From: Flavobacteriaceae bacterium
Lineage (GTDB): Bacteria > Bacteroidota > Bacteroidia > Flavobacteriales > Flavobacteriaceae
Length of the DNA stretch: 64,000 bases
Reading direction: 5' to 3'
NCBI GenBank assembly: GCA_030835825.1
Contig: JAURRA010000017.1
Coordinates: 1-64,000, forward strand
The position numbers were made by a program, and so were the translations under genes. Every line of letters starts with the position of its first letter. Position 1 is the stretch's first letter. The notes below the pieces were generated by a model, which ran no database searches, was not told the origin of the DNA, and saw nothing but the letters and a program-made list of their open reading frames with translations. Below, piece by piece: positions 1-64,000 of this stretch.

Positions 1-141
1 AATCACGCACTGTTTGGGCATCGTCACATAACCGAACCTGTCGATTGGGCCCAATCAGAAAGTCAGCCTCATGTAGGGATGCCGATTAAATTTTTGAGAA
101 CAAAGGAAGCGATAATCCCCCTAAATTTAACAATTTTTTAA
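1..141 (+). CDS. C-terminal end of an unidentified protein (partial)
   Basis: An open frame enters from the left edge and reads 46 codons to a TAA at 139-141. The peptide contains HITEPVDWAQ and QPHVGMPIKF and ends in LNLTIF. I do not recognise the family from this fragment. Its codon use and lack of internal stops look like real coding sequence. It is co-directional with the Lrp-type regulator 62 bases downstream, but the AT-rich gap suggests that gene has its own promoter. Confidence 0.55.
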   Translation, partial: NHALFGHRHITEPVDWAQSESQPHVGMPIKFLRTKEAIIPLNLTIF

Positions 142-203
142 TTTAAACCCCTAATTGATTATAATTATTCGTTTTATATTAGCATTTTGATAATAAAACT
201 CTA

Positions 204-683
204 ATGATGAAGATGCAATTGGACGATTTAGACAGACAGATACTCGATGTCCTTATAGAAAATACAAGAACTCCGTTTACGGATATCGCAAAAAGAATGG
301 GCGTGTCGGCGGGGACTATTCATATTAGAGTAAAAAAAATGGAAGACTCAGGAGTGATCAAGGGCTCTTCAATGACCATCGATTATGAAAAATTGGGATA
401 TGCATTTATTGCTTATGTCGGCATTTTCTTGAATAAAACATCTCATTCTCAGGAAGTTCTAAAGGCCTTGGATGCTATTCCTTTCGTCACTGTGGCTCAT
501 ATAACTACTGGAAAATTCAATATCTTTTGTAAAGTACGCGCCAAAAGTACAGCACATGCCAAGGAAATAATCTTCAGAATAGACGATATTGAAAGTGTGA
601 TGCGAACGGAAACTATGATTTCTCTAGAAGAAAGTATCAACGACAAAAAACGTCTGATGCATCATATTTTTGCCACGATTTAA
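204..683 (+). CDS. Lrp/AsnC family transcriptional regulator
   Basis: This is a 159-residue feast/famine regulator, the usual length for the family. Residues about 6-65 form the winged helix-turn-helix (LDDLDRQILDVLIENTR, then DIAKRMGVSAGTIHIRVKKM), and residues about 70-150 form the RAM ligand-binding and oligomerisation domain. Such proteins bind amino acids and act as dimers to octamers on promoters of amino-acid metabolism genes. Start codons ATG ATG and a third ATG lie within four codons; the first is used here. The TAA stop overlaps the aroB stop on the other strand in a TTAA tetranucleotide. Proline and alanine dehydrogenase genes lie nearby and are plausible targets, but that is inference. 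Confidence 0.9.
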   Translation: MMKMQLDDLDRQILDVLIENTRTPFTDIAKRMGVSAGTIHIRVKKMEDSGVIKGSSMTIDYEKLGYAFIAYVGIFLNKTSHSQEVLKALDAIPFVTVAHITTGKFNIFCKVRAKSTAHAKEIIFRIDDIESVMRTETMISLEESINDKKRLMHHIFATI

Positions 684-1774
684 ACGCCAGTATGGTAAAA
701 ATCAAAGCCTTTAGCGTATAACGATTGAGGCACATTGATGTCAATTACAGCTGTTCCAGGGGATTTTAACAATACAAATTTTGTTAATCCGTTGGAATTT
801 TTTTTATCAAAGATCAAAAGCTGTTCAATTTTTTGTTGCGCATCGGTATCAAATGATTCGATGCCGTAGTTGGTGACAACCACTTGTCTGATCTGCTGGG
901 CTACCGACCAATCTAAATCGGTTAGCTGTGTTGAAAAATAGGCGGCAAGCACCATGCCAACGCCAATAGACTCCCCGTGACTTAAAGCAGAGCTCGTGTG
1001 TTCTAGCCTAAAAGACTCTATGGCATGTCCAAAAGTATGGCCAAAGTTGAGAATTTTGCGTCGGTTCGCTTCAAAGGCATCGGCTTCAACAACTTTGAGT
1101 TTGATCTGCACCGAGTTTTTAATGATTGGCCCCCAGTCCGATACGTTTCTTGGGTCTAATGTTGAACAATGCTCCCAATAAGATTGATCACCAATCAAAC
1201 CATGTTTGATAACCTCGGCCCAACCACTAATGATTTCCTCTGGAGGCAAACTGTCCAAATATTGATCGTCTATCAGAATCATTTCGGGAAAATGCATCAT
1301 CCCAATTTGATTTTTCAACAACCCAAAATCTACTCCGGTTTTACCTCCTATGGCAGCATCCACCATGGCCAAAAGGGAAGTGGGGATATTGACAAACCTA
1401 ATGCCTCTCATGAAGGTTCCAGCTACAAAACCACCAATATCTGTGATTACTCCGCCGCCCAAGTTGATAAGCAAACTTTGGCGATCTGCTCCAAAATCAG
1501 ACAATTGTTGCCACAGGTGATTGCACTGTGCGATAGATTTTGATTGCTCCCCAGATGGAATACAAAGCTCAATAGGTTTTACATCCGAAGACCATTGCTC
1601 TAAAAATATTTCGACACAGCAGGCTCGAGTGTTACTATCCGTTAAAAGAAAGATCTTGGTGGGCTTAATTTGACCAATCAATAGGTCCAATTGTTTATAA
1701 GCAGGGCTTCCGAATGTTATGGAGGACGATAATGACTTTGAACTGTTCAATTGAACTGTGTTTTGTTGAGCCAA
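680..1774 (-). CDS. aroB: 3-dehydroquinate synthase AroB
   Basis: AroB converts DAHP to 3-dehydroquinate in the shikimate pathway, using NAD and a divalent metal. The 364-residue protein has the NAD-binding glycine motif GGGVITDIGGFVAG (residues 106-119), the conserved stretch PTSLLAMVDAAIGGKTGV (131-148), the metal-ligand glutamate in GWAEVIKHGL (about 184-193) and the metal histidines in NFGHTFGHAIE and LSHGES. The start is a TTG at 1774, because there is no in-frame ATG before the first conserved segment. It is transcribed convergently with the Lrp gene and divergently from proline dehydrogenase. Confidence 0.95.
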   Translation of the reverse strand: MAQQNTVQLNSSKSLSSSITFGSPAYKQLDLLIGQIKPTKIFLLTDSNTRACCVEIFLEQWSSDVKPIELCIPSGEQSKSIAQCNHLWQQLSDFGADRQSLLINLGGGVITDIGGFVAGTFMRGIRFVNIPTSLLAMVDAAIGGKTGVDFGLLKNQIGMMHFPEMILIDDQYLDSLPPEEIISGWAEVIKHGLIGDQSYWEHCSTLDPRNVSDWGPIIKNSVQIKLKVVEADAFEANRRKILNFGHTFGHAIESFRLEHTSSALSHGESIGVGMVLAAYFSTQLTDLDWSVAQQIRQVVVTNYGIESFDTDAQQKIEQLLIFDKKNSNGLTKFVLLKSPGTAVIDINVPQSLYAKGFDFYHTGV

Positions 1775-1814
1775 ATTACATTAATTATTTAAAAATAATA
1801 ATTCTCTATTTAGA

Positions 1815-1822
1815 TATATTTG
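1815..1822 (+). promoter_or_regulatory. Bacteroidota -7 promoter element for proline dehydrogenase
   Basis: TATATTTG matches the Bacteroidota -7 consensus TAnnTTTG. It ends only four bases before the first possible ATG (1827), so the transcript would be leaderless or would start translation at the ATG at 1836. I see no clear -33 TTTG at standard spacing. Confidence 0.45.
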
Positions 1823-1826
1823 TCGG

Positions 1827-3017
1827 ATGAAACGGATGCACTCAAAGGTGGACTTTGAAAATACAGAAGTAGCCTTCAGATTAAAAAGCAATAAGGCATT
1901 AAAGCGGGCGTATTGGCTTTTCCGTATGTTGTCTTTTCCTTTCTTGGTGAGATATGGCAATGCTTTTGTAAATAGTGCTTTACGCTGGCATTTGCCTGTA
2001 GTGCCTTTGGTCAAATGGACCGTATTCGACCATTTTTGCTGTGGTGAAACGCTCCATGATTGTGTGCCAATTTTAGATTCTTTGAACGAAGCAGGGGTTA
2101 AAAGTGTTTTGGACTATTCTGTGGAGGGGAAAGAGTCAGAACTTCAATTTGATCAAGCGCGCGATACCCTTCTTGAATTGATTGAATTTTCATCTGAAAA
2201 CCCATGTACTCCCATTGTGGTCTTTAAACCTACAGCATTTGGAAGATTCGATCTGTTTGTAAAGCAAGGGGAGGGCGCAGCTTTTGAGGCGGCAGAACAA
2301 CAAGAGTGGATGCGATTGCGGAATAGGTTTGATGTCGTTTGTAAGGCGGCGAGTGATAAACAAATGCCAGTACTGGTTGATGCCGAGGAGAGCTGGATGC
2401 AAGACGCGGCTGATCAATTGGTTCTCGAGATGATGAGAACTTATAATAAAGATCGCGCTATAGTTTATAATACGGCTCAACTCTACCGTAAGGATCGCAT
2501 GGATTATCTGCGGGAATTGCACGGACGTGCGGAACAAGAAGACTTTTTTGTGGGAATTAAATTGGTCAGAGGCGCCTATATGGAAAAGGAAAGGGCGCGC
2601 GCTGAAGCATTGGATTATCCTTCTCCAATCTGTATTTCCAAGGAAGCAACAGATGCAAACTTTGATCAGGCGCTGCGTTTTGTTGTGACTCACAGTGCGC
2701 GCATGGCCTTGTATTTGGGCACACATAATGAGAAAAGTACAGAATTAGCCGTCGCATTGATTTTGGACCATCAGATCGCTCCTAATGACCAAAGGTTTTG
2801 GTTTGGTCAGTTGTACGGCATGAGTGATCACTTGAGCTTTAATCTCGGTGCTGCGGGATTCAATGCTACCAAGTATATGCCTTTTGGCCCCATCAAGGAG
2901 GTTATTCCTTATTTGTCTCGTCGTGCCACAGAAAACACTTCGGTTTCTGGTCAGACAGGTAGGGAGTTAACACTGATCACTCAAGAATTGAAGCGAAGAA
3001 AACTCAGCGCTACTTAG
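1827..3017 (+). CDS. proline dehydrogenase
   Basis: This FAD-dependent enzyme oxidises proline to pyrroline-5-carboxylate and feeds electrons to the quinone pool. It is the 396-residue monofunctional form, without the P5C dehydrogenase half of PutA. The TIM-barrel signature is present: FVGIKLVRGAYMEKE (241-255), YLGTHNEKS (296-304), FGQLYGMSDHLSFNLG (327-341) and the substrate-binding RRATENTSV (365-373). An ATG at 1836 (residue 4) is an equally good start and better fits the promoter position. Its end overlaps the DUF4258 gene tail-to-tail by 8 bases. It lies beside alanine dehydrogenase and porX, suggesting an amino-acid catabolism neighbourhood. Confidence 0.93.
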   Translation: MKRMHSKVDFENTEVAFRLKSNKALKRAYWLFRMLSFPFLVRYGNAFVNSALRWHLPVVPLVKWTVFDHFCCGETLHDCVPILDSLNEAGVKSVLDYSVEGKESELQFDQARDTLLELIEFSSENPCTPIVVFKPTAFGRFDLFVKQGEGAAFEAAEQQEWMRLRNRFDVVCKAASDKQMPVLVDAEESWMQDAADQLVLEMMRTYNKDRAIVYNTAQLYRKDRMDYLRELHGRAEQEDFFVGIKLVRGAYMEKERARAEALDYPSPICISKEATDANFDQALRFVVTHSARMALYLGTHNEKSTELAVALILDHQIAPNDQRFWFGQLYGMSDHLSFNLGAAGFNATKYMPFGPIKEVIPYLSRRATENTSVSGQTGRELTLITQELKRRKLSAT

Positions 3018-3381
3018 GATTGATTTCCAGTACAGTGGCTGTTTTGTCGCAATTCTCAATCCGTATCGCCCGCAGTTTATTCTCGCTGTTGTTTTCAATC
3101 AGGTAGATTTTACAACTGTCGGGTTTTGTGTTGCTTTTTGAGAAATTGATTTTTCCCTTTTTGACTAAATCTGCGATGAGTGCCTCACTGATATCTAAGG
3201 TTTGCATAGTCAAAAAAACATCTTCCGAAAATCGAAGATTTTTTAAATTGATATTTTTACTGACTCTGGCTTGGGGGCTGTAAGAGCATGACGTCTTTTT
3301 TCCACTAAGAAAAAAAGACAAAAAGATTAATCCGATGGCAAATCCTCCGAGATAGTAGCCTAAGCGGTGTATAAAATTCAT
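3010..3381 (-). CDS. DUF4258-type membrane-anchored protein
   Basis: This is a 123-residue protein with one N-terminal membrane segment (about residues 8-27, GYYLGGFAIGLIFLSFFLSG) followed by a soluble domain with the CSYSPQARVSKNI start and a DSCKIYLIE strand. This layout matches the small DUF4258 proteins that follow alanine dehydrogenase in Flavobacteriia. The function is unknown. It lies 14 bases after ald on the same strand and is probably the last gene of the porX-tsaE-ald operon. The two cysteines after the membrane segment and in DSCK are visible, but no catalytic motif is. Confidence 0.8.
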   Translation of the reverse strand: MNFIHRLGYYLGGFAIGLIFLSFFLSGKKTSCSYSPQARVSKNINLKNLRFSEDVFLTMQTLDISEALIADLVKKGKINFSKSNTKPDSCKIYLIENNSENKLRAIRIENCDKTATVLEINPK

Positions 3382-3395
3382 CCCTCAAAAGTAAT

Positions 3396-4595
3396 TTAAA
3401 AAATAAACAAGTTGGGATCTTTGTAGTCTAAATCGAACCATTTACAAACTGATGGATTGGTCCAAACACCATGGTAACAGTAGAGCCCTGTTTTTAAACT
3501 ACGGTTAAATCGAATAGCTTGCTCTAGGCCACCATTTTGAGCGATGTCTATCAAATAGGGTGTGAGTAAATTGCTCATAGCAGTAGAAGCCGTTTGAGCA
3601 TAACGCGAAGGAATATTGGTCACTCCATAATGGATGACTCCATGTTTGACAATAACGGGTTTTTGATGACTCGTGACTTCACTGGTTTCAAAATTGCCAC
3701 CCATATCAATACTGATGTCTATAATGACACTGCCTGCTTTCATTTGTCTTACAGTATCTTCATCGACCAGGATAGGAGCGCGGTTTTTACCTCGAACAGC
3801 GCCAATAGCAACATCACAGCTTAATAAAGCCTGCTTAAGTGATTTTTGTTGCAGAGCAACCGTGTAAACATTATGGCCCAATTTGGATTTGACACGTCGC
3901 AATTTGATAGGTGAGTGGTCAAAAATTTTAACACTTGCACCCAGACCAATGGCAGATTGAGCGGCAAAAAAACCTGCTGTTCCAGCGCCAATGACTACCA
4001 CTTCCGTGGGGGCCACACCGCAAATATTCCCTAATAACATCCCTTTGCCAAACTTGGTGTCACCCAAAAATTCAGCCGCAATTAAGGATGACGCGTTGCC
4101 AGCAATTTCACTCAATTGTCGAACAATAGGGAAAGCACCAGAATCGTCTTGTATGAATTCATAGGCCAAAGCGGTGACTTTCCGTTTACTCAAAGCTTTA
4201 AAATATTGAGCAGACTGTGTTTTTAATTGCAAAGCTGAAATCAAAATTGACTTTTCATTCAGCCATGCAATCTCCTCCATGGTCGGGGGATTTACCTTGA
4301 GAACAATGGAGGAGCCAAAAACTTTAGCTCTATTCGATGTAATTTCAGCCCCAGCTAAACTGTATTCTTCATTGCTGTAGTTCGAATTATCGCCAGCACC
4401 AGATTCTATCAAGACCTTGTGATTGTGGCAACTCAGGGTGTAAACAGCCTCAGGAGACAGACAAACGCGATTTTCGTTGGCTTCGCTTTCTTTCGGAATG
4501 CCAATGGTGAGTGACTGCTGAGAAGAAGATAGTTCAAGACGCTCCTCTAAAGGAAGCAACTCTTGTTTTGAAAATGGTGTCAGTCTTTCACTCAT
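3396..4595 (-). CDS. ald: alanine dehydrogenase
   Basis: This enzyme belongs to the alanine dehydrogenase / PntA N-terminal family and reversibly deaminates alanine to pyruvate with NAD. The 399-residue protein shows the N-terminal substrate-domain signature GIPKESEANENRVCLSPEAV (32-51) and a Rossmann motif GAGTAGFFAAQSA (203-215) with an acidic residue (FDHS) at the end of the next strand, as expected for NAD rather than NADP. About 30 extra N-terminal residues precede the family start. It lies 50 bases after tsaE in the same operon and 14 bases before DUF4258. Ald is the best call, although Bacteroidota members of this family diverge from the classical Bacillus enzyme. Confidence 0.88.
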   Translation of the reverse strand: MSERLTPFSKQELLPLEERLELSSSQQSLTIGIPKESEANENRVCLSPEAVYTLSCHNHKVLIESGAGDNSNYSNEEYSLAGAEITSNRAKVFGSSIVLKVNPPTMEEIAWLNEKSILISALQLKTQSAQYFKALSKRKVTALAYEFIQDDSGAFPIVRQLSEIAGNASSLIAAEFLGDTKFGKGMLLGNICGVAPTEVVVIGAGTAGFFAAQSAIGLGASVKIFDHSPIKLRRVKSKLGHNVYTVALQQKSLKQALLSCDVAIGAVRGKNRAPILVDEDTVRQMKAGSVIIDISIDMGGNFETSEVTSHQKPVIVKHGVIHYGVTNIPSRYAQTASTAMSNLLTPYLIDIAQNGGLEQAIRFNRSLKTGLYCYHGVWTNPSVCKWFDLDYKDPNLFIF

Positions 4596-4645
4596 AGCAG
4601 ATATCGTCTTTGATATGACAAAGTAACAAAAAATAAGTGTTCAGA

Positions 4646-5065
4646 CTATCTTTCAATAGTCAACCGTCTTGAATCATCGGGATTCACTTCGATTCTCAAG
4701 TTTATGGCGTTTTGAGGAAGTAAAGCTTTGGCCAATTCAGGCCATTCAATCAGAACCAAACTCATATTATCGATATACATATCAAATCCAAGATCGGTCA
4801 ATTCTTGGACAGACTCCAATCGATATAAGTCGAAATGATGGACCATACCATTCTTGGTTTGATAGCTATTCACAATTGAAAAAGTAGGACTACTGACTGT
4901 GTCCTCTGTTTCCAAATCGAATAACAAGGCTTTGATCAGTGTAGTTTTGCCCGAACCCATTGGGCCATCGACAGCAAGAACATCGCCAAAACCTATGTTT
5001 TCTTTTAAGAATGCAACGGCACGGTCTATAGTATTCAACCGATAAGTCAATGTTAGCTTTGTCAT
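4646..5065 (-). CDS. tsaE: tRNA threonylcarbamoyladenosine synthesis ATPase TsaE
   Basis: TsaE is the small P-loop ATPase that works with TsaB and TsaD to make t6A at position 37 of ANN-decoding tRNAs. The Walker A is GPMGSGKTTL (about residues 34-43 in the 139-residue form), followed by SSPTFSIVNSY, HFDLYRL and LIEWPE, all typical of the family. I prefer the ATG at 5065, which overlaps the porX stop as ATGA. An upstream in-frame ATG at 5080 would add five residues. The 4-base overlap implies translational coupling to porX. Confidence 0.93.
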   Translation of the reverse strand: MTKLTLTYRLNTIDRAVAFLKENIGFGDVLAVDGPMGSGKTTLIKALLFDLETEDTVSSPTFSIVNSYQTKNGMVHHFDLYRLESVQELTDLGFDMYIDNMSLVLIEWPELAKALLPQNAINLRIEVNPDDSRRLTIER

Positions 5066-6618
5066 GGTTTCGGATCGCATATAATTATTGGAACAATCAT
5101 TTCTTCTAGGGAAACACCCCCATGCTGGAAACTGTTGCGGTAATAATTGACAAAATAATTGTAGTTATTGGGGTACACAAAAAAGAAATCAGACTTCGCA
5201 AATACAAAAGAACTGTTCATTGTGAGGGAAGGTAGGCCAAGGCTATTGGGCTCCTTTGATACCATAGCGTCTTTTTCGTTAAAGGTTAGGCTTCGACCAG
5301 TTTTATATCTGAGATTGATACTGGTTTCTCGGTCGCCAATCAACTTTGAAGGATGTTTGACGTTGATGGTGCCATGATCGGTAGTTAGAATGAGTTTAAA
5401 TCCCATTTCTCGCGCGTGGTGAATGATTTTTAGTAGGGGCGAGTGACTAAACCAACTTTTAGTTACCGATCGATAGGCCTTGTCATCGGCCGCCAATTCT
5501 TTGATTACTTCCACCTCTGTTTTAGCGTGGGATAGGGTGTCTACAAAATTATAGACAATCACATTTAAATCGTGATTGGCCAGTTCAGAGCTTTGTTGTG
5601 CGAGTTTTTGAGCCGCTTTGACATTAGTTATTTTATGATATGAATGACTAAAACGCTCTAATCCTAAGCGCTTCATTTGTGCATCTAAAAATGCAGCTTC
5701 AGACAAGTTTTTACCACCTTCATCGATATCATCCTTCCAAAGATCTGGGTGTTTCTTTTTCATATCAAGTGGCGTCAATCCAGAGAAAAGGGCGTTTCGA
5801 GCATATTGTGTTGCCGTCGGAAGAATACTGAAATAAGGGATTTCTGCTTTTGGGGTGTAGTATTCTGAAACTACAGGCGCAATGGTTCGCCATTGGTCAT
5901 ACCTCAAGTTGTCAATCACTACCAACAGTGTCGATTGTTCTTTACTCAATTCGGGGGCAATATATTTTCTGAACAATTGATGGGATAGAATGGGTCCCGA
6001 TTCAGGATTGTTGAACCAATGGGCATAATTGTTTTCAATAAATTTACCAAAGGCCAGATTGGCTTCGGTTTTTTGAGCCATCATGATTTCTTGTAACGTG
6101 TCGTCCCTACTGTTCTCAAGCTCTAATTCCCAGTATATTAGTTGTTGGTATAAGGCTGTCCAGTCTTGGTAGGTTTTGACGGATGTCATTTCCATTGAAA
6201 TATCCCGAAAGGCTTTTTGATAGCGACTCGTGACCTGCTCGGACACCAATCGCGAGTGGTCCAAGTTTTTTTTAAGACTCAGTAAAATTTGATTTGGATT
6301 AAGGGGTTTGATTAAGTAGTCCGCAATTTTTTGTCCAATGGCTTCTTCCATCAAGGACTCTTCTTCGTTTTTGGTAATCATGACCACAGGAAGGTCAGGA
6401 TGTTTGGTTTTGATTAGATTTAAGGTTTCGAGACCAGATAATCCCGGCATGTTTTCATCCAAAAAAACGATATCGTAAGATTTGTTTTCTAAACAGTCAA
6501 GAGCGTCAGCACCGCTCTGGCAAGCTTCTACCTCGTAGTTTTTAGATGCTAAGAATAGGATGTGGGAGCGTAAAAGGTCAATTTCATCGTCTGCCCAAAG
6601 AATTTGTATGGTCGTCAT
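5062..6618 (-). CDS. porX: PorX response regulator with PglZ domain
   Basis: PorX regulates the type IX secretion system and gliding in Bacteroidota, in partnership with the PorY histidine kinase and the SigP sigma factor. The 518-residue protein has a receiver domain at about 1-120, with acidic pocket D10/D11, phosphoacceptor D54 in IVFLDENMPG and conserved lysine in YLIKPL. A helical linker follows, then a PglZ-type alkaline-phosphatase-fold domain from about residue 220, with VVIDNLRYDQW, LPTATQYARNALFSG and ILTTDHGT. The family has phosphodiesterase activity on oligonucleotides. No DNA-binding domain is visible. No PorY or T9SS structural genes lie in the window. It heads the porX-tsaE-ald operon. 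Confidence 0.93.
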   Translation of the reverse strand: MTTIQILWADDEIDLLRSHILFLASKNYEVEACQSGADALDCLENKSYDIVFLDENMPGLSGLETLNLIKTKHPDLPVVMITKNEEESLMEEAIGQKIADYLIKPLNPNQILLSLKKNLDHSRLVSEQVTSRYQKAFRDISMEMTSVKTYQDWTALYQQLIYWELELENSRDDTLQEIMMAQKTEANLAFGKFIENNYAHWFNNPESGPILSHQLFRKYIAPELSKEQSTLLVVIDNLRYDQWRTIAPVVSEYYTPKAEIPYFSILPTATQYARNALFSGLTPLDMKKKHPDLWKDDIDEGGKNLSEAAFLDAQMKRLGLERFSHSYHKITNVKAAQKLAQQSSELANHDLNVIVYNFVDTLSHAKTEVEVIKELAADDKAYRSVTKSWFSHSPLLKIIHHAREMGFKLILTTDHGTINVKHPSKLIGDRETSINLRYKTGRSLTFNEKDAMVSKEPNSLGLPSLTMNSSFVFAKSDFFFVYPNNYNYFVNYYRNSFQHGGVSLEEMIVPIIICDPKP

Positions 6619-6686
6619 AGATTGATCTAAATCTTAAAGTTATTGTTATACCAGCTCTCAAGGAGTCCGGTAATAGTGCTAATCAC

Positions 6687-6694
6687 TATATTTG
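6687..6694 (+). promoter_or_regulatory. -7 promoter element for the HD protein gene
   Basis: TATATTTG matches TAnnTTTG. It sits 32 bases before the ATG at 6727, in the gap divergent from porX, and it supports choosing that start over the upstream in-frame codon at 6643, which would lie before the promoter. Confidence 0.45.
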
Positions 6695-6726
6695 CTATCC
6701 ACAGTCCGAACCTTGAACCTTCGATT

Positions 6727-7953
6727 ATGACATCAACACGCAAACTTAAGATTTTCAACGATCCAATTTACGGTTTTATTGCCATACCAAACGTGCTGAT
6801 TTTTAATTTGATTGAACATCCTTATTTTCAGAGATTAAGAAGAATAAGTCAAATGGGATTATCTAGTTTGGTTTACCCTGGGGCCCATCACTCGCGTTTC
6901 CATCATGCCATAGGTAGTATGCATCTGATGACCAAGGCCATCGAAACCTTGCGTTTTAAAGGTGTAGTTATTTCTGAGGATGAGGAAAAGGCCCTGTTGG
7001 CGGCTATTTTACTCCACGACATTGGTCACGGACCGTTTAGTCATACTTTGGAGCATAGCATTATTGAAAACTGCTCACATGAAGCCTTGTCTCTTTTTAT
7101 TATGGAATCTTTAAATAAAACTTTTGATGGTGCATTGAGTCTGGCCATTCAAATGTTCAAAGGCGAGTATCACCGTGCATTTTGTCATGAATTACTCAAT
7201 GGTCAATTCGACATGGATCGGGCAGATTATCTGAAGCGCGATAGCTTTTTCACCGGTGTTTCCGAAGGAAATATCAATAGTGATCGCTTGATTTTGATGT
7301 TAAATGTGGTAGATGATCATCTGGTAATCGAAGAAAACGGTATTTTCCCCTTAGAGAAGTTCCTAACGGCTAGAAGATTGATGTATTGGCAAGTTTATCT
7401 GCATAAGACTAGCCTGGCAGCAGAGCAATTGTTAACCTTGGCTTTGAAAAGAGCTAAGGAATTGTCACTAGTGCATTTTGATTTAAAAGTCAGCGGGCCT
7501 TTAGCCTATTTTTTAGACCGTCAAATTGATCAAAACAATTTCGACCAAGAAGCTATCGATGCCTTTGTACAGTTGGATGATTACGATATCATGTATGCAA
7601 TCAAAATGTGGCAATATACTGATGATCTAATATTAGCAAATTTATGCCAAATGATAGTGCAAAGAAGGTTGCCCAAAGTAGAAATTAAAAAGTCGCCCAT
7701 ATCAACTGTTCTTCTCAGAGAGCGGCTCACAGCTTTTCAGGAGTCGTCCCATTTGAGTGAAAAGGAAGCGGTATACTTTGTTTTTAAAGGAGAGATTTCG
7801 AACCAAGCTTACAATACCAATGATAAATTGAGAATACTCATGAAAAACGGAAAAGTTACCAGTTTTCAAAAGGCATCAGATCAGTTTAGCACTGTGATAA
7901 TGAACGAGCCCACGGTCAGATACTTTATGTGTTATCCAAAAGGTTTAGTTTAG
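6727..7953 (+). CDS. HD-domain phosphohydrolase (SAMHD1/dGTPase-like)
   Basis: The 408-residue protein carries an HD-superfamily metal site: H in RFHHAIGSMHL (about 57-67), the HD pair in ILLHDIGHGPFSHTLEH (94-110), and a downstream D in FDMDRADYLKRD. This architecture belongs to the COG1078 family, related to dNTP triphosphohydrolases; the substrate in this lineage is not established. I start at the ATG at 6727 because homologues begin near KIFNDPIYGFI, and the 28 upstream codons form a poor N-terminus lying across the promoter. The gene always seems to precede lpxD in Flavobacteriia, which is context rather than proof of a lipid A role. Confidence 0.88.
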   Translation: MTSTRKLKIFNDPIYGFIAIPNVLIFNLIEHPYFQRLRRISQMGLSSLVYPGAHHSRFHHAIGSMHLMTKAIETLRFKGVVISEDEEKALLAAILLHDIGHGPFSHTLEHSIIENCSHEALSLFIMESLNKTFDGALSLAIQMFKGEYHRAFCHELLNGQFDMDRADYLKRDSFFTGVSEGNINSDRLILMLNVVDDHLVIEENGIFPLEKFLTARRLMYWQVYLHKTSLAAEQLLTLALKRAKELSLVHFDLKVSGPLAYFLDRQIDQNNFDQEAIDAFVQLDDYDIMYAIKMWQYTDDLILANLCQMIVQRRLPKVEIKKSPISTVLLRERLTAFQESSHLSEKEAVYFVFKGEISNQAYNTNDKLRILMKNGKVTSFQKASDQFSTVIMNEPTVRYFMCYPKGLV

Positions 7954-7972
7954 TTCAATTTTTATACTTTTG
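7944..7972 (+). promoter_or_regulatory. putative promoter of the lipid A operon
   Basis: A TTTA at 7944-7947 is followed after 17 bases by TACTTTTG at 7965-7972, close to the Bacteroidota TTTG / TAnnTTTG pair. The -7 box ends five bases before the lpxD ATG, so transcription would begin at or next to the start codon. Confidence 0.45.
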
Positions 7973-7977
7973 CAAAG

Positions 7978-9003
7978 ATGAAATTTACTGCTGCGCAAAT
8001 AGCTGGTTTACTCGAAGGAACCGTCGAAGGTGACTCGGCCATGGAGGTTTATAAACTTTCTAAAATTGAAGAAGGGGAGGAGGGGTCACTAACCTTTCTT
8101 TCGAACCCCAAGTATGCGCAGTATATAAACAGCACCCGAGCCTCTGTAGTTATTGTATCAAAGGAGTTTAAGAGTGAATCTCAAGTTTCAGCAACTCTTT
8201 TAAGAGTAGATGACCCCTACGCTGCTTTTACGACTCTTCTGGGTCACTACAATCAGATTAAGATGAATAAGTCCGGTAAGGAAGAGCCTCATTTTATTGA
8301 CTCAACCGCTCAAATAGGGGAAGATCTTTATTTAGGCGCGTTTTCCTATGTCGGTGCCAATGCCAAGATTGGTAATCGTGTCAAATTATATCCAGGGGTA
8401 TACATAGGCGACAATGTGGTTATCGGAAATGATGTCACTATTTTTTCGGGATCTAAAATTTACTCTGACTGCGTCGTTGGCAACCATTGCGTGATCAATT
8501 CCAATGTGGTTATTGGGGCTGATGGTTTTGGATTCTCACCCGACGCTTCTGGGGTCTACCTCAAGGTACCTCAAATTGGTAACGTTATTTTAGAGGACCA
8601 TGTTGATGTCGGCGTAGGAACAGCCATTGACAGAGCTACTTTGGGCTCCACGATCATTCGGCAAGGCGTTAAATTGGACAATCAAATACAAATAGCCCAC
8701 AACGTTGAAATAGGTGTCAACACAGTGATCGCAGCGCAAACGGGAATCGCTGGCTCTACAAAAATTGGATCGAACTGTCAAATCGGCGGTCAAGTTGGTA
8801 TTGTGGGACACATCACGATTGGAGATCATGTAAAAATTCAAGGAAAATCTGGAATCATATCTTCATTGAAAGACCACGAAGTGGTTCAAGGCTCTCCTTC
8901 AATGGCTTATAACGATTATTATAAATCATATATTCATTTCAAAAACCTACCTAACTTGGTCAAGCAGTTGAATGACCACGAACAAAAATTGAAAAATGAC
9001 TAA
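7978..9003 (+). CDS. lpxD: UDP-3-O-(3-hydroxyacyl)glucosamine N-acyltransferase LpxD
   Basis: LpxD transfers a hydroxyacyl chain from ACP to the amine of UDP-3-O-acylglucosamine, the third step of lipid A synthesis. The 341 residues comprise an N-terminal uridine-binding domain (about 1-100), a left-handed beta-helix of hexapeptide repeats (about 105-310; for example [20 protein letters not shown]) and a C-terminal helix. The catalytic histidine is H241 in [13 protein letters not shown]. The length matches the family. It overlaps the next gene by 8 bases and opens the lpxD-lpxC/fabZ-lpxA operon. Confidence 0.95.
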
Positions 9004-10396
9004 ACAGCCCTCAAAACAAACAACAATTGCATCCAAGGTTTCACTCAAAGGCGTTGGATTGCACACTGGAAAAGATGTCGAAATAACTTTCACCCCTGCA
9101 GCCGAAAATACAGGATATGTTTTCAAAAGAGTCGATTTGAAAGGAAATCCTACCCTAGAGGCTCAGGCTATTTTTGTTACCAGTACCCAGCGCGGTACTT
9201 GCCTAGAGAAAGACGGTGTTAAAATTCAGACTTGTGAGCACGTCCTTGCGGCGCTTGTTGGTTTAGAAATTGACAACGCCATTATTGAACTCAACAGTTC
9301 TGAGCCACCAATCTTAGATGGCTCCTCAAAATTCTTCGTCGAGGCTCTCGAATCAACAGGAAAAGTTGAGCTCGATGCTGAAAGGGATGAATATATAGTT
9401 AGGGAAGTTATCAGCTTTAAAGATGAGGCAACAGGTAGTGAAATGACCATTTTTCCAGCCGATGAATATCAAGTCACTACCATGGTTGACTTCGGAACAA
9501 AAGTGTTGGGAACTCAAAACGCGAGTTTGGATAGTCTATCAGATTTTAAATCCCAAATATCAGATGCCAGAACATTCTCATTTCTTCACGAATTGGAAGC
9601 CTTGCTTGAGCATGGCCTGATTAAGGGAGGAGACCTGAATAATGCCATTGTTTATGTTGACAAAGAGCCGTCTGACGCTACGATGGACAGATTGAAAAAA
9701 GCATTTGGTAAAGACAAGCTTGCGGTTAAAACCAATGGTATTTTGGACAATTTAACCCTGCATTACCCCAATGAAGCAGCACGACACAAGCTGTTAGATG
9801 TTATTGGAGATTTGGCACTCGTCGGCGTTCGCTTGAGAGGAAAAGTAATTGCCGAAAAACCAGGACACTATGTGAATACGGAGTTTGCTAAAAAACTATC
9901 TAAACATATTAAAATGGAGCGACGTAATAGCATGCCTCCTATTGACTGGACTAAGGAGCCAGTGATGGATACAATCAAGATAATGAGTATTTTGCCTCAT
10001 CGGCCGCCATTTTTGTTGGTAGATAAGATATTAGAAATTTCAAAAACGCATGTTATAGGTGCCAAAGCCGTAACGATGAATGAGTCGTTTTTTCAAGGAC
10101 ATTTTCCAGGAGCTCCTGTAATGCCCGGTGTTTTGATAGTTGAGGCCATGGCGCAATCAGGCGGTATATTGGTTTTAAGTACTGTTCCAGATCCAGAGAA
10201 TTACCTGACTTTCTTCATGAAAATCGACAATGTCAAGTTTAAAAGAAAGGTGTTGCCAGGCGACATGCTTGTGTTTAAATGTGAATTAATAGGTGCCTTC
10301 AGAAGAGGTATTTGCCATATGCAATGTCATGCCTATGCCAATGGTATATTGTGTGCAGAAGCTGAATTAATGGCTCAGATAACTAAAGTTAAATAA
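8996..10396 (+). CDS. lpxC-fabZ: bifunctional LpxC deacetylase / FabZ dehydratase
   Basis: This is a fusion of two enzymes in one 466-residue chain. Residues about 8-310 are LpxC, the zinc deacetylase that commits UDP-3-O-acyl-GlcNAc to lipid A; H82 in TCEHVLAAL and the [14 protein letters not shown] segment carry the expected zinc ligands, and EPPILDGSS is conserved. Residues about 322-466 are FabZ, the 3-hydroxyacyl-ACP dehydratase of fatty acid synthesis, with [14 protein letters not shown], the active-site [10 protein letters not shown] and EAMAQSGG. The fusion is characteristic of Bacteroidota. It couples hydroxyacyl-ACP use for lipid A and for fatty acid elongation. It overlaps lpxD by 8 bases and precedes lpxA by 2. 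Confidence 0.96.
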
Positions 10397-10398
10397 CT

Positions 10399-11184
10399 AT
10401 GAATCAGCCATTAGCTTATGTGCACCCAGGTGCAAAAATTGCAAAAAATGTGGTCATCGAACCATTTGCGACCATTGACAATAATGTTGAAATAGGAGAA
10501 GGTACTTGGATTGGGCCCAATGTGACAATCATGGAAGGTGCAAGAATTGGAAAAAACTGTAATATTTTTCCAGGTGCTGTGATTTCGGGTGTGCCACAAG
10601 ATTTGAAATTTAATGGGGAAGATACTACTGTTGTCATTGGTGACAACGTAACTATCAGAGAGTGTGCCACTATTAATCGCGGTACCGCTGACCGTGGAAA
10701 AACCGTAATCGGAGACAATTGCCTGATTATGGCCTACTGTCATGTCGCGCACGACTGTTTCGTTGGGAAAAACTGTATTTTCTCAAATAATAGTACCCTA
10801 GCTGGGCATATCACCGTTGGCGATTATGTGGTTTTGGCAGGCATGGTAGCTGTTCATCAATTTTGTTCTATCGGTAATCACGCTTTTGTAACTGGAGGGT
10901 CTTTAGTAAGAAAGGATGTGCCTCCCTTTGTAAAAGCAGCTCGTGAACCATTGTCGTATGTTGGTATCAATTCTGTAGGATTACGACGTCGTGGATACTC
11001 TACCGACAAGATTACAGAAATTCAGAGCATATATCGCATCCTATATCAAAAGAATTTTAATAATTCTCAGGCGGCTTCAATCATTGAAGCCGAAATGGAA
11101 GCCACAGGAGAAAGAGATGAAATTTTACAGTTCATTCGTAATTCACACAGAGGTATTATGAAGGGTTACATTAAATCAAACTAA
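10399..11184 (+). CDS. lpxA: UDP-N-acetylglucosamine acyltransferase LpxA
   Basis: LpxA performs the first step of lipid A synthesis, O-acylating UDP-GlcNAc from 3-hydroxyacyl-ACP. The 261-residue protein is a left-handed beta-helix of hexapeptide repeats (about 1-190) followed by an alpha-helical C-terminal region. Family hallmarks are visible: SGVPQDLKFNGE, the catalytic-histidine segment MAYCHVAHDCFVGKN, VHQFCSIG and GINSVGLRRRGYS. The length equals that of the E. coli enzyme. It is in the lpx operon, 9 bases before efp. Confidence 0.96.
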   Translation: MNQPLAYVHPGAKIAKNVVIEPFATIDNNVEIGEGTWIGPNVTIMEGARIGKNCNIFPGAVISGVPQDLKFNGEDTTVVIGDNVTIRECATINRGTADRGKTVIGDNCLIMAYCHVAHDCFVGKNCIFSNNSTLAGHITVGDYVVLAGMVAVHQFCSIGNHAFVTGGSLVRKDVPPFVKAAREPLSYVGINSVGLRRRGYSTDKITEIQSIYRILYQKNFNNSQAASIIEAEMEATGERDEILQFIRNSHRGIMKGYIKSN

Positions 11185-11193
11185 AACAAAATC

Positions 11194-11760
11194 ATGGCAA
11201 GTACTTCGGATATACGAAACGGATTGTGTATTAAATACAATCACGATATTTTTAAAGTCATTGAATTTCTTCACGTTAAACCAGGAAAAGGTCCTGCTTT
11301 TGTGCGTACTAAACTAAAAAGTGTCACATCAGGCAAGGTAATAGATAATACTTTTTCAGCAGGTCACAAGATAGAGGAAGTGCGCGTCGAAACCCATCGT
11401 TTCCAATATCTCTATCCCGAGGGAGATCAATTTCATTTTATGAATGTAGAAGACTACACTCAAATTTTATTGAACAGAGCAGCGATTGATGCCCCTGATC
11501 TTTTGAAGGAAGGTGAAGTAGTAACAGTCTTAATTAATTCCGAGGATGCGATGCCATTGTCTGTCGATATGCCAGCCAGTGTCATTCTTGAGGTGGTTTC
11601 TACTGAACCTGGTGTAAAGGGTAACACTGCTACCAACGCTTTAAAGCCGGCGACTGTTGAAACGGGTGCTACAGTTATGGTTCCCTTATTCGTTAATGAA
11701 GGCGATAAGATCAAAATAGAAACAGCAAAGGGTACGTATAAAGAACGCGTGAAGGAATAA
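11194..11760 (+). CDS. efp: translation elongation factor P
   Basis: EF-P relieves ribosome stalling at polyproline stretches. The 188-residue protein has the KOW-like N-terminal domain, two OB domains and the tip loop HVKPGKGPAF with K32 as the residue normally modified. The C-terminal signature region VDMPASVILEV and KPATVETGATVMVPLFVNEGDKI are typical. It lies between lpxA and the second LpxD-like gene, with 9-base and 1-base gaps, so it is likely co-transcribed with lipid A genes. No EpmA/EpmB/EpmC or rhamnosyltransferase gene is in the window, so the modification pathway is unknown. Confidence 0.96.
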   Translation: MASTSDIRNGLCIKYNHDIFKVIEFLHVKPGKGPAFVRTKLKSVTSGKVIDNTFSAGHKIEEVRVETHRFQYLYPEGDQFHFMNVEDYTQILLNRAAIDAPDLLKEGEVVTVLINSEDAMPLSVDMPASVILEVVSTEPGVKGNTATNALKPATVETGATVMVPLFVNEGDKIKIETAKGTYKERVKE

Positions 11761-11761
11761 C

Positions 11762-12688
11762 ATGGACTTTCCTCGATCTTACAAACTCTCTGAAGTAGCC
11801 GAAATTCTAAAATGCAAACATGTTGGAGATGCCAGCATGATGGTTAAGGGTATGAACGAAATTCACGTGGTAAGACCAGGTGATATTGTTTTTGTCGATC
11901 ACCCGAAATACTATGATAAAGCGCTACAATCGGCAGCAACTTTTATCCTAATCAATAAACAGGTGGCTTGTCCAGAGGGGAAAGGCTTACTGATATCAGA
12001 CGACCCTTTTCGCGATTTTAATCTATTGACGAATTATTTTAAACCATTTGAGTTGTCAAAGACTTTAATTCATGCGTCTGCTCAAATAGGTGAAAACACT
12101 CAAATTGCGCCCAATGTTTCTATTGGTGCTAATGTGCGCATTGGTCAAAACACCATAATCCACCCCAATGTTACCATATATCCTGATACTCAGATTGGAG
12201 ACCATGTAGTGATTCATGCGGGAACAGTCATAGGTGCCGATGCATTTTATTACAAAAATAGACCGACGGGATACGATCAATTGAAATCGGGTGGGGGTGT
12301 GCTGATAGAAAATGCAGTACATATAGGTGCGCTTTGTGCTATTGACCGCGGCGTGAGTGGTATAACTACAATCAGGGAGGGCTCAAAGTTGGATAATCAC
12401 ATCCAAGTTGGGCATGATACGGTATTGGGCGTCAATTGCTTAGTAGCTGCTCATACGGCTATCGCAGGCTGCGTTGTGGTTGGTGCCAATGTCAAAATAT
12501 GGGGTCAGGTTGCTGTGAGTAGTGGCTTAACCATTGGGGATCATGCCGAAGTATTGGGAAAATCGGGGGTTAGTAGATCCATTGCGGGAAATCAAAAATA
12601 TTGGGGGACACCAGCTGTCCCATTCAATGATTATGTCAGAGATTTAGTCTCCGTTAAAAACTTGATAAAAAAAGATCGTAGTCGTTGA
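11762..12688 (+). CDS. second LpxD-like hexapeptide acyltransferase
   Basis: This 308-residue paralogue of LpxD has an N-terminal uridine-binding-like region (about 5-95), a hexapeptide beta-helix (about 103-280) and the equivalent active-site histidine H218 in DNHIQVGHDTVLG. It is shorter than the operon's first LpxD (341) and more divergent. It follows efp by a single base. The family pattern predicts an N-acyltransferase acting on a nucleotide sugar; whether it makes lipid A or another N-acylated surface sugar is not shown by sequence. The double-LpxD arrangement around efp is common in Flavobacteriia. Confidence 0.85.
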   Translation: MDFPRSYKLSEVAEILKCKHVGDASMMVKGMNEIHVVRPGDIVFVDHPKYYDKALQSAATFILINKQVACPEGKGLLISDDPFRDFNLLTNYFKPFELSKTLIHASAQIGENTQIAPNVSIGANVRIGQNTIIHPNVTIYPDTQIGDHVVIHAGTVIGADAFYYKNRPTGYDQLKSGGGVLIENAVHIGALCAIDRGVSGITTIREGSKLDNHIQVGHDTVLGVNCLVAAHTAIAGCVVVGANVKIWGQVAVSSGLTIGDHAEVLGKSGVSRSIAGNQKYWGTPAVPFNDYVRDLVSVKNLIKKDRSR

Positions 12689-12730
12689 TAAACTTAGTCA
12701 GTAATGACTTTCTGTTGCAGTGAAATAAAC

Positions 12731-12738
12731 TAAATTTG
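12731..12738 (+). promoter_or_regulatory. -7 promoter element for sucD
   Basis: TAAATTTG matches TAnnTTTG, 20 bases before the sucD ATG in the 70-base gap after the LpxD paralogue. A TTTC at 12709-12712 lies 18 bases upstream as a weak -33. Confidence 0.4.
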
Positions 12739-12758
12739 AATTTATAAATAATAGCGGA

Positions 12759-13631
12759 ATGAGTGTACTTGTGAATAAAGATTCGAGAATTATTGTTCAA
12801 GGATTTACTGGTAGTGAAGGGTCGTTTCATTCGACTCAAATGATTGAATATGGCACTAATATTGTTGGAGGTGTTACCCCTGGAAAAGGAGGTCAGACCC
12901 ACTTAGACCGGCCTATTTTTGATACTGTAGAGCAGGCTGTGAAAGCTACCGGCGCCAATACATCCATTATTTTTGTGCCGCCAGCTTTTGCTGCTGATGC
13001 CATTATGGAATCTGCTGATGCTGGGATCGCTGTGATTATTACCATTACGGAGGGAATTCCTGTAGCAGATATGATCAAGGTTAAAAATTATATCAGCACT
13101 AAAACATGTCGCCTCATTGGTCCGAACTGCCCGGGAGTCATCACGCCAAATGAAGCGAAAGTTGGCATCATGCCAGGTTTTGTTTTTAAAAAAGGTAGAG
13201 TAGGTGTGGTGTCCAAGTCAGGCACCCTGACCTACGAAGCTGCTGACCAAGTCGTAAAACAGGGTCTTGGCATATCCACGGCCATTGGTATCGGAGGAGA
13301 CCCCATCATTGGAACCACCACCAAAGAAGCACTAGAAATGCTTATTAACGATCCAGAAACAGATTGCGTCGTGATGATTGGAGAAATTGGAGGACAATTA
13401 GAGATTGATGCTGCCAAATGGTATCAGGCGAGTGGTAGTACAAAACCAGTTGTCGGTTTTATTGCTGGTGAAACTGCGCCTGCAGGAAGAACTATGGGCC
13501 ATGCTGGCGCTATTGTTGGAGGAAGCGACGATACGGCTCAAGCGAAAAAACTGATGATGAGACAATGCAGCATGCATGTCGTGGAGTCACCCGCTGAAAT
13601 TGGTTTGATGGTAAGTAAAGTATTAGCTTAA
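12759..13631 (+). CDS. sucD: succinyl-CoA synthetase alpha subunit
   Basis: SucD is the CoA-binding, phosphohistidine-bearing subunit of the TCA-cycle enzyme that makes ATP or GTP from succinyl-CoA. The 290-residue protein has the CoA-binding GFTGSEGSFHS, the SKSGTLTYEA segment, IGGDPIIGTTTKEALE and the active-site histidine H248 in GHAGAIVGG. The length is normal. The beta subunit gene sucC is not adjacent and not in this window, a common arrangement in Bacteroidota. It is 10 bases upstream of fabG. Confidence 0.95.
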   Translation: MSVLVNKDSRIIVQGFTGSEGSFHSTQMIEYGTNIVGGVTPGKGGQTHLDRPIFDTVEQAVKATGANTSIIFVPPAFAADAIMESADAGIAVIITITEGIPVADMIKVKNYISTKTCRLIGPNCPGVITPNEAKVGIMPGFVFKKGRVGVVSKSGTLTYEAADQVVKQGLGISTAIGIGGDPIIGTTTKEALEMLINDPETDCVVMIGEIGGQLEIDAAKWYQASGSTKPVVGFIAGETAPAGRTMGHAGAIVGGSDDTAQAKKLMMRQCSMHVVESPAEIGLMVSKVLA

Positions 13632-13641
13632 TTTATAAATT

Positions 13642-14388
13642 ATGGGACAATTAACAGGAAAAACAGCCATTATAACAGGCGCGTCTCGAGGTATTGGCAA
13701 AGGTATAGCTGAAGTATTCGCCTCGGAAGGCGCCCATGTTGCCTTTACCTATAGCAGTTCAGAGGAAGCTGCCAAGAGTTTAGAACTAGAACTATCCAAA
13801 TTTGGAGTTAAAGTAAAAGGCTATAAGAGTGACGCTGCGGATTTTGATCAAGCACAACAATTGGTCGCCGATGTCTTGAATGATTTCGGTACTTTAGATA
13901 TTCTAATTAATAATGCAGGTATTACAAAAGACAACCTCCTAATGCGGATGAGTGAGGCAGACTTCGACGGCGTTATTGAGGTCAACCTCAAATCGGTTTT
14001 TAATATGACTAAAGCCGTACAAACCTCGTTTTTAAAACAACGCAAGGGCGCTATTGTCAATATGAGTTCAGTGGTCGGAGTAAAAGGAAATGCTGGACAA
14101 ACCAATTATGCGGCATCAAAAGCTGGTATCATCGGCTTTTCAAAATCAGTTGCATTAGAGTTGGGTTCAAGAAATATTCGTTGTAATGTCATTGCGCCTG
14201 GATTTATCGAAACTGAAATGACGGCCAAATTAGATGAAAATACGGTCAAAGAATGGAGAAGTGGTATCCCATTGAAAAGGGGAGGTACTCCTAAAGATAT
14301 TGCCGACGCTTGTGTTTTCCTCAGTTCAGACCTATCGTCCTATATCACTGGCCAAGTATTGCATGTCAATGGTGGCATGCTCACCTAA
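13642..14388 (+). CDS. fabG: 3-oxoacyl-ACP reductase FabG
   Basis: FabG reduces 3-oxoacyl-ACP with NADPH in type II fatty acid synthesis. The 248-residue short-chain dehydrogenase has the cofactor motif GASRGIGKG (13-21), NNAGIT (90-95), and catalytic S143, Y156 and K160 (YAASK). The C-terminal SSYITGQVLHVNGGM is typical. Its position behind the LpxC-FabZ fusion groups two fatty-acid-cycle enzymes in the same region. Confidence 0.94.
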   Translation: MGQLTGKTAIITGASRGIGKGIAEVFASEGAHVAFTYSSSEEAAKSLELELSKFGVKVKGYKSDAADFDQAQQLVADVLNDFGTLDILINNAGITKDNLLMRMSEADFDGVIEVNLKSVFNMTKAVQTSFLKQRKGAIVNMSSVVGVKGNAGQTNYAASKAGIIGFSKSVALELGSRNIRCNVIAPGFIETEMTAKLDENTVKEWRSGIPLKRGGTPKDIADACVFLSSDLSSYITGQVLHVNGGMLT

Positions 14389-14406
14389 CCCCAATTTTTT
14401 ATTATT

Positions 14407-16431
14407 GTGTCTCATCCAAATCTCCTATGGCTTTTGATTGCATTACTGGGCGGTTTGTCGGTGGGTTATATGCAATACCTTTACCACAGACCTAAGTCTT
14501 CTTTAAATATCTTCCTCGCTGTCTTGAGGTCGGTTAGTGTGAGCATTGTTTTATTGCTGCTGTTCGATTTAAGTATCACACTAAGGTCTACTTATCTGGA
14601 TAAACGAGAACTCAATATAATAGTAGATAACTCATTGTCAATGAAGTTTTTAAATCAAGATTCGTTGGTTTCAAAATGGGCACAGGCTTTGAAAGGTAAC
14701 AACGACCTGACCAAAAAATTTGACCTGACATTCTATACTGTTGGAGAGCTACTTAATCGAACAGAAAACTTGAGTTTTACTGAAGACAAAACGGATTTGG
14801 GTCAGGCGATATCATTGATCAACGAAAGATCGCGTGGGTTATCAGTGAGTGTTTTGTTAACCGATGGCAATCAAAACTACGGTACTAAGGCAGCGTTTCA
14901 ATCGGATAGCCTGATACAGGTGGTTTATCCTGTTGTTTTTGGGCCTGCCGACTCGCCTTTCGACTTGTCCATCGAGATGGTGCTGCACAACCCCTATGTC
15001 TATAGCGGTAACCAATCTGAAATTGAGGTCATCACGCGTTCAACGAAAATCACAGATCAACCGGTGGCTTTGAAAGTCTTCCTTAATAATAGGGTTGTTG
15101 CGCAACGGAACCTATCTTTTAAGGATCAAAAAAGCCAGATGATTAAATTGCTATTACCATTGTCTGAGCCAGGCTTAAACCGTTATATAGTAAAAATTGA
15201 GTCAGCTATTGATGAAAGAAGTAAGTCGAATAATAGGTATAATTTTGACATTGAAACCATAGATGAAGTGAGTAGGGTGGCTATTGTCAGTTCACTGAAT
15301 CATCCTGATATCGGTGTTTTGGCAAAATCTATAAATGCCTTAGACGCCAGTTCAGCAGTTGTGCTCTCCCCGAAAGCGTTTTTCGATCAAAAGGACCAGT
15401 TTCAAACCGCTTTTTTTTATCAACCCGACAATGCCTTTTCGCCTCTTGTAGATTGGGCTATTCGCAATCGTTTTCAGCATGCTTGGGTGATTGGATCTCG
15501 AACTGATAGGACTTGGCTCAATCAGGTACAGGATAACTTTAACCTAGACTTGACCAATGAAACAGAAATTTATAGACCTACACTTAACTCAGAGTTCAAT
15601 TTATTTACGGTTGAATCTTTAAACGTTGCATCATGGCCACCAGTTACAGCCAGTTTTGGTTCTGTTACATTCAATGTTCTGTCGACTCCCTTGCTTTATA
15701 AATCTTACCGAGGGTTGGTTTTAAAGGAGGATCCGCTTTGGGCCTTTTATGAATCCAATGGTGTTAGAGGAGCGCTAATCCGAGCCGAGGATTACTGGAA
15801 GTGGCGAGCTCAAACCTATGTGACTACTGGAAATTTTGAAGCCTTTGATGGCCTGATTGGTCAAGTGGTGAGATTTTTGTCGAATTCTGTGAACCGCGAT
15901 CAGCTTCAATTGACTTATCAAAGCACTTATGATGAAACCGATAAAAAGGAGATCAGTGCCTTGTGGCTCAATGATAATCTGGAAAATAATGCTACTGAGG
16001 CATTGACTATTGACATCACAAGTAATGACTCTAATTTTTTGGAGTCCCGACCTCTGATTTTCGGTGCGGGAAGATACCGTGTGTCGTTGGACGACCTGGC
16101 AGAGGGTAACTATAGTTTTAATATCAGCGTCAATGGTGTGAGAAAGCAAGAAGCCAGTTTCGAAATTATTAATCGTGGCATTGAAGAACACCGGTTGTCG
16201 GCAAACTTTGAAGACATGGATTTGTTAGCCATGGCCTCTGGCGGTTTGATGTTTACCTCAGATCAAATGGAAGATTTAATAAGCGTATTGATATATAAAG
16301 ATACCTATCGCCCTGTAGAAAAGATAAGTCAAAAAATTGTACCTTTGCTATCTGTTTGGTGGTTTCTTGCCATCTTAAGTATAGCTATTTCATCCGAATG
16401 GTTTGTTAGAAAATACAACGGATTACTTTAA
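14407..16431 (+). CDS. VWA-domain membrane protein
   Basis: This 674-residue protein starts at a GTG (14407). Two membrane segments lie near the N-terminus (about 5-22 and 32-54). A von Willebrand A-like domain follows, with the MIDAS motif DNSLS (about residue 77-81) and a TDGNQN motif, and then a long extracellular region with Ig-like character. A final membrane segment (about 645-665) precedes a short lysine/arginine tail. This layout is the BatA/aerotolerance-like group that follows fabG in Flavobacteriia. No enzymatic activity is predicted. It is followed 18 bases later by the SPFH protein, and the two may act together at the membrane. Confidence 0.8.
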   Translation: MSHPNLLWLLIALLGGLSVGYMQYLYHRPKSSLNIFLAVLRSVSVSIVLLLLFDLSITLRSTYLDKRELNIIVDNSLSMKFLNQDSLVSKWAQALKGNNDLTKKFDLTFYTVGELLNRTENLSFTEDKTDLGQAISLINERSRGLSVSVLLTDGNQNYGTKAAFQSDSLIQVVYPVVFGPADSPFDLSIEMVLHNPYVYSGNQSEIEVITRSTKITDQPVALKVFLNNRVVAQRNLSFKDQKSQMIKLLLPLSEPGLNRYIVKIESAIDERSKSNNRYNFDIETIDEVSRVAIVSSLNHPDIGVLAKSINALDASSAVVLSPKAFFDQKDQFQTAFFYQPDNAFSPLVDWAIRNRFQHAWVIGSRTDRTWLNQVQDNFNLDLTNETEIYRPTLNSEFNLFTVESLNVASWPPVTASFGSVTFNVLSTPLLYKSYRGLVLKEDPLWAFYESNGVRGALIRAEDYWKWRAQTYVTTGNFEAFDGLIGQVVRFLSNSVNRDQLQLTYQSTYDETDKKEISALWLNDNLENNATEALTIDITSNDSNFLESRPLIFGAGRYRVSLDDLAEGNYSFNISVNGVRKQEASFEIINRGIEEHRLSANFEDMDLLAMASGGLMFTSDQMEDLISVLIYKDTYRPVEKISQKIVPLLSVWWFLAILSIAISSEWFVRKYNGLL

Positions 16432-16449
16432 CTTAATTTAATTGCTATT

Positions 16450-17265
16450 ATGGAAAAATTGCCTAAAATTGGACTGCCTTTAATCTTCACGGTTATCCTT
16501 CTAATTATTTTAATCTCAAAATCAACTCTCACCATAGATTCCGGTCAAGCTGGTGTTTTATACAGAACCTTCGGAGGTGGTGTAGTAATCGATGAACCAC
16601 CATTGGGAGAAGGGTTTCAACTTATAGCACCTTGGAACAAGGTCTTTATTTATGAAGTACGTCAGCAGGAGGTTTTTGAGCAAATGAACGTATTATCGTC
16701 CAATGGTTTGGATATCAAATTGGACGCATCGGCTTGGTTTCAACCTGTTTATAACGAATTGGGAAAACTTCATCAAGAAAAAAGTGATCAGTACAAGCAA
16801 AGGGTTTTGTTGCCAGCGATCAGGTCTGCCGCGAGAAGTGTAGTGGGGCGTTATACTCCTGAACAATTGTACTCCAGTAAGCGTGATGCTATTCAAGCCG
16901 AAATTTTTGAAGAAACCAAGGCCATTGTTGAACCACAATATATTCAATTGAATGATGTTTTGGTGAGAGATGTAACTCTGCCATCAACCATCAAGGATGC
17001 CATCGAACGTAAACTGAGACAAGAGCAGGAATCTTTAGAATACGAATTCCGCTTGGAGAAAGCTTCCAAAGAGGCTCAGCGTCAAATCATCGAGGCTCAA
17101 GGAAAGGCCGATGCCAATAAGTTACTCAGCGCCTCATTAACTGATAAGATTTTGCGGGACAAGGGGATTGAAGCTACGCTTAAACTGGCGGAATCTGCCA
17201 ATTCCAAAGTGGTGGTGATCGGATCAGGGAAAGACGGTATGCCTATCATTTTGGGTAACCAATAA
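16450..17265 (+). CDS. prohibitin / SPFH-domain membrane protein
   Basis: The 271-residue protein has one N-terminal membrane anchor (about 8-25), an SPFH domain (about 26-190; SGQAGVLYRTFGGG and the RSAARSVVGRYTPEQLYSSKR segment) and a charged coiled coil (about 195-245; EYEFRLEKASKEAQRQIIEA). SPFH proteins oligomerise into membrane cages that scaffold proteases or lipids. The family is clear, but no partner protease such as FtsH lies in the window. Confidence 0.9.
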   Translation: MEKLPKIGLPLIFTVILLIILISKSTLTIDSGQAGVLYRTFGGGVVIDEPPLGEGFQLIAPWNKVFIYEVRQQEVFEQMNVLSSNGLDIKLDASAWFQPVYNELGKLHQEKSDQYKQRVLLPAIRSAARSVVGRYTPEQLYSSKRDAIQAEIFEETKAIVEPQYIQLNDVLVRDVTLPSTIKDAIERKLRQEQESLEYEFRLEKASKEAQRQIIEAQGKADANKLLSASLTDKILRDKGIEATLKLAESANSKVVVIGSGKDGMPIILGNQ

Positions 17266-17299
17266 ATTAGAATAGCATTATTTTTAATTTCTTCTAAGT

Positions 17300-18085
17300 A
17301 TGGGTGCTGGCCACCAAGCCTTTTATTTGGTCAAAATGTGTTTTCTTGGCCACCGATATCACGGCTGGCAAAAGCAGCCATACTTGAAGACAATTCACGC
17401 TTCGATTGACAAGACATTGAAGTACGTTTTGGGTGAGGGTGTTGTTTCAAAAACCCTAGGAGCTAGTCGCACGGATGCCAAAGTGTCCGCCCATGATGCG
17501 GCTTTTGAGCTCTTTCTGTCAGAGGCCATACAAGACGAAGCGCAATTTATCGAGCTGTTTAACATCAATCTGCCGGACGATATGCGCTGTAATTCCATCA
17601 CTCCTGTAGATAGCTCATTTAATATCATCCAAGATTCAAAATTAAAATCGTACCGGTATTATTTTGCTTTTAGTGAGAAATCACATCCTTTTTGCGCTCC
17701 TTTCATAACTACAATATTAGAGCGATTGGATTTGGAATCGATGAAACGGGGCGCAAAACTATTTAAAGGCACCCATAATTTTCGGTCATATTGCTATAAA
17801 CCAAAACCAGATGCCCAATATGTAAGAACTATCACCAACTGTAGGATTGTTCGAAATCAAAAGCTAAAGGCCAATTTTTTCCCAAAAAACACCTTCGTTT
17901 TGGAGGTTGATGGCCAAGGTTTTTTACGTCATCAAGTGCGTTTGATGATGGGGGCATTGATCCGATTGGGAAAAGGGGAGAGGACTTTAGAGGATATTGG
18001 GGCGAGCCTCCGCCATGATTATCCATACAATGAGACTTATGTGGCTCCTGCAGCTGGTCTTATTTTGGAGTCGATAACATTTTAA
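17300..18085 (+). CDS. truA: TruA-family tRNA pseudouridine synthase
   Basis: TruA makes pseudouridine at positions 38-40 of tRNA. The 261-residue protein keeps the family core: FLGHRYHGWQKQP (15-27), catalytic D59 in SRTDAKVSAHD, HNFRSYCYKP and FLRHQVRLMMGALIRLGKG. The active-site loop reads RTDAKVSA, whereas the usual form is RTDxGVHA; the aspartate is intact. This variant recurs in a Flavobacteriia-specific TruA branch as far as I recall, so a different or narrower substrate is possible. A DUF2461 gene follows by 11 bases. Confidence 0.85.
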   Translation: MGAGHQAFYLVKMCFLGHRYHGWQKQPYLKTIHASIDKTLKYVLGEGVVSKTLGASRTDAKVSAHDAAFELFLSEAIQDEAQFIELFNINLPDDMRCNSITPVDSSFNIIQDSKLKSYRYYFAFSEKSHPFCAPFITTILERLDLESMKRGAKLFKGTHNFRSYCYKPKPDAQYVRTITNCRIVRNQKLKANFFPKNTFVLEVDGQGFLRHQVRLMMGALIRLGKGERTLEDIGASLRHDYPYNETYVAPAAGLILESITF

Positions 18086-18096
18086 CACGATTTGAG

Positions 18097-18771
18097 ATGA
18101 ATACAACAATACCAAAGGATGTTTTCAAATTTTTAAGTTTACTCGAACAAAACAATAATAGGGAGTGGTTTAACGAAAACAAAATCACTTTTAAAACTTT
18201 GGAGCAGCAAATGAAAGATGTGTTCAGTTCTGTTTTCAATCTGCTAAGTAAACACGATAAAATGGCATCTTTCAAATTGTTTAGAGTTTATCGAGATGTT
18301 CGTTTTTCAAAAAACAAAGCCCCGTATAAAACCCATTTTGGCTGCAGTTTTCGAAGAGAGCAACCGGCATTTCGTGGCGGTTATTATGTGCATATTCAGC
18401 CTAATAAGTCCTTCATAGCTGTTGGATTTTGGGAACCAAATAGTGCCGATTTAAAGCGCATTCGTCAAGAATTGGACTATGAAGCCAGTGCTTTGAGACA
18501 GGTTCTGACCGATCCAAAATTGAAGTTGGTTTGGGGTCATATGCAAGGTGAACAACTCAAAACGGCACCACGAGATTTCCCTAAAGACCATCCTGATATT
18601 GATTTGATCAGATACAAGCAGTTTTTATTGGTTAAAGAATTCACAGATCAGGCAGTATTAAGTTCGGATTTTAATGAAGCAGTATCTGAGGCAATAAGGA
18701 CCGCCAGACCTTTTCTTGATTGGATGTCTCAGACATTAACGACCAATTTGAATGGCGAATCCATGCTATAA
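18097..18771 (+). CDS. DUF2461 family protein
   Basis: The 224-residue protein belongs to DUF2461 (TIGR02453), recognised by FLSLLEQNNNREWFNENK near the N-terminus, RVYRDVRFSKNKAPYKTHFG at about 66-85, and FRGGYYVHIQPN. The function is unknown. It lies 11 bases after the TruA-like gene and converges on a small minus-strand gene with a 6-base overlap of stop regions. Confidence 0.88.
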   Translation: MNTTIPKDVFKFLSLLEQNNNREWFNENKITFKTLEQQMKDVFSSVFNLLSKHDKMASFKLFRVYRDVRFSKNKAPYKTHFGCSFRREQPAFRGGYYVHIQPNKSFIAVGFWEPNSADLKRIRQELDYEASALRQVLTDPKLKLVWGHMQGEQLKTAPRDFPKDHPDIDLIRYKQFLLVKEFTDQAVLSSDFNEAVSEAIRTARPFLDWMSQTLTTNLNGESML

Positions 18772-19164
18772 ATTGTCGAGTAACATCATGCTATCGGTGA
18801 TACGTTGTTGTAGCAGATTTGACAAACGTTTGCTCAAAGCTTGATTGTTGGTAGTGAATTCCTCTAATTCTTCATTAGTAAAATAACCTATAATAACACC
18901 ATGGAGCGTGTATTTTAGTTTTAAGTCTTTATTGAGAGCGTTTGCTATGAAACTGAGTTTTTCAGTTAGGCCCATTGATGTATAATTGGCTTTATGACGT
19001 GATACATAATTTTTCATGAGCGTAATAATAACGGCCTGCTGGTATTTCAATATGGGGCGTAAAGTGTCATTCTGAAATCGCTCCTCAGCTTTGGATTGTT
19101 TGTCTTGGTCTATTTTTGGTAGATACGGCCTAAGCGCCAATTGTTCCTTGTCTCTGTTACTCAT
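18766..19164 (-). CDS. small conserved Bacteroidota protein of unknown function
   Basis: This 132-residue hydrophilic, mainly helical protein has ERFQNDTLRPILKYQQAVII, MKNYVSRHKANY and the C-terminal NQALSKRLSNLLQQRI. It resembles a short Flavobacteriia family that databases often label glyoxalase, but I see no glyoxalase fold or metal ligands. No membrane segment or signal peptide is visible. It stands alone on the minus strand, and the 165-base gap upstream holds no recognisable gene. Confidence 0.7.
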   Translation of the reverse strand: MSNRDKEQLALRPYLPKIDQDKQSKAEERFQNDTLRPILKYQQAVIITLMKNYVSRHKANYTSMGLTEKLSFIANALNKDLKLKYTLHGVIIGYFTNEELEEFTTNNQALSKRLSNLLQQRITDSMMLLDNL

Positions 19165-19329
19165 ACCATTTGATTTGTCTCTAAAGATAGTAACTAACTC
19201 AGTAACTCATATAATTTGACATAATATAAATTATAGCCAAAACAGATGCTTTAAATAAATGGATAACAATTCCTTACGATACCCCGCCTGTTGGCAAAAT
19301 GTAGAACAAACATGGGCAAACAGCTCGTT

Positions 19330-20604
19330 TTACAGCAATTCAGCAAGTTGAGAGCTCAAATACCTCCTACTGTATGAAGATGTGTCAAATGCCACTGGTT
19401 CACAGTGACCTGCTTCATAGCTGTCAAAATGATGGCATAACGTATTGACGTTGTCATTCAAATCGTCAGTCATGATTAACGACAAGGGATAATTCTTTAA
19501 AATAGTCCGGACATCCGAATCCTCTGGGGTTACTGCAGCGATAGCATTGCCTGTATGAAGATATTCAAACAATTTGCCTGGTATCACATGCTGCTCGGCT
19601 TCAATTAAAATCAATATTTTGCTATTCATCATATGCGAAACGGCCGATTTGTGGTCTACCACACCCAATAGTTTGGTGTACGCTATTAAGTGTAAAGAAT
19701 TGAGAGTCTGAAGGATAGATTCATCTACCGGTCCTACCAGTCTAATTTCTAAAAGCGATTTGGCCAAGGGGCGCAGTTCTAAAAACCGATTGATCGATTT
19801 CCAAAAAATGACAGGATTCCGATCAGGTAAGAGGGCGCCAACATGGGTCAATGAAAACTTGTCATCTTTTATGGGCGGCATGTCAAAATCGCTACTATCA
19901 AATCCATTGGTGAGTACGGTTATCGGATTTCGACTAATAGCCTTAAAAGAATTGGCCGTATGCCATGAGCTTGTTAAGATATGATCGGCAGAAACAAGTA
20001 CCTCGTGTTCTAAACGTTTGTGCTTCTGTTTGGATTTTTTAGTGAGTCTAAGGTTTTCATGGTATTTAATTTCTGTCCAAGGATCTCTAAAGTCGGCTAT
20101 CCAACGCAGGTGCTTGTGGTGCGCCTTGATTTTCAGGCCTATGAGGTGAAGACTGTGCGGAGGGCCTGTGGTAATAATAGTTTGGAGGTCGGGATGATCA
20201 TTGAGTATCTTTTGCACTTGTTCAAACGCTGGCTTGACCAATCCCACCCTCGCATCAGGAACAAAGAAATTCCCTCGAATAAATACTAACAGTTTTGTAA
20301 GTAAGGACATGGATTTTGATGATAATCCCCCATCACTCAAATGGGTGACTTGTTTTGGTAATAAGGCCTTAACAAAACGAGAGGGTTCTTTCATTTTAGC
20401 GCGATACACCATGAGATTATCATCCAGTTCATGCTTATGGTTCGCGTCTAATATTGGATAAAAGGCCGCGTCTGGTACAAGCACAATGGGCTTAACACCA
20501 AAATCGGGAAGGTATTTTATAAATTTCAGCCAACGCTGAACACCGGGACCGCCTGCGGGAGGCCAGTAGTAAGTTATGATAAGAACTTTTTTTGTTAAAC
20601 TCAT
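19330..20604 (-). CDS. family 4-like glycosyltransferase
   Basis: The 424-residue protein has the GT-B two-Rossmann layout. The N-terminal domain opens with ITYYWPPAGGPGVQRWLKFIKYL, the mid-protein has TTGPPHSLHLIGLKIK and WIADFRDPWTEI, and the C-terminal domain contains LTNGFDSSDFD and the nucleotide-sugar region VIPGKLFEYLHTGNAIAAV. Such enzymes transfer sugars to surface glycans or lipids. Its ATG overlaps the YfhO stop as ATGA, implying coupled expression in the DUF4834-YfhO-glycosyltransferase operon. The donor and acceptor cannot be read from sequence. Confidence 0.85.
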   Translation of the reverse strand: MSLTKKVLIITYYWPPAGGPGVQRWLKFIKYLPDFGVKPIVLVPDAAFYPILDANHKHELDDNLMVYRAKMKEPSRFVKALLPKQVTHLSDGGLSSKSMSLLTKLLVFIRGNFFVPDARVGLVKPAFEQVQKILNDHPDLQTIITTGPPHSLHLIGLKIKAHHKHLRWIADFRDPWTEIKYHENLRLTKKSKQKHKRLEHEVLVSADHILTSSWHTANSFKAISRNPITVLTNGFDSSDFDMPPIKDDKFSLTHVGALLPDRNPVIFWKSINRFLELRPLAKSLLEIRLVGPVDESILQTLNSLHLIAYTKLLGVVDHKSAVSHMMNSKILILIEAEQHVIPGKLFEYLHTGNAIAAVTPEDSDVRTILKNYPLSLIMTDDLNDNVNTLCHHFDSYEAGHCEPVAFDTSSYSRRYLSSQLAELL

Positions 20605-23051
20605 TTAACAAGTTTTTTCTCCTGAAGGAAAAACATAACCGTGCTAATGATTAAAAAAGCAACTAAGGCGATCAAGGAAATGGTTTTGCCGGAGTAAATA
20701 ACTTGAGGGTCGAATCTCATGATTATCGTATGCTTTCCTTTTGGAACTTCAATGCCTCGAAAGGTATAATCAACTCTTTCTATGGGCACCACCTGGCCAT
20801 CGATGGTGGCAATCCAACCATCGGAATAATACATTTCGGAAAATACTGCATATCCATTAAACGCATTATAAGATTCAAAAACCAGTTGATCCATTTGATA
20901 AGAGATCAGCTCTATGGCCTCTTCCCCATTCAAATTGTAAACGCTATTCTCTTGTAAATCAGAGGATAGCACACTGGCTTCCTGTGATGGGTTAATATCA
21001 TTGAGTGAAGCCAAGAATTCGTCTTCGGAAGCAGTGGAAATAAGCTTTTCGACAAACCATGCATGGCCTAAGGCGCCTTCATTTTGATAGGTTACTGACT
21101 TGCCAGTCTCGTCTGTTTGAATAATGTATTTGATATTAAGCAGGTCCAGCACTGATGAATTGTTCTGACTCAAGTGATAATCAAATAAATGTTGTGCTCT
21201 CTTGGGTTTTGCGGCATGATAGCCGCCAAATGCCTTGTGAAAATAGGATGCCTTGGCGCTGTTAAACGGATTATTACTTAAGTCTAAAACCCTAAAGTGG
21301 GTGCTGTCTTTTAGAATGGACTTGTCGGATTGAGAAGCCTGAAATGGCGCACTCATGGCCGATTTGGTCGTAAAATTTTCAGCTGACACATAACGTCTGG
21401 CAACTGTGCTCAAATCGAAAACCACATAACCGAATAATAGTATAATCAATACATTTTTGCGGATAGCCTTGTTGATATAAAAATAGAGCGACAAGATTGC
21501 CAAGGACAACATAACAACAGACCGTATGAGGTCAGATTGGAATAGAGCCTCACGATCCAAGCGCAATGATCTCAGCAAATCTGGGCCATAGGTCGATTTG
21601 ATATAACCGTCTGACGTCCCAACAAAATCAAAACCACTGCCCTTTAAAACATATAACAAGCCGAACAAAATTAAAAAAGATATGCTGGTTTGCTTTAGAT
21701 ATTTGATTTTAACGTGGTCTTCCAATTGATCCGACAATACCAATTTCATTCCTAACATTGCTCCAATTGGAACCAAAAGGCTCAAGATAACTTGGATGGA
21801 TGATACAGCCCTAAATTTATTGTACATGGGAAAATATGTAACGAATAAATTGGTCAGGAATTCGAAGTTTTTACCCCACGAAAGCATCAGAGCGAAAAGG
21901 CAGACACCGAGTAGCCAGTATTTCAATTTTGACTTATCCATTACTAAAAACAGGACAAATAGAAAAACAAGAATAATTCCAAGATATGCGGGAGCTGCGA
22001 CAAAAGGTTGTTCGCCCCAATACATTAACCTTCCTGCAAAGTCAATGGCTTCTTGCTTAGAAATGTCAAAATTTGACAATAGGTATTTTACAGAAGCGGC
22101 GTCGGTTGATAGTTTTTCACTATTGGATCCTCCATAAAGTCCAGGGACTAGTAAATTCAAACTCTCTCCAATGCCATAACTGTATGCCGTAATATAGTCA
22201 AGATCTAATCCTGATTCATGGGATAAAGGCTGGCCGTCTGGGCCTGTGGTGAGCAAGTTGGCACCCCTTGTACTTTCCTTGGCGTATGCTGAAGTTGCTA
22301 AAAGGCCCGTTGCATTCATAGCTAAGGCGAGAATACCAGCAATGAGTCCCAGACCTACGGTTTTAAAATAAAGTTTGATTTGCTGATTTTGAAAGTATTT
22401 AACCGCAAAATAAATCCCGATAAACAATAGGACAAACGCCAAATAATAGGTCATTTGATAGTGATTTGCTGCGATTTCGAGCCCAGAGGCCAAAGTCAGT
22501 AATACAAATCCCAACAGAGGTCTATTCTTGAATAACAGCAGTAAACCAGCCACCACTAAGGGCATGTAGGCAATGGCATGGGCTTTGGCATTGTGCCCTA
22601 CGCCAAGAATGACCAAATGGTAGGTCATGAGCGCGAATCCAACCGCTCCGATAACGGATAAAGCCCTATCCCCTTTCAATACCACCAGCATTAAAATATA
22701 AAATGATAATAAATAAAGGAACATATAGTCTGCAGGTCGCGGTAAAAACCGCAGGCCTTGATCCAATAGTTTTACCCAATGATAGGGATATTTTGCACCT
22801 AATTGGTAGGTAGGCATCCCGCCAAAAGCACTATCAGTCCAGTACACGGCCTCACCCTTTTCGGTCTGGTAGTCCAAGAATTGTTTCGACATGCCTCTGT
22901 ATTGCACAATGTCGGATTGATCCATGACTTTTCCCTCAAGCACGGGGTAGAAATATAAAACTGAACCTAGCGCAAAGCCCAGAATGATCAGAGCATGAGG
23001 CCATACAGCCGATTTAAAAAAAGATGGTAAGGATTTAAAGTTCAAATGCAT
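20601..23051 (-). CDS. YfhO-family multi-spanning membrane protein
   Basis: This 816-residue protein has about a dozen membrane helices. An N-terminal loop reads YFYPVLEGKVMDQSDIVQYRG and GEAVYWTDSAFGGMPTYQ, typical of YfhO. A large C-terminal extracytoplasmic domain follows (about 560-790; for example LNIKYIIQT and YYSDGWIATIDGQ), with a last membrane helix before a KKLVK tail. YfhO proteins are GT-C-like membrane glycosyltransferases linked to glycosylation of cell-wall polymers in Firmicutes. In Bacteroidota the substrate is unknown. Operon placement beside a GT4-like enzyme supports a surface-glycan role. Confidence 0.85.
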   Translation of the reverse strand: MHLNFKSLPSFFKSAVWPHALIILGFALGSVLYFYPVLEGKVMDQSDIVQYRGMSKQFLDYQTEKGEAVYWTDSAFGGMPTYQLGAKYPYHWVKLLDQGLRFLPRPADYMFLYLLSFYILMLVVLKGDRALSVIGAVGFALMTYHLVILGVGHNAKAHAIAYMPLVVAGLLLLFKNRPLLGFVLLTLASGLEIAANHYQMTYYLAFVLLFIGIYFAVKYFQNQQIKLYFKTVGLGLIAGILALAMNATGLLATSAYAKESTRGANLLTTGPDGQPLSHESGLDLDYITAYSYGIGESLNLLVPGLYGGSNSEKLSTDAASVKYLLSNFDISKQEAIDFAGRLMYWGEQPFVAAPAYLGIILVFLFVLFLVMDKSKLKYWLLGVCLFALMLSWGKNFEFLTNLFVTYFPMYNKFRAVSSIQVILSLLVPIGAMLGMKLVLSDQLEDHVKIKYLKQTSISFLILFGLLYVLKGSGFDFVGTSDGYIKSTYGPDLLRSLRLDREALFQSDLIRSVVMLSLAILSLYFYINKAIRKNVLIILLFGYVVFDLSTVARRYVSAENFTTKSAMSAPFQASQSDKSILKDSTHFRVLDLSNNPFNSAKASYFHKAFGGYHAAKPKRAQHLFDYHLSQNNSSVLDLLNIKYIIQTDETGKSVTYQNEGALGHAWFVEKLISTASEDEFLASLNDINPSQEASVLSSDLQENSVYNLNGEEAIELISYQMDQLVFESYNAFNGYAVFSEMYYSDGWIATIDGQVVPIERVDYTFRGIEVPKGKHTIIMRFDPQVIYSGKTISLIALVAFLIISTVMFFLQEKKLVK

Positions 23052-23054
23052 CGT

Positions 23055-23285
23055 TTATTCGTCAATCTCTTGGTAATCAATATACTCTCCGACCTTCGGA
23101 GTTTTCGGCTTGGATTTTTTAGTAACCTCTTCTTTTTTGTTGAAACCTTTAGTGTCAAAGCCATACCGTTTGGCCATAGATTGCGACATGCGCACGATAA
23201 TCCATGGCATTAAAAGTCTCAGTAAAAATCTCACGCCAAAATAGATTACTCCAAAAACCAGTATGAAACGCAACAAGCCAACCAT
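23055..23285 (-). CDS. DUF4834 small membrane protein
   Basis: The 76-residue protein has an N-terminal membrane segment (about 4-27, rich in F, V and L) and a basic, disordered tail ending in GEYIDYQEIDE. This matches the DUF4834 family that precedes YfhO in Flavobacteriia. The function is unknown. It lies 3 bases before yfhO and appears to be the first gene of the operon. Confidence 0.8.
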   Translation of the reverse strand: MVGLLRFILVFGVIYFGVRFLLRLLMPWIIVRMSQSMAKRYGFDTKGFNKKEEVTKKSKPKTPKVGEYIDYQEIDE

Positions 23286-23301
23286 AAATAAATTTTAGCT
23301 T

Positions 23302-23309
23302 CAAAATTA
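23302..23309 (-). promoter_or_regulatory. -7 promoter element for the DUF4834-yfhO operon
   Basis: On the minus strand the sequence reads TAATTTTG, matching TAnnTTTG, 16 bases before the DUF4834 ATG. Confidence 0.4.
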
Positions 23310-23350
23310 TGAATACCATTGAATTAAATCCTTAAAATAAGAATAATAAT

Positions 23351-23358
23351 TATATTTG
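23351..23358 (+). promoter_or_regulatory. -7 promoter element for the transporter-GNAT pair
   Basis: TATATTTG matches TAnnTTTG and ends 15 bases before the ATG at 23374. It rules against the upstream in-frame TTG at 23356, which lies inside the box. Confidence 0.45.
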
Positions 23359-23373
23359 ATAAAACTATTTATT

Positions 23374-24294
23374 ATGCTTACCAAATGCTCCAAAATATGG
23401 CTCTCAGGACTTATTTTCCTGAGCTTTATCTCTGTTCAAGCCCAATATACAAATCTTATTAATTCTAATCGTCCAGGAGTTTCGCAAGGGGCTTTTGCGG
23501 TTGGTGTTAATGTGGTACAGCTCGAGACTGGAATTAGTGTGGTCAAGGAAGAACGTGTACCCCAAACGGCTTATACTTTGGAGGGCTTGGGGGTGGAATT
23601 TTTAGCGCGCTATGGACTGCTTTGGGAACAGCTAGAAATCCAAGTCGAGGGCACATATCAAAACGACACAAAGACCTATCAAACGGCCTTGGGTTTTTCA
23701 AGTAATAGGGCCAATTTTAAGAGCCTCAGCGCTGGTGTGAAATACCTGATTTTTGATCCTTACAAAAATCCGAACTACGATGCCATTAATTTGAGAAGTT
23801 ATAAGGCCAATCACGGATTCAAATGGAAACACCTCATTCCTGCTGTTTCTGTACTAGCAGGTATCAATTACGATACCAAAAACAATCCTTTTACCTATAA
23901 CCCCTACTCTTCGAATCAAGTTGAGGGCATCAGTCCACAAGCGAGATTAATTACTCAAAACAATTTTAAGGGAGGCTGGGTTTTGGTTACGAATATTTTA
24001 ATGGATCGTATTGGAACGGGCCAATCGGACATGCATTTTCTCGTCACCCTTACCCATGCTATCAATACCACATGGGTTGTTTTTGCCGAAGCACAGGGCA
24101 TTAAAAGCGATCTGTATGCCGATAACTTATTCAGATTTGGTGGCGCCTATCTTTGGAATAGAAATTTTCAAATTGACACCAGTGTCACCTTGAACGCCAA
24201 GGACACGCCAAAGGTCTTTACTTGGGGTGTTGGGGTTTCCTACCGCTTGGATTTTCATCGCGATAAAATTTCCAAAAATGACGCACAACAATGA
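23374..24294 (+). CDS. outer-membrane transporter-like protein (phenol MetA family)
   Basis: The 306-residue precursor has a signal peptide (MLTKCSKIWLSGLIFLSFIS, cleaved after VQAQ) and a repeated pattern of short amphipathic strands typical of an outer-membrane beta-barrel. NSNRPGVSQGAFAVGVNVVQLETG and a C-terminus ending in a WGVGVSYRLDFH strand fit the MetA-pathway phenol-degradation transporter family, often annotated simply as transporter. The substrate is unknown. The stop overlaps the following GNAT gene as ATGA, so the two are translationally coupled. Confidence 0.75.
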   Translation: MLTKCSKIWLSGLIFLSFISVQAQYTNLINSNRPGVSQGAFAVGVNVVQLETGISVVKEERVPQTAYTLEGLGVEFLARYGLLWEQLEIQVEGTYQNDTKTYQTALGFSSNRANFKSLSAGVKYLIFDPYKNPNYDAINLRSYKANHGFKWKHLIPAVSVLAGINYDTKNNPFTYNPYSSNQVEGISPQARLITQNNFKGGWVLVTNILMDRIGTGQSDMHFLVTLTHAINTTWVVFAEAQGIKSDLYADNLFRFGGAYLWNRNFQIDTSVTLNAKDTPKVFTWGVGVSYRLDFHRDKISKNDAQQ

Positions 24295-25412
24295 TAAAAG
24301 TTGAAACCGTCCAGAGTCCTCAAGAATTAAAACTATTTGTAAGATTTCCTTGGCAGCTCTATAAAGGCGATCAGTGTTGGGTACCCCCGATTTTCGAGGA
24401 GGAGTTGAAATTTTTCGACCCTCAACAAAATCCGGTTTTCGAGCATTCAATAGCCCATTTCTTGCTGGCTTACGATGAGCAAAATCAACTGGTTGGCCGT
24501 GCTGTGGCCATAATCAATGACCTCGATGAATCGGTGTTAAATATCAAAAAAATTCGCTTCGGATGGTTTGATTTTATCGATGATCTTGAGGTGAGTCAAG
24601 CGCTTTTAGACAAGATCAAAGCGATCGGCCAAGAACATCACAGGACTTATATGGAAGGACCGATGGGTTTTTCAAATTTAGATAAGGTGGGTGTCTTAAC
24701 CTCTGGTTTCGATAGTATTGGGACCATGGCCAGTTGGCATAATCATCCCTACTATCAAAAACATTATGAGGCCAATGGTTTGACAGTTGAAAAGGAATAT
24801 GTCGAGTGTCGGTTTCCTTTTTCTAATATTGATATTACTAAAGCCAAGAAAGTGTCTAAAATTGTGCGCCACCGATTTGGTTATGCCATAGTTAATCCAC
24901 GCCGTCGAAAAGAAGTCTTTGCCTATGCGGACGATATGTTTAGACTGTTCAACGAATCCTATGCTAAGCTTTCCTCCTATTTGCCCATTACGGATAATGA
25001 AATTGGATATATCAAGAAGAAATTCTTAGGATTTATCGCTGCAGATTTTATCAAATTCGTTTTGGACAAGGACAAAAACATGATTGCCTTTGCTATCGTT
25101 ATGCCACAATTTGCTCATGCGCTTATCAAATCCAAAGGAAAACTGTTGCCATTTGGTTTTTTGAGAATATTGTGGGCCAAGAAGTTCAGTAAAACAGCTG
25201 TTTTCTATTTGATTGGCGTGAGTGAAGCGCATCAAAACAAAGGTGCCACAGCCTTATTATTCGAGTCCTATCACGAGGATTTTTCAAAACGGGGTATGAC
25301 AACCTGCATCCGGACACCCGAATTGGCGACCAATACGGCTATACGACAGCTTTGGAAAGATTTTTCACCTGAAGTGTATAAAACCAGAGCAACCTATTCA
25401 AAAGTGATTTAA
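24291..25412 (+). CDS. GNAT-fold acyltransferase, possibly lipid N-acyltransferase
   Basis: The 373-residue protein belongs to a long GNAT-related family (often misnamed GTP cyclohydrolase in databases). The N-terminal part shows FPWQLYKGDQCWVPP and FFDPQQNPVFEHS; the middle shows MEGPMGFSNLDKVGVL; the C-terminal GNAT segment is FYLIGVSEAHQNKGATALLFE, with an acetyl/acyl-CoA-binding loop. It converges on an alpha-oxoamine synthase gene with shared stop bases (TTAA). Bacterial ceramide synthases characterised in Caulobacter are GNAT-like, so an N-acyltransferase acting on the neighbour's long-chain amine product is an attractive inference. Direct sequence evidence for that substrate is lacking. 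Confidence 0.7.
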   Translation: MIKVETVQSPQELKLFVRFPWQLYKGDQCWVPPIFEEELKFFDPQQNPVFEHSIAHFLLAYDEQNQLVGRAVAIINDLDESVLNIKKIRFGWFDFIDDLEVSQALLDKIKAIGQEHHRTYMEGPMGFSNLDKVGVLTSGFDSIGTMASWHNHPYYQKHYEANGLTVEKEYVECRFPFSNIDITKAKKVSKIVRHRFGYAIVNPRRRKEVFAYADDMFRLFNESYAKLSSYLPITDNEIGYIKKKFLGFIAADFIKFVLDKDKNMIAFAIVMPQFAHALIKSKGKLLPFGFLRILWAKKFSKTAVFYLIGVSEAHQNKGATALLFESYHEDFSKRGMTTCIRTPELATNTAIRQLWKDFSPEVYKTRATYSKVI

Positions 25413-26668
25413 GACTCCATGGCTGCCATAACGGTAGCGGCCATTTTTTTGTAGGTACCATTTTCCAAGCGCTCGCGGATAGCAGAAAAAGCATCTAAGG
25501 TTATGCTAACATCCTCTAGTGTATGAGAAGCTGTTGGAATTAAGCGAAGTAAAATCAAACCTTTTGGTATCACAGGATAGACTACAATAGAGCAGAAAAT
25601 ACCGTGGTTTTCCCTCAAATCTTTTACCAATGCCATGGCTTCGGGAATACTTCCTTTGAGATATACTGGTGTAACACAACTTTGTGTGGTTCCCAAATCA
25701 AAACCACGCTCTCTTAATCCCGATTGCAGAGCTTTGACAATATGCCACAGTTTTTCTTTGTGAGATTTATCACTGCGCAACATATCTAGGCGCTTTAAAG
25801 CGCCTACAACCAGCTGCATTTGTAGTGATTTGGCAAACATTTGTGAGCGCAAATTGTATTTCAAATAGTCCATTATTTCTTTATCCCCAGCGATAAAGGC
25901 TCCTGTACTGGCCATGGACTTGGCGAAAGTAGCAAAGTAAACATCGATATCGTCTTGAACACCTTGTTCTTCTCCTGCACCTGCACCTGTAGCTCCAAGT
26001 GTGCCAAAGCCATGCGCGTCATCCACAAAAAATCTGAAGTTGTATTTCTTTTTTAGGCCAGCGATTTCTTTGAGCCTACCCTGCTCCCCTCGCATGCCAA
26101 AAACACCTTCCGAAATGACCAGAATACCACCGCCGGTTTGTTCGGCCATTTTTGTAGCCCGGTCTAAGTTTTTTTCTAAACTTTCAATATCATTGTGCTT
26201 GTAGGTAAATCGTTTTCCCATGTGCAAACGCACACCATCAATAATACAGGCATGAGCGTCAACGTCATAGACAATGATGTCGTCTTTGCCAACCAAGGCG
26301 TCGATAGTTGACACCATACCCTGATAGCCAAAATTGAGCACATAAGCTGCTTCTTTATTGACAAATGCCGCTAACTCGTTTTGTAATTGCTCGTGTAAAT
26401 CTGTGTGTCCAGACATCATTCTGGCACCCATTGGATAGGCCGATCCATATTTCAGTGCAGCCTCTGCATCGACCTTACGGACCTCTGGATTGTTGGCTAA
26501 GCCCAAATAATCATTAATACTCCAAGTGATAACATCCTTACCGTTGAAACTCATTCGGTTAGAAATTTCGCCCTCTAACTTTGGAAAAACGAAATATCCT
26601 TCGGCATATTCCGCCCATTTTCCTAAAGGACCCTTGTCTCTATATATCTTGTCAAATAGATCTCTCAT
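25409..26668 (-). CDS. alpha-oxoamine synthase, serine palmitoyltransferase type
   Basis: This PLP enzyme condenses an amino acid with an acyl thioester, releasing CO2. The 419-residue protein shows ITWSINDYLGLANNPEV (48-64), H139 in VDAHACIIDG, the cofactor motif FFVDDAHGFGTLG (213-225) and the Schiff-base lysine K250 in ATFAKSMASTGAFIAG. The family includes serine palmitoyltransferase (sphingolipids), capnine-forming cysteate acyltransferases (sulfonolipids) and 2-amino-3-ketobutyrate ligase. Length and motifs favour the lipid enzymes, but serine versus cysteate use cannot be decided by eye. The convergent GNAT acyltransferase supports a lipid role. Confidence 0.8.
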   Translation of the reverse strand: MRDLFDKIYRDKGPLGKWAEYAEGYFVFPKLEGEISNRMSFNGKDVITWSINDYLGLANNPEVRKVDAEAALKYGSAYPMGARMMSGHTDLHEQLQNELAAFVNKEAAYVLNFGYQGMVSTIDALVGKDDIIVYDVDAHACIIDGVRLHMGKRFTYKHNDIESLEKNLDRATKMAEQTGGGILVISEGVFGMRGEQGRLKEIAGLKKKYNFRFFVDDAHGFGTLGATGAGAGEEQGVQDDIDVYFATFAKSMASTGAFIAGDKEIMDYLKYNLRSQMFAKSLQMQLVVGALKRLDMLRSDKSHKEKLWHIVKALQSGLRERGFDLGTTQSCVTPVYLKGSIPEAMALVKDLRENHGIFCSIVVYPVIPKGLILLRLIPTASHTLEDVSITLDAFSAIRERLENGTYKKMAATVMAAMES

Positions 26669-26687
26669 TCATGAAAAGTTTAGACCG

Positions 26688-26695
26688 CAAATGTA
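26688..26695 (-). promoter_or_regulatory. -7 promoter element for the alpha-oxoamine synthase gene
   Basis: The minus strand reads TACATTTG, matching TAnnTTTG, 19 bases before the ATG at 26668. Confidence 0.4.
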
Positions 26696-26761
26696 ATTAT
26701 TTGTAAGATCAAAATACACTTTACGGTGAAGAAAAAAAAGCCGGTTTTGAGAAAAAAAGAT

Positions 26762-27802
26762 TTATTTTAGGTACTGGATTGTTTTTTCCGATATGGCGTT
26801 TTTACTGTCGAAAAACCCTTGTTCTTCCATCCAACTGTCGCTATAAATTTTACTCATATAGCGCGACCCGTGATCGGGAAAAATGACGACTACCTTATCA
26901 GTTGGTTTGAAATACCCTTCGTCGTTTAACTGAGTTACAGCTTGCCAAGCGGCTCCGCAGGTATACCCTACAAAAATCGCTTCTTCTCTTGAAATTCGTC
27001 TTGCCGTGTGGGCACTCTCCTCATCGGTTACCTTCACAAAGCGATCGATGACCTCGAAGTCAGTAGCGGTAGGAATTAAATTCTTTCCTAATCCTTCGAT
27101 GCGGTAGGGATAGATTTCGTCGGCGTCAAATTCTTTGGTTTCGTGATACTTTTTCAAAACAGAACCATAAGCATCAACCCCAATAATTTTAATTTTCGGA
27201 TTTTTTTCTTTGAGGTATTTTGCAGTTCCTGAAATTGTACCACCGGTACCACTACAAGCCACCAAATGGGTTATTTGCCCGTTCATTTGTTCCCAAATTT
27301 CGGGTCCTGTAGTCTGATAATGGGCATCGACATTGAGAGAATTGAAATATTGGTTGATATAAACCGATCCCTTAATTTCTTCGTGTAATCTTTTGGCTAC
27401 CTGGTAGTATGATCTTGGATCATCTGCACTGACGTTGGCCGGACAGACGTACACCTTAGCCCCCATGGACTTTAGCATATCTATTTTATCAGATGAAGAT
27501 TTTGAGCTAACGGCCAGAATACAGTCATAACCCTTAATAATACTAACCATCGCAACACTAAAACCTGTATTACCTGAGGTGGTTTCAATAATGGTGTCTC
27601 CTGGCTTTAATTTACCTTGTCTTTCAGCTTCTTCGACAATGTGCAGTGCAATTCTATCCTTAGTGGAATGCCCTGGATTGAAGCCTTCTAGTTTGGCAAA
27701 AAAGGAACCTTTCATGTCGGTAGTGATTTTTTGAAGCTTCACCATGGGAGTCTCCCCGATTAAGTCTAAAACACTATCCGTGATTTGGTTGTTTTTTTTC
27801 AT
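26762..27802 (-). CDS. cysteine synthase / cystathionine beta-synthase family enzyme
   Basis: This is a 346-residue type II PLP enzyme. K48 in [12 protein letters not shown] is the cofactor lysine, [13 protein letters not shown] holds the substrate loop, and [16 protein letters not shown] binds the PLP phosphate. The HSTKDR loop and the C-terminal [15 protein letters not shown] resemble cystathionine beta-synthase-like proteins more than CysK; no CBS domains are present. It probably makes cysteine or cystathionine from an activated serine or serine. I start at the ATG at 27802, where homologues begin; the frame extends 14 codons upstream without a good start. It stands between two minus-strand genes without tight coupling. 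Confidence 0.88.
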
Positions 27803-27865
27803 AAAATACCATTTAGATTGAGGATCAATTCTAAAGGAAAGCAAATTTACATAAATTTTTGAAAT

Positions 27866-29989
27866 TTATTCTTTTTGGCCTTCCAAATCCAAGAAAAAGG
27901 CATACTCCTCTGCCACTTCTTTTAAAGCCTCAAAGCGACCAGAAGCTCCGCCATGACCTGCTTCCATATTGGTATGCAACAATAAGATATTATTGTCAGT
28001 TTTGTATGCTCTTAATTTGGCAACCCATTTGGCCGGTTCCCAATATTGAACTTGGGAATCGTGCAATCCTGTTGTTACTAGCATATTGGGATAATCCTGT
28101 GCACTGAGATTGTCATAAGGCGAATATGACTTGATATAATTATAATAGGCCAGGTCATTGGGATTGCCCCATTCGTCATACTCCCCTGTTGTCAAGGGAA
28201 TACTGTCATCGAGCATGGTGGTAACGACATCTACGAAAGGCACTGCTGCAATAACCCCTTTGTAGAGCTCAGGAGCCATATTGACAACAGCACCCATGAG
28301 CAAACCACCTGCTGATCCTCCCATGGCATAGTGATGATCGGCAGAGGTATAGCCTTCGGCGATTAAAAATTTCGAACAATCGATGAAATCCGTGAAGGTG
28401 TTCATTTTGGTGAAAAGCTTGCCAGCTTCATACCAAGGTCGACCTAAATATTGTCCACCACGAATATGAGCGATTGCAAATACAAACCCCCTATCGAGCA
28501 AGCTCAGTCTGGTACTAGAAAATGAAGGATTCATCGTGGCCCCGTAAGACCCATAACCATAGAGCAATAAGGGTGTGTCTTGATTGAGCTCAGTGTCTTT
28601 TCTGTGTGCCAAAGATATGGCCACCTTAGTGCCGTCTGTGGCCGTGGCCCAAATACGTTTGGAAGTGTAATTGTTCTTGTCAAACTGACCACCTAAAACC
28701 TTTTGCTCTTTAAGTATCTTTTTTTCTTGAGACGCCATGTCGAACTCAATGACAGATGACGGGGTTGTCATATCATTGAAGACATAGCGCAGTTTAGACG
28801 TGTCGAAATCCAAATTGGTAGATGTGTACACTGAATAGGTTTCGCTGTCAAAAGGGAGGTAATAGTCATTCGTATCATCCCATCGTTTGATGTGAATTCT
28901 TCGGAGTCCATTATAGCGTTCGCTGACCACCAAATGGTCCTTAAAGATATCAATACCCTCTAGCAATACATCTGGTCTGTGCGGAATAACGTCTTTCCAA
29001 TTTGACCTGTCTGTGGCTGTCACTAGGGTTGACATCAACTTAAAATTAGTGGCGTTATCGGCATTGGTAACCACATAAAATTTATCGCCATAATGACTGA
29101 CGTCATACTCTAACCCCCGAGTTCTTGGTTGTACAATTTTGAAATTGTCATCCGGATTGTTAGCGTTGATGAATCTTACCTCGCTCGATAAAGTGCTGTA
29201 TGATCCAACAAAAATGTATTGTTCGGATTTGGATTTGCTCACCCAAGTATTGAAAGTTTCATCTTCTTCGAAAAAAACCGATTGGTCTTGAGTTGTTGAT
29301 TCACCCAATTTGTGTTTTAATATTCTTTCAGACCGCAAGGTTGTGGGGTTCTTGAGGGTGTAAAACAGCGTTTTATTGTCGTTAGCAAAGGTGCTGCCGC
29401 CAGTTGTGTTGTCAATTTTGTCAGGGTATATTTCGCCAGTTACTAAATTTTTAATTCTTAGGGTGTACTGACGTCTGGAAACTGTATCGATACCAAATGC
29501 TGCTAAGGTATTGTCAGGGCTGATTTCAATGCCATTGAGTTGGTAATAGTCATGACCTTCCGCCATTTGATTCACATCAAACATGACTTCCTCTTTGGCT
29601 TCCATGCTCCCCTTTTTACGGCAAAAAATGGGATATTGTTTGCCAGTTTCGTAGCGGGTGTAATACCAATATTGATTGTTAAAATAAGGTACAGAACTAT
29701 CATCTTCCTTAATTCGCGATTTCATTTCTTCGAACAAACTTTTTTGAAAATCTTTAGTATGTCCCGTGATCTGATCGTTGTAGGCGTTTTCTTGATTCAA
29801 GTAATCAATGACTTCTTGATTTTCTCTTTCGTTGAGCCAGTAATAATTGTCTATTCTAACATCTCCATGTTTTTCTAATTCAGTTGGTATCTTTTTAGCT
29901 ATCGGAGGTGTTGGCATAGTTTCTTTGTTTTTGTTGCAAGAGGTCGCAAAAATAAAACTAATTGCAACAAGAAAGGTTGTGGTTTTCAT
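27866..29989 (-). CDS. S9 prolyl oligopeptidase / oligopeptidase B lipoprotein
   Basis: The 707-residue protein is a serine peptidase of family S9A. A lipoprotein signal peptide ends in the lipobox ATSC (cysteine 18), so it is anchored in the envelope. The beta-propeller (about 80-420) precedes the alpha/beta-hydrolase domain with the nucleophile elbow GGSAGGLLMG, the aspartate region TGLHDSQVQYWEPAKW and the histidine in MEAGHGGASGR. The oligopeptidase B group cleaves peptides after basic residues. Length is standard. It probably works on peptides in the periplasm. Confidence 0.9.
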   Translation of the reverse strand: MKTTTFLVAISFIFATSCNKNKETMPTPPIAKKIPTELEKHGDVRIDNYYWLNERENQEVIDYLNQENAYNDQITGHTKDFQKSLFEEMKSRIKEDDSSVPYFNNQYWYYTRYETGKQYPIFCRKKGSMEAKEEVMFDVNQMAEGHDYYQLNGIEISPDNTLAAFGIDTVSRRQYTLRIKNLVTGEIYPDKIDNTTGGSTFANDNKTLFYTLKNPTTLRSERILKHKLGESTTQDQSVFFEEDETFNTWVSKSKSEQYIFVGSYSTLSSEVRFINANNPDDNFKIVQPRTRGLEYDVSHYGDKFYVVTNADNATNFKLMSTLVTATDRSNWKDVIPHRPDVLLEGIDIFKDHLVVSERYNGLRRIHIKRWDDTNDYYLPFDSETYSVYTSTNLDFDTSKLRYVFNDMTTPSSVIEFDMASQEKKILKEQKVLGGQFDKNNYTSKRIWATATDGTKVAISLAHRKDTELNQDTPLLLYGYGSYGATMNPSFSSTRLSLLDRGFVFAIAHIRGGQYLGRPWYEAGKLFTKMNTFTDFIDCSKFLIAEGYTSADHHYAMGGSAGGLLMGAVVNMAPELYKGVIAAVPFVDVVTTMLDDSIPLTTGEYDEWGNPNDLAYYNYIKSYSPYDNLSAQDYPNMLVTTGLHDSQVQYWEPAKWVAKLRAYKTDNNILLLHTNMEAGHGGASGRFEALKEVAEEYAFFLDLEGQKE

Positions 29990-30015
29990 TTGTTTGATGG
30001 TTTGTAGGTTGATTG

Positions 30016-31041
30016 TTAAGAATGAATGGTTTTCAAAGTTTTGAGTACGATTTCATGTTTATCATCTGTATAGTCCAAATGGGTTACAATTCTAAATTTA
30101 CCTTCACCCATTCCTGAAATTCGGATGTTATTTTCTGCTAATTGGTTTACAAGCCGGTTAGCGTCCAAATCAGCGTTTACTTCAAATATAACGATATTTG
30201 TCTGAACGGGAACAATATTTTTCACGTAGGCACAGGATTGTAGTACACTGGCAATGTCACTTGCTTTTTGATGGTCTTCTGCCAACCGCTCCAGGTGGTG
30301 GTCTAGGGCATACATTCCAGCGGCCGCCAAAATACCTATCTGTCGCATCCCACCTCCTAAGACTTTTCTCACGCGAATGGCATCTTCCATAATGGCCTCA
30401 TCGCCAACTAAAATGGAACCAACAGGACAACCCAGTCCTTTACTCAGGCAAACAGAAATGGTGTCGAACATATGACCAAAAGTTTCAGGGCTTTCTCCAG
30501 TTGCCACTAAGGCGTTCCACAACCGAGCACCGTCAAGGTGGTAGCCCAACTGATGTTTCTCACAAACCGCTCTTATGGCCTTCAATTCATCGACATTCCA
30601 GCAAGAACCGCCACCCTTATTAGTGGTATTCTCGGCAGTGATCAAACTGGTTTTTGGACTGTGGTAAAAATCGGGAGGATGAATAGCAGCTTCCGCTTGC
30701 GCTGCTGTAAACATGCCTTGGTGGCCATCGACCAAAGTTGTCGTTACACCGCTATTAAAAGCAATGCCCCCACCTTCGTAATTGTGAACGTGACCATATT
30801 TATCGCAAATCAAAGCTTCGCCAGGGCGGGTATGCAACTTAATGCCTGCCTGATTGGCCATGGTTCCAGATGGAAAAAACAATGCCCGTTTTTTACCAAA
30901 CATGGCAGCGACCCGCTCCTCTAAGCGGTTGACAGTTTCATCTTCTTTATAAACATCGTCACCCACCACTGCATGGTGCATGGCCTCTCTCATGCCAGGT
31001 GTTGGTACTGTAACGGTATCGGAACGTAAATCTATGTTCAT
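30016..31041 (-). CDS. ltaE: low-specificity L-threonine aldolase
   Basis: This PLP enzyme splits threonine or allo-threonine into glycine and acetaldehyde. The 341-residue protein starts with DLRSDTVTVPTPGMREAM, has ALFFPSGTMANQAGI (53-67), the aspartate motif YHLDGARLWNA and the PLP lysine in SVCLSKGLGCPVGSIL. Length and motifs are typical of the GntG/LtaE family. It lies 26 bases upstream of the S9 peptidase gene on the same strand, and the two may be co-transcribed for peptide and amino-acid use. Confidence 0.92.
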   Translation of the reverse strand: MNIDLRSDTVTVPTPGMREAMHHAVVGDDVYKEDETVNRLEERVAAMFGKKRALFFPSGTMANQAGIKLHTRPGEALICDKYGHVHNYEGGGIAFNSGVTTTLVDGHQGMFTAAQAEAAIHPPDFYHSPKTSLITAENTTNKGGGSCWNVDELKAIRAVCEKHQLGYHLDGARLWNALVATGESPETFGHMFDTISVCLSKGLGCPVGSILVGDEAIMEDAIRVRKVLGGGMRQIGILAAAGMYALDHHLERLAEDHQKASDIASVLQSCAYVKNIVPVQTNIVIFEVNADLDANRLVNQLAENNIRISGMGEGKFRIVTHLDYTDDKHEIVLKTLKTIHS

Positions 31042-31102
31042 TTTATTGGCTTTGTGTTGTAGCGAAGATAAAAGAAATATGACGTCTTCAATTTAAAAGC
31101 CT

Positions 31103-31840
31103 TTACAAAAAATGCCATTTAAACCACAGTGCAAATAATAATAAGATCACTGCGACAAGTACAAGCAGGTACAACATGCTAATAGTAAGCCATCGAAAGA
31201 AAGTACTGCCCCACCCTTTTCGATACAATTGTTTTTCTCCAACATACATGTAAATAGGAATAAGCCAAAGGGCCCAATTTTCGGGTTGACTATGCCGTTC
31301 TGGAAACAGCAATTTGATACTGATAATCAAGCCGCTCAATAAAAAAATAATGGCGTGTTGATTTACAGCAAAGATCAGATGGCTAAAGTAGTAAGGCTGA
31401 CTTTTCCTGAAAAACAGCCACAACAAGAAGGCGTAAAGTGGCATGAGAAGGAATAGCGACCAAGAAACGAAAGTGATAAAACTGTTCATATAACGACTAG
31501 GATCGGTAGTAATAGTTGTCACAATCTCAGACAAATCTTTTTGAGACAAGTCGGGTGTGTCATCACCCAGCGATATCACATTGTCATTGTTGGCATCTTT
31601 CTTTTCTCCTTTCGGTTTATCCAAATCGATGCTGAGCCGAATTTTAGTTGCATCGCTAATCTCAATTTCTCTATTAACGTAGGTTGATAACAACAAGAAA
31701 AATATAAAACTGATAAAGACATACAGCCTTAAAGGTGGCACAAAACGCATTCGGCGGCCATTGATATATTCCAAAGTGTACAGACCGGGTTTAATTACCA
31801 GCGATTTTATGGAGCGCAAAGAGAAATATGGCATTCTCAT
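31103..31840 (-). CDS. DUF3667-type membrane protein lacking the zinc-ribbon start
   Basis: The 245-residue protein has about five membrane segments. The signature GLYTLEYINGRRMRFVPPLR followed by the hydrophobic LYVFISFIFFLLLS is the DUF3667 core. Homologues usually begin with a four-cysteine zinc ribbon, and none is present here. The open frame reaches a TTG at 31891, but the extra residues are AT-driven; the ATG at 31840 is preferred. The function is unknown. It is divergent from the secreted protein at 31931. Confidence 0.65.
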   Translation of the reverse strand: MRMPYFSLRSIKSLVIKPGLYTLEYINGRRMRFVPPLRLYVFISFIFFLLLSTYVNREIEISDATKIRLSIDLDKPKGEKKDANNDNVISLGDDTPDLSQKDLSEIVTTITTDPSRYMNSFITFVSWSLFLLMPLYAFLLWLFFRKSQPYYFSHLIFAVNQHAIIFLLSGLIISIKLLFPERHSQPENWALWLIPIYMYVGEKQLYRKGWGSTFFRWLTISMLYLLVLVAVILLLFALWFKWHFL

Positions 31841-31930
31841 TTTCCTATGAGCTGTTGAAAAAATAAATAAAAAACCTTTAAAAACAATCAAATTTATACC
31901 TTAGCACTTTCTGAACAAAAAACTAATTTT

Positions 31931-32680
31931 ATGAAAAAAGTACTATTACTTCTGTTAATTCCATGTTTTGCTTTAGCGCAAACAGGTCCAAACCGCGAAT
32001 ACTGGTCAACCGATAAGTGGACACCTAAGAAGGGTATGACTAATGAATTCGAAGCTGCCGTTGCTAAAAAAACGAAAAAGTTTAACAACACTAAAGAGAA
32101 TGCCTTTTTTACCTACAAAATTATCACCGGTGCCGATCAAGGCAAGTACATGCGTATTGCAGGGAACAGAGACGCCGCCAATTTTGATGTCGATAATACT
32201 GCAGAATTGGATTATTGGATGAAGAACGTCTTACCCTTTGCCGAGGGTCATGACGGTACTATACGGTGGTGGCGTATGAAAGGCAATTGTTTAAATTGGG
32301 ACAACGATGCACCACCAGCGAGATTCATCGAAATGGAGACTTATTCAGTCCGTAGAGATAAGATGAGTGATTTCTTTAGATTCTGGCGCAATGATGTTAA
32401 ACTGAGAAGTGAACTGGGTTATACAGGAGTCTTTGGCGTTTTCATGTTGGAAACCGGCGGTGAAGCTTTTCAGCTTATGGTATTACAAGGCTATAACAGT
32501 CATGCAGAAGGTATGGGCCAATTTGCTAATCCTGAGCTTGATTATGTCGATGAGTACAATAAAAAATACGGATGGAGAATGCACAGTGCTGACCGATTGG
32601 CATTTAACGAATCCATTTTGCCTCAGGGTATTAGAGTTGAAACAGCTGAATTAGAACCAGAAATGTCCACGAAATTGTAA
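31931..32680 (+). CDS. secreted protein of unknown function
   Basis: The 249-residue precursor has a clear signal peptide (MKKVLLLLLIPCFALAQ, cleaved after ALAQ), so the mature protein is exported. It contains about 10 tryptophans and many aromatic residues, for example GTIRWWRMKGNCLNW and DFFRFWRNDVKLR. A repeated pattern (FFTYKIITGADQGKYM and later FGVFMLETGGEAFQLMVL) suggests a duplicated ferredoxin-like fold such as dimeric alpha/beta barrels, but that is only an impression. I cannot assign a family. The gene is monocistronic: it has a divergent neighbour upstream and a strong terminator 22 bases downstream. Confidence 0.8.
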   Translation: MKKVLLLLLIPCFALAQTGPNREYWSTDKWTPKKGMTNEFEAAVAKKTKKFNNTKENAFFTYKIITGADQGKYMRIAGNRDAANFDVDNTAELDYWMKNVLPFAEGHDGTIRWWRMKGNCLNWDNDAPPARFIEMETYSVRRDKMSDFFRFWRNDVKLRSELGYTGVFGVFMLETGGEAFQLMVLQGYNSHAEGMGQFANPELDYVDEYNKKYGWRMHSADRLAFNESILPQGIRVETAELEPEMSTKL

Positions 32681-32702
32681 GCATCTCTCAGCCTAAAGAA
32701 TT

Positions 32703-32737
32703 AAAAAGTTGGTTACATGGTAACCAACTTTTTTTTG
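32703..32737 (+). terminator. intrinsic terminator after the secreted-protein gene
   Basis: A near-perfect hairpin with left arm AAAAAGTTGGTTAC (32703-32716), a three-base loop ATG and right arm GTAACCAACTTTTT, continuing into a T run. The flanking A and T tracts make it potentially functional in both directions. Confidence 0.85.
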
Positions 32738-32905
32738 TCGTCCACTGAATGACGCTTCACCACCCGTACTGCACTACCCCATGGAACACCACCCGGTGAT
32801 GATCTGCGGTCCTGGAGCTGATGGCTTTATAATGGTCATGGCTGAAATAAATGCCATGAAATCCGCAGCATGAAAATGCCCCTTTTTTAAAAGCACAGTT
32901 TAATG
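32738..32905. other. GC-richer intergenic spacer of unknown content
   Basis: About 170 bases between the terminator and the prfB promoter are visibly richer in GC than neighbouring spacers. They hold a 30-codon ORF at 32781-32873 (+) inside a longer stop-free frame. The nine-mer CACCACCCG occurs twice. I recognise no gene, RNA family or mobile-element end in it. Confidence 0.4.
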
Positions 32906-32913
32906 TAGCTTTG
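32885..32913 (+). promoter_or_regulatory. putative promoter of prfB
   Basis: TAGCTTTG at 32906-32913 fits TAnnTTTG. A T-rich TTTA-like element lies 17 bases upstream (32885-32888). The box ends 16 bases before the prfB ATG. Confidence 0.4.
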
Positions 32914-32929
32914 TGCAAAAGCTGTTCAC

Positions 32930-34037
32930 ATGATAACTTACGATAAAGTCAAAGACTTGATTGAGCGCCTCGGGGCGTTGAGGAGGTATCTTTGACTTAG
33001 ATGCCAAGCGTATCGAGGTGGCCAATGAGGAAGAAAAAACCCTGGCTCCTGATTTTTGGGACAACTCTCAAGAGGCCGAAACGGTGATGCAGCATATCCG
33101 TAGCGTTAAGCAGTGGCTCATTGATTATGACTTGGGAGCTATTGCCGTTGAAGATTTAGAGACCATTCACGAGTTTTTTAAAGAAGAAGCTGCCACCGAA
33201 GCTGACTTACAAGAGGCCTATACCAAGGCAGAATTATTGATCGAAAAATTGGAATTCAAAAATATGTTGTCCAACGAGGGCGATGATTTGAGTGCTGTGT
33301 TGCAAATAACGGCCGGCGCAGGCGGAACCGAAAGTTGTGACTGGGCCATGATTTTATTCCGCATGTACAGTATGTACGCAGAGTCCAATGGTCTTAAAAT
33401 AAGAACACTGAACTATCAAGACGGCGACGTTGCCGGTATCAAGACGGCCACTATCGAGATTGAGGGCGCCTATGCCTTCGGGTGGCTCAAGGGCGAAAAC
33501 GGTGTGCATCGCCTGGTGCGGATTTCACCCTTCGACAGCAATGCTAAAAGGCACACGAGCTTTGCCTCGGTCTATGTCTACCCTCTTGTTGATGACACCA
33601 TTGATATCAATATTAATCCTGCGGATATCGAGATTACCACGGCACGTTCTAGTGGCGCCGGAGGACAAAACGTCAATAAGGTAGAAACTAAAGTGCAGCT
33701 AAAACACAAGCCCTCTGGAATTATGATTTCTTGCTCAGAAACGAGGTCTCAACACGACAACCGCCAAAGGGCCATTCAGATGCTAAAGTCCCAATTGTAT
33801 GAAATTGAATTGCAGAAACGTTTGGAAGCACGCGAAGATATTGAAGCCTCCAAAATGAAGATTGAATGGGGAAGTCAAATTCGCAATTATGTACTGCATC
33901 CCTATAAGTTGATTAAAGATGTGCGAAGTGGCTTCGAATCGGGCAATATCGATGCTGTACTCAACGGTGATTTGGAGCCGTTTTTAAAAGCCTACCTCAT
34001 GACTATTGGACAAACTAAAGCGTCTGACGAGCTTTAA
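32930..34037 (+). CDS. prfB: peptide chain release factor 2, programmed +1 frameshift
   Basis: RF2 terminates translation at UGA and UAA. The gene begins with ATG at 32930 and reads 21 codons to an in-frame TGA at 32993-32995. Skipping T32993 continues as GAC TTA GAT into the main frame, ending at 34037 and giving 368 residues. The site is canonical: internal Shine-Dalgarno AGGAGG (32981-32986), then TAT CTT TGA C. The main frame has the stop-recognition tripeptide in [14 protein letters not shown] and the catalytic GGQ in [13 protein letters not shown]. An apparent GTG start at 33018 is an artefact of ignoring the shift. Low RF2 allows frameshifting, which provides autoregulation. Confidence 0.95.
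32981..32996 (+). promoter_or_regulatory. RF2 programmed frameshift site
   Basis: AGGAGG, TAT, CTT, TGA, C: a Shine-Dalgarno-like stimulator three bases before the slippery CTT, followed by a UGA stop and C. This is the bacterial prfB recoding signal almost letter for letter. Confidence 0.95.
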
Positions 34038-34039
34038 AA

Positions 34040-34081
34040 CGTTAATTAATCTTGCTATTTCCTTTTAACAAGATTTTAACG
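34040..34081. terminator. imperfect hairpin between prfB and the TonB receptor gene
   Basis: CGTTAA plus AATCTTG (34040-34054) pairs with CAAGATT plus TTAACG (34069-34081), with a short bulge and a 14-base loop. No T run follows. It may attenuate read-through from prfB or form an mRNA structure before the receptor gene. Confidence 0.35.
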
Positions 34082-34126
34082 ATAAATGAGTGTGTTTAAA
34101 TCTAACTTCGCACCTCTTAATTCGAT

Positions 34127-36559
34127 ATGTCATTTATGAAAAATATTTTCGCTTTAGTCGTAAGTTTTACCCTCTTTACCTCCTTAGGTAACAGTCAAAA
34201 TGCCAACCTCACATTAAAGGGCGTTTTGGTGGGTGATGTTGATAATTTTCCGTTGGAGTTTGCCACCGTAGTCGTCAGTCAACCCAACAGTGCGACTATC
34301 GTCACTGGGGGTATTACTGCTGAAGATGGCAGCTTCAGTTTAAACTTAGCGCCAGGGGTCTATGATATCACTTTTGAATATATCGGTTTTGGTAAGATGG
34401 TTAAGAAGGGCTTGAGCATTCAAAGCGATTTGGATATGCAAAATGTTGTTTTGTCCCAAAACTCAGAATCTCTCGAGGAGGTTGAAATTATTGCAGAGCG
34501 CACCACGGTTGAAATCCGTTTGGATAAGAAAATTTATAACGTCGGAAAGGATTTAACTGTTCGCGGTGGCAGTGTCAGTGATGTTTTAGATAATGTACCT
34601 TCTGTATCGGTTGATATCGAAGGGAATGTCGCGTTAAGAGGCAATAGTAATGTTAGGATTTTAATCAACGGTAAACCTTCGGGCTTGGTCGGTTTGAATT
34701 CCACCGAAGCCTTGCGCCAATTACCAGCCGAATCAATCGAAAAAGTCGAGGTTATCACAGCACCCTCATCCCGTTACGACGCAGAAGGGACCGCTGGTAT
34801 TTTAAATATCGTTTTAAGACGCAGTAAATTATTGGGCATGAATGGCGCCGTTACGGTCAATGGAGGCTTTCCAAATCAAGCTGGACTTTCTGGAAATGTC
34901 AACTACCGTACAGGCAATGTTAATTTGTTCACTACTTCAAACCTGAGCAGCAGAGGATCACAAGGGAAATGGGATTCTAAAACGACCTATTACAATTCTG
35001 GAGTAGATGAATTTGGTGTGCCCTATGACAATCCCGACACCTTTCAGGAAGAGGTGAGAAGAACAGAGCGTTTGAGCCAAGGTGGTTCCTCGAATTTGGG
35101 TTTAGAATGGTATGTTACACCAAAAATATCGCTTACTGGTGCTTTCACTTATAACGACAGAGGGGGTAATAATAGAACAGACAATGTTTATACGGGAACG
35201 GCAACCAACAATAGATTTGAGGATCAAGACAGCGAGGATTTAACGCGTCAATATTCTTTTAATTTTGACAACCAAATAGATGGTACCTCGCACCGATTAT
35301 CAGGTGATTTTCAGTATGAAAAATCCTCTGATTTGGAATTGGGGATCATCACCGAAAACGAGGTTGATATTGAAAGGGTGACTACCAATGAATACAATGA
35401 AGAGACACTGCTGCAAATCGATTATGTCAGACCAGTTGGTGACAATGGCCAGTTTGAAGCGGGCTATCGCGGTCAGGTCAAAACTCAAAAAACAGTTTTT
35501 GGTGTGGACAGTATCAGCACAGGCCCTGTTTATGGTCCTAATCTCGACTTGTCAAACTCTCTAATTTACGATCAAAACATCCAGGCACTCTACACGCAAT
35601 ACGGTTTTAAAATCAAGGAAAAACTATCCGTTTTATTGGGTCTAAGATACGAGGATACGACCATCAATATAGACCAAATTGAAAACGATACCATCAGTGA
35701 TATCAATTACGACGGCTGGTTTCCGTCAGTTAATTTAGGGTTTGAGCTTAGCGAAAAGGAAAATATAACCCTAGCCTACAACCGACGTATAAGTCGCCCT
35801 AGATCATATTTTATCAACCCCTTCCCTTCCCGATCGAGTCCAACAAATATTTTCCAAGGTAATGTTGGTTTGCTGCCCAGTTTTTCAAATAAATTAGATG
35901 CGGGCTACCTCAATCGCTTGGGGAATTGGACCCTCAATGGGTCATTATATGTGCAACGCACTGATGATACTGTTGAGTTTATTAGCGAAGATACAGGTGA
36001 AACAGTAGAGATTAACGGCGATCTTATTCCAATTGTACGTCGCACGCCAATCAATTTAGCCACCAATGATCGCATAGGTTTCGAATTTACGGTGACACAC
36101 AGGGCGGATAGCAAATGGAATTTTGACGCCAGTTTCAATCTTTTTAATAATGCTACAAAGGGCAACTACAACGGGATTTCATTTGACCGAGAAATCCTCA
36201 GCTGGTCAGCCCGTTTCAACAATAAGTTCACGTTGCCAGGAGAAATTGATTGGCAAACTAGACTATCGTACCGCGGCCCCACGCAGACCGCCATAACTAA
36301 AAATGAGGGTCAATTTGGAGTTAATTTGGCGTTCAGTAAGGATCTGTTCAACGAAAAAGCTTCAATATCCGTAAATGTCAGTGATTTGTTTAACTCGCAA
36401 TTTCGCAGACAAATTACTACAGCTCCAACCTTTTATTCTGAAGGAGACTTCCAATGGCGGCGCAGAACGATTACGGGATCATTCACCTACCGCTTCAACC
36501 AAAAGAAAAAGAGAGCGGAAAACAGGGGCAATTACGAAGATTACGAAGGAGGATTTTAA
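34127..36559 (+). CDS. TonB-dependent receptor-like outer-membrane protein
   Basis: The 810-residue precursor has a signal peptide (about 1-23, ending GNSQ) and a carboxypeptidase-regulatory-like domain (about 28-112; LKGVLVGDVDNFPLEFATVVV and GVYDITFEYIGFG). A plug domain follows (about 125-225; RGGSVSDVLDNVPSVSVD and RGNSNVRILINGKPSG), then a long barrel rich in N, G and aromatic residues. It fits the outer-membrane beta-barrel family group of TonB receptors. There is no SusD-like partner next door, so a glycan-utilisation role is unlikely; the ligand is unknown. A second ATG at 34136 is an alternative start. A shared terminator follows. Confidence 0.88.
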   Translation: MSFMKNIFALVVSFTLFTSLGNSQNANLTLKGVLVGDVDNFPLEFATVVVSQPNSATIVTGGITAEDGSFSLNLAPGVYDITFEYIGFGKMVKKGLSIQSDLDMQNVVLSQNSESLEEVEIIAERTTVEIRLDKKIYNVGKDLTVRGGSVSDVLDNVPSVSVDIEGNVALRGNSNVRILINGKPSGLVGLNSTEALRQLPAESIEKVEVITAPSSRYDAEGTAGILNIVLRRSKLLGMNGAVTVNGGFPNQAGLSGNVNYRTGNVNLFTTSNLSSRGSQGKWDSKTTYYNSGVDEFGVPYDNPDTFQEEVRRTERLSQGGSSNLGLEWYVTPKISLTGAFTYNDRGGNNRTDNVYTGTATNNRFEDQDSEDLTRQYSFNFDNQIDGTSHRLSGDFQYEKSSDLELGIITENEVDIERVTTNEYNEETLLQIDYVRPVGDNGQFEAGYRGQVKTQKTVFGVDSISTGPVYGPNLDLSNSLIYDQNIQALYTQYGFKIKEKLSVLLGLRYEDTTINIDQIENDTISDINYDGWFPSVNLGFELSEKENITLAYNRRISRPRSYFINPFPSRSSPTNIFQGNVGLLPSFSNKLDAGYLNRLGNWTLNGSLYVQRTDDTVEFISEDTGETVEINGDLIPIVRRTPINLATNDRIGFEFTVTHRADSKWNFDASFNLFNNATKGNYNGISFDREILSWSARFNNKFTLPGEIDWQTRLSYRGPTQTAITKNEGQFGVNLAFSKDLFNEKASISVNVSDLFNSQFRRQITTAPTFYSEGDFQWRRRTITGSFTYRFNQKKKRAENRGNYEDYEGGF

Positions 36560-36563
36560 ATAA

Positions 36564-36590
36564 AAAAGAGGCTTAAAGCCTCTTTTTTTT
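36564..36590. terminator. bidirectional intrinsic terminator
   Basis: The stem AAAGAGGCTT / AAGCCTCTTT is flanked by A and T runs. It lies between the TonB receptor stop (36559) and the stop of the convergent small gene (36589), and probably serves both strands. Confidence 0.85.
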
Positions 36591-36768
36591 ATTGATCAGT
36601 AGTTTCTTTTTGAGCCTTGGCCGCCTTGCGATCTTTCAAGTATTCAAGGAAAGTACCACCTAGCCAGTAGGGCACAACAAAGGTGATTAGAAAAATCATC
36701 AGCCAAAAGCCGATGGTGAGAATCGTTAAAAACGCAAGAAATCCCAAATACTGTCCGAAGTCAAACAT
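36589..36768 (-). CDS. small membrane protein (59 residues)
   Basis: A clean minus-strand ORF with ATG at 36768 and TAA at 36589-36591. Residues about 5-35 form one or two membrane passes (FLAFLTILTIGFWLMIFLIT), followed by VVPYWLGGTFLEYLKDRKAAK and a hydrophilic tail. The amino-acid composition, with the positive-inside tail after the membrane segment, and the fit between a terminator and a divergent promoter region make it a likely real gene. The family is unknown to me. Confidence 0.65.
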   Translation of the reverse strand: MFDFGQYLGFLAFLTILTIGFWLMIFLITFVVPYWLGGTFLEYLKDRKAAKAQKETTDQ

Positions 36769-36821
36769 CGCATAAATTTTTTACAAAGATAACCACTTTT
36801 CGGAATTCAAACAATTCAACA

Positions 36822-36848
36822 ATTGGTATTTTTTAACAGTATACCAAT
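36822..36848. repeat. inverted repeat upstream of fumC
   Basis: ATTGGTAT (36822-36829) and ATACCAAT (36841-36848) form a perfect 8-base inverted repeat with an 11-base spacer. It ends 14 bases before the fumC -7 box, a suitable place for a dimeric repressor or activator. There is no T run, so a terminator is less likely. Confidence 0.4.
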
Positions 36849-36862
36849 CGCATTAAATTGTG

Positions 36863-36870
36863 TAATTTTG
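36863..36870 (+). promoter_or_regulatory. -7 promoter element for fumC-hutI-hutG
   Basis: TAATTTTG matches TAnnTTTG, 16 bases before the fumC ATG at 36887. Confidence 0.45.
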
Positions 36871-36886
36871 TACAAATCTTGATTTG

Positions 36887-38278
36887 ATGGACTATCGTAT
36901 TGAAAAAGACACAATTGGTGAAGTTCAGGTGCCAGCCAATTGCTTGTGGGGCGCTCAAACTGAGCGGTCCAGACATAATTTTAAAATAGGACCCGCTGCT
37001 TCCATGCCTTTGGACATTGTCTATGCCTTCGCTTATTTGAAAAAGGCTGCAGCCTTCACCAATTGCGAACTCGGTGTTCTACCTGTTGAAAAGAGAAATT
37101 TTATCAGCGAAGTTTGTGAGGAAATTCTCAATGGCCAGCACGATGACCAATTCCCATTGGTCATTTGGCAAACCGGATCTGGCACTCAGAGTAATATGAA
37201 CGTCAATGAAGTCATAGCGCATAGAGCGCAGCAATTGTCAGGTGGTGTCATAGGAGAAGGTGAAAAGATTTTGTCTCCTAATGATGATGTTAATAAATCA
37301 CAGTCTTCGAACGACACTTTTCCGACAGCTATGCACATCGCGGCTTATAAGAAAATCGTCGAGGTGACCATTCCTGGTGTCAAGCAATTGATCAGACAAT
37401 TAGAGAAGAAGTCAAAATCATTTGAAAAAGTTATTAAAATAGGCCGCACCCATTTGATGGATGCTACTCCTATAACTTTGGGCCAAGAATTTTCTGGCTA
37501 TGTTGCCCAGTTGAATTTTGGACTTTTGTCGCTCGAACGCTCTCTCGACCATTTGAGTGAGTTGGCTTTAGGCGGAACGGCTGTCGGAACAGGATTAAAC
37601 ACGCCGAAGGGGTATGACAATCGTGTGGCCGAGTATATGGCAAAATTCACAGGATTGCCATTCGTGACCGCCAAAAACAAGTTTGAAGCCTTGGCTGCCC
37701 ATGATGCCTTCGTTGAAAGTCATGGGGCCTTAAAACAACTGGCTGTGGCCTTAAATAAAATAGCTAACGATATCCGATTAATGGGTTCTGGACCTCGATC
37801 AGGAATTGGGGAATTGAATTTACCTGCTAATGAGCCTGGCAGTTCAATTATGCCTGGAAAAGTGAACCCCACACAGTGCGAAGCGCTGACTATGGTATGC
37901 GCACAAGTTATTGGTAACGATTCAGCGATAGCTTTTGGTGCCGCTCAAGGACATTTTGAGCTCAATGTCTTTAAACCAATGATTGCAGCCAATTTTTTAC
38001 AGTCGGCTGAACTGATCGGTATGGCCTGTAAAAGTTTTGAAGAAAACTGTGTCGCAGGTATTGAACCTAACCGAGAAGTGATTGATCAATTGCTTCAAAA
38101 TTCTTTGATGTTGGTAACCGCTTTAAATACAAAAATAGGCTATTACAAAGCAGCTGAAATAGCCAATTTGGCCCACAACCAAGGCACAACGCTCAAAGAA
38201 GCTGCGCTGAGTTTGGGCTATGTTACAGCGGCAGAGTATGACGCATGGGTCAGGCCTCAAGACATGATAGGTAATTAA
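36887..38278 (+). CDS. fumC: class II fumarate hydratase
   Basis: FumC interconverts fumarate and malate in the TCA cycle. The 463-residue protein carries the superfamily signature [15 protein letters not shown], the substrate motif [16 protein letters not shown], the [11 protein letters not shown] segment and [16 protein letters not shown]. The frame also opens with a TTG one codon earlier, but the ATG at 36887 is the natural start. It heads a tight plus-strand group with hutI (9-base gap) and hutG (2-base gap). Confidence 0.96.
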
Positions 38279-38287
38279 AATAGGCTT

Positions 38288-39529
38288 TTGACCACACTAC
38301 TCTATAATATTGGCATTTTATATCAGACTTTTAAGAAGGCTCCGGCCTTACGCAGAGGCAACCAGCTATCGGAGTTACCAATGATAGAAAATGCCTATTT
38401 GTTAATCAAAGACCACACCATTGAGGATTTTGGTCCAATGACAGATCTTGGCGATATGACTGTCGATCGTCGCATTGATCTATCCCACAAGTCCGTTTTA
38501 CCAACTTGGTGCGATTCCCATACACATTTGGTTTATGCCAAAGACAGATCAGATGAGTTTGTCGATAGAATACAGGGACTGAGTTACCAAGAGATCGCAG
38601 CTAAGGGTGGCGGTATTCTCAATTCGGCCAAAGTGCTGCGTGAAACATCCGAAGATGACCTTTTTGATAGTGCCAAAAAAAGACTGACCGAATTAATATC
38701 ATTGGGGACTGGAGCTATAGAAATAAAGAGTGGTTATGGATTGGACTTGGACGCCGAACTGAAGATGCTCAGGGTGATTCAAAGATTAAAGGAAGATAGC
38801 CCCGTAACAATAAAAGCTACTTTTTTAGGAGCCCATGCCATTCCAAATGAATTTTCAGATACTGACGCTTATGTCGCTCATATCATCGATGGTATTTTAC
38901 CCATTGTAAAAGAGGAAAACTTAGCTGATTATATTGATGTTTTTTGTGAAAAGGGTTATTTTAGTGTGCCCCAGATGGAACAGATTTTAGAGGCCGGTTT
39001 CAAATACGGTTTAAAAGCAAAAGTTCATGTCAATCAATTCAACAGCATCGGTGGTATTCAAGGTGCTATCAAACACCAGGCACTCACAGTAGATCATTTG
39101 GAAGTTTTGATGGAGAAAGATTTAGCAGATTTGAAAAAGTCGGACACCCTTCCAGTGGCTTTGCCGAGCTGTTCTTTTTTTTTAGAAATTCCCTATGCCC
39201 CGGCACGCCGCATCATAGATAATGGCCTTCCTTTAGCTCTGGCATCTGATTACAACCCAGGGTCATCGCCAAGTGGCAATCTGAATCTCGTACTGAGCTT
39301 GGCCTGTATCAAAATGAAACTTACACCTGAAGAAGCTGTCAACGCCCTAACGATCAATGCGGCCTTCGCTCTGGGGCTCGAAGATACTCATGGGTCTATT
39401 ACTCCAGGAAAGCATGCGAGTTTTATCATAACCGATGCCAGGTGTACTTTAGCCGACATGGCCTATCATTTCGGCAGTAACCGCATCTCGGAGGTATTTA
39501 TCAACGGCCAGTCAACCCAAGAATTATAG
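38288..39529 (+). CDS. hutI: imidazolonepropionase
   Basis: HutI opens the ring of imidazolonepropionate to formiminoglutamate in histidine degradation. The 413-residue amidohydrolase has metal ligands H78 and H80 in WCDSHTHLVYAKDRSDEF, the segment GTGAIEIKSGYGLDLDAELKML, the metal-site stretch KVHVNQFNS and ASDYNPGSSPSGNLN. The start is a TTG at 38288; the next in-frame ATG would remove the first beta strands. It is co-transcribed with fumC and hutG. The upstream steps, hutH and hutU, are not in the window. Confidence 0.94.
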   Translation: MTTLLYNIGILYQTFKKAPALRRGNQLSELPMIENAYLLIKDHTIEDFGPMTDLGDMTVDRRIDLSHKSVLPTWCDSHTHLVYAKDRSDEFVDRIQGLSYQEIAAKGGGILNSAKVLRETSEDDLFDSAKKRLTELISLGTGAIEIKSGYGLDLDAELKMLRVIQRLKEDSPVTIKATFLGAHAIPNEFSDTDAYVAHIIDGILPIVKEENLADYIDVFCEKGYFSVPQMEQILEAGFKYGLKAKVHVNQFNSIGGIQGAIKHQALTVDHLEVLMEKDLADLKKSDTLPVALPSCSFFLEIPYAPARRIIDNGLPLALASDYNPGSSPSGNLNLVLSLACIKMKLTPEEAVNALTINAAFALGLEDTHGSITPGKHASFIITDARCTLADMAYHFGSNRISEVFINGQSTQEL

Positions 39530-39531
39530 CT

Positions 39532-40542
39532 ATGGAAAGTCTGCACTATTTTGACACTTCTCATTTGAATAAGATATTGTTGCTGCGAGATGGCGAGTCA
39601 CGCTTGGGTCAATATTTTCATCTCCTACCGCCAACTTTACCTCTGAAAGACGCCTTGCTGGCGTCTTCAGCGAAATTTGTAATTTTTGGTATTCCCGAAG
39701 ACATTGGCGTAAGGGCTAATCACGGTAATCCTGGTGCGAGATCAAGTTGGGAAGTGGTCAGGAACACCCTGTGTAATTTTCCATTTTCCGAGAATTCAAA
39801 TGCCAAAGACATCGCCGTACTTGGCCACTTGAATACCACCCCATATTATAATGACATAAGCTCAGAGACTGATGTCAACCAGTTGCGACAGCTTACGTCT
39901 AGATTAGACCAAGCGGTGGCGGCACTGGTTGCTGTGATAATATCAGCAGGCAAAATACCGATAGCTGTTGGTGGTGGTCACAATAATGCGTTTGGATTAA
40001 TCAAAGGTATGTCTCAGGCTTTGGGGAAAAGCGTCAACGTGGCAAATTTGGATGCACATACGGATCTGCGCACTACGGAAGGACGTCACAGTGGCAACCC
40101 ATTCAGGTATGCCTTTGATGCATTGGTTTTAGACAAGTACGCCGTTATGGGTGTCCAAGAAGCTTATACTTCCCAACCTATTTGGGATTATATCAAACGT
40201 CATCTCAATCAAATCCTTTGTCAAACTTACGATCAGATTAGCCTGAGGTTAGACCATACATTCGAACAAGCGTTGCAGAACACTTTGAATTTTGTCAAAG
40301 AAAAGCCTTTTGGTGTGGAATTAGACGTTGATGTTATGGCCCATTTCCCAAGCAGCGCCCAATCGTCTTCAGGTTTTACTGTAGGACAAGCAAGGCGGTA
40401 TATAACAGTTCTCGGACAGCATGAAAACGCGCAATATTTGCACCTTTGTGAAGGCATTATTAGCGGTGAGGATGGTCCTTATTACGCCAAAGCTTTAGCG
40501 TTGATGATATTAGATTTTTGTAAAGCCAGAAAGCCTTATTAA
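39532..40542 (+). CDS. hutG: formimidoylglutamase / arginase-family hydrolase
   Basis: The 336-residue protein is a ureohydrolase-family enzyme with manganese ligands in VGGGHNNAFG (H150) and NLDAHTDLR (D174, H176, D178), and a final acidic motif in GVELDVDVMAHFP. Its position 2 bases after hutI indicates formimidoylglutamase, which yields glutamate and formamide in histidine degradation. An arginase or agmatinase would be the alternative from family alone. The TAA stop is shared in a TTAA with the opposite-strand small gene. Confidence 0.88.
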   Translation: MESLHYFDTSHLNKILLLRDGESRLGQYFHLLPPTLPLKDALLASSAKFVIFGIPEDIGVRANHGNPGARSSWEVVRNTLCNFPFSENSNAKDIAVLGHLNTTPYYNDISSETDVNQLRQLTSRLDQAVAALVAVIISAGKIPIAVGGGHNNAFGLIKGMSQALGKSVNVANLDAHTDLRTTEGRHSGNPFRYAFDALVLDKYAVMGVQEAYTSQPIWDYIKRHLNQILCQTYDQISLRLDHTFEQALQNTLNFVKEKPFGVELDVDVMAHFPSSAQSSSGFTVGQARRYITVLGQHENAQYLHLCEGIISGEDGPYYAKALALMILDFCKARKPY

Positions 40543-40715
40543 ACCCTGCCTTTGAGGGCATTGAAAACCCAAGCAATAGCCAAAAAACCAATCCCAACAG
40601 AAGCGAACCCCCATCCCGCAATTTCGTTATATCGAAAAGCTCCAAGACATATTAAAACAATGGCCACAATGACCATGATGAGGGTAGCATATCCTAAGAC
40701 TGTATTTTTGTTCAT
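40539..40715 (-). CDS. CAL67264-type small membrane protein
   Basis: The 58-residue protein starts MNKNTVLGYATLIMVIVAIV and has two membrane helices (about 5-24 and 31-52) with the short polar turn RYNEIAGWG between them, ending KGRV. This corresponds to the CAL67264 family of tiny Flavobacteriia membrane proteins, whose function is unknown. An upstream ATG at 40736 would add seven residues. It is downstream of menE by direction but separated from it by its own upstream gap of 27 bases, and may be the last gene of the men operon. Confidence 0.75.
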   Translation of the reverse strand: MNKNTVLGYATLIMVIVAIVLICLGAFRYNEIAGWGFASVGIGFLAIAWVFNALKGRV

Positions 40716-40742
40716 ACCATTTAATTCAGGATGCAAATATCG

Positions 40743-41834
40743 TTAATTTTTTAAATCTCGTGTAATTCGGGAAACGGTGGCCTTTCTATCGAGCTTACCA
40801 TTGGCTGTATAGGCGAATGCATCAATAAAATAAACGGATTTTGGCCGAGCATATTGGTCCAATGTATCGAAAAGATTTGGACTTAAAGCCTGTTCAGCAC
40901 CCTCAACAATTAAAATCAATTTTTCGCCTAACTCCTCATGGGGTTCAGAACCTATCATAAGTGGTTGTGCTATGCTGGACGAAAGCTGGGCCTCAATGAC
41001 CTCTGGAAACAATTTGACTCCTCCTGAGTTGACAACATTATCTGCTCTGCCCAACCAGGTGAAAGTGCCGTCCGAATGCATGTCAACGATATCCTTGGTG
41101 ATTAAAGTGCCATCGAATAAATTCGGAGCCTTCACAAGTAAACACCGGCTTTCATCAGTATCTAATTCTATGTTTTCTAAGGGCCTAAAGCCCATATCTT
41201 GGCTGCTCGTATAATGCAATGCTTTTAAGGCAATATGACTTAAGGTTTCAGTCATGCCAAAGGTTTCAAAAACCTCGGTTTCACCTGATATGATCCGAGA
41301 CTTCAAATTGGAATCAACTGCACCACCGCCAACCAGAGTTTTTCCAATGAGGTTAATTTTGTTCAGACTATTTTTTAATTGCATCGGAGTCATGGCACAA
41401 AAATCGCAGGCACGGTTTACCAATCGCAACGGAGAGCGACTGGGCTGCACATAATGGAGTTCCAATCCTAAAATCATGGCTCTGACTAACATCATTTTTC
41501 CAGCAATACGGCTGGCTGGCAAACAGAGCAAACAGGTTTGTCCTGGCATTAATCCCAAAGCATCGCCCGTTGCCAAGGCCGAATTGACCATCGCTTGTTT
41601 GGATAATTTTATCTGTTTTGGCTTACCAGTACTTCCTGAAGTCTTTGTATAGACAAAGTCCCGCTCATCTAACCAATTTAACAGGAATTCACCAATGCTG
41701 CGTTCATTTTCTCCACCTTCTTTAATGAAGAAATAACCCAAATCAACCAAGCCATTGTAATCTAGGTGGTAACCCTCCCAAGTAAAGCGGTTATGTCTTT
41801 TAGTGAAATGCGGCCTCATCGTTTTTAGTTTCAT
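40743..41834 (-). CDS. menE: o-succinylbenzoate-CoA ligase-like AMP-binding enzyme MenE
   Basis: MenE activates o-succinylbenzoate to its CoA thioester. The 363-residue protein is a short adenylate-forming enzyme: the P-loop-like YTKTSGSTGKPKQIKLSKQAM (about 57-77), the ETFGMTET motif, WLGRADNVVNSGG in the hinge and the C-terminal lysine in TANGKLDRKA. It is shorter than E. coli MenE (about 450), with a reduced N-terminal region, as in Flavobacteriia. The start may be the ATG at 41819; the frame overlaps the CPBP gene by 20-35 bases. It is the last men gene of the operon. Confidence 0.9.
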   Translation of the reverse strand: MKLKTMRPHFTKRHNRFTWEGYHLDYNGLVDLGYFFIKEGGENERSIGEFLLNWLDERDFVYTKTSGSTGKPKQIKLSKQAMVNSALATGDALGLMPGQTCLLCLPASRIAGKMMLVRAMILGLELHYVQPSRSPLRLVNRACDFCAMTPMQLKNSLNKINLIGKTLVGGGAVDSNLKSRIISGETEVFETFGMTETLSHIALKALHYTSSQDMGFRPLENIELDTDESRCLLVKAPNLFDGTLITKDIVDMHSDGTFTWLGRADNVVNSGGVKLFPEVIEAQLSSSIAQPLMIGSEPHEELGEKLILIVEGAEQALSPNLFDTLDQYARPKSVYFIDAFAYTANGKLDRKATVSRITRDLKN

Positions 41835-42741
41835 TATTGGGGTTAATTACCCGACCTGTTAATCTGTTCTTCCAGTGTTCCCAGCCGTATTTTTTTGAAA
41901 AAACAATTAATAATATGGGGTAGTAAATTATTATGGGTAACAAAACATCCGTTAAAGAAGTAGCCTGACTCTCCCCCGTAAGTTTAAAAATGGCATCTGT
42001 TTTCAGGGCAGAATAGTCTGCCGTGACTAATAATGCAGCCAGTAAGTTATTGCCCAAATGGAAGCCCAATGCCAGTTCAATGCCCTCGTCCATCAACGTA
42101 CAGATACCCAAAAACAAGCCTGTTCCGATGTAGAACACCATTGTCACCAATCCCAATTCCGCTACTTCTGGATTAGCACTGTGCGCCAGCCCAAAAAACA
42201 AGGAAGTGAATAGCAGGGGAAACCATTTGTTTTTTACAATGACCCCCAAGTGTTGCATCAGATATCCGCGGAACAAATACTCTTCCAAACCGATTTGAAA
42301 AGGAAAAAGCAGCAGGCTAACCAATAACAACATGCTGAACTTAACCCAGTCGAATTGCAAGACATACTGAGATGGATCGGCGAAGTAAGACAAAACAAAA
42401 CCTACAAGAGAAATCGTTGTCACCAACAAAAAAGAAAACCTGAAGCGAGACCAATCGATCTTTTGTCTCGAGGTTGTGAGAGAGGTAATGGAACGTTCGT
42501 GTAAAAATTTTACTAAGAAAAACAAAGCGCCTAAAAGTAATGCAAAAGGTGCTAAATTGATGGTGAGATTCAGCAATGGTGGTATTTGAGCCATCATGTC
42601 ATATACGTCCTCTAAGTCAGACGGATCGGTATTGAGGTAGGCTACAAAATTGAAAATAAATACACCCGATATGGCTGCTGCTGTGAATAGAAACATCCAA
42701 AATTTAGTATGGCCTTTATAAGCCTGTTGCACATAATCCAT
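41800..42741 (-). CDS. CPBP-family intramembrane metalloprotease
   Basis: The 313-residue protein has about eight membrane helices and the CPBP (CAAX protease/bacteriocin-processing, Abi) motifs: EEYLFRGYLMQHL for the glutamate pair, FGLAHSANPE for the first histidine and GFHLGNNLLAALL for the second. The family includes Rce1-like proteases and bacteriocin self-immunity proteins. The substrate here is unknown. It sits between menC (1-base gap) and menE (overlap), so it is expressed with menaquinone genes, although no biochemical link is known. Confidence 0.88.
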   Translation of the reverse strand: MDYVQQAYKGHTKFWMFLFTAAAISGVFIFNFVAYLNTDPSDLEDVYDMMAQIPPLLNLTINLAPFALLLGALFFLVKFLHERSITSLTTSRQKIDWSRFRFSFLLVTTISLVGFVLSYFADPSQYVLQFDWVKFSMLLLVSLLLFPFQIGLEEYLFRGYLMQHLGVIVKNKWFPLLFTSLFFGLAHSANPEVAELGLVTMVFYIGTGLFLGICTLMDEGIELALGFHLGNNLLAALLVTADYSALKTDAIFKLTGESQATSLTDVLLPIIIYYPILLIVFSKKYGWEHWKNRLTGRVINPNNETKNDEAAFH

Positions 42742-42742
42742 G

Positions 42743-43783
42743 TCAAATTAATTGATTAAAGTTCCATTGTTTTGCACTATCGTAAAATAACTTACCCTGC
42801 TTAACCTTGAGTGGGGATGTCACATTATTATCGAATAAGCTTCCAGTTCCAAGACCTTGAGGCATTGGACTTGATTTGGTGTAGGTCCATTGAGCAATAG
42901 CGTTTAGCCCAATATTACTCTCTAGGGCACTGGTTACCCACCATCCAATCTTCAATTGATCGGCCATTTCGATCCATTCATCTGATTGCGCGAAGCCACC
43001 AACTAAGGAAGGTTTCAAGATAATATATTTTGGTCGAATGTATTCCAATAAATCACGCTTTTGTGATATTGTGAACCTACCGATAAGGCTTTCGTCTAGG
43101 GCTATGGGAAGAGGCGAATTCGCACATAGCAGTTGCAACAAGTCGACGTCCCCTGCTGCTACAGGCTGTTCTATGGAATGTATGTCGAGCAGAGACAGCT
43201 CTTCTAGTTTGGCTTGAGCATCTTCTTTTTTAAAAGCACCATTGGCATCCACGCGGATCTCGATCTGATCAGAATTGTAGGTCTCACGGATGGCTTTCAA
43301 TAGATTCAATTCTTCTTGCCAAACGATGGCACCGATTTTTAGTTTTATACAATCGAAACCCTCGGCCAATTTTTCAGCGATTTGCTGCTGCATGAAAAGC
43401 CTTTGCCCCATCCAAACTAAACCATTAATCTTTATTGGAGAACCGTTGGTCTGAAATTCGGAAGGAAATAAATCAAATGGCGATGACCTATCTAATCCTA
43501 AAAAAGCCATTTCTAATGCCATTTGAATGGCTGGAAAATCTTGAGTTTCCATTAACAAGGCCGGTAATCCTAACTCGATATGCTGACATACCCAAGCGAG
43601 TTTGTGATCCAGTTGTTCAAAATCATCCCTGCTGAGACCAACCAAAGGGGCGCACTCGCCAATGCCGCATCGGTGAGCATTTTCTATTTTAATAAACCAA
43701 ATGGCCCGAGTTGTCATGATGCCTCTGGAGGTTCCACTAGGTCTTTTAAATTGAAGAATGTGTTTGTTGAATGTCGCTTTCAA
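42743..43783 (-). CDS. menC: o-succinylbenzoate synthase MenC
   Basis: MenC dehydrates SHCHC to o-succinylbenzoate. The 346-residue enolase-superfamily protein has FKRPSGTSRGIM near the start, the catalytic lysine in FDCIKLKIGA, RVDANGAF for the first metal ligand, SIEQPVA, and DESLIGR for the third acidic position. The start is a TTG at 43783, since the next ATG would delete the capping-domain strand. It is separated from menA by 9 bases. Confidence 0.9.
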   Translation of the reverse strand: MKATFNKHILQFKRPSGTSRGIMTTRAIWFIKIENAHRCGIGECAPLVGLSRDDFEQLDHKLAWVCQHIELGLPALLMETQDFPAIQMALEMAFLGLDRSSPFDLFPSEFQTNGSPIKINGLVWMGQRLFMQQQIAEKLAEGFDCIKLKIGAIVWQEELNLLKAIRETYNSDQIEIRVDANGAFKKEDAQAKLEELSLLDIHSIEQPVAAGDVDLLQLLCANSPLPIALDESLIGRFTISQKRDLLEYIRPKYIILKPSLVGGFAQSDEWIEMADQLKIGWWVTSALESNIGLNAIAQWTYTKSSPMPQGLGTGSLFDNNVTSPLKVKQGKLFYDSAKQWNFNQLI

Positions 43784-43792
43784 AATTGGACC

Positions 43793-44710
43793 TTAGTGAA
43801 AATAAATAGCAGTTAATGACATAGAAATAGCTAGCGCAAAGGTACAAAGTGCTACAATTTTGAGTTGTGGATCGAATTTTTCCGGTGTCTCAAAACGCCA
43901 AACAGCAGTATAGTGTAAAATCAAGGGAAAAAATGTCAATAGATTGATCACATAAGGCCAGTGAGATTCAAAAGACAGTAAAAAGAAAATGACCGCTTTT
44001 AAAGCCCCTAAACCAAGAAGAGAGTGATAGCGCTTTGCACCCCGAAAGCCAAGAACCAAGGCTATCGTTCTTTTGCGAGACAAACGGTCCGATTCCATAT
44101 CTCTTATATTGTTTAAATTCAATACGGATACGGATAGGAATCCAATGACAATGGCAGGTGCCAGCAGATCGACTGACAAGGATTTGACAAAAAGCACATA
44201 GCTTCCCATGACGCTGACCACTCCAAAAAATATAAAAACCATTACGTCTCCAAATGCTTTATATCCATAAGGATTTGGACCCATTGTATATTCTATGGCT
44301 GCCACAAGAGCAGCTATGCCTAAAAAAATATAGAGTATCGAAAGTTTGAAGTACTCCGGGTAACAGGCCAAATAAATCAATGCTAAGATACTGACTGCGG
44401 TAATACTGCCGCATACCATGATTCCTTTCAGCATGAGCTTGGGTGAAATATCACCTGTCTGCAAGGCTCTGTTTGGTCCAATGCGTGTTTCATTGTCCGT
44501 TCCTCGGACGCCATCCCCGTAGTCATTGGCCAGATTTGATAAAATTTGCAAGCCCAAGGTGGCAAAAACGATTAAGGCAAAGATATAGGCGTCAAACTGA
44601 CCCACCTTTGCGGCCATACCAGCTCCTACAATGACGCCTGAAAGCGATAGAGGCAGTGTTCTCAGTCGCATAGCAGATATCCACGCTTTAGTTTTGCTTA
44701 GGGTAGCCAT
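43793..44710 (-). CDS. menA: 1,4-dihydroxy-2-naphthoate polyprenyltransferase MenA
   Basis: MenA attaches the isoprenoid tail to DHNA in the membrane. The 305-residue UbiA-family protein has about nine helices, the first aspartate motif NLANDYGDGVRGTDNE (about 60-75) and the second at NNIRDMESDRLSRKRT. RLRTLPLSLSGVIVG at the N-terminus is typical. It overlaps the 3' end of menB by 13 bases, a sign of coupled translation. Confidence 0.94.
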   Translation of the reverse strand: MATLSKTKAWISAMRLRTLPLSLSGVIVGAGMAAKVGQFDAYIFALIVFATLGLQILSNLANDYGDGVRGTDNETRIGPNRALQTGDISPKLMLKGIMVCGSITAVSILALIYLACYPEYFKLSILYIFLGIAALVAAIEYTMGPNPYGYKAFGDVMVFIFFGVVSVMGSYVLFVKSLSVDLLAPAIVIGFLSVSVLNLNNIRDMESDRLSRKRTIALVLGFRGAKRYHSLLGLGALKAVIFFLLSFESHWPYVINLLTFFPLILHYTAVWRFETPEKFDPQLKIVALCTFALAISMSLTAIYFH

Positions 44711-45537
44711 TTTTTGTCAAAATTTGGCTTGCGTTTCTCTAAAAAAGCGTCCCTACCCTCTTTGGCTTCGTCAGTCATATAGGCCAATCGGGTGGCCTCA
44801 CCAGCGAATACTTGTTGACCAACCATCCCATCGTCTGTCAAATTCATGGCGTATTTGAGCATTTTTATCGAAGTCGGTGATTTTTCTAATATTTCCTGAG
44901 CCCATTCGTAGGCTGTTTGCTCGAGTTGATCATGAGGAACAACCTTATTGACCATGCCCATTTGATAGGCTTCGTGGGCACTGTAATTGCGCCCCAAGAA
45001 GAAAATTTCCCGCGCTTTTTTCTGACCGACCATCTTGGCCAAATAGGCACTGCCATAACCCGCATCGAAACTGGTAACGTCGGCATCTGTTTGCTTAAAA
45101 ATGGCATGTTCAGCACTCGCCAAACTCAAATCACATACGACGTGGAGGCTGTGACCTCCCCCAACAGCCCAGCCAGGAACAACGGCTATGACTACTTTGG
45201 GCATAAATCTAATTATTCTTTGAACTTCCAGAATATTCAAACGGTGATAGCCATCCTCGCCAACATAGCCCTGATCTCCTCTGGATCTTTGATCGCCACC
45301 ACTACAAAACGAGTACACGCCATCTTTAGGGGATGGGCCTTCGGCGGAAAGCAAAACTACTCCTATGGATGTGTCCTCTTGGGCGTCGTTAAAAGCTTTG
45401 ATCAGCTCACTTGTGGTTTTTGGTCGAAAAGCATTTCTAACTTCGGGACGGTTAAACGCTATGCGAGCCACCCCATTAGATTTACTATAGGTAATGTCTT
45501 CGAAAGAGCCGACAGATGTCCATTGTGGTGATGCCAT
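44698..45537 (-). CDS. menB: 1,4-dihydroxy-2-naphthoyl-CoA synthase MenB
   Basis: MenB closes the second ring by Claisen condensation of o-succinylbenzoyl-CoA. The 279-residue crotonase-fold protein has NRPEVRNAFRPKT, FCSGGDQRSRG as part of the oxyanion/substrate loop, VPGWAVGGGHSLHVVCD and TSFDAGYGSAYLA, all MenB-specific. I start at the ATG at 45537 (MASPQWTS); an in-frame start six codons upstream is less like homologues. A long antisense frame on the plus strand is a shadow. Confidence 0.95.
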   Translation of the reverse strand: MASPQWTSVGSFEDITYSKSNGVARIAFNRPEVRNAFRPKTTSELIKAFNDAQEDTSIGVVLLSAEGPSPKDGVYSFCSGGDQRSRGDQGYVGEDGYHRLNILEVQRIIRFMPKVVIAVVPGWAVGGGHSLHVVCDLSLASAEHAIFKQTDADVTSFDAGYGSAYLAKMVGQKKAREIFFLGRNYSAHEAYQMGMVNKVVPHDQLEQTAYEWAQEILEKSPTSIKMLKYAMNLTDDGMVGQQVFAGEATRLAYMTDEAKEGRDAFLEKRKPNFDKKWLP

Positions 45538-45567
45538 AATCAATAGTTTGTGCAAAAATAAAGCTTT

Positions 45568-46428
45568 TTAATTTTCATTCTCAGTTATTAGATAAATCCC
45601 ATCTTCCTTAATGTCGATAACCCTTTGCTTGTAGAGGGTGCCTATGGCCTTTTTAAAACTTTTTTTGCTCATTTCTAACCAATCTTTGACATCTTGAGGG
45701 TCCGATTTGTCCGTTAATGGCAAAAAGCCTTTAGATGCTTTAAGAATCGTTAAGATATGCTCAGCATTAGGCTCGATATTGCGGTAACCTATCTCTTGTA
45801 AAATGATATCCAATTTGTTACCCTCTCTTACTTTAGCGACAACGCCTTCATACTTGTCGCCTATATGGAGGGTCTTAAAAATTTGATCGTTGTAAATGAC
45901 ACCCTTGTGTTTTCCATTAACGATGACGTTCATTCCAAAATCAGATGGATGAGAAATGATAACTTCCACCTTGTCAAATTTAGCTACTGTCAAATTGGTA
46001 TTGTCTAAAAACTTAAAGGTTTTGCTACTTGCCACCAATCGACCTGACTTTTCGTCAAGAAAACAATAGACCAAATACCAGCCACCTGCATTCATTTTAA
46101 AAACTTGTTCTTTAAACGGACAAAACAATTCCTTGACCATGCCCCAATCGAGAAAGGCACCAATGGGTGTTGATTCACTGCACCTCAAAAGCGCAAACGT
46201 TCCTTTTTTGATATGAGGCATATCCGTTACGGCCACCAGTCGTTCTTCGTTATCTTTGTACACAAAGACCTCTATTTCATCCCCTATTTCAAAGCTTTCT
46301 GGTTTATAGCGATTGGGCAACAGTACTTCTTCGACTCCCCCCGGATAACCCAAAAACAAGCCTGGCTGTCGCTCTCTCAAAATCCCCAGCAGATTTACTT
46401 CTCCAATTTTTATGGTGTTTTCGTTCAT
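45568..46428 (-). CDS. cvfB: CvfB-type S1 RNA-binding protein
   Basis: The 286-residue protein has S1-like beta-barrel segments (about 70-215; STPIGAFLDWGMVKELFCPF and NKLDIILQEIG) and a C-terminal winged-helix (SKKSFKKAIGTLYKQRVIDI). This is the CvfB family of RNA-binding regulators known from Staphylococcus virulence. It is embedded in the men operon, with its ATG overlapping the menD stop as ATGA, and 30 bases before menB. It might bind its own polycistronic message, but that is speculation. Confidence 0.87.
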   Translation of the reverse strand: MNENTIKIGEVNLLGILRERQPGLFLGYPGGVEEVLLPNRYKPESFEIGDEIEVFVYKDNEERLVAVTDMPHIKKGTFALLRCSESTPIGAFLDWGMVKELFCPFKEQVFKMNAGGWYLVYCFLDEKSGRLVASSKTFKFLDNTNLTVAKFDKVEVIISHPSDFGMNVIVNGKHKGVIYNDQIFKTLHIGDKYEGVVAKVREGNKLDIILQEIGYRNIEPNAEHILTILKASKGFLPLTDKSDPQDVKDWLEMSKKSFKKAIGTLYKQRVIDIKEDGIYLITENEN

Positions 46429-48095
46429 GATTCTAAATGTTTAAAATAGTTTAACAGTATCTGGTCGTTGAGTTTTCTCGGTGTAAATACTTCCAAAATT
46501 TTTGGTCGATCAGAAGGCTTGAATAAACGGGATAATTGTCTTTTTAGTGAACCCGTTGAGCGCGCTGAATAGTATTTGTAGCCGTGCATTTTTGCCAGAT
46601 GCTTGGCTGAAAGTTGATGGGCCGTTTCAAAGTATCTTTCAAAATTGACCGTATTTTTTGGACCCGGTAAGATTCTAAAAATGCCACCACCACGGTTGTT
46701 GATAATGACGATTCTAAAAGTATTTGGCGTGTGGTTTTGCCATAAGGCGTTGCTGTCATAAAAAAAGCTGAGATCTCCCAAGACACACAACACAGGCTTA
46801 TTGGTCACTTTTGCTGCTCCAATTGCTGTTGACAAAGAACCATCGATACCGCTGGTTCCTCGATTACAAAATACCTCGATGCTCGGGTCGGTTTGAAACA
46901 ATTGCATGTACCTCACCGTAGAGCTATTGCCAATTTGCAATTGTATGTTTTGAGGGAGCCTTTGAAATAATAGGTCAAAAACCTTGAAATCGGAGAAAGG
47001 AATGGTTCGCATATAACTCTGATGGCGGTTTTGGCGATCCTCTGCAATGGCTAAAACGCCGGTTCGATAGTCACTACACTTCGGAATAGCGTCTTTGTAC
47101 CAGTGCCGAATAACCTCATTTGGTTCTGAAATTATATGCTTGGTCAGACAGAAATAGGTGTCCAAGGCTTCGAGAGGATCGATATGCCAATGCTCTTGTG
47201 GCTGGAAATCTCGCAATAATGTTTTGATCTTTTTAGAAACTACCAATCCTCCCATGGTCAGCAGTAAATCAGGTTTAAATGCCAGTTTATCTGTATCTGA
47301 GAAGGCAGAAATCAATTGGTCAATATGGTTGAAAAAATTGGGGTGATGGATGTTTGAGGTTGACTCTGTGAGTACTATCACTGATGGGTCATTGGCCAAC
47401 ATGTCAATAGCGTCATTGGACAAAACTCCAGGTGACATGCAGCCCATTAAAACCAATTTTTTTGGCAGGGATTGCCATTTTGCTTTGACTTCTGCCGACA
47501 AATCAAATGGTTTTGCCTGTGTATCTGGTTCAATCGCTGGGAAGGCGATCTGATATTCCAGATTCGTGGTGTACAACGGTTCATCAAAAGGAATATTCAG
47601 ATGGGCTGGCTGGTTTTCCTTAAGACAATGGGTAAGCACCTCAGCAGTGATCTGGATGTTAATTTGATTCTTTTCAATGTCGTCTGTCAATATCAAATCT
47701 TCTTCTGCACAGACATGAGGTCGGAAAATTTGAGATTGATGTATGGTCTGTCCGTCGCCATTACCTACCAAATGCACCGGTCGGTCTGCCGAAAGAACAA
47801 GTAGTGAGATTCTGCTGTAAAAGGCTTCTGCAATAGCGGGATAATAGTTCAACAGAGCGCTTCCAGAGGTACATACAAGTGCCACAGGTTTACGGGACTG
47901 TTGAGCTATACCCAGACCAAAAAAAGCCCCACACCTTTCATCAACAATACTCATGGTATTAAAATAAGGGTCGCTCGTAAACCCCAGGGTTAAAGGCGCG
48001 TTGCGACTACCCGGGGAGATAATGATATTTTTTATGCCATAGGCCTTACAGGCTTGTAATACGGTTTGGGCGAGAAGACTAGAAGGAATGGTCAT
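46425..48095 (-). CDS. menD: SEPHCHC synthase MenD
   Basis: MenD is the thiamine-diphosphate enzyme that joins isochorismate and 2-oxoglutarate. The 556-residue protein has IISPGSRNAPLTLGF with the ThDP glutamate region SIVDERCGAFFGLG (about 45-65), VCTSGSALLNYYPAIAEA, the central domain, and the ThDP motif LGDLSFFYDSNALWQ followed by NNRGGGIFRILPG. It lies between menF (31-base gap) and cvfB (4-base overlap). Confidence 0.95.
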   Translation of the reverse strand: MTIPSSLLAQTVLQACKAYGIKNIIISPGSRNAPLTLGFTSDPYFNTMSIVDERCGAFFGLGIAQQSRKPVALVCTSGSALLNYYPAIAEAFYSRISLLVLSADRPVHLVGNGDGQTIHQSQIFRPHVCAEEDLILTDDIEKNQINIQITAEVLTHCLKENQPAHLNIPFDEPLYTTNLEYQIAFPAIEPDTQAKPFDLSAEVKAKWQSLPKKLVLMGCMSPGVLSNDAIDMLANDPSVIVLTESTSNIHHPNFFNHIDQLISAFSDTDKLAFKPDLLLTMGGLVVSKKIKTLLRDFQPQEHWHIDPLEALDTYFCLTKHIISEPNEVIRHWYKDAIPKCSDYRTGVLAIAEDRQNRHQSYMRTIPFSDFKVFDLLFQRLPQNIQLQIGNSSTVRYMQLFQTDPSIEVFCNRGTSGIDGSLSTAIGAAKVTNKPVLCVLGDLSFFYDSNALWQNHTPNTFRIVIINNRGGGIFRILPGPKNTVNFERYFETAHQLSAKHLAKMHGYKYYSARSTGSLKRQLSRLFKPSDRPKILEVFTPRKLNDQILLNYFKHLES

Positions 48096-48126
48096 GAGGC
48101 TGTAAAAATACTACAATTAAACGACC

Positions 48127-49188
48127 TTAAGCAAAAAGGATTTTACGCAGCGTGTTTAATTTTTCATCTGTCTCTAAATATTCGGCAGTTGGCAGCGAAT
48201 CCTTGGTTAGACCCGCGCCAGCATAAAGAATAACTTGTTTGCCGTCGTGCTTCATACACCGCAAGTTAACATAGAACTCTAAAAGGCCTTCTGCGCCATC
48301 TACTGGGCCTAAATAACCCGTATAATAGTCTCTTTGGTAAGTTTCAATTTGACGAATGAGTGCTAAGGACTCTGGCCTTGGCCAACCACAAACGGCCGCT
48401 GTGGGATGCAACTGTTGTGCAATAGTCAAAACCCGATGCCCCCATTGGTCTTTCAGCTCGACGTCAATTTTCGTTTTAAGATGGGCCAAATGGCCAGCCT
48501 GAACAGTGGTCGTTGGGTGTTGCTGCCAGGTCTTGGCATATGGTTCCAAAATCGATGCGATATCTTTAACCACAAACTCTTGTTCTTGACGCTCTTTAGC
48601 ACTCCATTCCAAAAAATTAGAGGGATCCCATGATTGGGTTCCTGCTAAGGCCACTGTTTTTAATATTCCCTTATCGACTTGCGCCAATCGCTCTGGCGTA
48701 GCACCCATCCAAAATCCTAGTTGGGGATGCCATAGGGCGTAGGTAAAAGTGTTGGGATATGCCTGGGCTAATGCTGAAAAAGCAGCGCAATAATCCATTT
48801 TTGGCATATCATAAGCAACAGACCGCGATAAAACAACTTTTTCTAAATCGCTGTTTTTCATAACCTCTATCGCTTTATTGACTTGAGATTCGAAGACTTG
48901 TTGATCTGAGGACGCTGTTTGGCGGGGTTTGATTTTGGTCCACTGAGATGTCCATAGCTCTACAGAAAAAGAATCGCACTGATCCTTTGGATAAAATAAA
49001 ACAGGATGTTCCTTCTCAAAGGGGGCTACCACAAAGCCACTTTGATGCGGTTGATTTTGAGTTGTGTGAAAACAATCATCCTTTTGGAGCATGATATTGA
49101 CTTGGTGGTCTCCTGCCCTCTTGAACCACACAAAGGGCAAGCCCTGACGGATTTGCTGTTGAATGCGCTGTAGTTTGTAGTTTGACAA
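48127..49188 (-). CDS. menF: isochorismate synthase MenF
   Basis: MenF converts chorismate to isochorismate, the entry step to menaquinone. The 353-residue chorismate-binding enzyme has KVVLSRS, FWMGATPERLAQV, the signature TVALAGTQ, LHPTAAVCGWPRPESLALI and YYTGYLGPV near the C-terminus. It begins with a TTG at 49188; it is a short form compared with E. coli MenF (431). Anthranilate synthase and aminodeoxychorismate synthase are ruled out by the LHPTAAVCG segment and by context. Confidence 0.92.
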   Translation of the reverse strand: MSNYKLQRIQQQIRQGLPFVWFKRAGDHQVNIMLQKDDCFHTTQNQPHQSGFVVAPFEKEHPVLFYPKDQCDSFSVELWTSQWTKIKPRQTASSDQQVFESQVNKAIEVMKNSDLEKVVLSRSVAYDMPKMDYCAAFSALAQAYPNTFTYALWHPQLGFWMGATPERLAQVDKGILKTVALAGTQSWDPSNFLEWSAKERQEQEFVVKDIASILEPYAKTWQQHPTTTVQAGHLAHLKTKIDVELKDQWGHRVLTIAQQLHPTAAVCGWPRPESLALIRQIETYQRDYYTGYLGPVDGAEGLLEFYVNLRCMKHDGKQVILYAGAGLTKDSLPTAEYLETDEKLNTLRKILFA

Positions 49189-49193
49189 GGGGT

Positions 49194-49619
49194 CTATTTT
49201 TGTTTGTCGATAGCAATGGTTGTTAGCTTACAAATAGAAATGATGTTGTCCATATCGTCTTTGATCTCTATTTGAAACAATTGTGTTGTTCGGCCATTGT
49301 GAACAGCTTTGGCGGTGGCATAAACGAACCCCGATTTAACGCTCTTTAGATGGTTTCCAGACATCTCAATGCCTCTAATAGTCACCTCTCTATCGTGATT
49401 GATGAGGTGCGCAGCAAAACTGCCAACAGTTTCAGCTAAGGCAAAGGTAGCACCGCCATGCAACACACCATCGGGTTGAAAAACGCGCGCATTTACAGGC
49501 ATTTTTGCCGTTAAGAAATCCTCTCCTGCATCGATGAATTCAATGTCCAAAGTTTCCATTAGGGTGTCCTTTCTGGCCTTTTCGGACAAACTGAGGATAA
49601 GCGCTTTGGATAGTTTCAT
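49194..49619 (-). CDS. menI: hotdog-fold thioesterase, probably MenI
   Basis: The 141-residue PaaI-type hotdog protein has the active-site segment GVLHGGATFALAETVGSFAA with the conserved glutamate, and length typical of the family. As the first gene of the men operon, 5 bases before menF, it is most likely the DHNA-CoA thioesterase MenI. Family alone would also permit phenylacetyl-CoA thioesterase or a housekeeping role. Confidence 0.85.
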   Translation of the reverse strand: MKLSKALILSLSEKARKDTLMETLDIEFIDAGEDFLTAKMPVNARVFQPDGVLHGGATFALAETVGSFAAHLINHDREVTIRGIEMSGNHLKSVKSGFVYATAKAVHNGRTTQLFQIEIKDDMDNIISICKLTTIAIDKQK

Positions 49620-49636
49620 GAGCTGTGATTTACCTG

Positions 49637-49644
49637 CAAAATTA
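49637..49644 (-). promoter_or_regulatory. -7 promoter element for the men operon
   Basis: The minus strand reads TAATTTTG, matching TAnnTTTG, 17 bases before the menI ATG. Confidence 0.4.
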
Positions 49645-49730
49645 AGCTTATTTTTTTGTTTGCTATGGACAAAATGCCGCTTTCATAGAATTTACTATAT
49701 TGCTTTCTATTAACCCCTAAATCTATTATT

Positions 49731-49946
49731 GTGAAACCTATTGACAAAAGTTCTGGTGCCCTCGGTGGCGGTCTGCTATATGGTCTTGGCGTGGGCCTTT
49801 TCTGTTTAAAAGCTAATATCTTTGTTTTCGTCGGTTGTATTTTGTTGGGTCTTGGTCTTGGACTTCTTCTCACGCTCTTCGTGCGATCAAGCTGTTGCTG
49901 CTGCAGCGGTTATAAGGATGACAAGTGCCAATACAAAAACTTCTAA
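49731..49946 (+). CDS. glycine-rich small membrane protein
   Basis: This 71-residue protein starts at a GTG (49731). Two glycine-zipper-like membrane helices (GALGGGLLYGLGVGLF and GCILLGLGLGLLLTLF) are followed by a tail with a four-cysteine run, SSCCCCSGYKDDKC. The stop precedes the next gene's ATG by one base, supporting a real two-gene unit. The cysteine cluster suggests metal binding or acylation, but there is no proof. Confidence 0.65.
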   Translation: MKPIDKSSGALGGGLLYGLGVGLFCLKANIFVFVGCILLGLGLGLLLTLFVRSSCCCCSGYKDDKCQYKNF

Positions 49947-49947
49947 A

Positions 49948-50580
49948 ATGACCGATTTTGCTCAGGCCTTGATCTATGTTCACGCAGGCTTTGGTGGCTT
50001 GGCCTTATTCACCGGTGCGGTTTCCTTGATTGCAGTAAAAGGATCTAAAGCACACAGAAAGTTTGGTTTGGTGTTTTATTACAGCATGTTAACCTCCGCC
50101 TGTTTGGCATTATTTATCTCTGTGCTCCCAAATCACGAAAGTGCATTCTTATTTGCGATTGGACTCTTTAGTACGTACTTTATTTTAATGGGATATCGGG
50201 CCAGACATTTCAAACGCCAATCCTACGACACTAAAACGGAACGGTTAATGGCCTTAACCATGATGGCACTATGCGTCGGTATGATGGGCTACCCTATTAT
50301 TTTCCTCTCAAAGGTCAATGTCATTCTATTTGTTTTTGGTCTTTTGGGTCTGTCGATTGGTCTCCGTGACTACAATTTATTGAAACAACGAGAATCTTTG
50401 AGAAAAGGTTGGCTAATAATACATTTGAGTAATATGATCGGAGGTTATGTTGCCGCTACAACAGCTTTTGTGGTTGTGAACAAGGTATTTCCTGGAATCT
50501 CAGGCTGGTTTATACCAAGTGTTTTAGGCGGAATTTACACGGTATTTTGGATAATAAAACACAATAGAGTGCAGTCCTAG
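49948..50580 (+). CDS. DUF2306-like membrane protein
   Basis: The 210-residue protein has about seven membrane helices, a YVHAGFGGLALFTGAVSLI start and the SKAHRKFGLVFYYSML motif with conserved histidine and arginine, as in DUF2306-type membrane proteins. The frame is open upstream to 49822, but that part overlaps the glycine-rich gene in another frame, so the ATG at 49948 is chosen. The function is unknown. A bidirectional terminator lies immediately downstream. Confidence 0.75.
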   Translation: MTDFAQALIYVHAGFGGLALFTGAVSLIAVKGSKAHRKFGLVFYYSMLTSACLALFISVLPNHESAFLFAIGLFSTYFILMGYRARHFKRQSYDTKTERLMALTMMALCVGMMGYPIIFLSKVNVILFVFGLLGLSIGLRDYNLLKQRESLRKGWLIIHLSNMIGGYVAATTAFVVVNKVFPGISGWFIPSVLGGIYTVFWIIKHNRVQS

Positions 50581-50586
50581 TCCAAA

Positions 50587-50614
50587 AAAAAGAGCCGCTT
50601 CAAGCGGCTCTTTT
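50587..50614. terminator. bidirectional terminator between the DUF2306 gene and dnaK
   Basis: The hairpin AAAAGAGCCGC / GCGGCTCTTTT with loop TTCAA has A and T tracts on either side, and serves converging genes. Confidence 0.88.
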
Positions 50615-50632
50615 ACATTGATTTATAAAGGA

Positions 50633-52531
50633 TTATTTGACCTCTTCAAAATCCACATCTTCGACGTTGTCGCCTTCGGCGTTAGACTGGTCTTCTGGCT
50701 GAGCCTCTCCGCCACCTGTTTGTGATTCTTGTTGGGCTTTGTACATTTCTTCGCTAGCCGCTGTCCAAGCTTTATTAAGCTCTTCTAGAGCCGGGTCGAT
50801 GACTTCTAGCTCTTTGGTCTCATAGGCCTTTTTCAAAGCTTCTAAGGCTTCCTCGATAGGCTTCTTTTTATCCTCTGGTAGTTTGTCGCCAAACTCTTTC
50901 AGCTGCTTCTCGGTTTGGAAAATCATGGCATCAGCGCTATTGAGTTTCTCAACTTTTTCCTTCACCAATTTATCGGCGTCTGCATTGGCTTCGGCCTCTT
51001 GTTTCATGCGTTGGATTTCCTCTTCTGTCAAACCTGAAGACGCTTCAATTCTGATGTTTTGAGATTTACCTGTTGCCTTATCTCCTGCTTTCACATTGAT
51101 GATCCCGTTGGCATCAATATCGAAAGTCACCTCAATTTGAGGAGTTCCTCTTGGGGCTGGCGGAATGCCATCTAAATGGAATCGGCCAATAGTTTTATTA
51201 TCGGCAGCCATTGGGCGTTCACCTTGCAAAACATGAATTTCTACTGAAGGCTGATTGTCAGCCGCTGTAGAAAACACCTGAGATTTGTTGGTTGGGATGG
51301 TTGTATTGGCATCAATCAATTTGGTCATTACACCTCCCATAGTCTCTATTCCTAAAGACAATGGTGTGATGTCCAGAAGAAGGACATCTTTAACATCACC
51401 CGAAAGAACACCACCTTGAATAGCAGCGCCAACGGCAACTACTTCGTCAGGGTTTACGCCTTTGCTCGGTTTTTTTCCAAAGAACTTCTCCACGGCTTCC
51501 TGAACTGCTGGAATACGTGTTGACCCTCCAACTAAAATGATTTCATCGATATCGCCAGTTGACAATCCTGCGCTTTTAAGAGCAGTTTTACAGGGCTCAA
51601 TTGTACGTTTTACTAGGCTGTCAATCAACTGCTCGAATTTCGCTTTGCTCAAAGAACGCACCAGGTGTTTTGGGCCGCTCGCTGCCGCAGTAACATAGGG
51701 CAAATTGATTTCGGTTTGGTTGGACGATGACAGTTCAATTTTAGCCTTTTCAGCAGCTTCTTTCAAACGTTGAAGTGCCATAGGATCCTTTCTCAGATCG
51801 ATATCTTCATCGGCTTTGAACTCGTCGGCTAACCAATTGATTACAGCATCATCCACATCGTCTCCACCAAGGTGTGTGTCTCCATCTGTAGAAAGTACTT
51901 CGAAAACACCATCGCCCAATTCGAGGATAGATACATCATGTGTACCACCACCAAAATCGAAGACTACAATTTTTTGATCTACACCTTTTTTATCGAGTCC
52001 ATAAGCCAGTGCTGCTGCGGTTGGCTCGTTGATGATACGTCTTACTTTGAGTCCAGCAATCTCACCAGCTTCTTTAGTGGCTTGACGCTGTGCGTCGTTA
52101 AAATATGCTGGAACGGTAATGACCGCTTCTGTGACTTCTTGATCTAAAAACTCTTCAGCTGTTTTTTTCATTTTTTGCAGCACCATGGCTGACAACTCTT
52201 GAGGCGTGTACATACGACCATCAATATCCACCCTTGGGGTGTCGTTATCACCTTTAACTACTTTATATGGGACACGAGCGACTTCCTTCGAAGATTCTGA
52301 GAAGCTGTTACCCATAAAACGCTTGATCGAAAAAACGGTTTTGGTCGGGTTAGTAACAGCCTGACGTTTGGCCGGATCGCCTACCTTAATCTCACCGCCT
52401 TCGACAAAGGCAATTACTGAAGGTGTTGTACGACGGCCTTCCGCATTCGTGATTACAACTGGCTCATTACCCTCCATAACAGAGACACATGAGTTGGTTG
52501 TTCCTAAATCTATTCCTATAATTTTACTCAT
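50633..52531 (-). CDS. dnaK: chaperone DnaK (Hsp70)
   Basis: DnaK is the ATP-driven Hsp70 chaperone. The 632-residue protein has the ATPase signature [18 protein letters not shown] (3-20), [29 protein letters not shown], the substrate-binding domain from about residue 390, and an acidic tail ending in [10 protein letters not shown]. The start at the ATG at 52531 matches all homologues; ten codons upstream are open but not conserved. GGGTHDVS replaces the usual GGGTFDVS, a phenylalanine to histidine substitution in the phosphate-2 motif. No grpE or dnaJ lies alongside. Confidence 0.97.
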
Positions 52532-52545
52532 AATTTGGATTTTTT

Positions 52546-52553
52546 CAAATTTA
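52546..52553 (-). promoter_or_regulatory. -7 promoter element for dnaK
   Basis: The minus strand reads TAAATTTG, matching TAnnTTTG, 14 bases before the dnaK ATG. It looks like a vegetative sigma-type element; I see no CIRCE inverted repeat here. Confidence 0.45.
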
Positions 52554-52599
52554 ATCAGCACAGTTCAACCTTTATGCCAATATCCCTGAGACTCGTATT

Positions 52600-52637
52600 T
52601 GTCATATTTCATCCTATTTTTATGACATAATGACATA
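52600..52637. repeat. TGTCATA inverted repeat and ATGACATA tandem repeat
   Basis: TGTCATA (52600-52606) faces TATGACA (52621-52627), and the eight-mer ATGACATA is repeated directly at 52622-52629 and 52630-52637. The cluster sits between the divergent dnaK and panB genes and could be a regulator-binding site. Confidence 0.4.
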
Positions 52638-52689
52638 ATAGTTCGCCGTTTTGCCATTTTTACTACTTTTACCAGCTAAGAGAAATTGT

Positions 52690-53508
52690 ATGTCCACTGC
52701 AAAAAAAGATTACAAACGCATCACTGTCAAGAGTCTTGTCGATATGAAGGCTCGGGGTGAAAAAATATCAATGCTTACTGCCTATGATTATACCATGGCG
52801 CAAATTGTTGATTCGGCAGGTATAGATGTAATTTTGGTTGGCGATTCTGCCAGTAATGTCATGGCTGGTCACGAAACCACGCTTCCCATTACTTTAGACC
52901 ATATGATTTATCACGCTTCGGCTGTCATTAGGGCTGTAAAGCGGGCCTTAGTGGTGGTCGATTTGCCTTTTGGCACCTATCAAAGCGACGATAAGGAAGC
53001 CTTGCGTTCGGCCATTCGCATTATGAAAGAAAGTGGTGCCCACGCGGTAAAGGTAGAAGGTGGTCAAGAAATCAAATCGTCGATTCGACGCATTATTAAT
53101 GCCGGTATTCCTGTTATGGGGCATTTGGGCTTAACCCCGCAATCCATTTATAAATTTGGCACCTATACCGTTCGTGCCAAGGAAGAACAAGAAGCTATTC
53201 AGCTGAAAGCGGATGCTAAGCTGTTGGAGGCTTCAGGTTGTTTTGCCATTGTCTTAGAAAAAATTCCCGCAGCATTAGCCCAAGAGGTGGCAGAGAGTGT
53301 CAGTATTCCTGTTATTGGTATTGGTGCTGGCGGTGGGGTCGATGGGCAGGTGTTGGTGTTACACGATATGATTGGGATGACGCACGAATTCAATCCCCGT
53401 TTTTTGCGACGTTATATGAATTTGTATGACGATATGATTGAGGCTATTGGGCAATACAATAAAGATGTTAAAGCCAAAGACTTTCCCAATGCCGAGGAGC
53501 AGTATTAG
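52690..53508 (+). CDS. panB: 3-methyl-2-oxobutanoate hydroxymethyltransferase PanB
   Basis: PanB adds a hydroxymethyl group from methylene-THF to ketoisovalerate in pantothenate synthesis. The 272-residue TIM-barrel protein has [31 protein letters not shown] with metal-binding aspartate, AVKVEGG, and the C-terminal [21 protein letters not shown] start at the ATG at 52690; upstream in-frame residues are not conserved. It is followed 14 bases later by the RluA-type gene. Confidence 0.95.
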
Positions 53509-53522
53509 AACCCGTAATCTTC

Positions 53523-54209
53523 ATGTCCACCCGCCCTTTTAATTTAGACATCTTATTTGAGGACAACCATTTGATCGTGGTGAACAAAAGGGTTGGCGAT
53601 TTGGTGCAAGGCGATCAAACGGGTGACGCACCACTCCCCGATCTTATCAAGTCTTATCTCAAAGAGAAATACAGGAAACCAGGTGCTGTTTACTTGGGAG
53701 TCGTTCACAGACTCGACAGACCGACAAGCGGCGCAGTTATTTTTGCCAAAACTTCCAAGGCACTCACAAGGATGAATCAATTATTCGTTGATAAAAAAGT
53801 CGTTAAAACCTATTGGGCAGCGGTACAACACCCGCCCGAAAAGGCTTCAGCAACACTGATACACTGGCTTAAAAAGAATCCAAAAAACAACAAGGCAACT
53901 GTGTTTCATTCCGAGCACAGCGATGCCAAACGGGCTGTTTTGCACTACCAAGTCACACGATCCTTGGACCGCTACAGTATTTTGTCAATCACTCTTGAAA
54001 CAGGGCGTCATCATCAAATTAGGGCACAACTGGCCGCTATTGGTTCTCCAATTAAGGGCGATCTCAAATACGGTTTTGACCGCAGCAACCCCAACGGGGG
54101 GATTCATTTGCACGCCCGGCAACTGGAATTTGTTCACCCGGTAACCAAGTCGCCACTGATAATTGAGGCCCCCTTGCCTCAAGACCCCATTTGGGATTTA
54201 TGCCATTGA
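53523..54209 (+). CDS. RluA-family pseudouridine synthase
   Basis: The 228-residue protein has the RluA catalytic motif VVHRLDRPTSGAVIFAKTSKA with the aspartate in HRLDRPTSG, the start LDILFEDNHLIVVNKRVGDL, and the ETGRHHQIRAQLAAIGSPI segment. It lacks an S4 domain, so it is a short RluA/RluC-like or TruC-like enzyme that modifies rRNA or tRNA. The target site cannot be read from sequence. Confidence 0.92.
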   Translation: MSTRPFNLDILFEDNHLIVVNKRVGDLVQGDQTGDAPLPDLIKSYLKEKYRKPGAVYLGVVHRLDRPTSGAVIFAKTSKALTRMNQLFVDKKVVKTYWAAVQHPPEKASATLIHWLKKNPKNNKATVFHSEHSDAKRAVLHYQVTRSLDRYSILSITLETGRHHQIRAQLAAIGSPIKGDLKYGFDRSNPNGGIHLHARQLEFVHPVTKSPLIIEAPLPQDPIWDLCH

Positions 54210-54228
54210 TTTTATTACCTTCGTACCC

Positions 54229-55620
54229 ATGACTGAATCTATCAATACCATTCAAGCAAGGCAAAGCGATTTTTTCCGTTCTGGACAGAGCAAGGTCTTG
54301 GCCTATAGAATAAACAGCCTAAAAGCGCTTAAAAAGGCCATTATTCGTAGAGAAGAGGCTGTTTATCTGGCCTTAAAAAAAGATTTAGGTAAGCCAGAAT
54401 TCGAATCTTATATTTCTGAGCTTTCAGTTGTTTTGGCGGATATCGACCAAGCCCTTACCCAAGTGAAGCGATGGAGCCGTCCACAAAGAGTTAGTGGAAG
54501 TCTGTTGAATTTCCCATCAAAGGATTTTATTTACAAAGTACCCTACGGACTTACTTTACATATTTCCCCTTGGAATTATCCCTTTCAGCTGGCCCTTGCT
54601 CCGCTTATTGCGGCAGTTGCTGCCGGTAATTGTGTTTTGCTGAAACCCAGTGAACACAGTCCCCAAACCTCACAATTGGTGACAGACCTCATCGACGAGG
54701 TTTTTGACCCTTGCCATGTCACGGCCATTCAAGGTGATGCTAAAACTGCCACGACCTTACTTAAATTGCGATGGGACTATATCTTTTTTACGGGCAGTGT
54801 GGCGGTAGGTAAAATAGTTGCCAAGGCTGCTGCGGAATACTTGACACCCGTCACCTTAGAATTGGGCGGTAAAAATCCTTGTATTATTGATCCATCTGCG
54901 GCTATTGGATTGGCAGCAAAGCGCATTGTTTGGGGCAAGTTTCTCAATGCTGGACAAACCTGTATCGCCCCCGATTATGTATTGGTGCATACGACCATTT
55001 ACCAACCTCTTGTGGCCGCTTTACGTAAAGAGATAAGTGCAGCTTTCGGTGCCGATCCTTTACAGTCTGCAGACTACGGGCGGTTGATTCACCGCAAGCA
55101 CTTGGAACGCCAATTGTCTCTGCTCGAAGGGGAAGACGTTATTTGTGGCGGTACATTCGATCTAGAAACTAACGCCTTAGCACCCACCTTGGTGGCCCAG
55201 CCAACAATGGACAGCCCTGTAATGAAAGATGAGATTTTTGGGCCTATTTTACCTGTTCTCACTTATGAGACCTTTGCAGATATTGAAAACTGCGTAGATC
55301 AATTTGCCAAGCCCTTAGGTTTTTATGTTTTTTCAAAAAACAAGCGCTTTATTCAAACGATCATTGACCGCTTTGGCTTTGGAGGAGGAAGTATTAACGA
55401 TACCATGATGCAATTTGTCAATTCGAGATTGCCCTTCGGTGGTGTGGGCGAAAGTGGTATTGGTGCCTATCACGGCCAGTTTGGATTTGACACCTTCAGT
55501 CACCAAAAGGCTGTATCTCACAGAGCCAATTGGCTAGATGCACCGTTGCGCTATGCACCCTACAAAAACAAATTGGTGCAAGCCAAATGGGTCGAGCGTT
55601 TGCGATCACTTTTTAGCTGA
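54229..55620 (+). CDS. aldehyde dehydrogenase (NAD(P)-dependent)
   Basis: The 463-residue protein is a class-3-type aldehyde dehydrogenase. The N-terminal region has SPWNYPFQLALAPL, the catalytic pair is E in TLELGGKNP and C in FLNAGQTCIAPDYV, and DEIFGPILPVLTYE and GESGIGAYHGQFGFDTFSH are typical. The class oxidises long-chain or aromatic aldehydes. I start at the ATG at 54229; the open frame upstream overlaps the rluA end. It is 19 bases downstream of that gene and co-directional. Confidence 0.93.
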   Translation: MTESINTIQARQSDFFRSGQSKVLAYRINSLKALKKAIIRREEAVYLALKKDLGKPEFESYISELSVVLADIDQALTQVKRWSRPQRVSGSLLNFPSKDFIYKVPYGLTLHISPWNYPFQLALAPLIAAVAAGNCVLLKPSEHSPQTSQLVTDLIDEVFDPCHVTAIQGDAKTATTLLKLRWDYIFFTGSVAVGKIVAKAAAEYLTPVTLELGGKNPCIIDPSAAIGLAAKRIVWGKFLNAGQTCIAPDYVLVHTTIYQPLVAALRKEISAAFGADPLQSADYGRLIHRKHLERQLSLLEGEDVICGGTFDLETNALAPTLVAQPTMDSPVMKDEIFGPILPVLTYETFADIENCVDQFAKPLGFYVFSKNKRFIQTIIDRFGFGGGSINDTMMQFVNSRLPFGGVGESGIGAYHGQFGFDTFSHQKAVSHRANWLDAPLRYAPYKNKLVQAKWVERLRSLFS

Positions 55621-55666
55621 GAAGGTCTGTTTTGTCCCTTTTCTTGTTTGTCCAAAAGAAAAACCA

Positions 55667-57214
55667 TTATCCCAACCAACCTTCTCTATCGAGGCTTCGG
55701 TAATGTATGGCTTCGGCGATATGCTGGTTTAGAATATGCGATTCCGCCTCCAGATCGGCTATGGTGCGTCCTACTTTTAAGATGCGGTCATAGGCCCGTG
55801 CAGACAGATTGAGTCGTTCCATAGCTGATTTGAGTAAAGCTTTAGACTTGCTGTCCAGTTTACAAAATTGGCGGATATGCTTGCTGCTCATCTGTGCGTT
55901 GTAATATATTCCTTTTATGCTTTCGAACCGTCGTTGTTGCACTGTACGCGCAGCGATAACTCGCTCTCGGATTAATTCCGAAGGCTCTCCCCTGCGTTCC
56001 TCTGTCAATTGTTGAAAAGGTACTGGTGTGACTTCAATATGAATATCAATGCGGTCGAGTAAAGGACCAGAAATCTTATTCATATAGCGCTGCATGTCGG
56101 CCATAGAGGTAGTATGAGGTGCTGAAGGATCATAGAAGTGACCACTTGGACTGGGATTCATACTGGCTACTAGCATAAAACTACTGGGATAAGTCACGGT
56201 AAACTTGGCCCGAGAAATGGTTACTTCCCTATCTTCCAAGGGCTGTCGCATCACCTCCAAAACGGTTCGTTTAAATTCGGGTAACTCGTCTAAAAACAAT
56301 ACCCCGTTATGGGCCAACGAAATTTCTCCGGGCTGTGGGTAGCTGCCTCCGCCAACGAGTGCCACATCGCTAATAGTATGGTGGGGTGCGCGGAAGGGCC
56401 TTTGAGCCAACAAACTGTCCTCGGCCTTTAAGCGACCTACAACGGAGTGGATTTTGGTAGTCTCCAAGGCTTCGGCCAATGACATGGGTGGCAAAATACT
56501 GGGTAAGCGTTTGGCTAACATGGTTTTACCGGATCCAGGGGGTCCTATTAAAATGATGTTATGCCCTCCAGCGGCGGCAATTTCCATACAGCGCTTTATG
56601 CCCTCTTGACCTTTGACGTCGGCAAAATCAAGGTCCATTTGAGCGTGTTGTTCAAAAAACAGCTTTCGGGTATCGATGATGGTTGGTTGTAGGGGCTTGC
56701 CTTCGTTAAAAAAATCAATGACTTGGGTGATGGACGATACGCCATATATTTTAAGATCGTTGACAATGGCGGCTTCATTGGCGTTTTGAGCTGGTAAGAT
56801 AAAACCCTCAAAACCCTCCTGTCTGGCGCGCACTGCGATGGGCAAGGCTCCCTTGATGGGTTGCAGACTGCCGTCGAGGGATAATTCGCCCATGATGAGA
56901 TAGCGCTCAATGTCTGGCGCTGCAATTTGCCCCGAGCCCGATAGAAGGCCCATGGCCAAGGTCAGGTCATAGGCACTGCCCTCTTTACGCATATCGGCGG
57001 GCGCCATATTGATAGTGATTTTCTTACCGGGAATGCGGAAACCGACGTTTTGTAAGGCTGCCGCTATCCGGTAGTTGCTTTCCTTGATGGCATTATCGGG
57101 CAAACCCACCAAATGATAACCGATGCCCTGACCCACATTGACCTCTACGGTAATCGTTGTGGCATCGACACCGAAAACGGCACTGCCATAAATTTTTTTT
57201 AGGGTGTTGGACAT
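55667..57214 (-). CDS. YifB/ComM Mg-chelatase-like AAA+ ATPase
   Basis: The 515-residue protein has an N-terminal Lon-protease-like fold domain (about 1-180; GVDATTITVEVNVGQG and NMAPADMRKEGSAYDL), an AAA+ Mg-chelatase domain with Walker A GPPGSGKT (224-231), LFLDELPEFKRTVLEVMRQPL as Walker B, and a C-terminal helical domain with LDRIDIHIEVTPV and LSARAYDRILKVGRTIADL. The ComM/RadX homologue in gamma-proteobacteria is a branch-migration helicase in natural transformation, so DNA uptake or recombination is the likely role. Confidence 0.93.
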   Translation of the reverse strand: MSNTLKKIYGSAVFGVDATTITVEVNVGQGIGYHLVGLPDNAIKESNYRIAAALQNVGFRIPGKKITINMAPADMRKEGSAYDLTLAMGLLSGSGQIAAPDIERYLIMGELSLDGSLQPIKGALPIAVRARQEGFEGFILPAQNANEAAIVNDLKIYGVSSITQVIDFFNEGKPLQPTIIDTRKLFFEQHAQMDLDFADVKGQEGIKRCMEIAAAGGHNIILIGPPGSGKTMLAKRLPSILPPMSLAEALETTKIHSVVGRLKAEDSLLAQRPFRAPHHTISDVALVGGGSYPQPGEISLAHNGVLFLDELPEFKRTVLEVMRQPLEDREVTISRAKFTVTYPSSFMLVASMNPSPSGHFYDPSAPHTTSMADMQRYMNKISGPLLDRIDIHIEVTPVPFQQLTEERRGEPSELIRERVIAARTVQQRRFESIKGIYYNAQMSSKHIRQFCKLDSKSKALLKSAMERLNLSARAYDRILKVGRTIADLEAESHILNQHIAEAIHYRSLDREGWLG

Positions 57215-57325
57215 TTGAGGCTAAGCATTTGGTTTGGGGAAATTATCATTTTTTGAGTGATTTTCAAAGACTAAATGCGATTCAGCATAATTATTGTTTA
57301 ATTTAGTTACCCCTAACCCCAAATC

Positions 57326-57682
57326 ATGAGAAACAAAGTAACAGACTACGCAGGCCATTTCATTTATGAAAAGACTGGTACAGCAGCCAAGACTTTGGCG
57401 TTTATGACGCACCCAGAGGGCTATGTCGAAAACATTAACGGCAGCATGAGCTACGTGTATCAATACAAAGACCACTTGGGGAACATACGCCTCTCCTACT
57501 CCGACAAAAACGGTAATGGCAGCATTGCCAATTCAGAAATACTGGAAGAGAATAACTATTATCCTTTTGGATTAGAGCATAAAGGGTATAATAACGTGGT
57601 TAATGCAACGGTTAATCATTTCAAGGATTTTCAAGGGCCAAAACTTGCTGAGGATTTGTTCAATCATTTTAATCTTGTATGA
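57326..57682 (+). pseudogene. truncated RHS-repeat associated core remnant
   Basis: This 118-codon frame holds the RHS-associated core segments seen in large Bacteroidota Rhs/YD-repeat proteins: DYAGHFIYEKTG, THPEGYVENINGSM, then YVYQYKDHLGNIRLSYSD and ILEENNYYPFGLEHKGYN. Full genes are thousands of residues. Here the YD repeats upstream are missing, and the C-terminus diverges after FQGPKLAEDL, before the usual Y-D-P-x-x-G-R-F motif and any toxin tip. It is probably a relic of an Rhs gene, lying between two conserved core genes, with no mobile-element ends visible. Expression is possible but unproven. Confidence 0.75.
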
Positions 57683-57709
57683 GAGCGCGAAAAAAATGAC
57701 TCAAAATAC

Positions 57710-58672
57710 TCATAGATGCGCATTGACAAAACTCAGGGAGCGCAGTTCGTCATAATAAAATGAGCCGTTGAGATGAAAACCAACATGTCCCCCATACTTA
57801 GGGTGCTCAATATAAAAGGATTTTGATGTCTCAGCCCATTCCTGAGGTGTACAGGAGTCCGACAAAAAGGAATCATTTTGAGCGTTAAGCAACAAGGCAG
57901 GTACTTTGATATGTTCAATATACGGCAAGCTACTTGAGGCCTGATAGTAATGTAATCCACTTTCAAAACCGTGGGCAGGTGCGGTATAGACATCATCAAA
58001 ATCCCTGAGGCGTTTGATGCGTTCCATGTCCTTCTGCTGAATACGGTCGGGGAAAAGGGTTATTTTGTGCTTCAAACGCTCAGTCAAATGGCGTTTAAAA
58101 TAAATCTCATAGGGTCGATTGTACCATTTATGTAATTCAAGCATTGATCCATAGAGGTCACATGGTGCAGATATAGCGATGCCCAATTTAACTTCTTTTG
58201 GTCGGTCACGATCTTCGCCCAAATATTTCAGCAATACATTGCCACCCAAACTGATACCTCGCAGCACAATGGCTTCATAGTGGTAATTGGCAAGTATGTA
58301 AAGTAATATCTGGTGTAAATCATCTGTTTCGCCAGAATTGTATGATCGGTAGGTCAAATTATATTCGCCACTACAACCCCTAAAATTCACCCCTACAGCG
58401 TCTATGCCGTTCTGGTTAAAAAGCTTAGCTGAACCAAGCATATAGGGACGTTTAGAGTCGCCTTCTAGACCGTGGAGCAACACGATTAGTGTTCTTGAAG
58501 GTTTCGATGCTCGCATCCAATCGAGGTCAATAAAATCGCCGTCAGCTAGGGTTAGTCGCTCACGCTGCTGCTGAACACCTGACACCCGGCGCACTAAACC
58601 AGAGTAAACGGTGGAGAAATAGCCATTTTTAAACAAATGAGGCGCGCGATATGAGCTTTGGACTAAGGGCAT
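57710..58672 (-). CDS. YheT-family alpha/beta hydrolase
   Basis: The 320-residue protein has LIVLLHGLEGDSKRPYM with the oxyanion region, VNFRGCSGEYN, the nucleophile elbow GISLGGNVLLKYLGE and a C-terminal histidine in HPKYGGHVGF. It matches the YheT group of esterase-like hydrolases of unknown substrate. It lies 2 bases after tilS and 28 bases from the RHS remnant. Confidence 0.9.
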   Translation of the reverse strand: MPLVQSSYRAPHLFKNGYFSTVYSGLVRRVSGVQQQRERLTLADGDFIDLDWMRASKPSRTLIVLLHGLEGDSKRPYMLGSAKLFNQNGIDAVGVNFRGCSGEYNLTYRSYNSGETDDLHQILLYILANYHYEAIVLRGISLGGNVLLKYLGEDRDRPKEVKLGIAISAPCDLYGSMLELHKWYNRPYEIYFKRHLTERLKHKITLFPDRIQQKDMERIKRLRDFDDVYTAPAHGFESGLHYYQASSSLPYIEHIKVPALLLNAQNDSFLSDSCTPQEWAETSKSFYIEHPKYGGHVGFHLNGSFYYDELRSLSFVNAHL

Positions 58673-58673
58673 G

Positions 58674-59981
58674 TTATGAAAGCGTCAATTTTAATATATG
58701 TTTGGTTTCAGCGTTAACAACAAATCTTTCATCTGCCCGTCGGCCAACTACCCAAACAATTTGCTCGTCCGAACACAAAACATATTGTCGCGATTTGTCG
58801 AATAACGAAACAGTCTCGTCTTTTAAATATTTACTCACTTTTTTGGTACCTGTCATTCCTACAGGCTGGAATCGGTCTCCCGCCTGCCAGAGTCTTAGAG
58901 TTAAGGGAAAGTTTAACAAGTCAGCATCGACATAAATGCAAGCAGTAGATCCCAATTCTTGTGTCTCAACAGCTTCTATTGTCAATAGTTTATTCGCAAA
59001 CTCAATAGGTTTTAATTGATTATAAATCAATATATTACTTACACTATTGTCATGTTTTGGTTCAAGCAATAAACAGGCTCTGTCTTTAAGTAATTGATAG
59101 GTATCGGATCGCACCATTTTACCGCTTTGGGCGGTCATTAAATGAAGAATATCCTCCCACTGATGAAACCCAAAGGGAGACAATAAGTAGAACAAATATG
59201 TCTTGGGGTTGTCCACTTGTTGCCAAGCCTCTAAGGGCAATTTGAAGCCTGTTGGTGTTTTTACAAGCAATTGAGGTTGGATATCCTTGAGATACGCCTC
59301 AATCATAATTTGGGCGTCTTGCAGGTGATTAATTGTTGTTCCAAATTCTTCCAATAATTGAGGACGAAGATGTACCAATTCCGGAATAACCTTTAATCTC
59401 AGGGCATTTCTCAAATAATCGCTCGACTGATTAGAGGAATCTTCTCGCCATTCCAAATGATGCTTCTTGGCGTAGGTTGTCAAAGCTTCTTTGGAAAAGG
59501 GCAACAAGGGGCGTATGATTTTACCATTTTGTGTAGGTATACCTGTTAAACCTTTTAGACCAGTACCTCGAAGTGTGTTGATCAAGAAAGTTTCAAATTG
59601 GTCATTACTGTGATGTGCGGTCAAAATAAAAGCTAATCCTCTCGCCTCGCTGAGACCATAGAAGTAGTCATACCGCAAATGGCGTGCTGCCTCCTGCACA
59701 GACAGTTTGTGTTGTTGCGCATAGGCTTTAGTGTCGAACGCCGCACTGTGACAACAAACGCCCCATAAGTCGCATAAAGACTGCACAAATACAGCATCAG
59801 CATCGCTCTCCTCCCCTCTCAATTTAAAATTACAATGCGCCACCTCGAAAGGCCATTGGCAAGATTGCCACAAATGCGCCAAAACCACACTGTCTAAACC
59901 GCCTGACAAAGCCAGTAAAGACGTGCTATTGGCGATGTTCGGCCAAAGTTGGGCGACATGACGGTTGAATTGCTCAATCAT
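58674..59981 (-). CDS. tilS: tRNA(Ile)-lysidine synthetase TilS
   Basis: TilS ligates lysine to cytidine 34 of the CAU-anticodon tRNA-Ile, so that it reads AUA. The 435-residue protein has the PP-loop SGGLDS (26-31), AHCNFKLRGEESDADA, ILTAHHSNDQFETFLINTLRGTG and RPLLPFSKEAL, and a C-terminal TilS domain. I start at the ATG at 59981; upstream residues are not conserved. It overlaps pabB by 8 bases, so translation is likely coupled. Confidence 0.95.
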   Translation of the reverse strand: MIEQFNRHVAQLWPNIANSTSLLALSGGLDSVVLAHLWQSCQWPFEVAHCNFKLRGEESDADAVFVQSLCDLWGVCCHSAAFDTKAYAQQHKLSVQEAARHLRYDYFYGLSEARGLAFILTAHHSNDQFETFLINTLRGTGLKGLTGIPTQNGKIIRPLLPFSKEALTTYAKKHHLEWREDSSNQSSDYLRNALRLKVIPELVHLRPQLLEEFGTTINHLQDAQIMIEAYLKDIQPQLLVKTPTGFKLPLEAWQQVDNPKTYLFYLLSPFGFHQWEDILHLMTAQSGKMVRSDTYQLLKDRACLLLEPKHDNSVSNILIYNQLKPIEFANKLLTIEAVETQELGSTACIYVDADLLNFPLTLRLWQAGDRFQPVGMTGTKKVSKYLKDETVSLFDKSRQYVLCSDEQIVWVVGRRADERFVVNAETKHILKLTLS

Positions 59982-61299
59982 GACTGACCGGTTTGGATAA
60001 ATTATCTTGCGCCAAAACACGTGACAGAGCATTGGCCTTCACCAAACACTCCTCATATTCCAACGCTGCCTCACTGGCAGCTGTTATCGCACTGCCAACA
60101 CTATAAGAAACATAGGATTTCAACTGATTGTAGAGTATGGTTCGAATGGCCACGTTAAAATCAAAGTCGCCCTCTGGCTCAAAGTATCCGATGGCGCCAG
60201 AATACAAATCTCTTTTACTGACTTCATGATCTTCAATCAACTGCATCGCTCGCAATTTTGGCGCTCCAGTCATACTACCCATGGGGAAACTGGCTTTGAT
60301 AGCATCGAGGGACGAGAGGTCTTCTCTCAAGTCTGCGCCAATTGTCGAAATCATATGATGAACTTGCTTGAACGAATAAACCCCACAAAGCTCCTTGACT
60401 TGAACACTGCCCTTTTGAGCTACCTTTGACAAGTCATTTCTGACCAAATCCACAATCATAACGTTCTCACTCCGCTCCTTTTTACTTTGCCACAAATGGT
60501 TTTTTGAGGCTGTATCTAAAGTTTGATCTTCAAACCGTTTTGAAGTACCTTTAATAGGCTGGGATATCAGTTGCTGTCCTGTTCGCGACAAATAGCGCTC
60601 TGGAGACGAAGACATAGCATACCATTGTCTGTTCCTCAAAAAACAAGAAAACGGTGCTGCGGAAATTTGATTCAATTGCTGAAAAACTTCTGAGGGATTG
60701 ATGTTGGCGCCCTCTTGAAACCATTCCATACAGTAGTTGATCTCATAAATGTCCCCCATTTGAATGTGCGATTGCAACTTAGAGACATTTTTGACATAGT
60801 CTTCTTTCGATAATCTTGGCGTCAAGTGCAACTTATCTTGCGGCAGACCAATAGGATGTGCTCTAAATGTTGTGATATCCAACATATCTTTTGCGAGCTC
60901 CTTTTTTTGGAACATCGGATAGTGCAAAGTCACTGCGTGCCCGCGAATTACGAAAATTTTCTCTGGCTGAAAAAACCACAAATCGGGAAATTCCAACCCG
61001 TCATGATTGGCAGAAGATAAGCCAAAGAGCTCATTTTTCAGGTCATAGGACAAATGGCCAAAACACCAATCCTGAATCTGATTTTGAAAGTCTTGAAGTG
61101 CCTCAAACCCATTGCCAAATTGAACATCGGTTTCCGATAGGCTGCCTACGGCTAAAACAGCATCGCACTTTGATTCTTTTAAGGGATACGCATTGCTATC
61201 GAGCCACAGCGAGGTGTCAAAGTCTTGCGCCCATTGAAACAACTGCTTCAAAAAGAGCTTTTTGTCTTGGATTTCAAAGGTTTGAATGTGCCGCTTCAA
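59974..61299 (-). CDS. pabB: aminodeoxychorismate synthase component I PabB-like
   Basis: The 441-residue chorismate-binding enzyme makes 4-amino-4-deoxychorismate for folate. It has YEINYCMEW, RYLSRTGQQLISQPIKGTSKR, VDLVRNDLSKVA, PMGSMTGAPKLRAMQLIEDHE and YSVGSAITAASEAALEYEE. The PIKGT motif separates it from isochorismate synthase. The start is a TTG at 61299. It could be anthranilate synthase component I, but context with tilS and the absence of other trp genes favour PabB. Confidence 0.88.
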   Translation of the reverse strand: MKRHIQTFEIQDKKLFLKQLFQWAQDFDTSLWLDSNAYPLKESKCDAVLAVGSLSETDVQFGNGFEALQDFQNQIQDWCFGHLSYDLKNELFGLSSANHDGLEFPDLWFFQPEKIFVIRGHAVTLHYPMFQKKELAKDMLDITTFRAHPIGLPQDKLHLTPRLSKEDYVKNVSKLQSHIQMGDIYEINYCMEWFQEGANINPSEVFQQLNQISAAPFSCFLRNRQWYAMSSSPERYLSRTGQQLISQPIKGTSKRFEDQTLDTASKNHLWQSKKERSENVMIVDLVRNDLSKVAQKGSVQVKELCGVYSFKQVHHMISTIGADLREDLSSLDAIKASFPMGSMTGAPKLRAMQLIEDHEVSKRDLYSGAIGYFEPEGDFDFNVAIRTILYNQLKSYVSYSVGSAITAASEAALEYEECLVKANALSRVLAQDNLSKPVSHD

Positions 61300-61381
61300 T
61301 CTATTAACATTAGACCGTAAAAATACATTTTCGATTGATGGTAAAGAATAAATTTTGTAATTTTAGGTAACATTTCCCCAA

Positions 61382-61543
61382 ATGACCACCTACATTGAAC
61401 CAAAAAAGCTTTTGGGGATTAAATCATATGCTATGAGTCGTCCCCAATCGAAAAAACCAAAAACACTCCATATTTTACTTGTAATCCTATTTGTTCTGAT
61501 CATTGCTGTGAGTGCGATGCACTACGCCATTTTTGGTGGCTAG
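61382..61543 (+). CDS. tiny single-pass membrane protein (53 or 36 residues)
   Basis: An ORF with ATG at 61382 (or ATG at 61433) ends in a TAG that shares a CTAG with the lpd stop. The C-terminal half is one clear membrane helix, ILLVILFVLIIAVSAMHYAIF, preceded by the basic stretch RPQSKKPKTLH. I do not recognise a family. The exact four-base convergent overlap mirrors other gene pairs here and favours a real gene. Confidence 0.5.
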   Translation: MTTYIEPKKLLGIKSYAMSRPQSKKPKTLHILLVILFVLIIAVSAMHYAIFGG

Positions 61544-62946
61544 ATGTGCAATGCGCGGTCTTCAGTGGCTGCTAGGGCTGCCTCTTTAATCGCCTCAGCA
61601 AAGGTAGGATGCGCATGAGACATGCGAGATATGTCCTCAGCGGAGGCCCGGTATTCCATGGCGACAACCGCTTCGGCTATCAAGTCTGCTGCTCGGGCAC
61701 CGATGATGTGCACCCCTAACACTTCATCAGTGGTAGCATCGGCCAAAATTTTAACGAAGCCATCTAAGTCCATACTTGCCCGACTTCTGCCCAACGCACG
61801 CATCGGAAATTGACCCGTTTTATAGGTTACACCTGCCGCCTTGAGCTGCTCTTCCGTTTTTCCAACCGCAGCAACTTCTGGCCATGTATAGACCACATTC
61901 GGAATCAAGTTGTAATCGATATGCGGTTGTTGTCCAGCTATAGTTTCTGCGACAAAGGTGCCTTCCTCTTCAGCCTTGTGTGCTAGCATGGCCCCTTGAA
62001 TCACATCACCAATGGCGTAGATATGACTGATATTGGTTTGCAAATGAGCGTTTACGCTAACACGTCCGCGCTCGTCTTTCTCAATGCCTGCGGCCTCTAA
62101 ATTGAGCCCATCCGTATAAGGCTTGCGCCCCACTGAAACCAAGCAATAATCTCCAATTAACTCAACCTCTTTACCTGACTTATCGGTAGCTTTTAAAACA
62201 ACACTGTCATTGTCGCGTGTGACTGCCGTCACTTGATGGGAAGTCAATATTTTCACTTTCGACTTTTTAAACACTTTGGCCAATTCTTTCGATAAGCCAG
62301 AATCCATAGTTGGAATGATACGATCCATGTATTCTACCACAGTCACTTCTGCACCCAAGCGAGAATAGACCTGCCCTAGCTCGAGACCAATAACACCACC
62401 ACCAACTACAATCATGTGTTTCGGAACTTCCTTCAATTTCAGAGCCTCAGTTGATGTGATCACACGTTCTTTGTCCAATGCAATAAAAGGTAAATTATTT
62501 GGCTTACTTCCTGTTGCTATGATCACATGACTCGCCTGCACTTCCTCTTGAACGCCATCTGCTTTGCTGACTGTTATGGTGTGCTGATCTTTAAAACTCC
62601 CTAAACCTTGAAAAACAGTGATCTCATTTTTTTTCATCAAATAATCTAATCCTGCTGTCGTTTGATCAACTACCGATTGCTTGCGCGCAATCATCTTTTC
62701 TAGGTTCACCAATACCGAGCCGTCTATTTCGATCCCATGGTCGTCAAAATGCTTAACAGTGTCTTCATAATGATGCGACGAGTCCAGAAGAGCTTTGCTA
62801 GGAATACAACCCACGTTGAGACATGTGCCTCCCAAAGTGTTATATTTTTCAATCAAAGCTGTTTTCATACCCAATTGAGCACAACGGATAGCAGCCACGT
62901 AACCTCCAGGCCCCGAACCGATAATAGCAACATCAAATTTTGTCAT
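61540..62946 (-). CDS. lpdA: dihydrolipoyl dehydrogenase (E3)
   Basis: E3 reoxidises the lipoyl groups of pyruvate and 2-oxoglutarate dehydrogenases or of the glycine cleavage system. The 468-residue flavoprotein has FAD motif GSGPGGYVAAI (10-20), redox disulfide C42/C47 in GGTCLNVGCIPSK, NAD motif GGGVIGLELGQVYSRLG, IGDVIQGAMLAHKAEEEG and the catalytic histidine in SHAHPTFAEAIKEAA. The length is normal. No other E1 or E2 gene is nearby. A good promoter lies upstream. Confidence 0.96.
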   Translation of the reverse strand: MTKFDVAIIGSGPGGYVAAIRCAQLGMKTALIEKYNTLGGTCLNVGCIPSKALLDSSHHYEDTVKHFDDHGIEIDGSVLVNLEKMIARKQSVVDQTTAGLDYLMKKNEITVFQGLGSFKDQHTITVSKADGVQEEVQASHVIIATGSKPNNLPFIALDKERVITSTEALKLKEVPKHMIVVGGGVIGLELGQVYSRLGAEVTVVEYMDRIIPTMDSGLSKELAKVFKKSKVKILTSHQVTAVTRDNDSVVLKATDKSGKEVELIGDYCLVSVGRKPYTDGLNLEAAGIEKDERGRVSVNAHLQTNISHIYAIGDVIQGAMLAHKAEEEGTFVAETIAGQQPHIDYNLIPNVVYTWPEVAAVGKTEEQLKAAGVTYKTGQFPMRALGRSRASMDLDGFVKILADATTDEVLGVHIIGARAADLIAEAVVAMEYRASAEDISRMSHAHPTFAEAIKEAALAATEDRALHI

Positions 62947-62968
62947 CGTCTTTGTTTTAATACACGTG

Positions 62969-62998
62969 CAAAAATACGTATTAGCTGACTAAATCAAA
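62969..62998 (-). promoter_or_regulatory. promoter of lpdA
   Basis: On the minus strand, TTTG (62995-62998) is followed by 18 bases and TATTTTTG (62969-62976), close to the Bacteroidota TTTG-N19-TAnnTTTG promoter and the best two-part match in the window. It lies about 22 bases before the lpd ATG. Confidence 0.6.
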
Positions 62999-63089
62999 GT
63001 CAAATTGTTAACAATTACTCCCGCAATTCAAAATAGAATTGGAATTTAATGGTCCTAAAAATTATTATCTTGCTCAAAAAATTACGATT

Positions 63090-64000
63090 ATGGCATTTGA
63101 TCCTGCGAAGGCAATTCAAGATTTGCAATACTTCGGTGAATTTGGTGGTGTTAATCCATCTATATCCGATTCTTCTACTTATACCTTTTTGGCTGCAAAA
63201 ACGATGTTTGACACATTCGAGGGTAACGCTGATGGTTGTTATTTATACTCTAGACACTCTACCCCGTCGAACTTGTATTTATCAGTTGCTTTAGCTGCAA
63301 TGGAAAATACTGAGGCCGCTTTGGTTACAGCTTCTGGAATGGGAGCTATCACACCTATCTTCTTCCACCTTTGCAAGGCTGGTGATCATGTTGTTTCTAG
63401 CAGAACTATTTATGGAGGAACCTATGCCTTCTTGAAGAATTTCGCACCTAAATTTCAGTTAAACACATCCTTTGTGGACATTACGGATTTGAAGTCCGTA
63501 GAAGCTGCCATTACCTCACAAACAAAAATACTTTACTGTGAAACCGTTAGCAATCCTTTAATGGAAATCGCTGATATTGCGGCACTATCGGTTATCGCAA
63601 AACGACATGGACTCAAGTTGGTTGTAGACAACACCTTTTCGCCTCTAAGTGTTACTCCTGCCAATTTAGGCGCCGATATTGTTATCCATAGTTTGACTAA
63701 GTTTATTAATGGCAGTAGCGATTCAGTGGCTGGCGTTTTGTGTACAACCCGTGAATTGGTAGACGATATGTGTAATGTGACAGATGGTGCTGCTATGTTG
63801 ATGGGGTCGACCCTAGACAGTTTAAGAGCCTCATCGATCATGAAGAACCTCAGGACCCTACACGTTCGTATACCACAACACAGCAAGAACGCCATGTATT
63901 TCGCTGAACAATTTGAGGCCGACGGCATCAAAACCATTTATCCCGGGTTAAAATCACACAAATCACACGCGCTCTATCAGTCCATCATGCACCCCGATTA
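63090..64000 (+). CDS. Cys/Met metabolism PLP-dependent lyase (partial, 5' part)
   Basis: An ATG at 63090 opens a frame that runs off the right edge (303 codons plus two bases). It shows YLYSRHSTPSNLYLSVALAAMENTEAALVTASGMGAI, split as motif SRHSTPS and TASGMGAI, CETVSNPLMEIADI, VVDNTFSP and the PLP lysine in HSLTKFINGSSD. The family includes methionine gamma-lyase, cystathionine gamma-synthase/lyase and O-acetylhomoserine sulfhydrylase. Residues visible do not settle which. A weak TATCTTG box lies at 63066-63072. An overlapping frame at 63049 is a shadow. Confidence 0.88.
   Translation, partial: MAFDPAKAIQDLQYFGEFGGVNPSISDSSTYTFLAAKTMFDTFEGNADGCYLYSRHSTPSNLYLSVALAAMENTEAALVTASGMGAITPIFFHLCKAGDHVVSSRTIYGGTYAFLKNFAPKFQLNTSFVDITDLKSVEAAITSQTKILYCETVSNPLMEIADIAALSVIAKRHGLKLVVDNTFSPLSVTPANLGADIVIHSLTKFINGSSDSVAGVLCTTRELVDDMCNVTDGAAMLMGSTLDSLRASSIMKNLRTLHVRIPQHSKNAMYFAEQFEADGIKTIYPGLKSHKSHALYQSIMHPD

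Follow-up and report, generated by a model that had tools for sequence, protein, structure and literature searches.

The available parts of PMC11211663 and of a paper in eLife link the sulfonolipids of the Bacteroidota with gliding motility, with inflammation in the host and with the development of choanoflagellates. The closest described systems are the CapA/CapB route of capnine synthesis and the SulA enzyme of Alistipes finegoldii. In the available text of PMC9304779, SulA is told from SPT by Lys281, which is an alanine in SPT. The literature on sulfonolipid synthesis that was covered gives genes for cysteate synthase, the cysteate-fatty acyltransferase (CFAT) and the 3-ketocapnine reductase, and no gene was found in it for the N-acylation step. 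Among ceramide synthases, YghO has been listed as a homologue of CC_1154, the ceramide N-acyltransferase of Caulobacter (PMC9386255). A CerS appears under locus tag BF9343_4218 in part of PMC10865984, and the tag was found in that paper alone.

The sequence analysed here (the window) is a 64,000 nt stretch of a Flavobacteriaceae genome. The positions of the locus are listed in Table 1. The convergent pair of GNAT and PLP-enzyme genes and the ATGA overlap of the barrel and GNAT genes are situated where the original prediction had put them. As the GNAT and CFAT genes are convergent, they do not form one transcript. The CapA gene lies 93 bp upstream of the CFAT gene on the same (-) strand; it adjoins CFAT and had not been mentioned previously.

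Table 1. Features of the sulfonolipid locus, in positions of the window
Feature	Position	Strand	Remarks
Outer-membrane beta-barrel gene	23356..24294	+	ORF; likely start ATG 23374
GNAT gene	24291..25412	+	ORF, 373 aa; tandem-GNAT acyltransferase, YghO/bacterial ceramide synthase kind
CFAT/CapB/SulA gene	25409..26668	-	ORF, 419 aa; assigned as PLP-dependent cysteate-fatty acyltransferase
CapA gene, cysteate synthase	26762..27844	-	likely start ATG at 27802, 346 aa
ATGA, stop codon of the barrel gene overlapping the GNAT start codon	24291..24294	+	read from sequence
TTAA at the tail-to-tail junction, with the overlapping GNAT and CFAT stop codons	25409..25412	strand-less	read from sequence

The PLP enzyme has the lysine K250 and the D217-A-H-G220 motif that had been noted in it. 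Its best match in the PDB is 28eh, 'Cysteate-C-fatty acyltransferase' (E 1.5e-204); 7u7h, which we take to be the structure of Alistipes finegoldii SulA, matches at E 4.7e-171. The values for other synthases are 1.6e-71 (SPT, 3a2b), 5.8e-55 (KBL, 1fc4) and 5.5e-42 (BioF, 5vnx). Residue K280 is at the position of the SulA-specific Lys281 and aligns with Lys of 7u7h and Ala of 3a2b, and N52, H139, D216, H219, K250 and R375 occupy the shared positions. A quick tree, calculated without bootstrap and with long-branch warnings on outgroup rows, places the enzyme within a CFAT clade of 31 rows (SH-aLRT 100). A phylogeny with SPT, capnine synthase and KBL sequences had been proposed as a check, with placement among the KBL sequences as the outcome that would speak against the prediction; that placement did not occur. 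Judged from its sequence, the enzyme is a cysteate-fatty acyltransferase (CFAT/CapB/SulA), neither an SPT nor a KBL, and is predicted to condense cysteate and an acyl thioester to 3-ketocapnine.

The product of the CapA gene scores 634.6 bits with NF053679, above the curated cut-off of 600. With the identity of CFAT and with CapA next door, the locus can therefore be assigned as a sulfonolipid (capnine) locus, both enzyme identities being read from sequence. It resembles the described CapA/CapB and SulA systems in that both enzymes are encoded and adjacent and in that CFAT has kept the residues given for SulA, the specific lysine among them; no notable difference from these systems was observed.

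As a single sequence the GNAT protein matches PF00583 weakly, with 17.1 bits and so under the cut-off of 20.7, and this is its only Pfam match at E 0.1; the match is firmer in relatives, of which 15 of 23 have it at E 0.01 (best 1.4e-9). No sequence in the PDB matched in a single-sequence search at E 1, and a profile search of the PDB gave weak matches, the best of which is an acetyltransferase (E 0.0057). There is no NCBIfam model for the protein at E 0.01 or for YghO at E 1e-10, and the relatives show weak, generic acetyltransferase matches. The AlphaFold2 model is confident (mean pLDDT 91.6) and can be aligned from end to end with tandem GNATs, 7q3a (Z 23.1, rmsd 3.4, 304 residues aligned) and 5kf1 (Z 21.7, rmsd 3.5, 299 aligned); the N-myristoyltransferase 1iyl gives Z 14.7, rmsd 5.3 and 290 aligned. 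The protein as modelled thus consists of two GNAT domains in one chain, and the GNAT fold proposed for the neighbour of the PLP enzyme is borne out by this model and by PF00583 in relatives.

Homology to YghO of E. coli BL21 extends over the full length, with 28% identity and a pairwise E of 2e-40. A comparison by hhalign with profile A1 gives a probability of 100, and the conserved glycines, G123-P124 and N348 are common to both proteins. The BL21 yghO gene has as neighbours genes for an acyl-AMP ligase, an epimerase/dehydratase and an ACP, and spt. Among nine rows compared, those adjacent to SPT are closer to YghO (33–37% identity) than is the window GNAT. In contrast to YghO and CC_1154, of which YghO was the one compared, the synthase linked to the window GNAT is CFAT. 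No SPT was found in the genome, and the protein is therefore described as a variant and is not filed as a ceramide synthase. A more distant parallel is GlsB, the glycine N-acyltransferase of Bacteroides (available part of PMC10191378), set beside the window GNAT by description only, the single Pfam match of the latter at E 0.1 being PF00583; here too the product would be an N-acyl amide lipid. The original proposal of an N-acylating partner is strengthened by full-length YghO homology and SPT-adjacent relatives, and the N-acylation step itself is put forward as probable.

In a sample of 119 other genomes with the same family label, a strong GNAT match is present in 105 and a strong CFAT match in 116, so the pairing is not due to chance. 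The two genes are tail to tail in 81 of the 104 sampled family genomes that have both (GNAT matches with E no higher than 8.9e-71, AOS matches of at least 57% identity, G000 left out). Nine of the 116 CFAT genomes have no GNAT at E 1e-5, and in five of these nine the barrel adjoins CFAT directly. The phylum sample of 148 genomes includes 141 that encode SPT or CFAT, and 137 of these have a strong GNAT (best E < 1e-60, by which G183 at 1.4e-13 and G216 at 4.9e-40 count as lacking), against two of the seven that encode neither (Fisher p 4.6e-6, kinship ignored). Among the 150 matches listed for this sample, at least 50 GNATs are within 10 kb of SPT; all 50 are on the strand of SPT and 49 are within 300 bp. 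This count uses SPT rows of at least 399 bits and leaves out the own CFAT; rows of 398 bits or less, including second copies in G122, G127, G169 and G177, were dropped.

A quick GNAT tree without bootstrap, from which the clade lists are taken, was built from chosen, not exhaustive, loci (L001 and L071-L099 left out, L002-L030 thinned to eight rows, L116 and L145 removed by the ORF filter). All 26 clade-B rows fetched are from CFAT genomes, and the six weaker GNAT matches of the family sample, whose sequences were fetched, fall in this clade. One clade-B locus, G116, has a run on one strand of GNAT, SDR, CapA-like and CFAT genes. Clade A has no strict tie to capnine, since seven of its rows come from genomes that encode SPT but lack CFAT; the GNAT of G152, which belongs to the window GNAT's own clade, is 35 bp from SPT. 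The 'S' label of L033 in the clade count stands for an AOS of 29% identity, presumably not an SPT, as its surroundings resemble a biotin cluster.

The barrel protein matches PF13557 (Phenol_MetA_deg) with 101.8 bits. Its AlphaFold2 model has 12 strands (pLDDT 86.1), and the closest folds are FapF (Z 21.1) and a COG4313 channel (Z 20.2). Named loci were taken from the best 80 of 563 relatives, presumably mostly of Flavobacteriaceae genera. In 78 of these 80 the barrel is upstream of the GNAT on the same strand, so the physical coupling proposed for the window holds in relatives as well; a part of the barrel in the lipid system, as originally suggested, is a conjecture. CFAT is kept in 56 of the same 80. 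An unlikely alternative, for which the barrel as the tighter partner argues, is that GNAT and barrel are a conserved unit unrelated to the real CapA-CFAT pair beside it, in which the barrel would move a product that the GNAT makes by acylating another amine (of an amino acid, peptide or envelope sugar). Consistent with this, 11 of the 12 family loci fetched with GNAT and CFAT lying apart retain the barrel, and clade-A members occur without CFAT. The neighbourhood is, moreover, largely conserved anyway. CapA and oligopeptidase B, for which we know of no lipid role, are retained in 17 of 19 CFAT loci fetched for an absent or displaced GNAT, so neighbourhood conservation alone proves little. A YfhO-like gene likewise adjoins the barrel in all 73 loci with room for it among the best 80, and synteny was rejected as sufficient proof. 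Against an unrelated unit are the homology to YghO along the whole protein, the relatives located next to SPT, the co-occurrence with SPT or CFAT that the GNAT shows in the phylum sample, and 18 named loci (of the best 80 of 563) with 2.6–6.6 kb beyond CFAT, in which the GNAT still adjoins CFAT and CapA was not seen.

A role of the GNAT as an ordinary ceramide synthase for serine-derived sphingolipids agrees with its YghO family resemblance and SPT-adjacent relatives, but is highly improbable in view of the genome, which is 95% complete and in which no SPT was found. With a threshold of E 1e-20 the SPT model picks out CFAT (293.4 bits) and KBL (335.5 bits) only; complete SPT rows counted in the phylum sample score 452–751 bits. 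The SPT identity of the PLP enzyme was rejected on NF047600 as well (293.7 bits), whose cut-off of 640 bits is itself passed in only four of 148 sampled genomes. A sphingolipid branch is thus not supported for this genome, and of the sphingolipid or sulfonolipid module first proposed, the sulfonolipid half stands, with CFAT adjoining CapA. A locus for amino-acid or biotin metabolism, with the PLP enzyme as KBL or BioF, can be practically dismissed: the alpha-oxoamine synthase family is shared, but scores are far under the cut-offs (NF005394, 274.2 against 460 bits; TIGR01822, 230.1 against 493; BioF, 269 against 426), a true KBL is encoded elsewhere in the genome (TIGR01822, 685 bits), and K280 and the position inside CFAT in the tree oppose it.

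The explanation that we favour as likely is a sulfonolipid locus in which the GNAT N-acylates capnine or 3-ketocapnine. Points that speak against it are the nine CFAT genomes lacking a GNAT, the clade-A rows from genomes with SPT alone, the closer tie of the GNAT to the barrel than to CFAT, and the convergent order of the GNAT and CFAT genes. CapA would provide cysteate, and CFAT would join it with acyl-ACP to give 3-ketocapnine. A reductase encoded elsewhere, for which the best candidate found is G000:C22:14764-15552, would then produce capnine. The GNAT is a good candidate for the capnine N-acyltransferase that adds the second fatty chain; it would transfer it, from a presumed acyl donor, to the amine of capnine or 3-ketocapnine to form the N-acylated sulfonolipid. 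On balance, though with somewhat less assurance, we suggest that sulfonolipid synthesis has its missing fourth enzyme in the GNAT, as a capnine (or 3-ketocapnine) N-acyltransferase derived from the bacterial ceramide synthase family. The Bacteroidota would then hold three lineages of a single acyltransferase family: lineages that stayed with SPT and two more recruited to CFAT, namely the clade of the G116 run and the window's clade, the latter having, in its family, a dedicated outer-membrane barrel as partner. A candidate gene found next to CFAT in the majority of genomes sampled from a large family opens the N-acylation step to direct testing.

The PLP enzyme encoded convergently to the GNAT gene has as its best match among solved structures 28eh, a cysteate-C-fatty acyltransferase (CFAT; E 1.5e-204), with 7u7h at E 4.7e-171; the SPT structure 3a2b is a much weaker match (E 1.6e-71). 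The enzyme has K280, N52, H139, D216, H219, K250 and R375 at the positions named for SulA in PMC9304779, and K280 aligns with an alanine in SPT. A quick tree, with several long-branched outgroup rows, nests it among 31 CFAT-like rows with a support of 100. The original prediction of a sphingolipid or sulfonolipid module had named KBL as the competing identity of this enzyme. The test for that identity is negative, since the enzyme lies in the CFAT group and, at E 1e-20, the SPT model matches just one further protein in the host genome (G000), a true KBL above KBL's own cut-off.

Features of the window and of gene runs in related genomes
Feature	Source	Positions	Strand	Remarks
Gene for a YfhO-like membrane protein	window	20601-23051		divergent from barrel gene
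Barrel gene	window	23356-24294	+
GNAT gene	window	24291-25412	+	373 aa
CFAT gene	window	25409-26668	-	419 aa
Cysteate synthase gene (CapA)	window	26762-27844	-	634.6 bits, cut-off 600; 93 bp upstream of CFAT, same strand
Oligopeptidase B-like and GntG-family PLP aldolase genes	window	27866-31041		GntG 371 bits, cut-off 230
Run with clade-B GNAT	G116, locus L031	8685-12919
Run with clade-A GNAT	G196, locus L123	10596-14602
CFAT-CapA region	G030, locus L039	10318-13444

The original prediction recognized the GNAT and the PLP enzyme as neighbors and overlooked CapA beside CFAT. CapA, CapB and CapC are the steps leading to capnine in passages of PMC10191378, and it is near certain that the CapA-CFAT pair represents ordinary members of this known pathway. 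There is no reductase gene in the window's pair, and the best match to the ketosphinganine reductase model in G000 is an SDR of 229 bits, below the cut-off of 400. The absence from the pair is not surprising because tested 3-ketocapnine reductase genes are likewise located away from the cfat and cysteate synthase genes, according to parts of PMC11211663.

G000 (1.62 Mb, 30 contigs, 95% complete) appears to be a small member of the Flavobacteriaceae, as the best 80 of 563 named GNAT relatives, 49–55% identical to the window GNAT, are for the most part named as Flavobacteriaceae genera. Named loci refer to these 80. The family sample comprises 119 further genomes with the same family label as G000, and the phylum sample 148 genomes spread over the phylum. 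CapA is present in 34 of the 56 named loci with CFAT and absent in 18 despite 2.6–6.6 kb of DNA past CFAT; four have no room to tell. The oligopeptidase B-like and GntG-family genes stay close to CapA-CFAT in many relatives.

No NCBIfam model matches the window GNAT at E 0.01. Its AlphaFold2 model (68 rows) is confident, with a pLDDT of 91.6 and a pTM of 0.88, and matches the tandem GNAT 7q3a over its whole length (Z 23.1, rmsd 3.4, 304 aligned); the values for N-myristoyltransferase 1iyl are Z 14.7, rmsd 5.3 and 290 aligned. This modeled resemblance does not by itself reveal the substrate. Homology to E. coli BL21 YghO is more telling than the fold match, with 28% identity over the full length, a pairwise E of 2e-40 and an hhalign probability of 100. 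The yghO gene adjoins genes for a fatty acyl-AMP ligase, an epimerase/dehydratase, an ACP and spt. Passages of PMC9386255 list both it and Caulobacter CC_1154 for the acyl-CoA N-acyltransferase in dihydroceramide synthesis; CC_1154 is named CerS in part of PMC11324152, and a Caulobacter acyltransferase, bCerS, is described in part of PMC11087976. The likeness to bacterial ceramide synthases in the original prediction is strengthened by the YghO homology, and a relationship of the window GNAT to the ceramide synthase family is well supported.

A strong GNAT match is present in 137 of 141 phylum-sample genomes with SPT or CFAT vs. two of seven with neither (Fisher p 4.6e-6, with no correction for kinship; four of these seven genomes belong to one family). 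Among the GNAT matches listed, 50 of 150 are within 10 kb of SPT, all 50 on the same strand and 49 within 300 bp. Nine more, excluding the window, are near CFAT: eight are convergent and belong to the window's family, and one (G196) lies 6.9 kb from CFAT in the same orientation.

In the family sample, strong GNAT matches occur in 105 genomes and strong CFAT matches in 116; 104 genomes have both. The two genes are at most 6 kb apart in 81 of the 104, always convergent and with a median gap of 78 bp; they are far apart on one contig in seven and on separate contigs in 16. CFAT is beside GNAT in 56 of the 80 named loci; of the 24 without it, three stop within 2.3 kb. The barrel gene is beside GNAT in 78. 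These counts indicate that the GNAT-CFAT junction is old, common and able to outlast CapA-CFAT, yet it is a meeting point of two stable blocks and not alone proof of joint function. Where GNAT is away from CFAT (12 family loci fetched), the barrel gene is kept in 11, nine of which also have the YfhO-like gene. Of 19 fetched CFAT loci without an adjoining GNAT, 17 retain CapA and oligopeptidase B, and 13 retain the GntG gene.

The barrel model has 12 strands (pLDDT 86.1). Structurally it comes closest to FapF (Z 21.1 with rmsd 3.1 and 228 aligned), followed by the COG4313 channel (Z 20.2 with rmsd 2.9 and 228 aligned); FadL gives Z 14.8, rmsd 3.8 and 230 aligned. The barrel may have a role in lipid placement or export. 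The ATGA overlap with the GNAT gene is present in the window and a same-genus relative, and spacing in another 27 family loci that contain the two genes is -1 to 107 bp. All 73 named loci that extend far enough have a relative of the divergent membrane protein gene.

In a quick tree built from 87 selected GNAT rows, 42 rows including the window form clade A and 26 form clade B; the other 19, labelled S, are mostly SPT-adjacent. With YghO added, clade A is still separate (support 100); in nine rows compared, identity to YghO is 33–37% for S, 27–28% for A and 24–25% for B. Each of the 19 S rows comes from a genome with SPT. All 26 clade-B rows (23 genomes) are in CFAT genomes, with SPT in five of the 17 searched. 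Outside the window's family, clade A has 17 rows, ten in CFAT genomes and seven in SPT-only genomes, and the clade-A GNAT of genome G152 is 35 bp from an SPT above the curated cut-off. The SPT-only subclade inside clade A (loci L105, L106, L108, L111, L112, L113 and L114, genomes without CFAT) shows that clade-A membership does not determine substrate. Some of these genomes have a second, SPT-adjacent GNAT.

In G116, a same-strand run that may represent a complete sulfonolipid operon starts with a clade-B GNAT and continues with an SDR, a gene resembling CapA (373 bits, under the cut-off) and a CFAT with 61% identity to that of the window. The clade-A GNAT of G196 is likewise first in a same-strand run, with enoyl-ACP-reductase-like, FabZ-like and FabF-like genes and an ACP (by eye). 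This run would fit an acyl-ACP donor and might supply a special acyl-ACP. In locus L039, an SDR and a cupin-like gene (by eye) lie between CFAT and CapA, and genes resembling this pair (by eye) adjoin the clade-B GNAT in L032 and L033.

No gene for a capnine N-acyltransferase was found in the literature searched, which covers parts of papers and few subscription journals, so that more may be in print. N-acylation is mentioned, with no gene given, in passages of PMC9304779 and PMC10191378, and CapA, CapB and CapC are used alone for capnine lipids in part of PMC12927429. The window GNAT is likely to be a capnine N-acyltransferase.

Counting against this role, a strong GNAT is missing from twelve of the CFAT genomes in the family sample. 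Three of the twelve (G022, G089 and G116) have a clade-B member, and in the other nine, two of them only 81–83% complete, no GNAT is found at E 1e-5. In five of these nine (loci L052, L053, L055, L056 and L057) the barrel gene directly adjoins CFAT and GNAT is absent. CFAT strains without GNAT are expected to contain free capnine or to rely on another enzyme.
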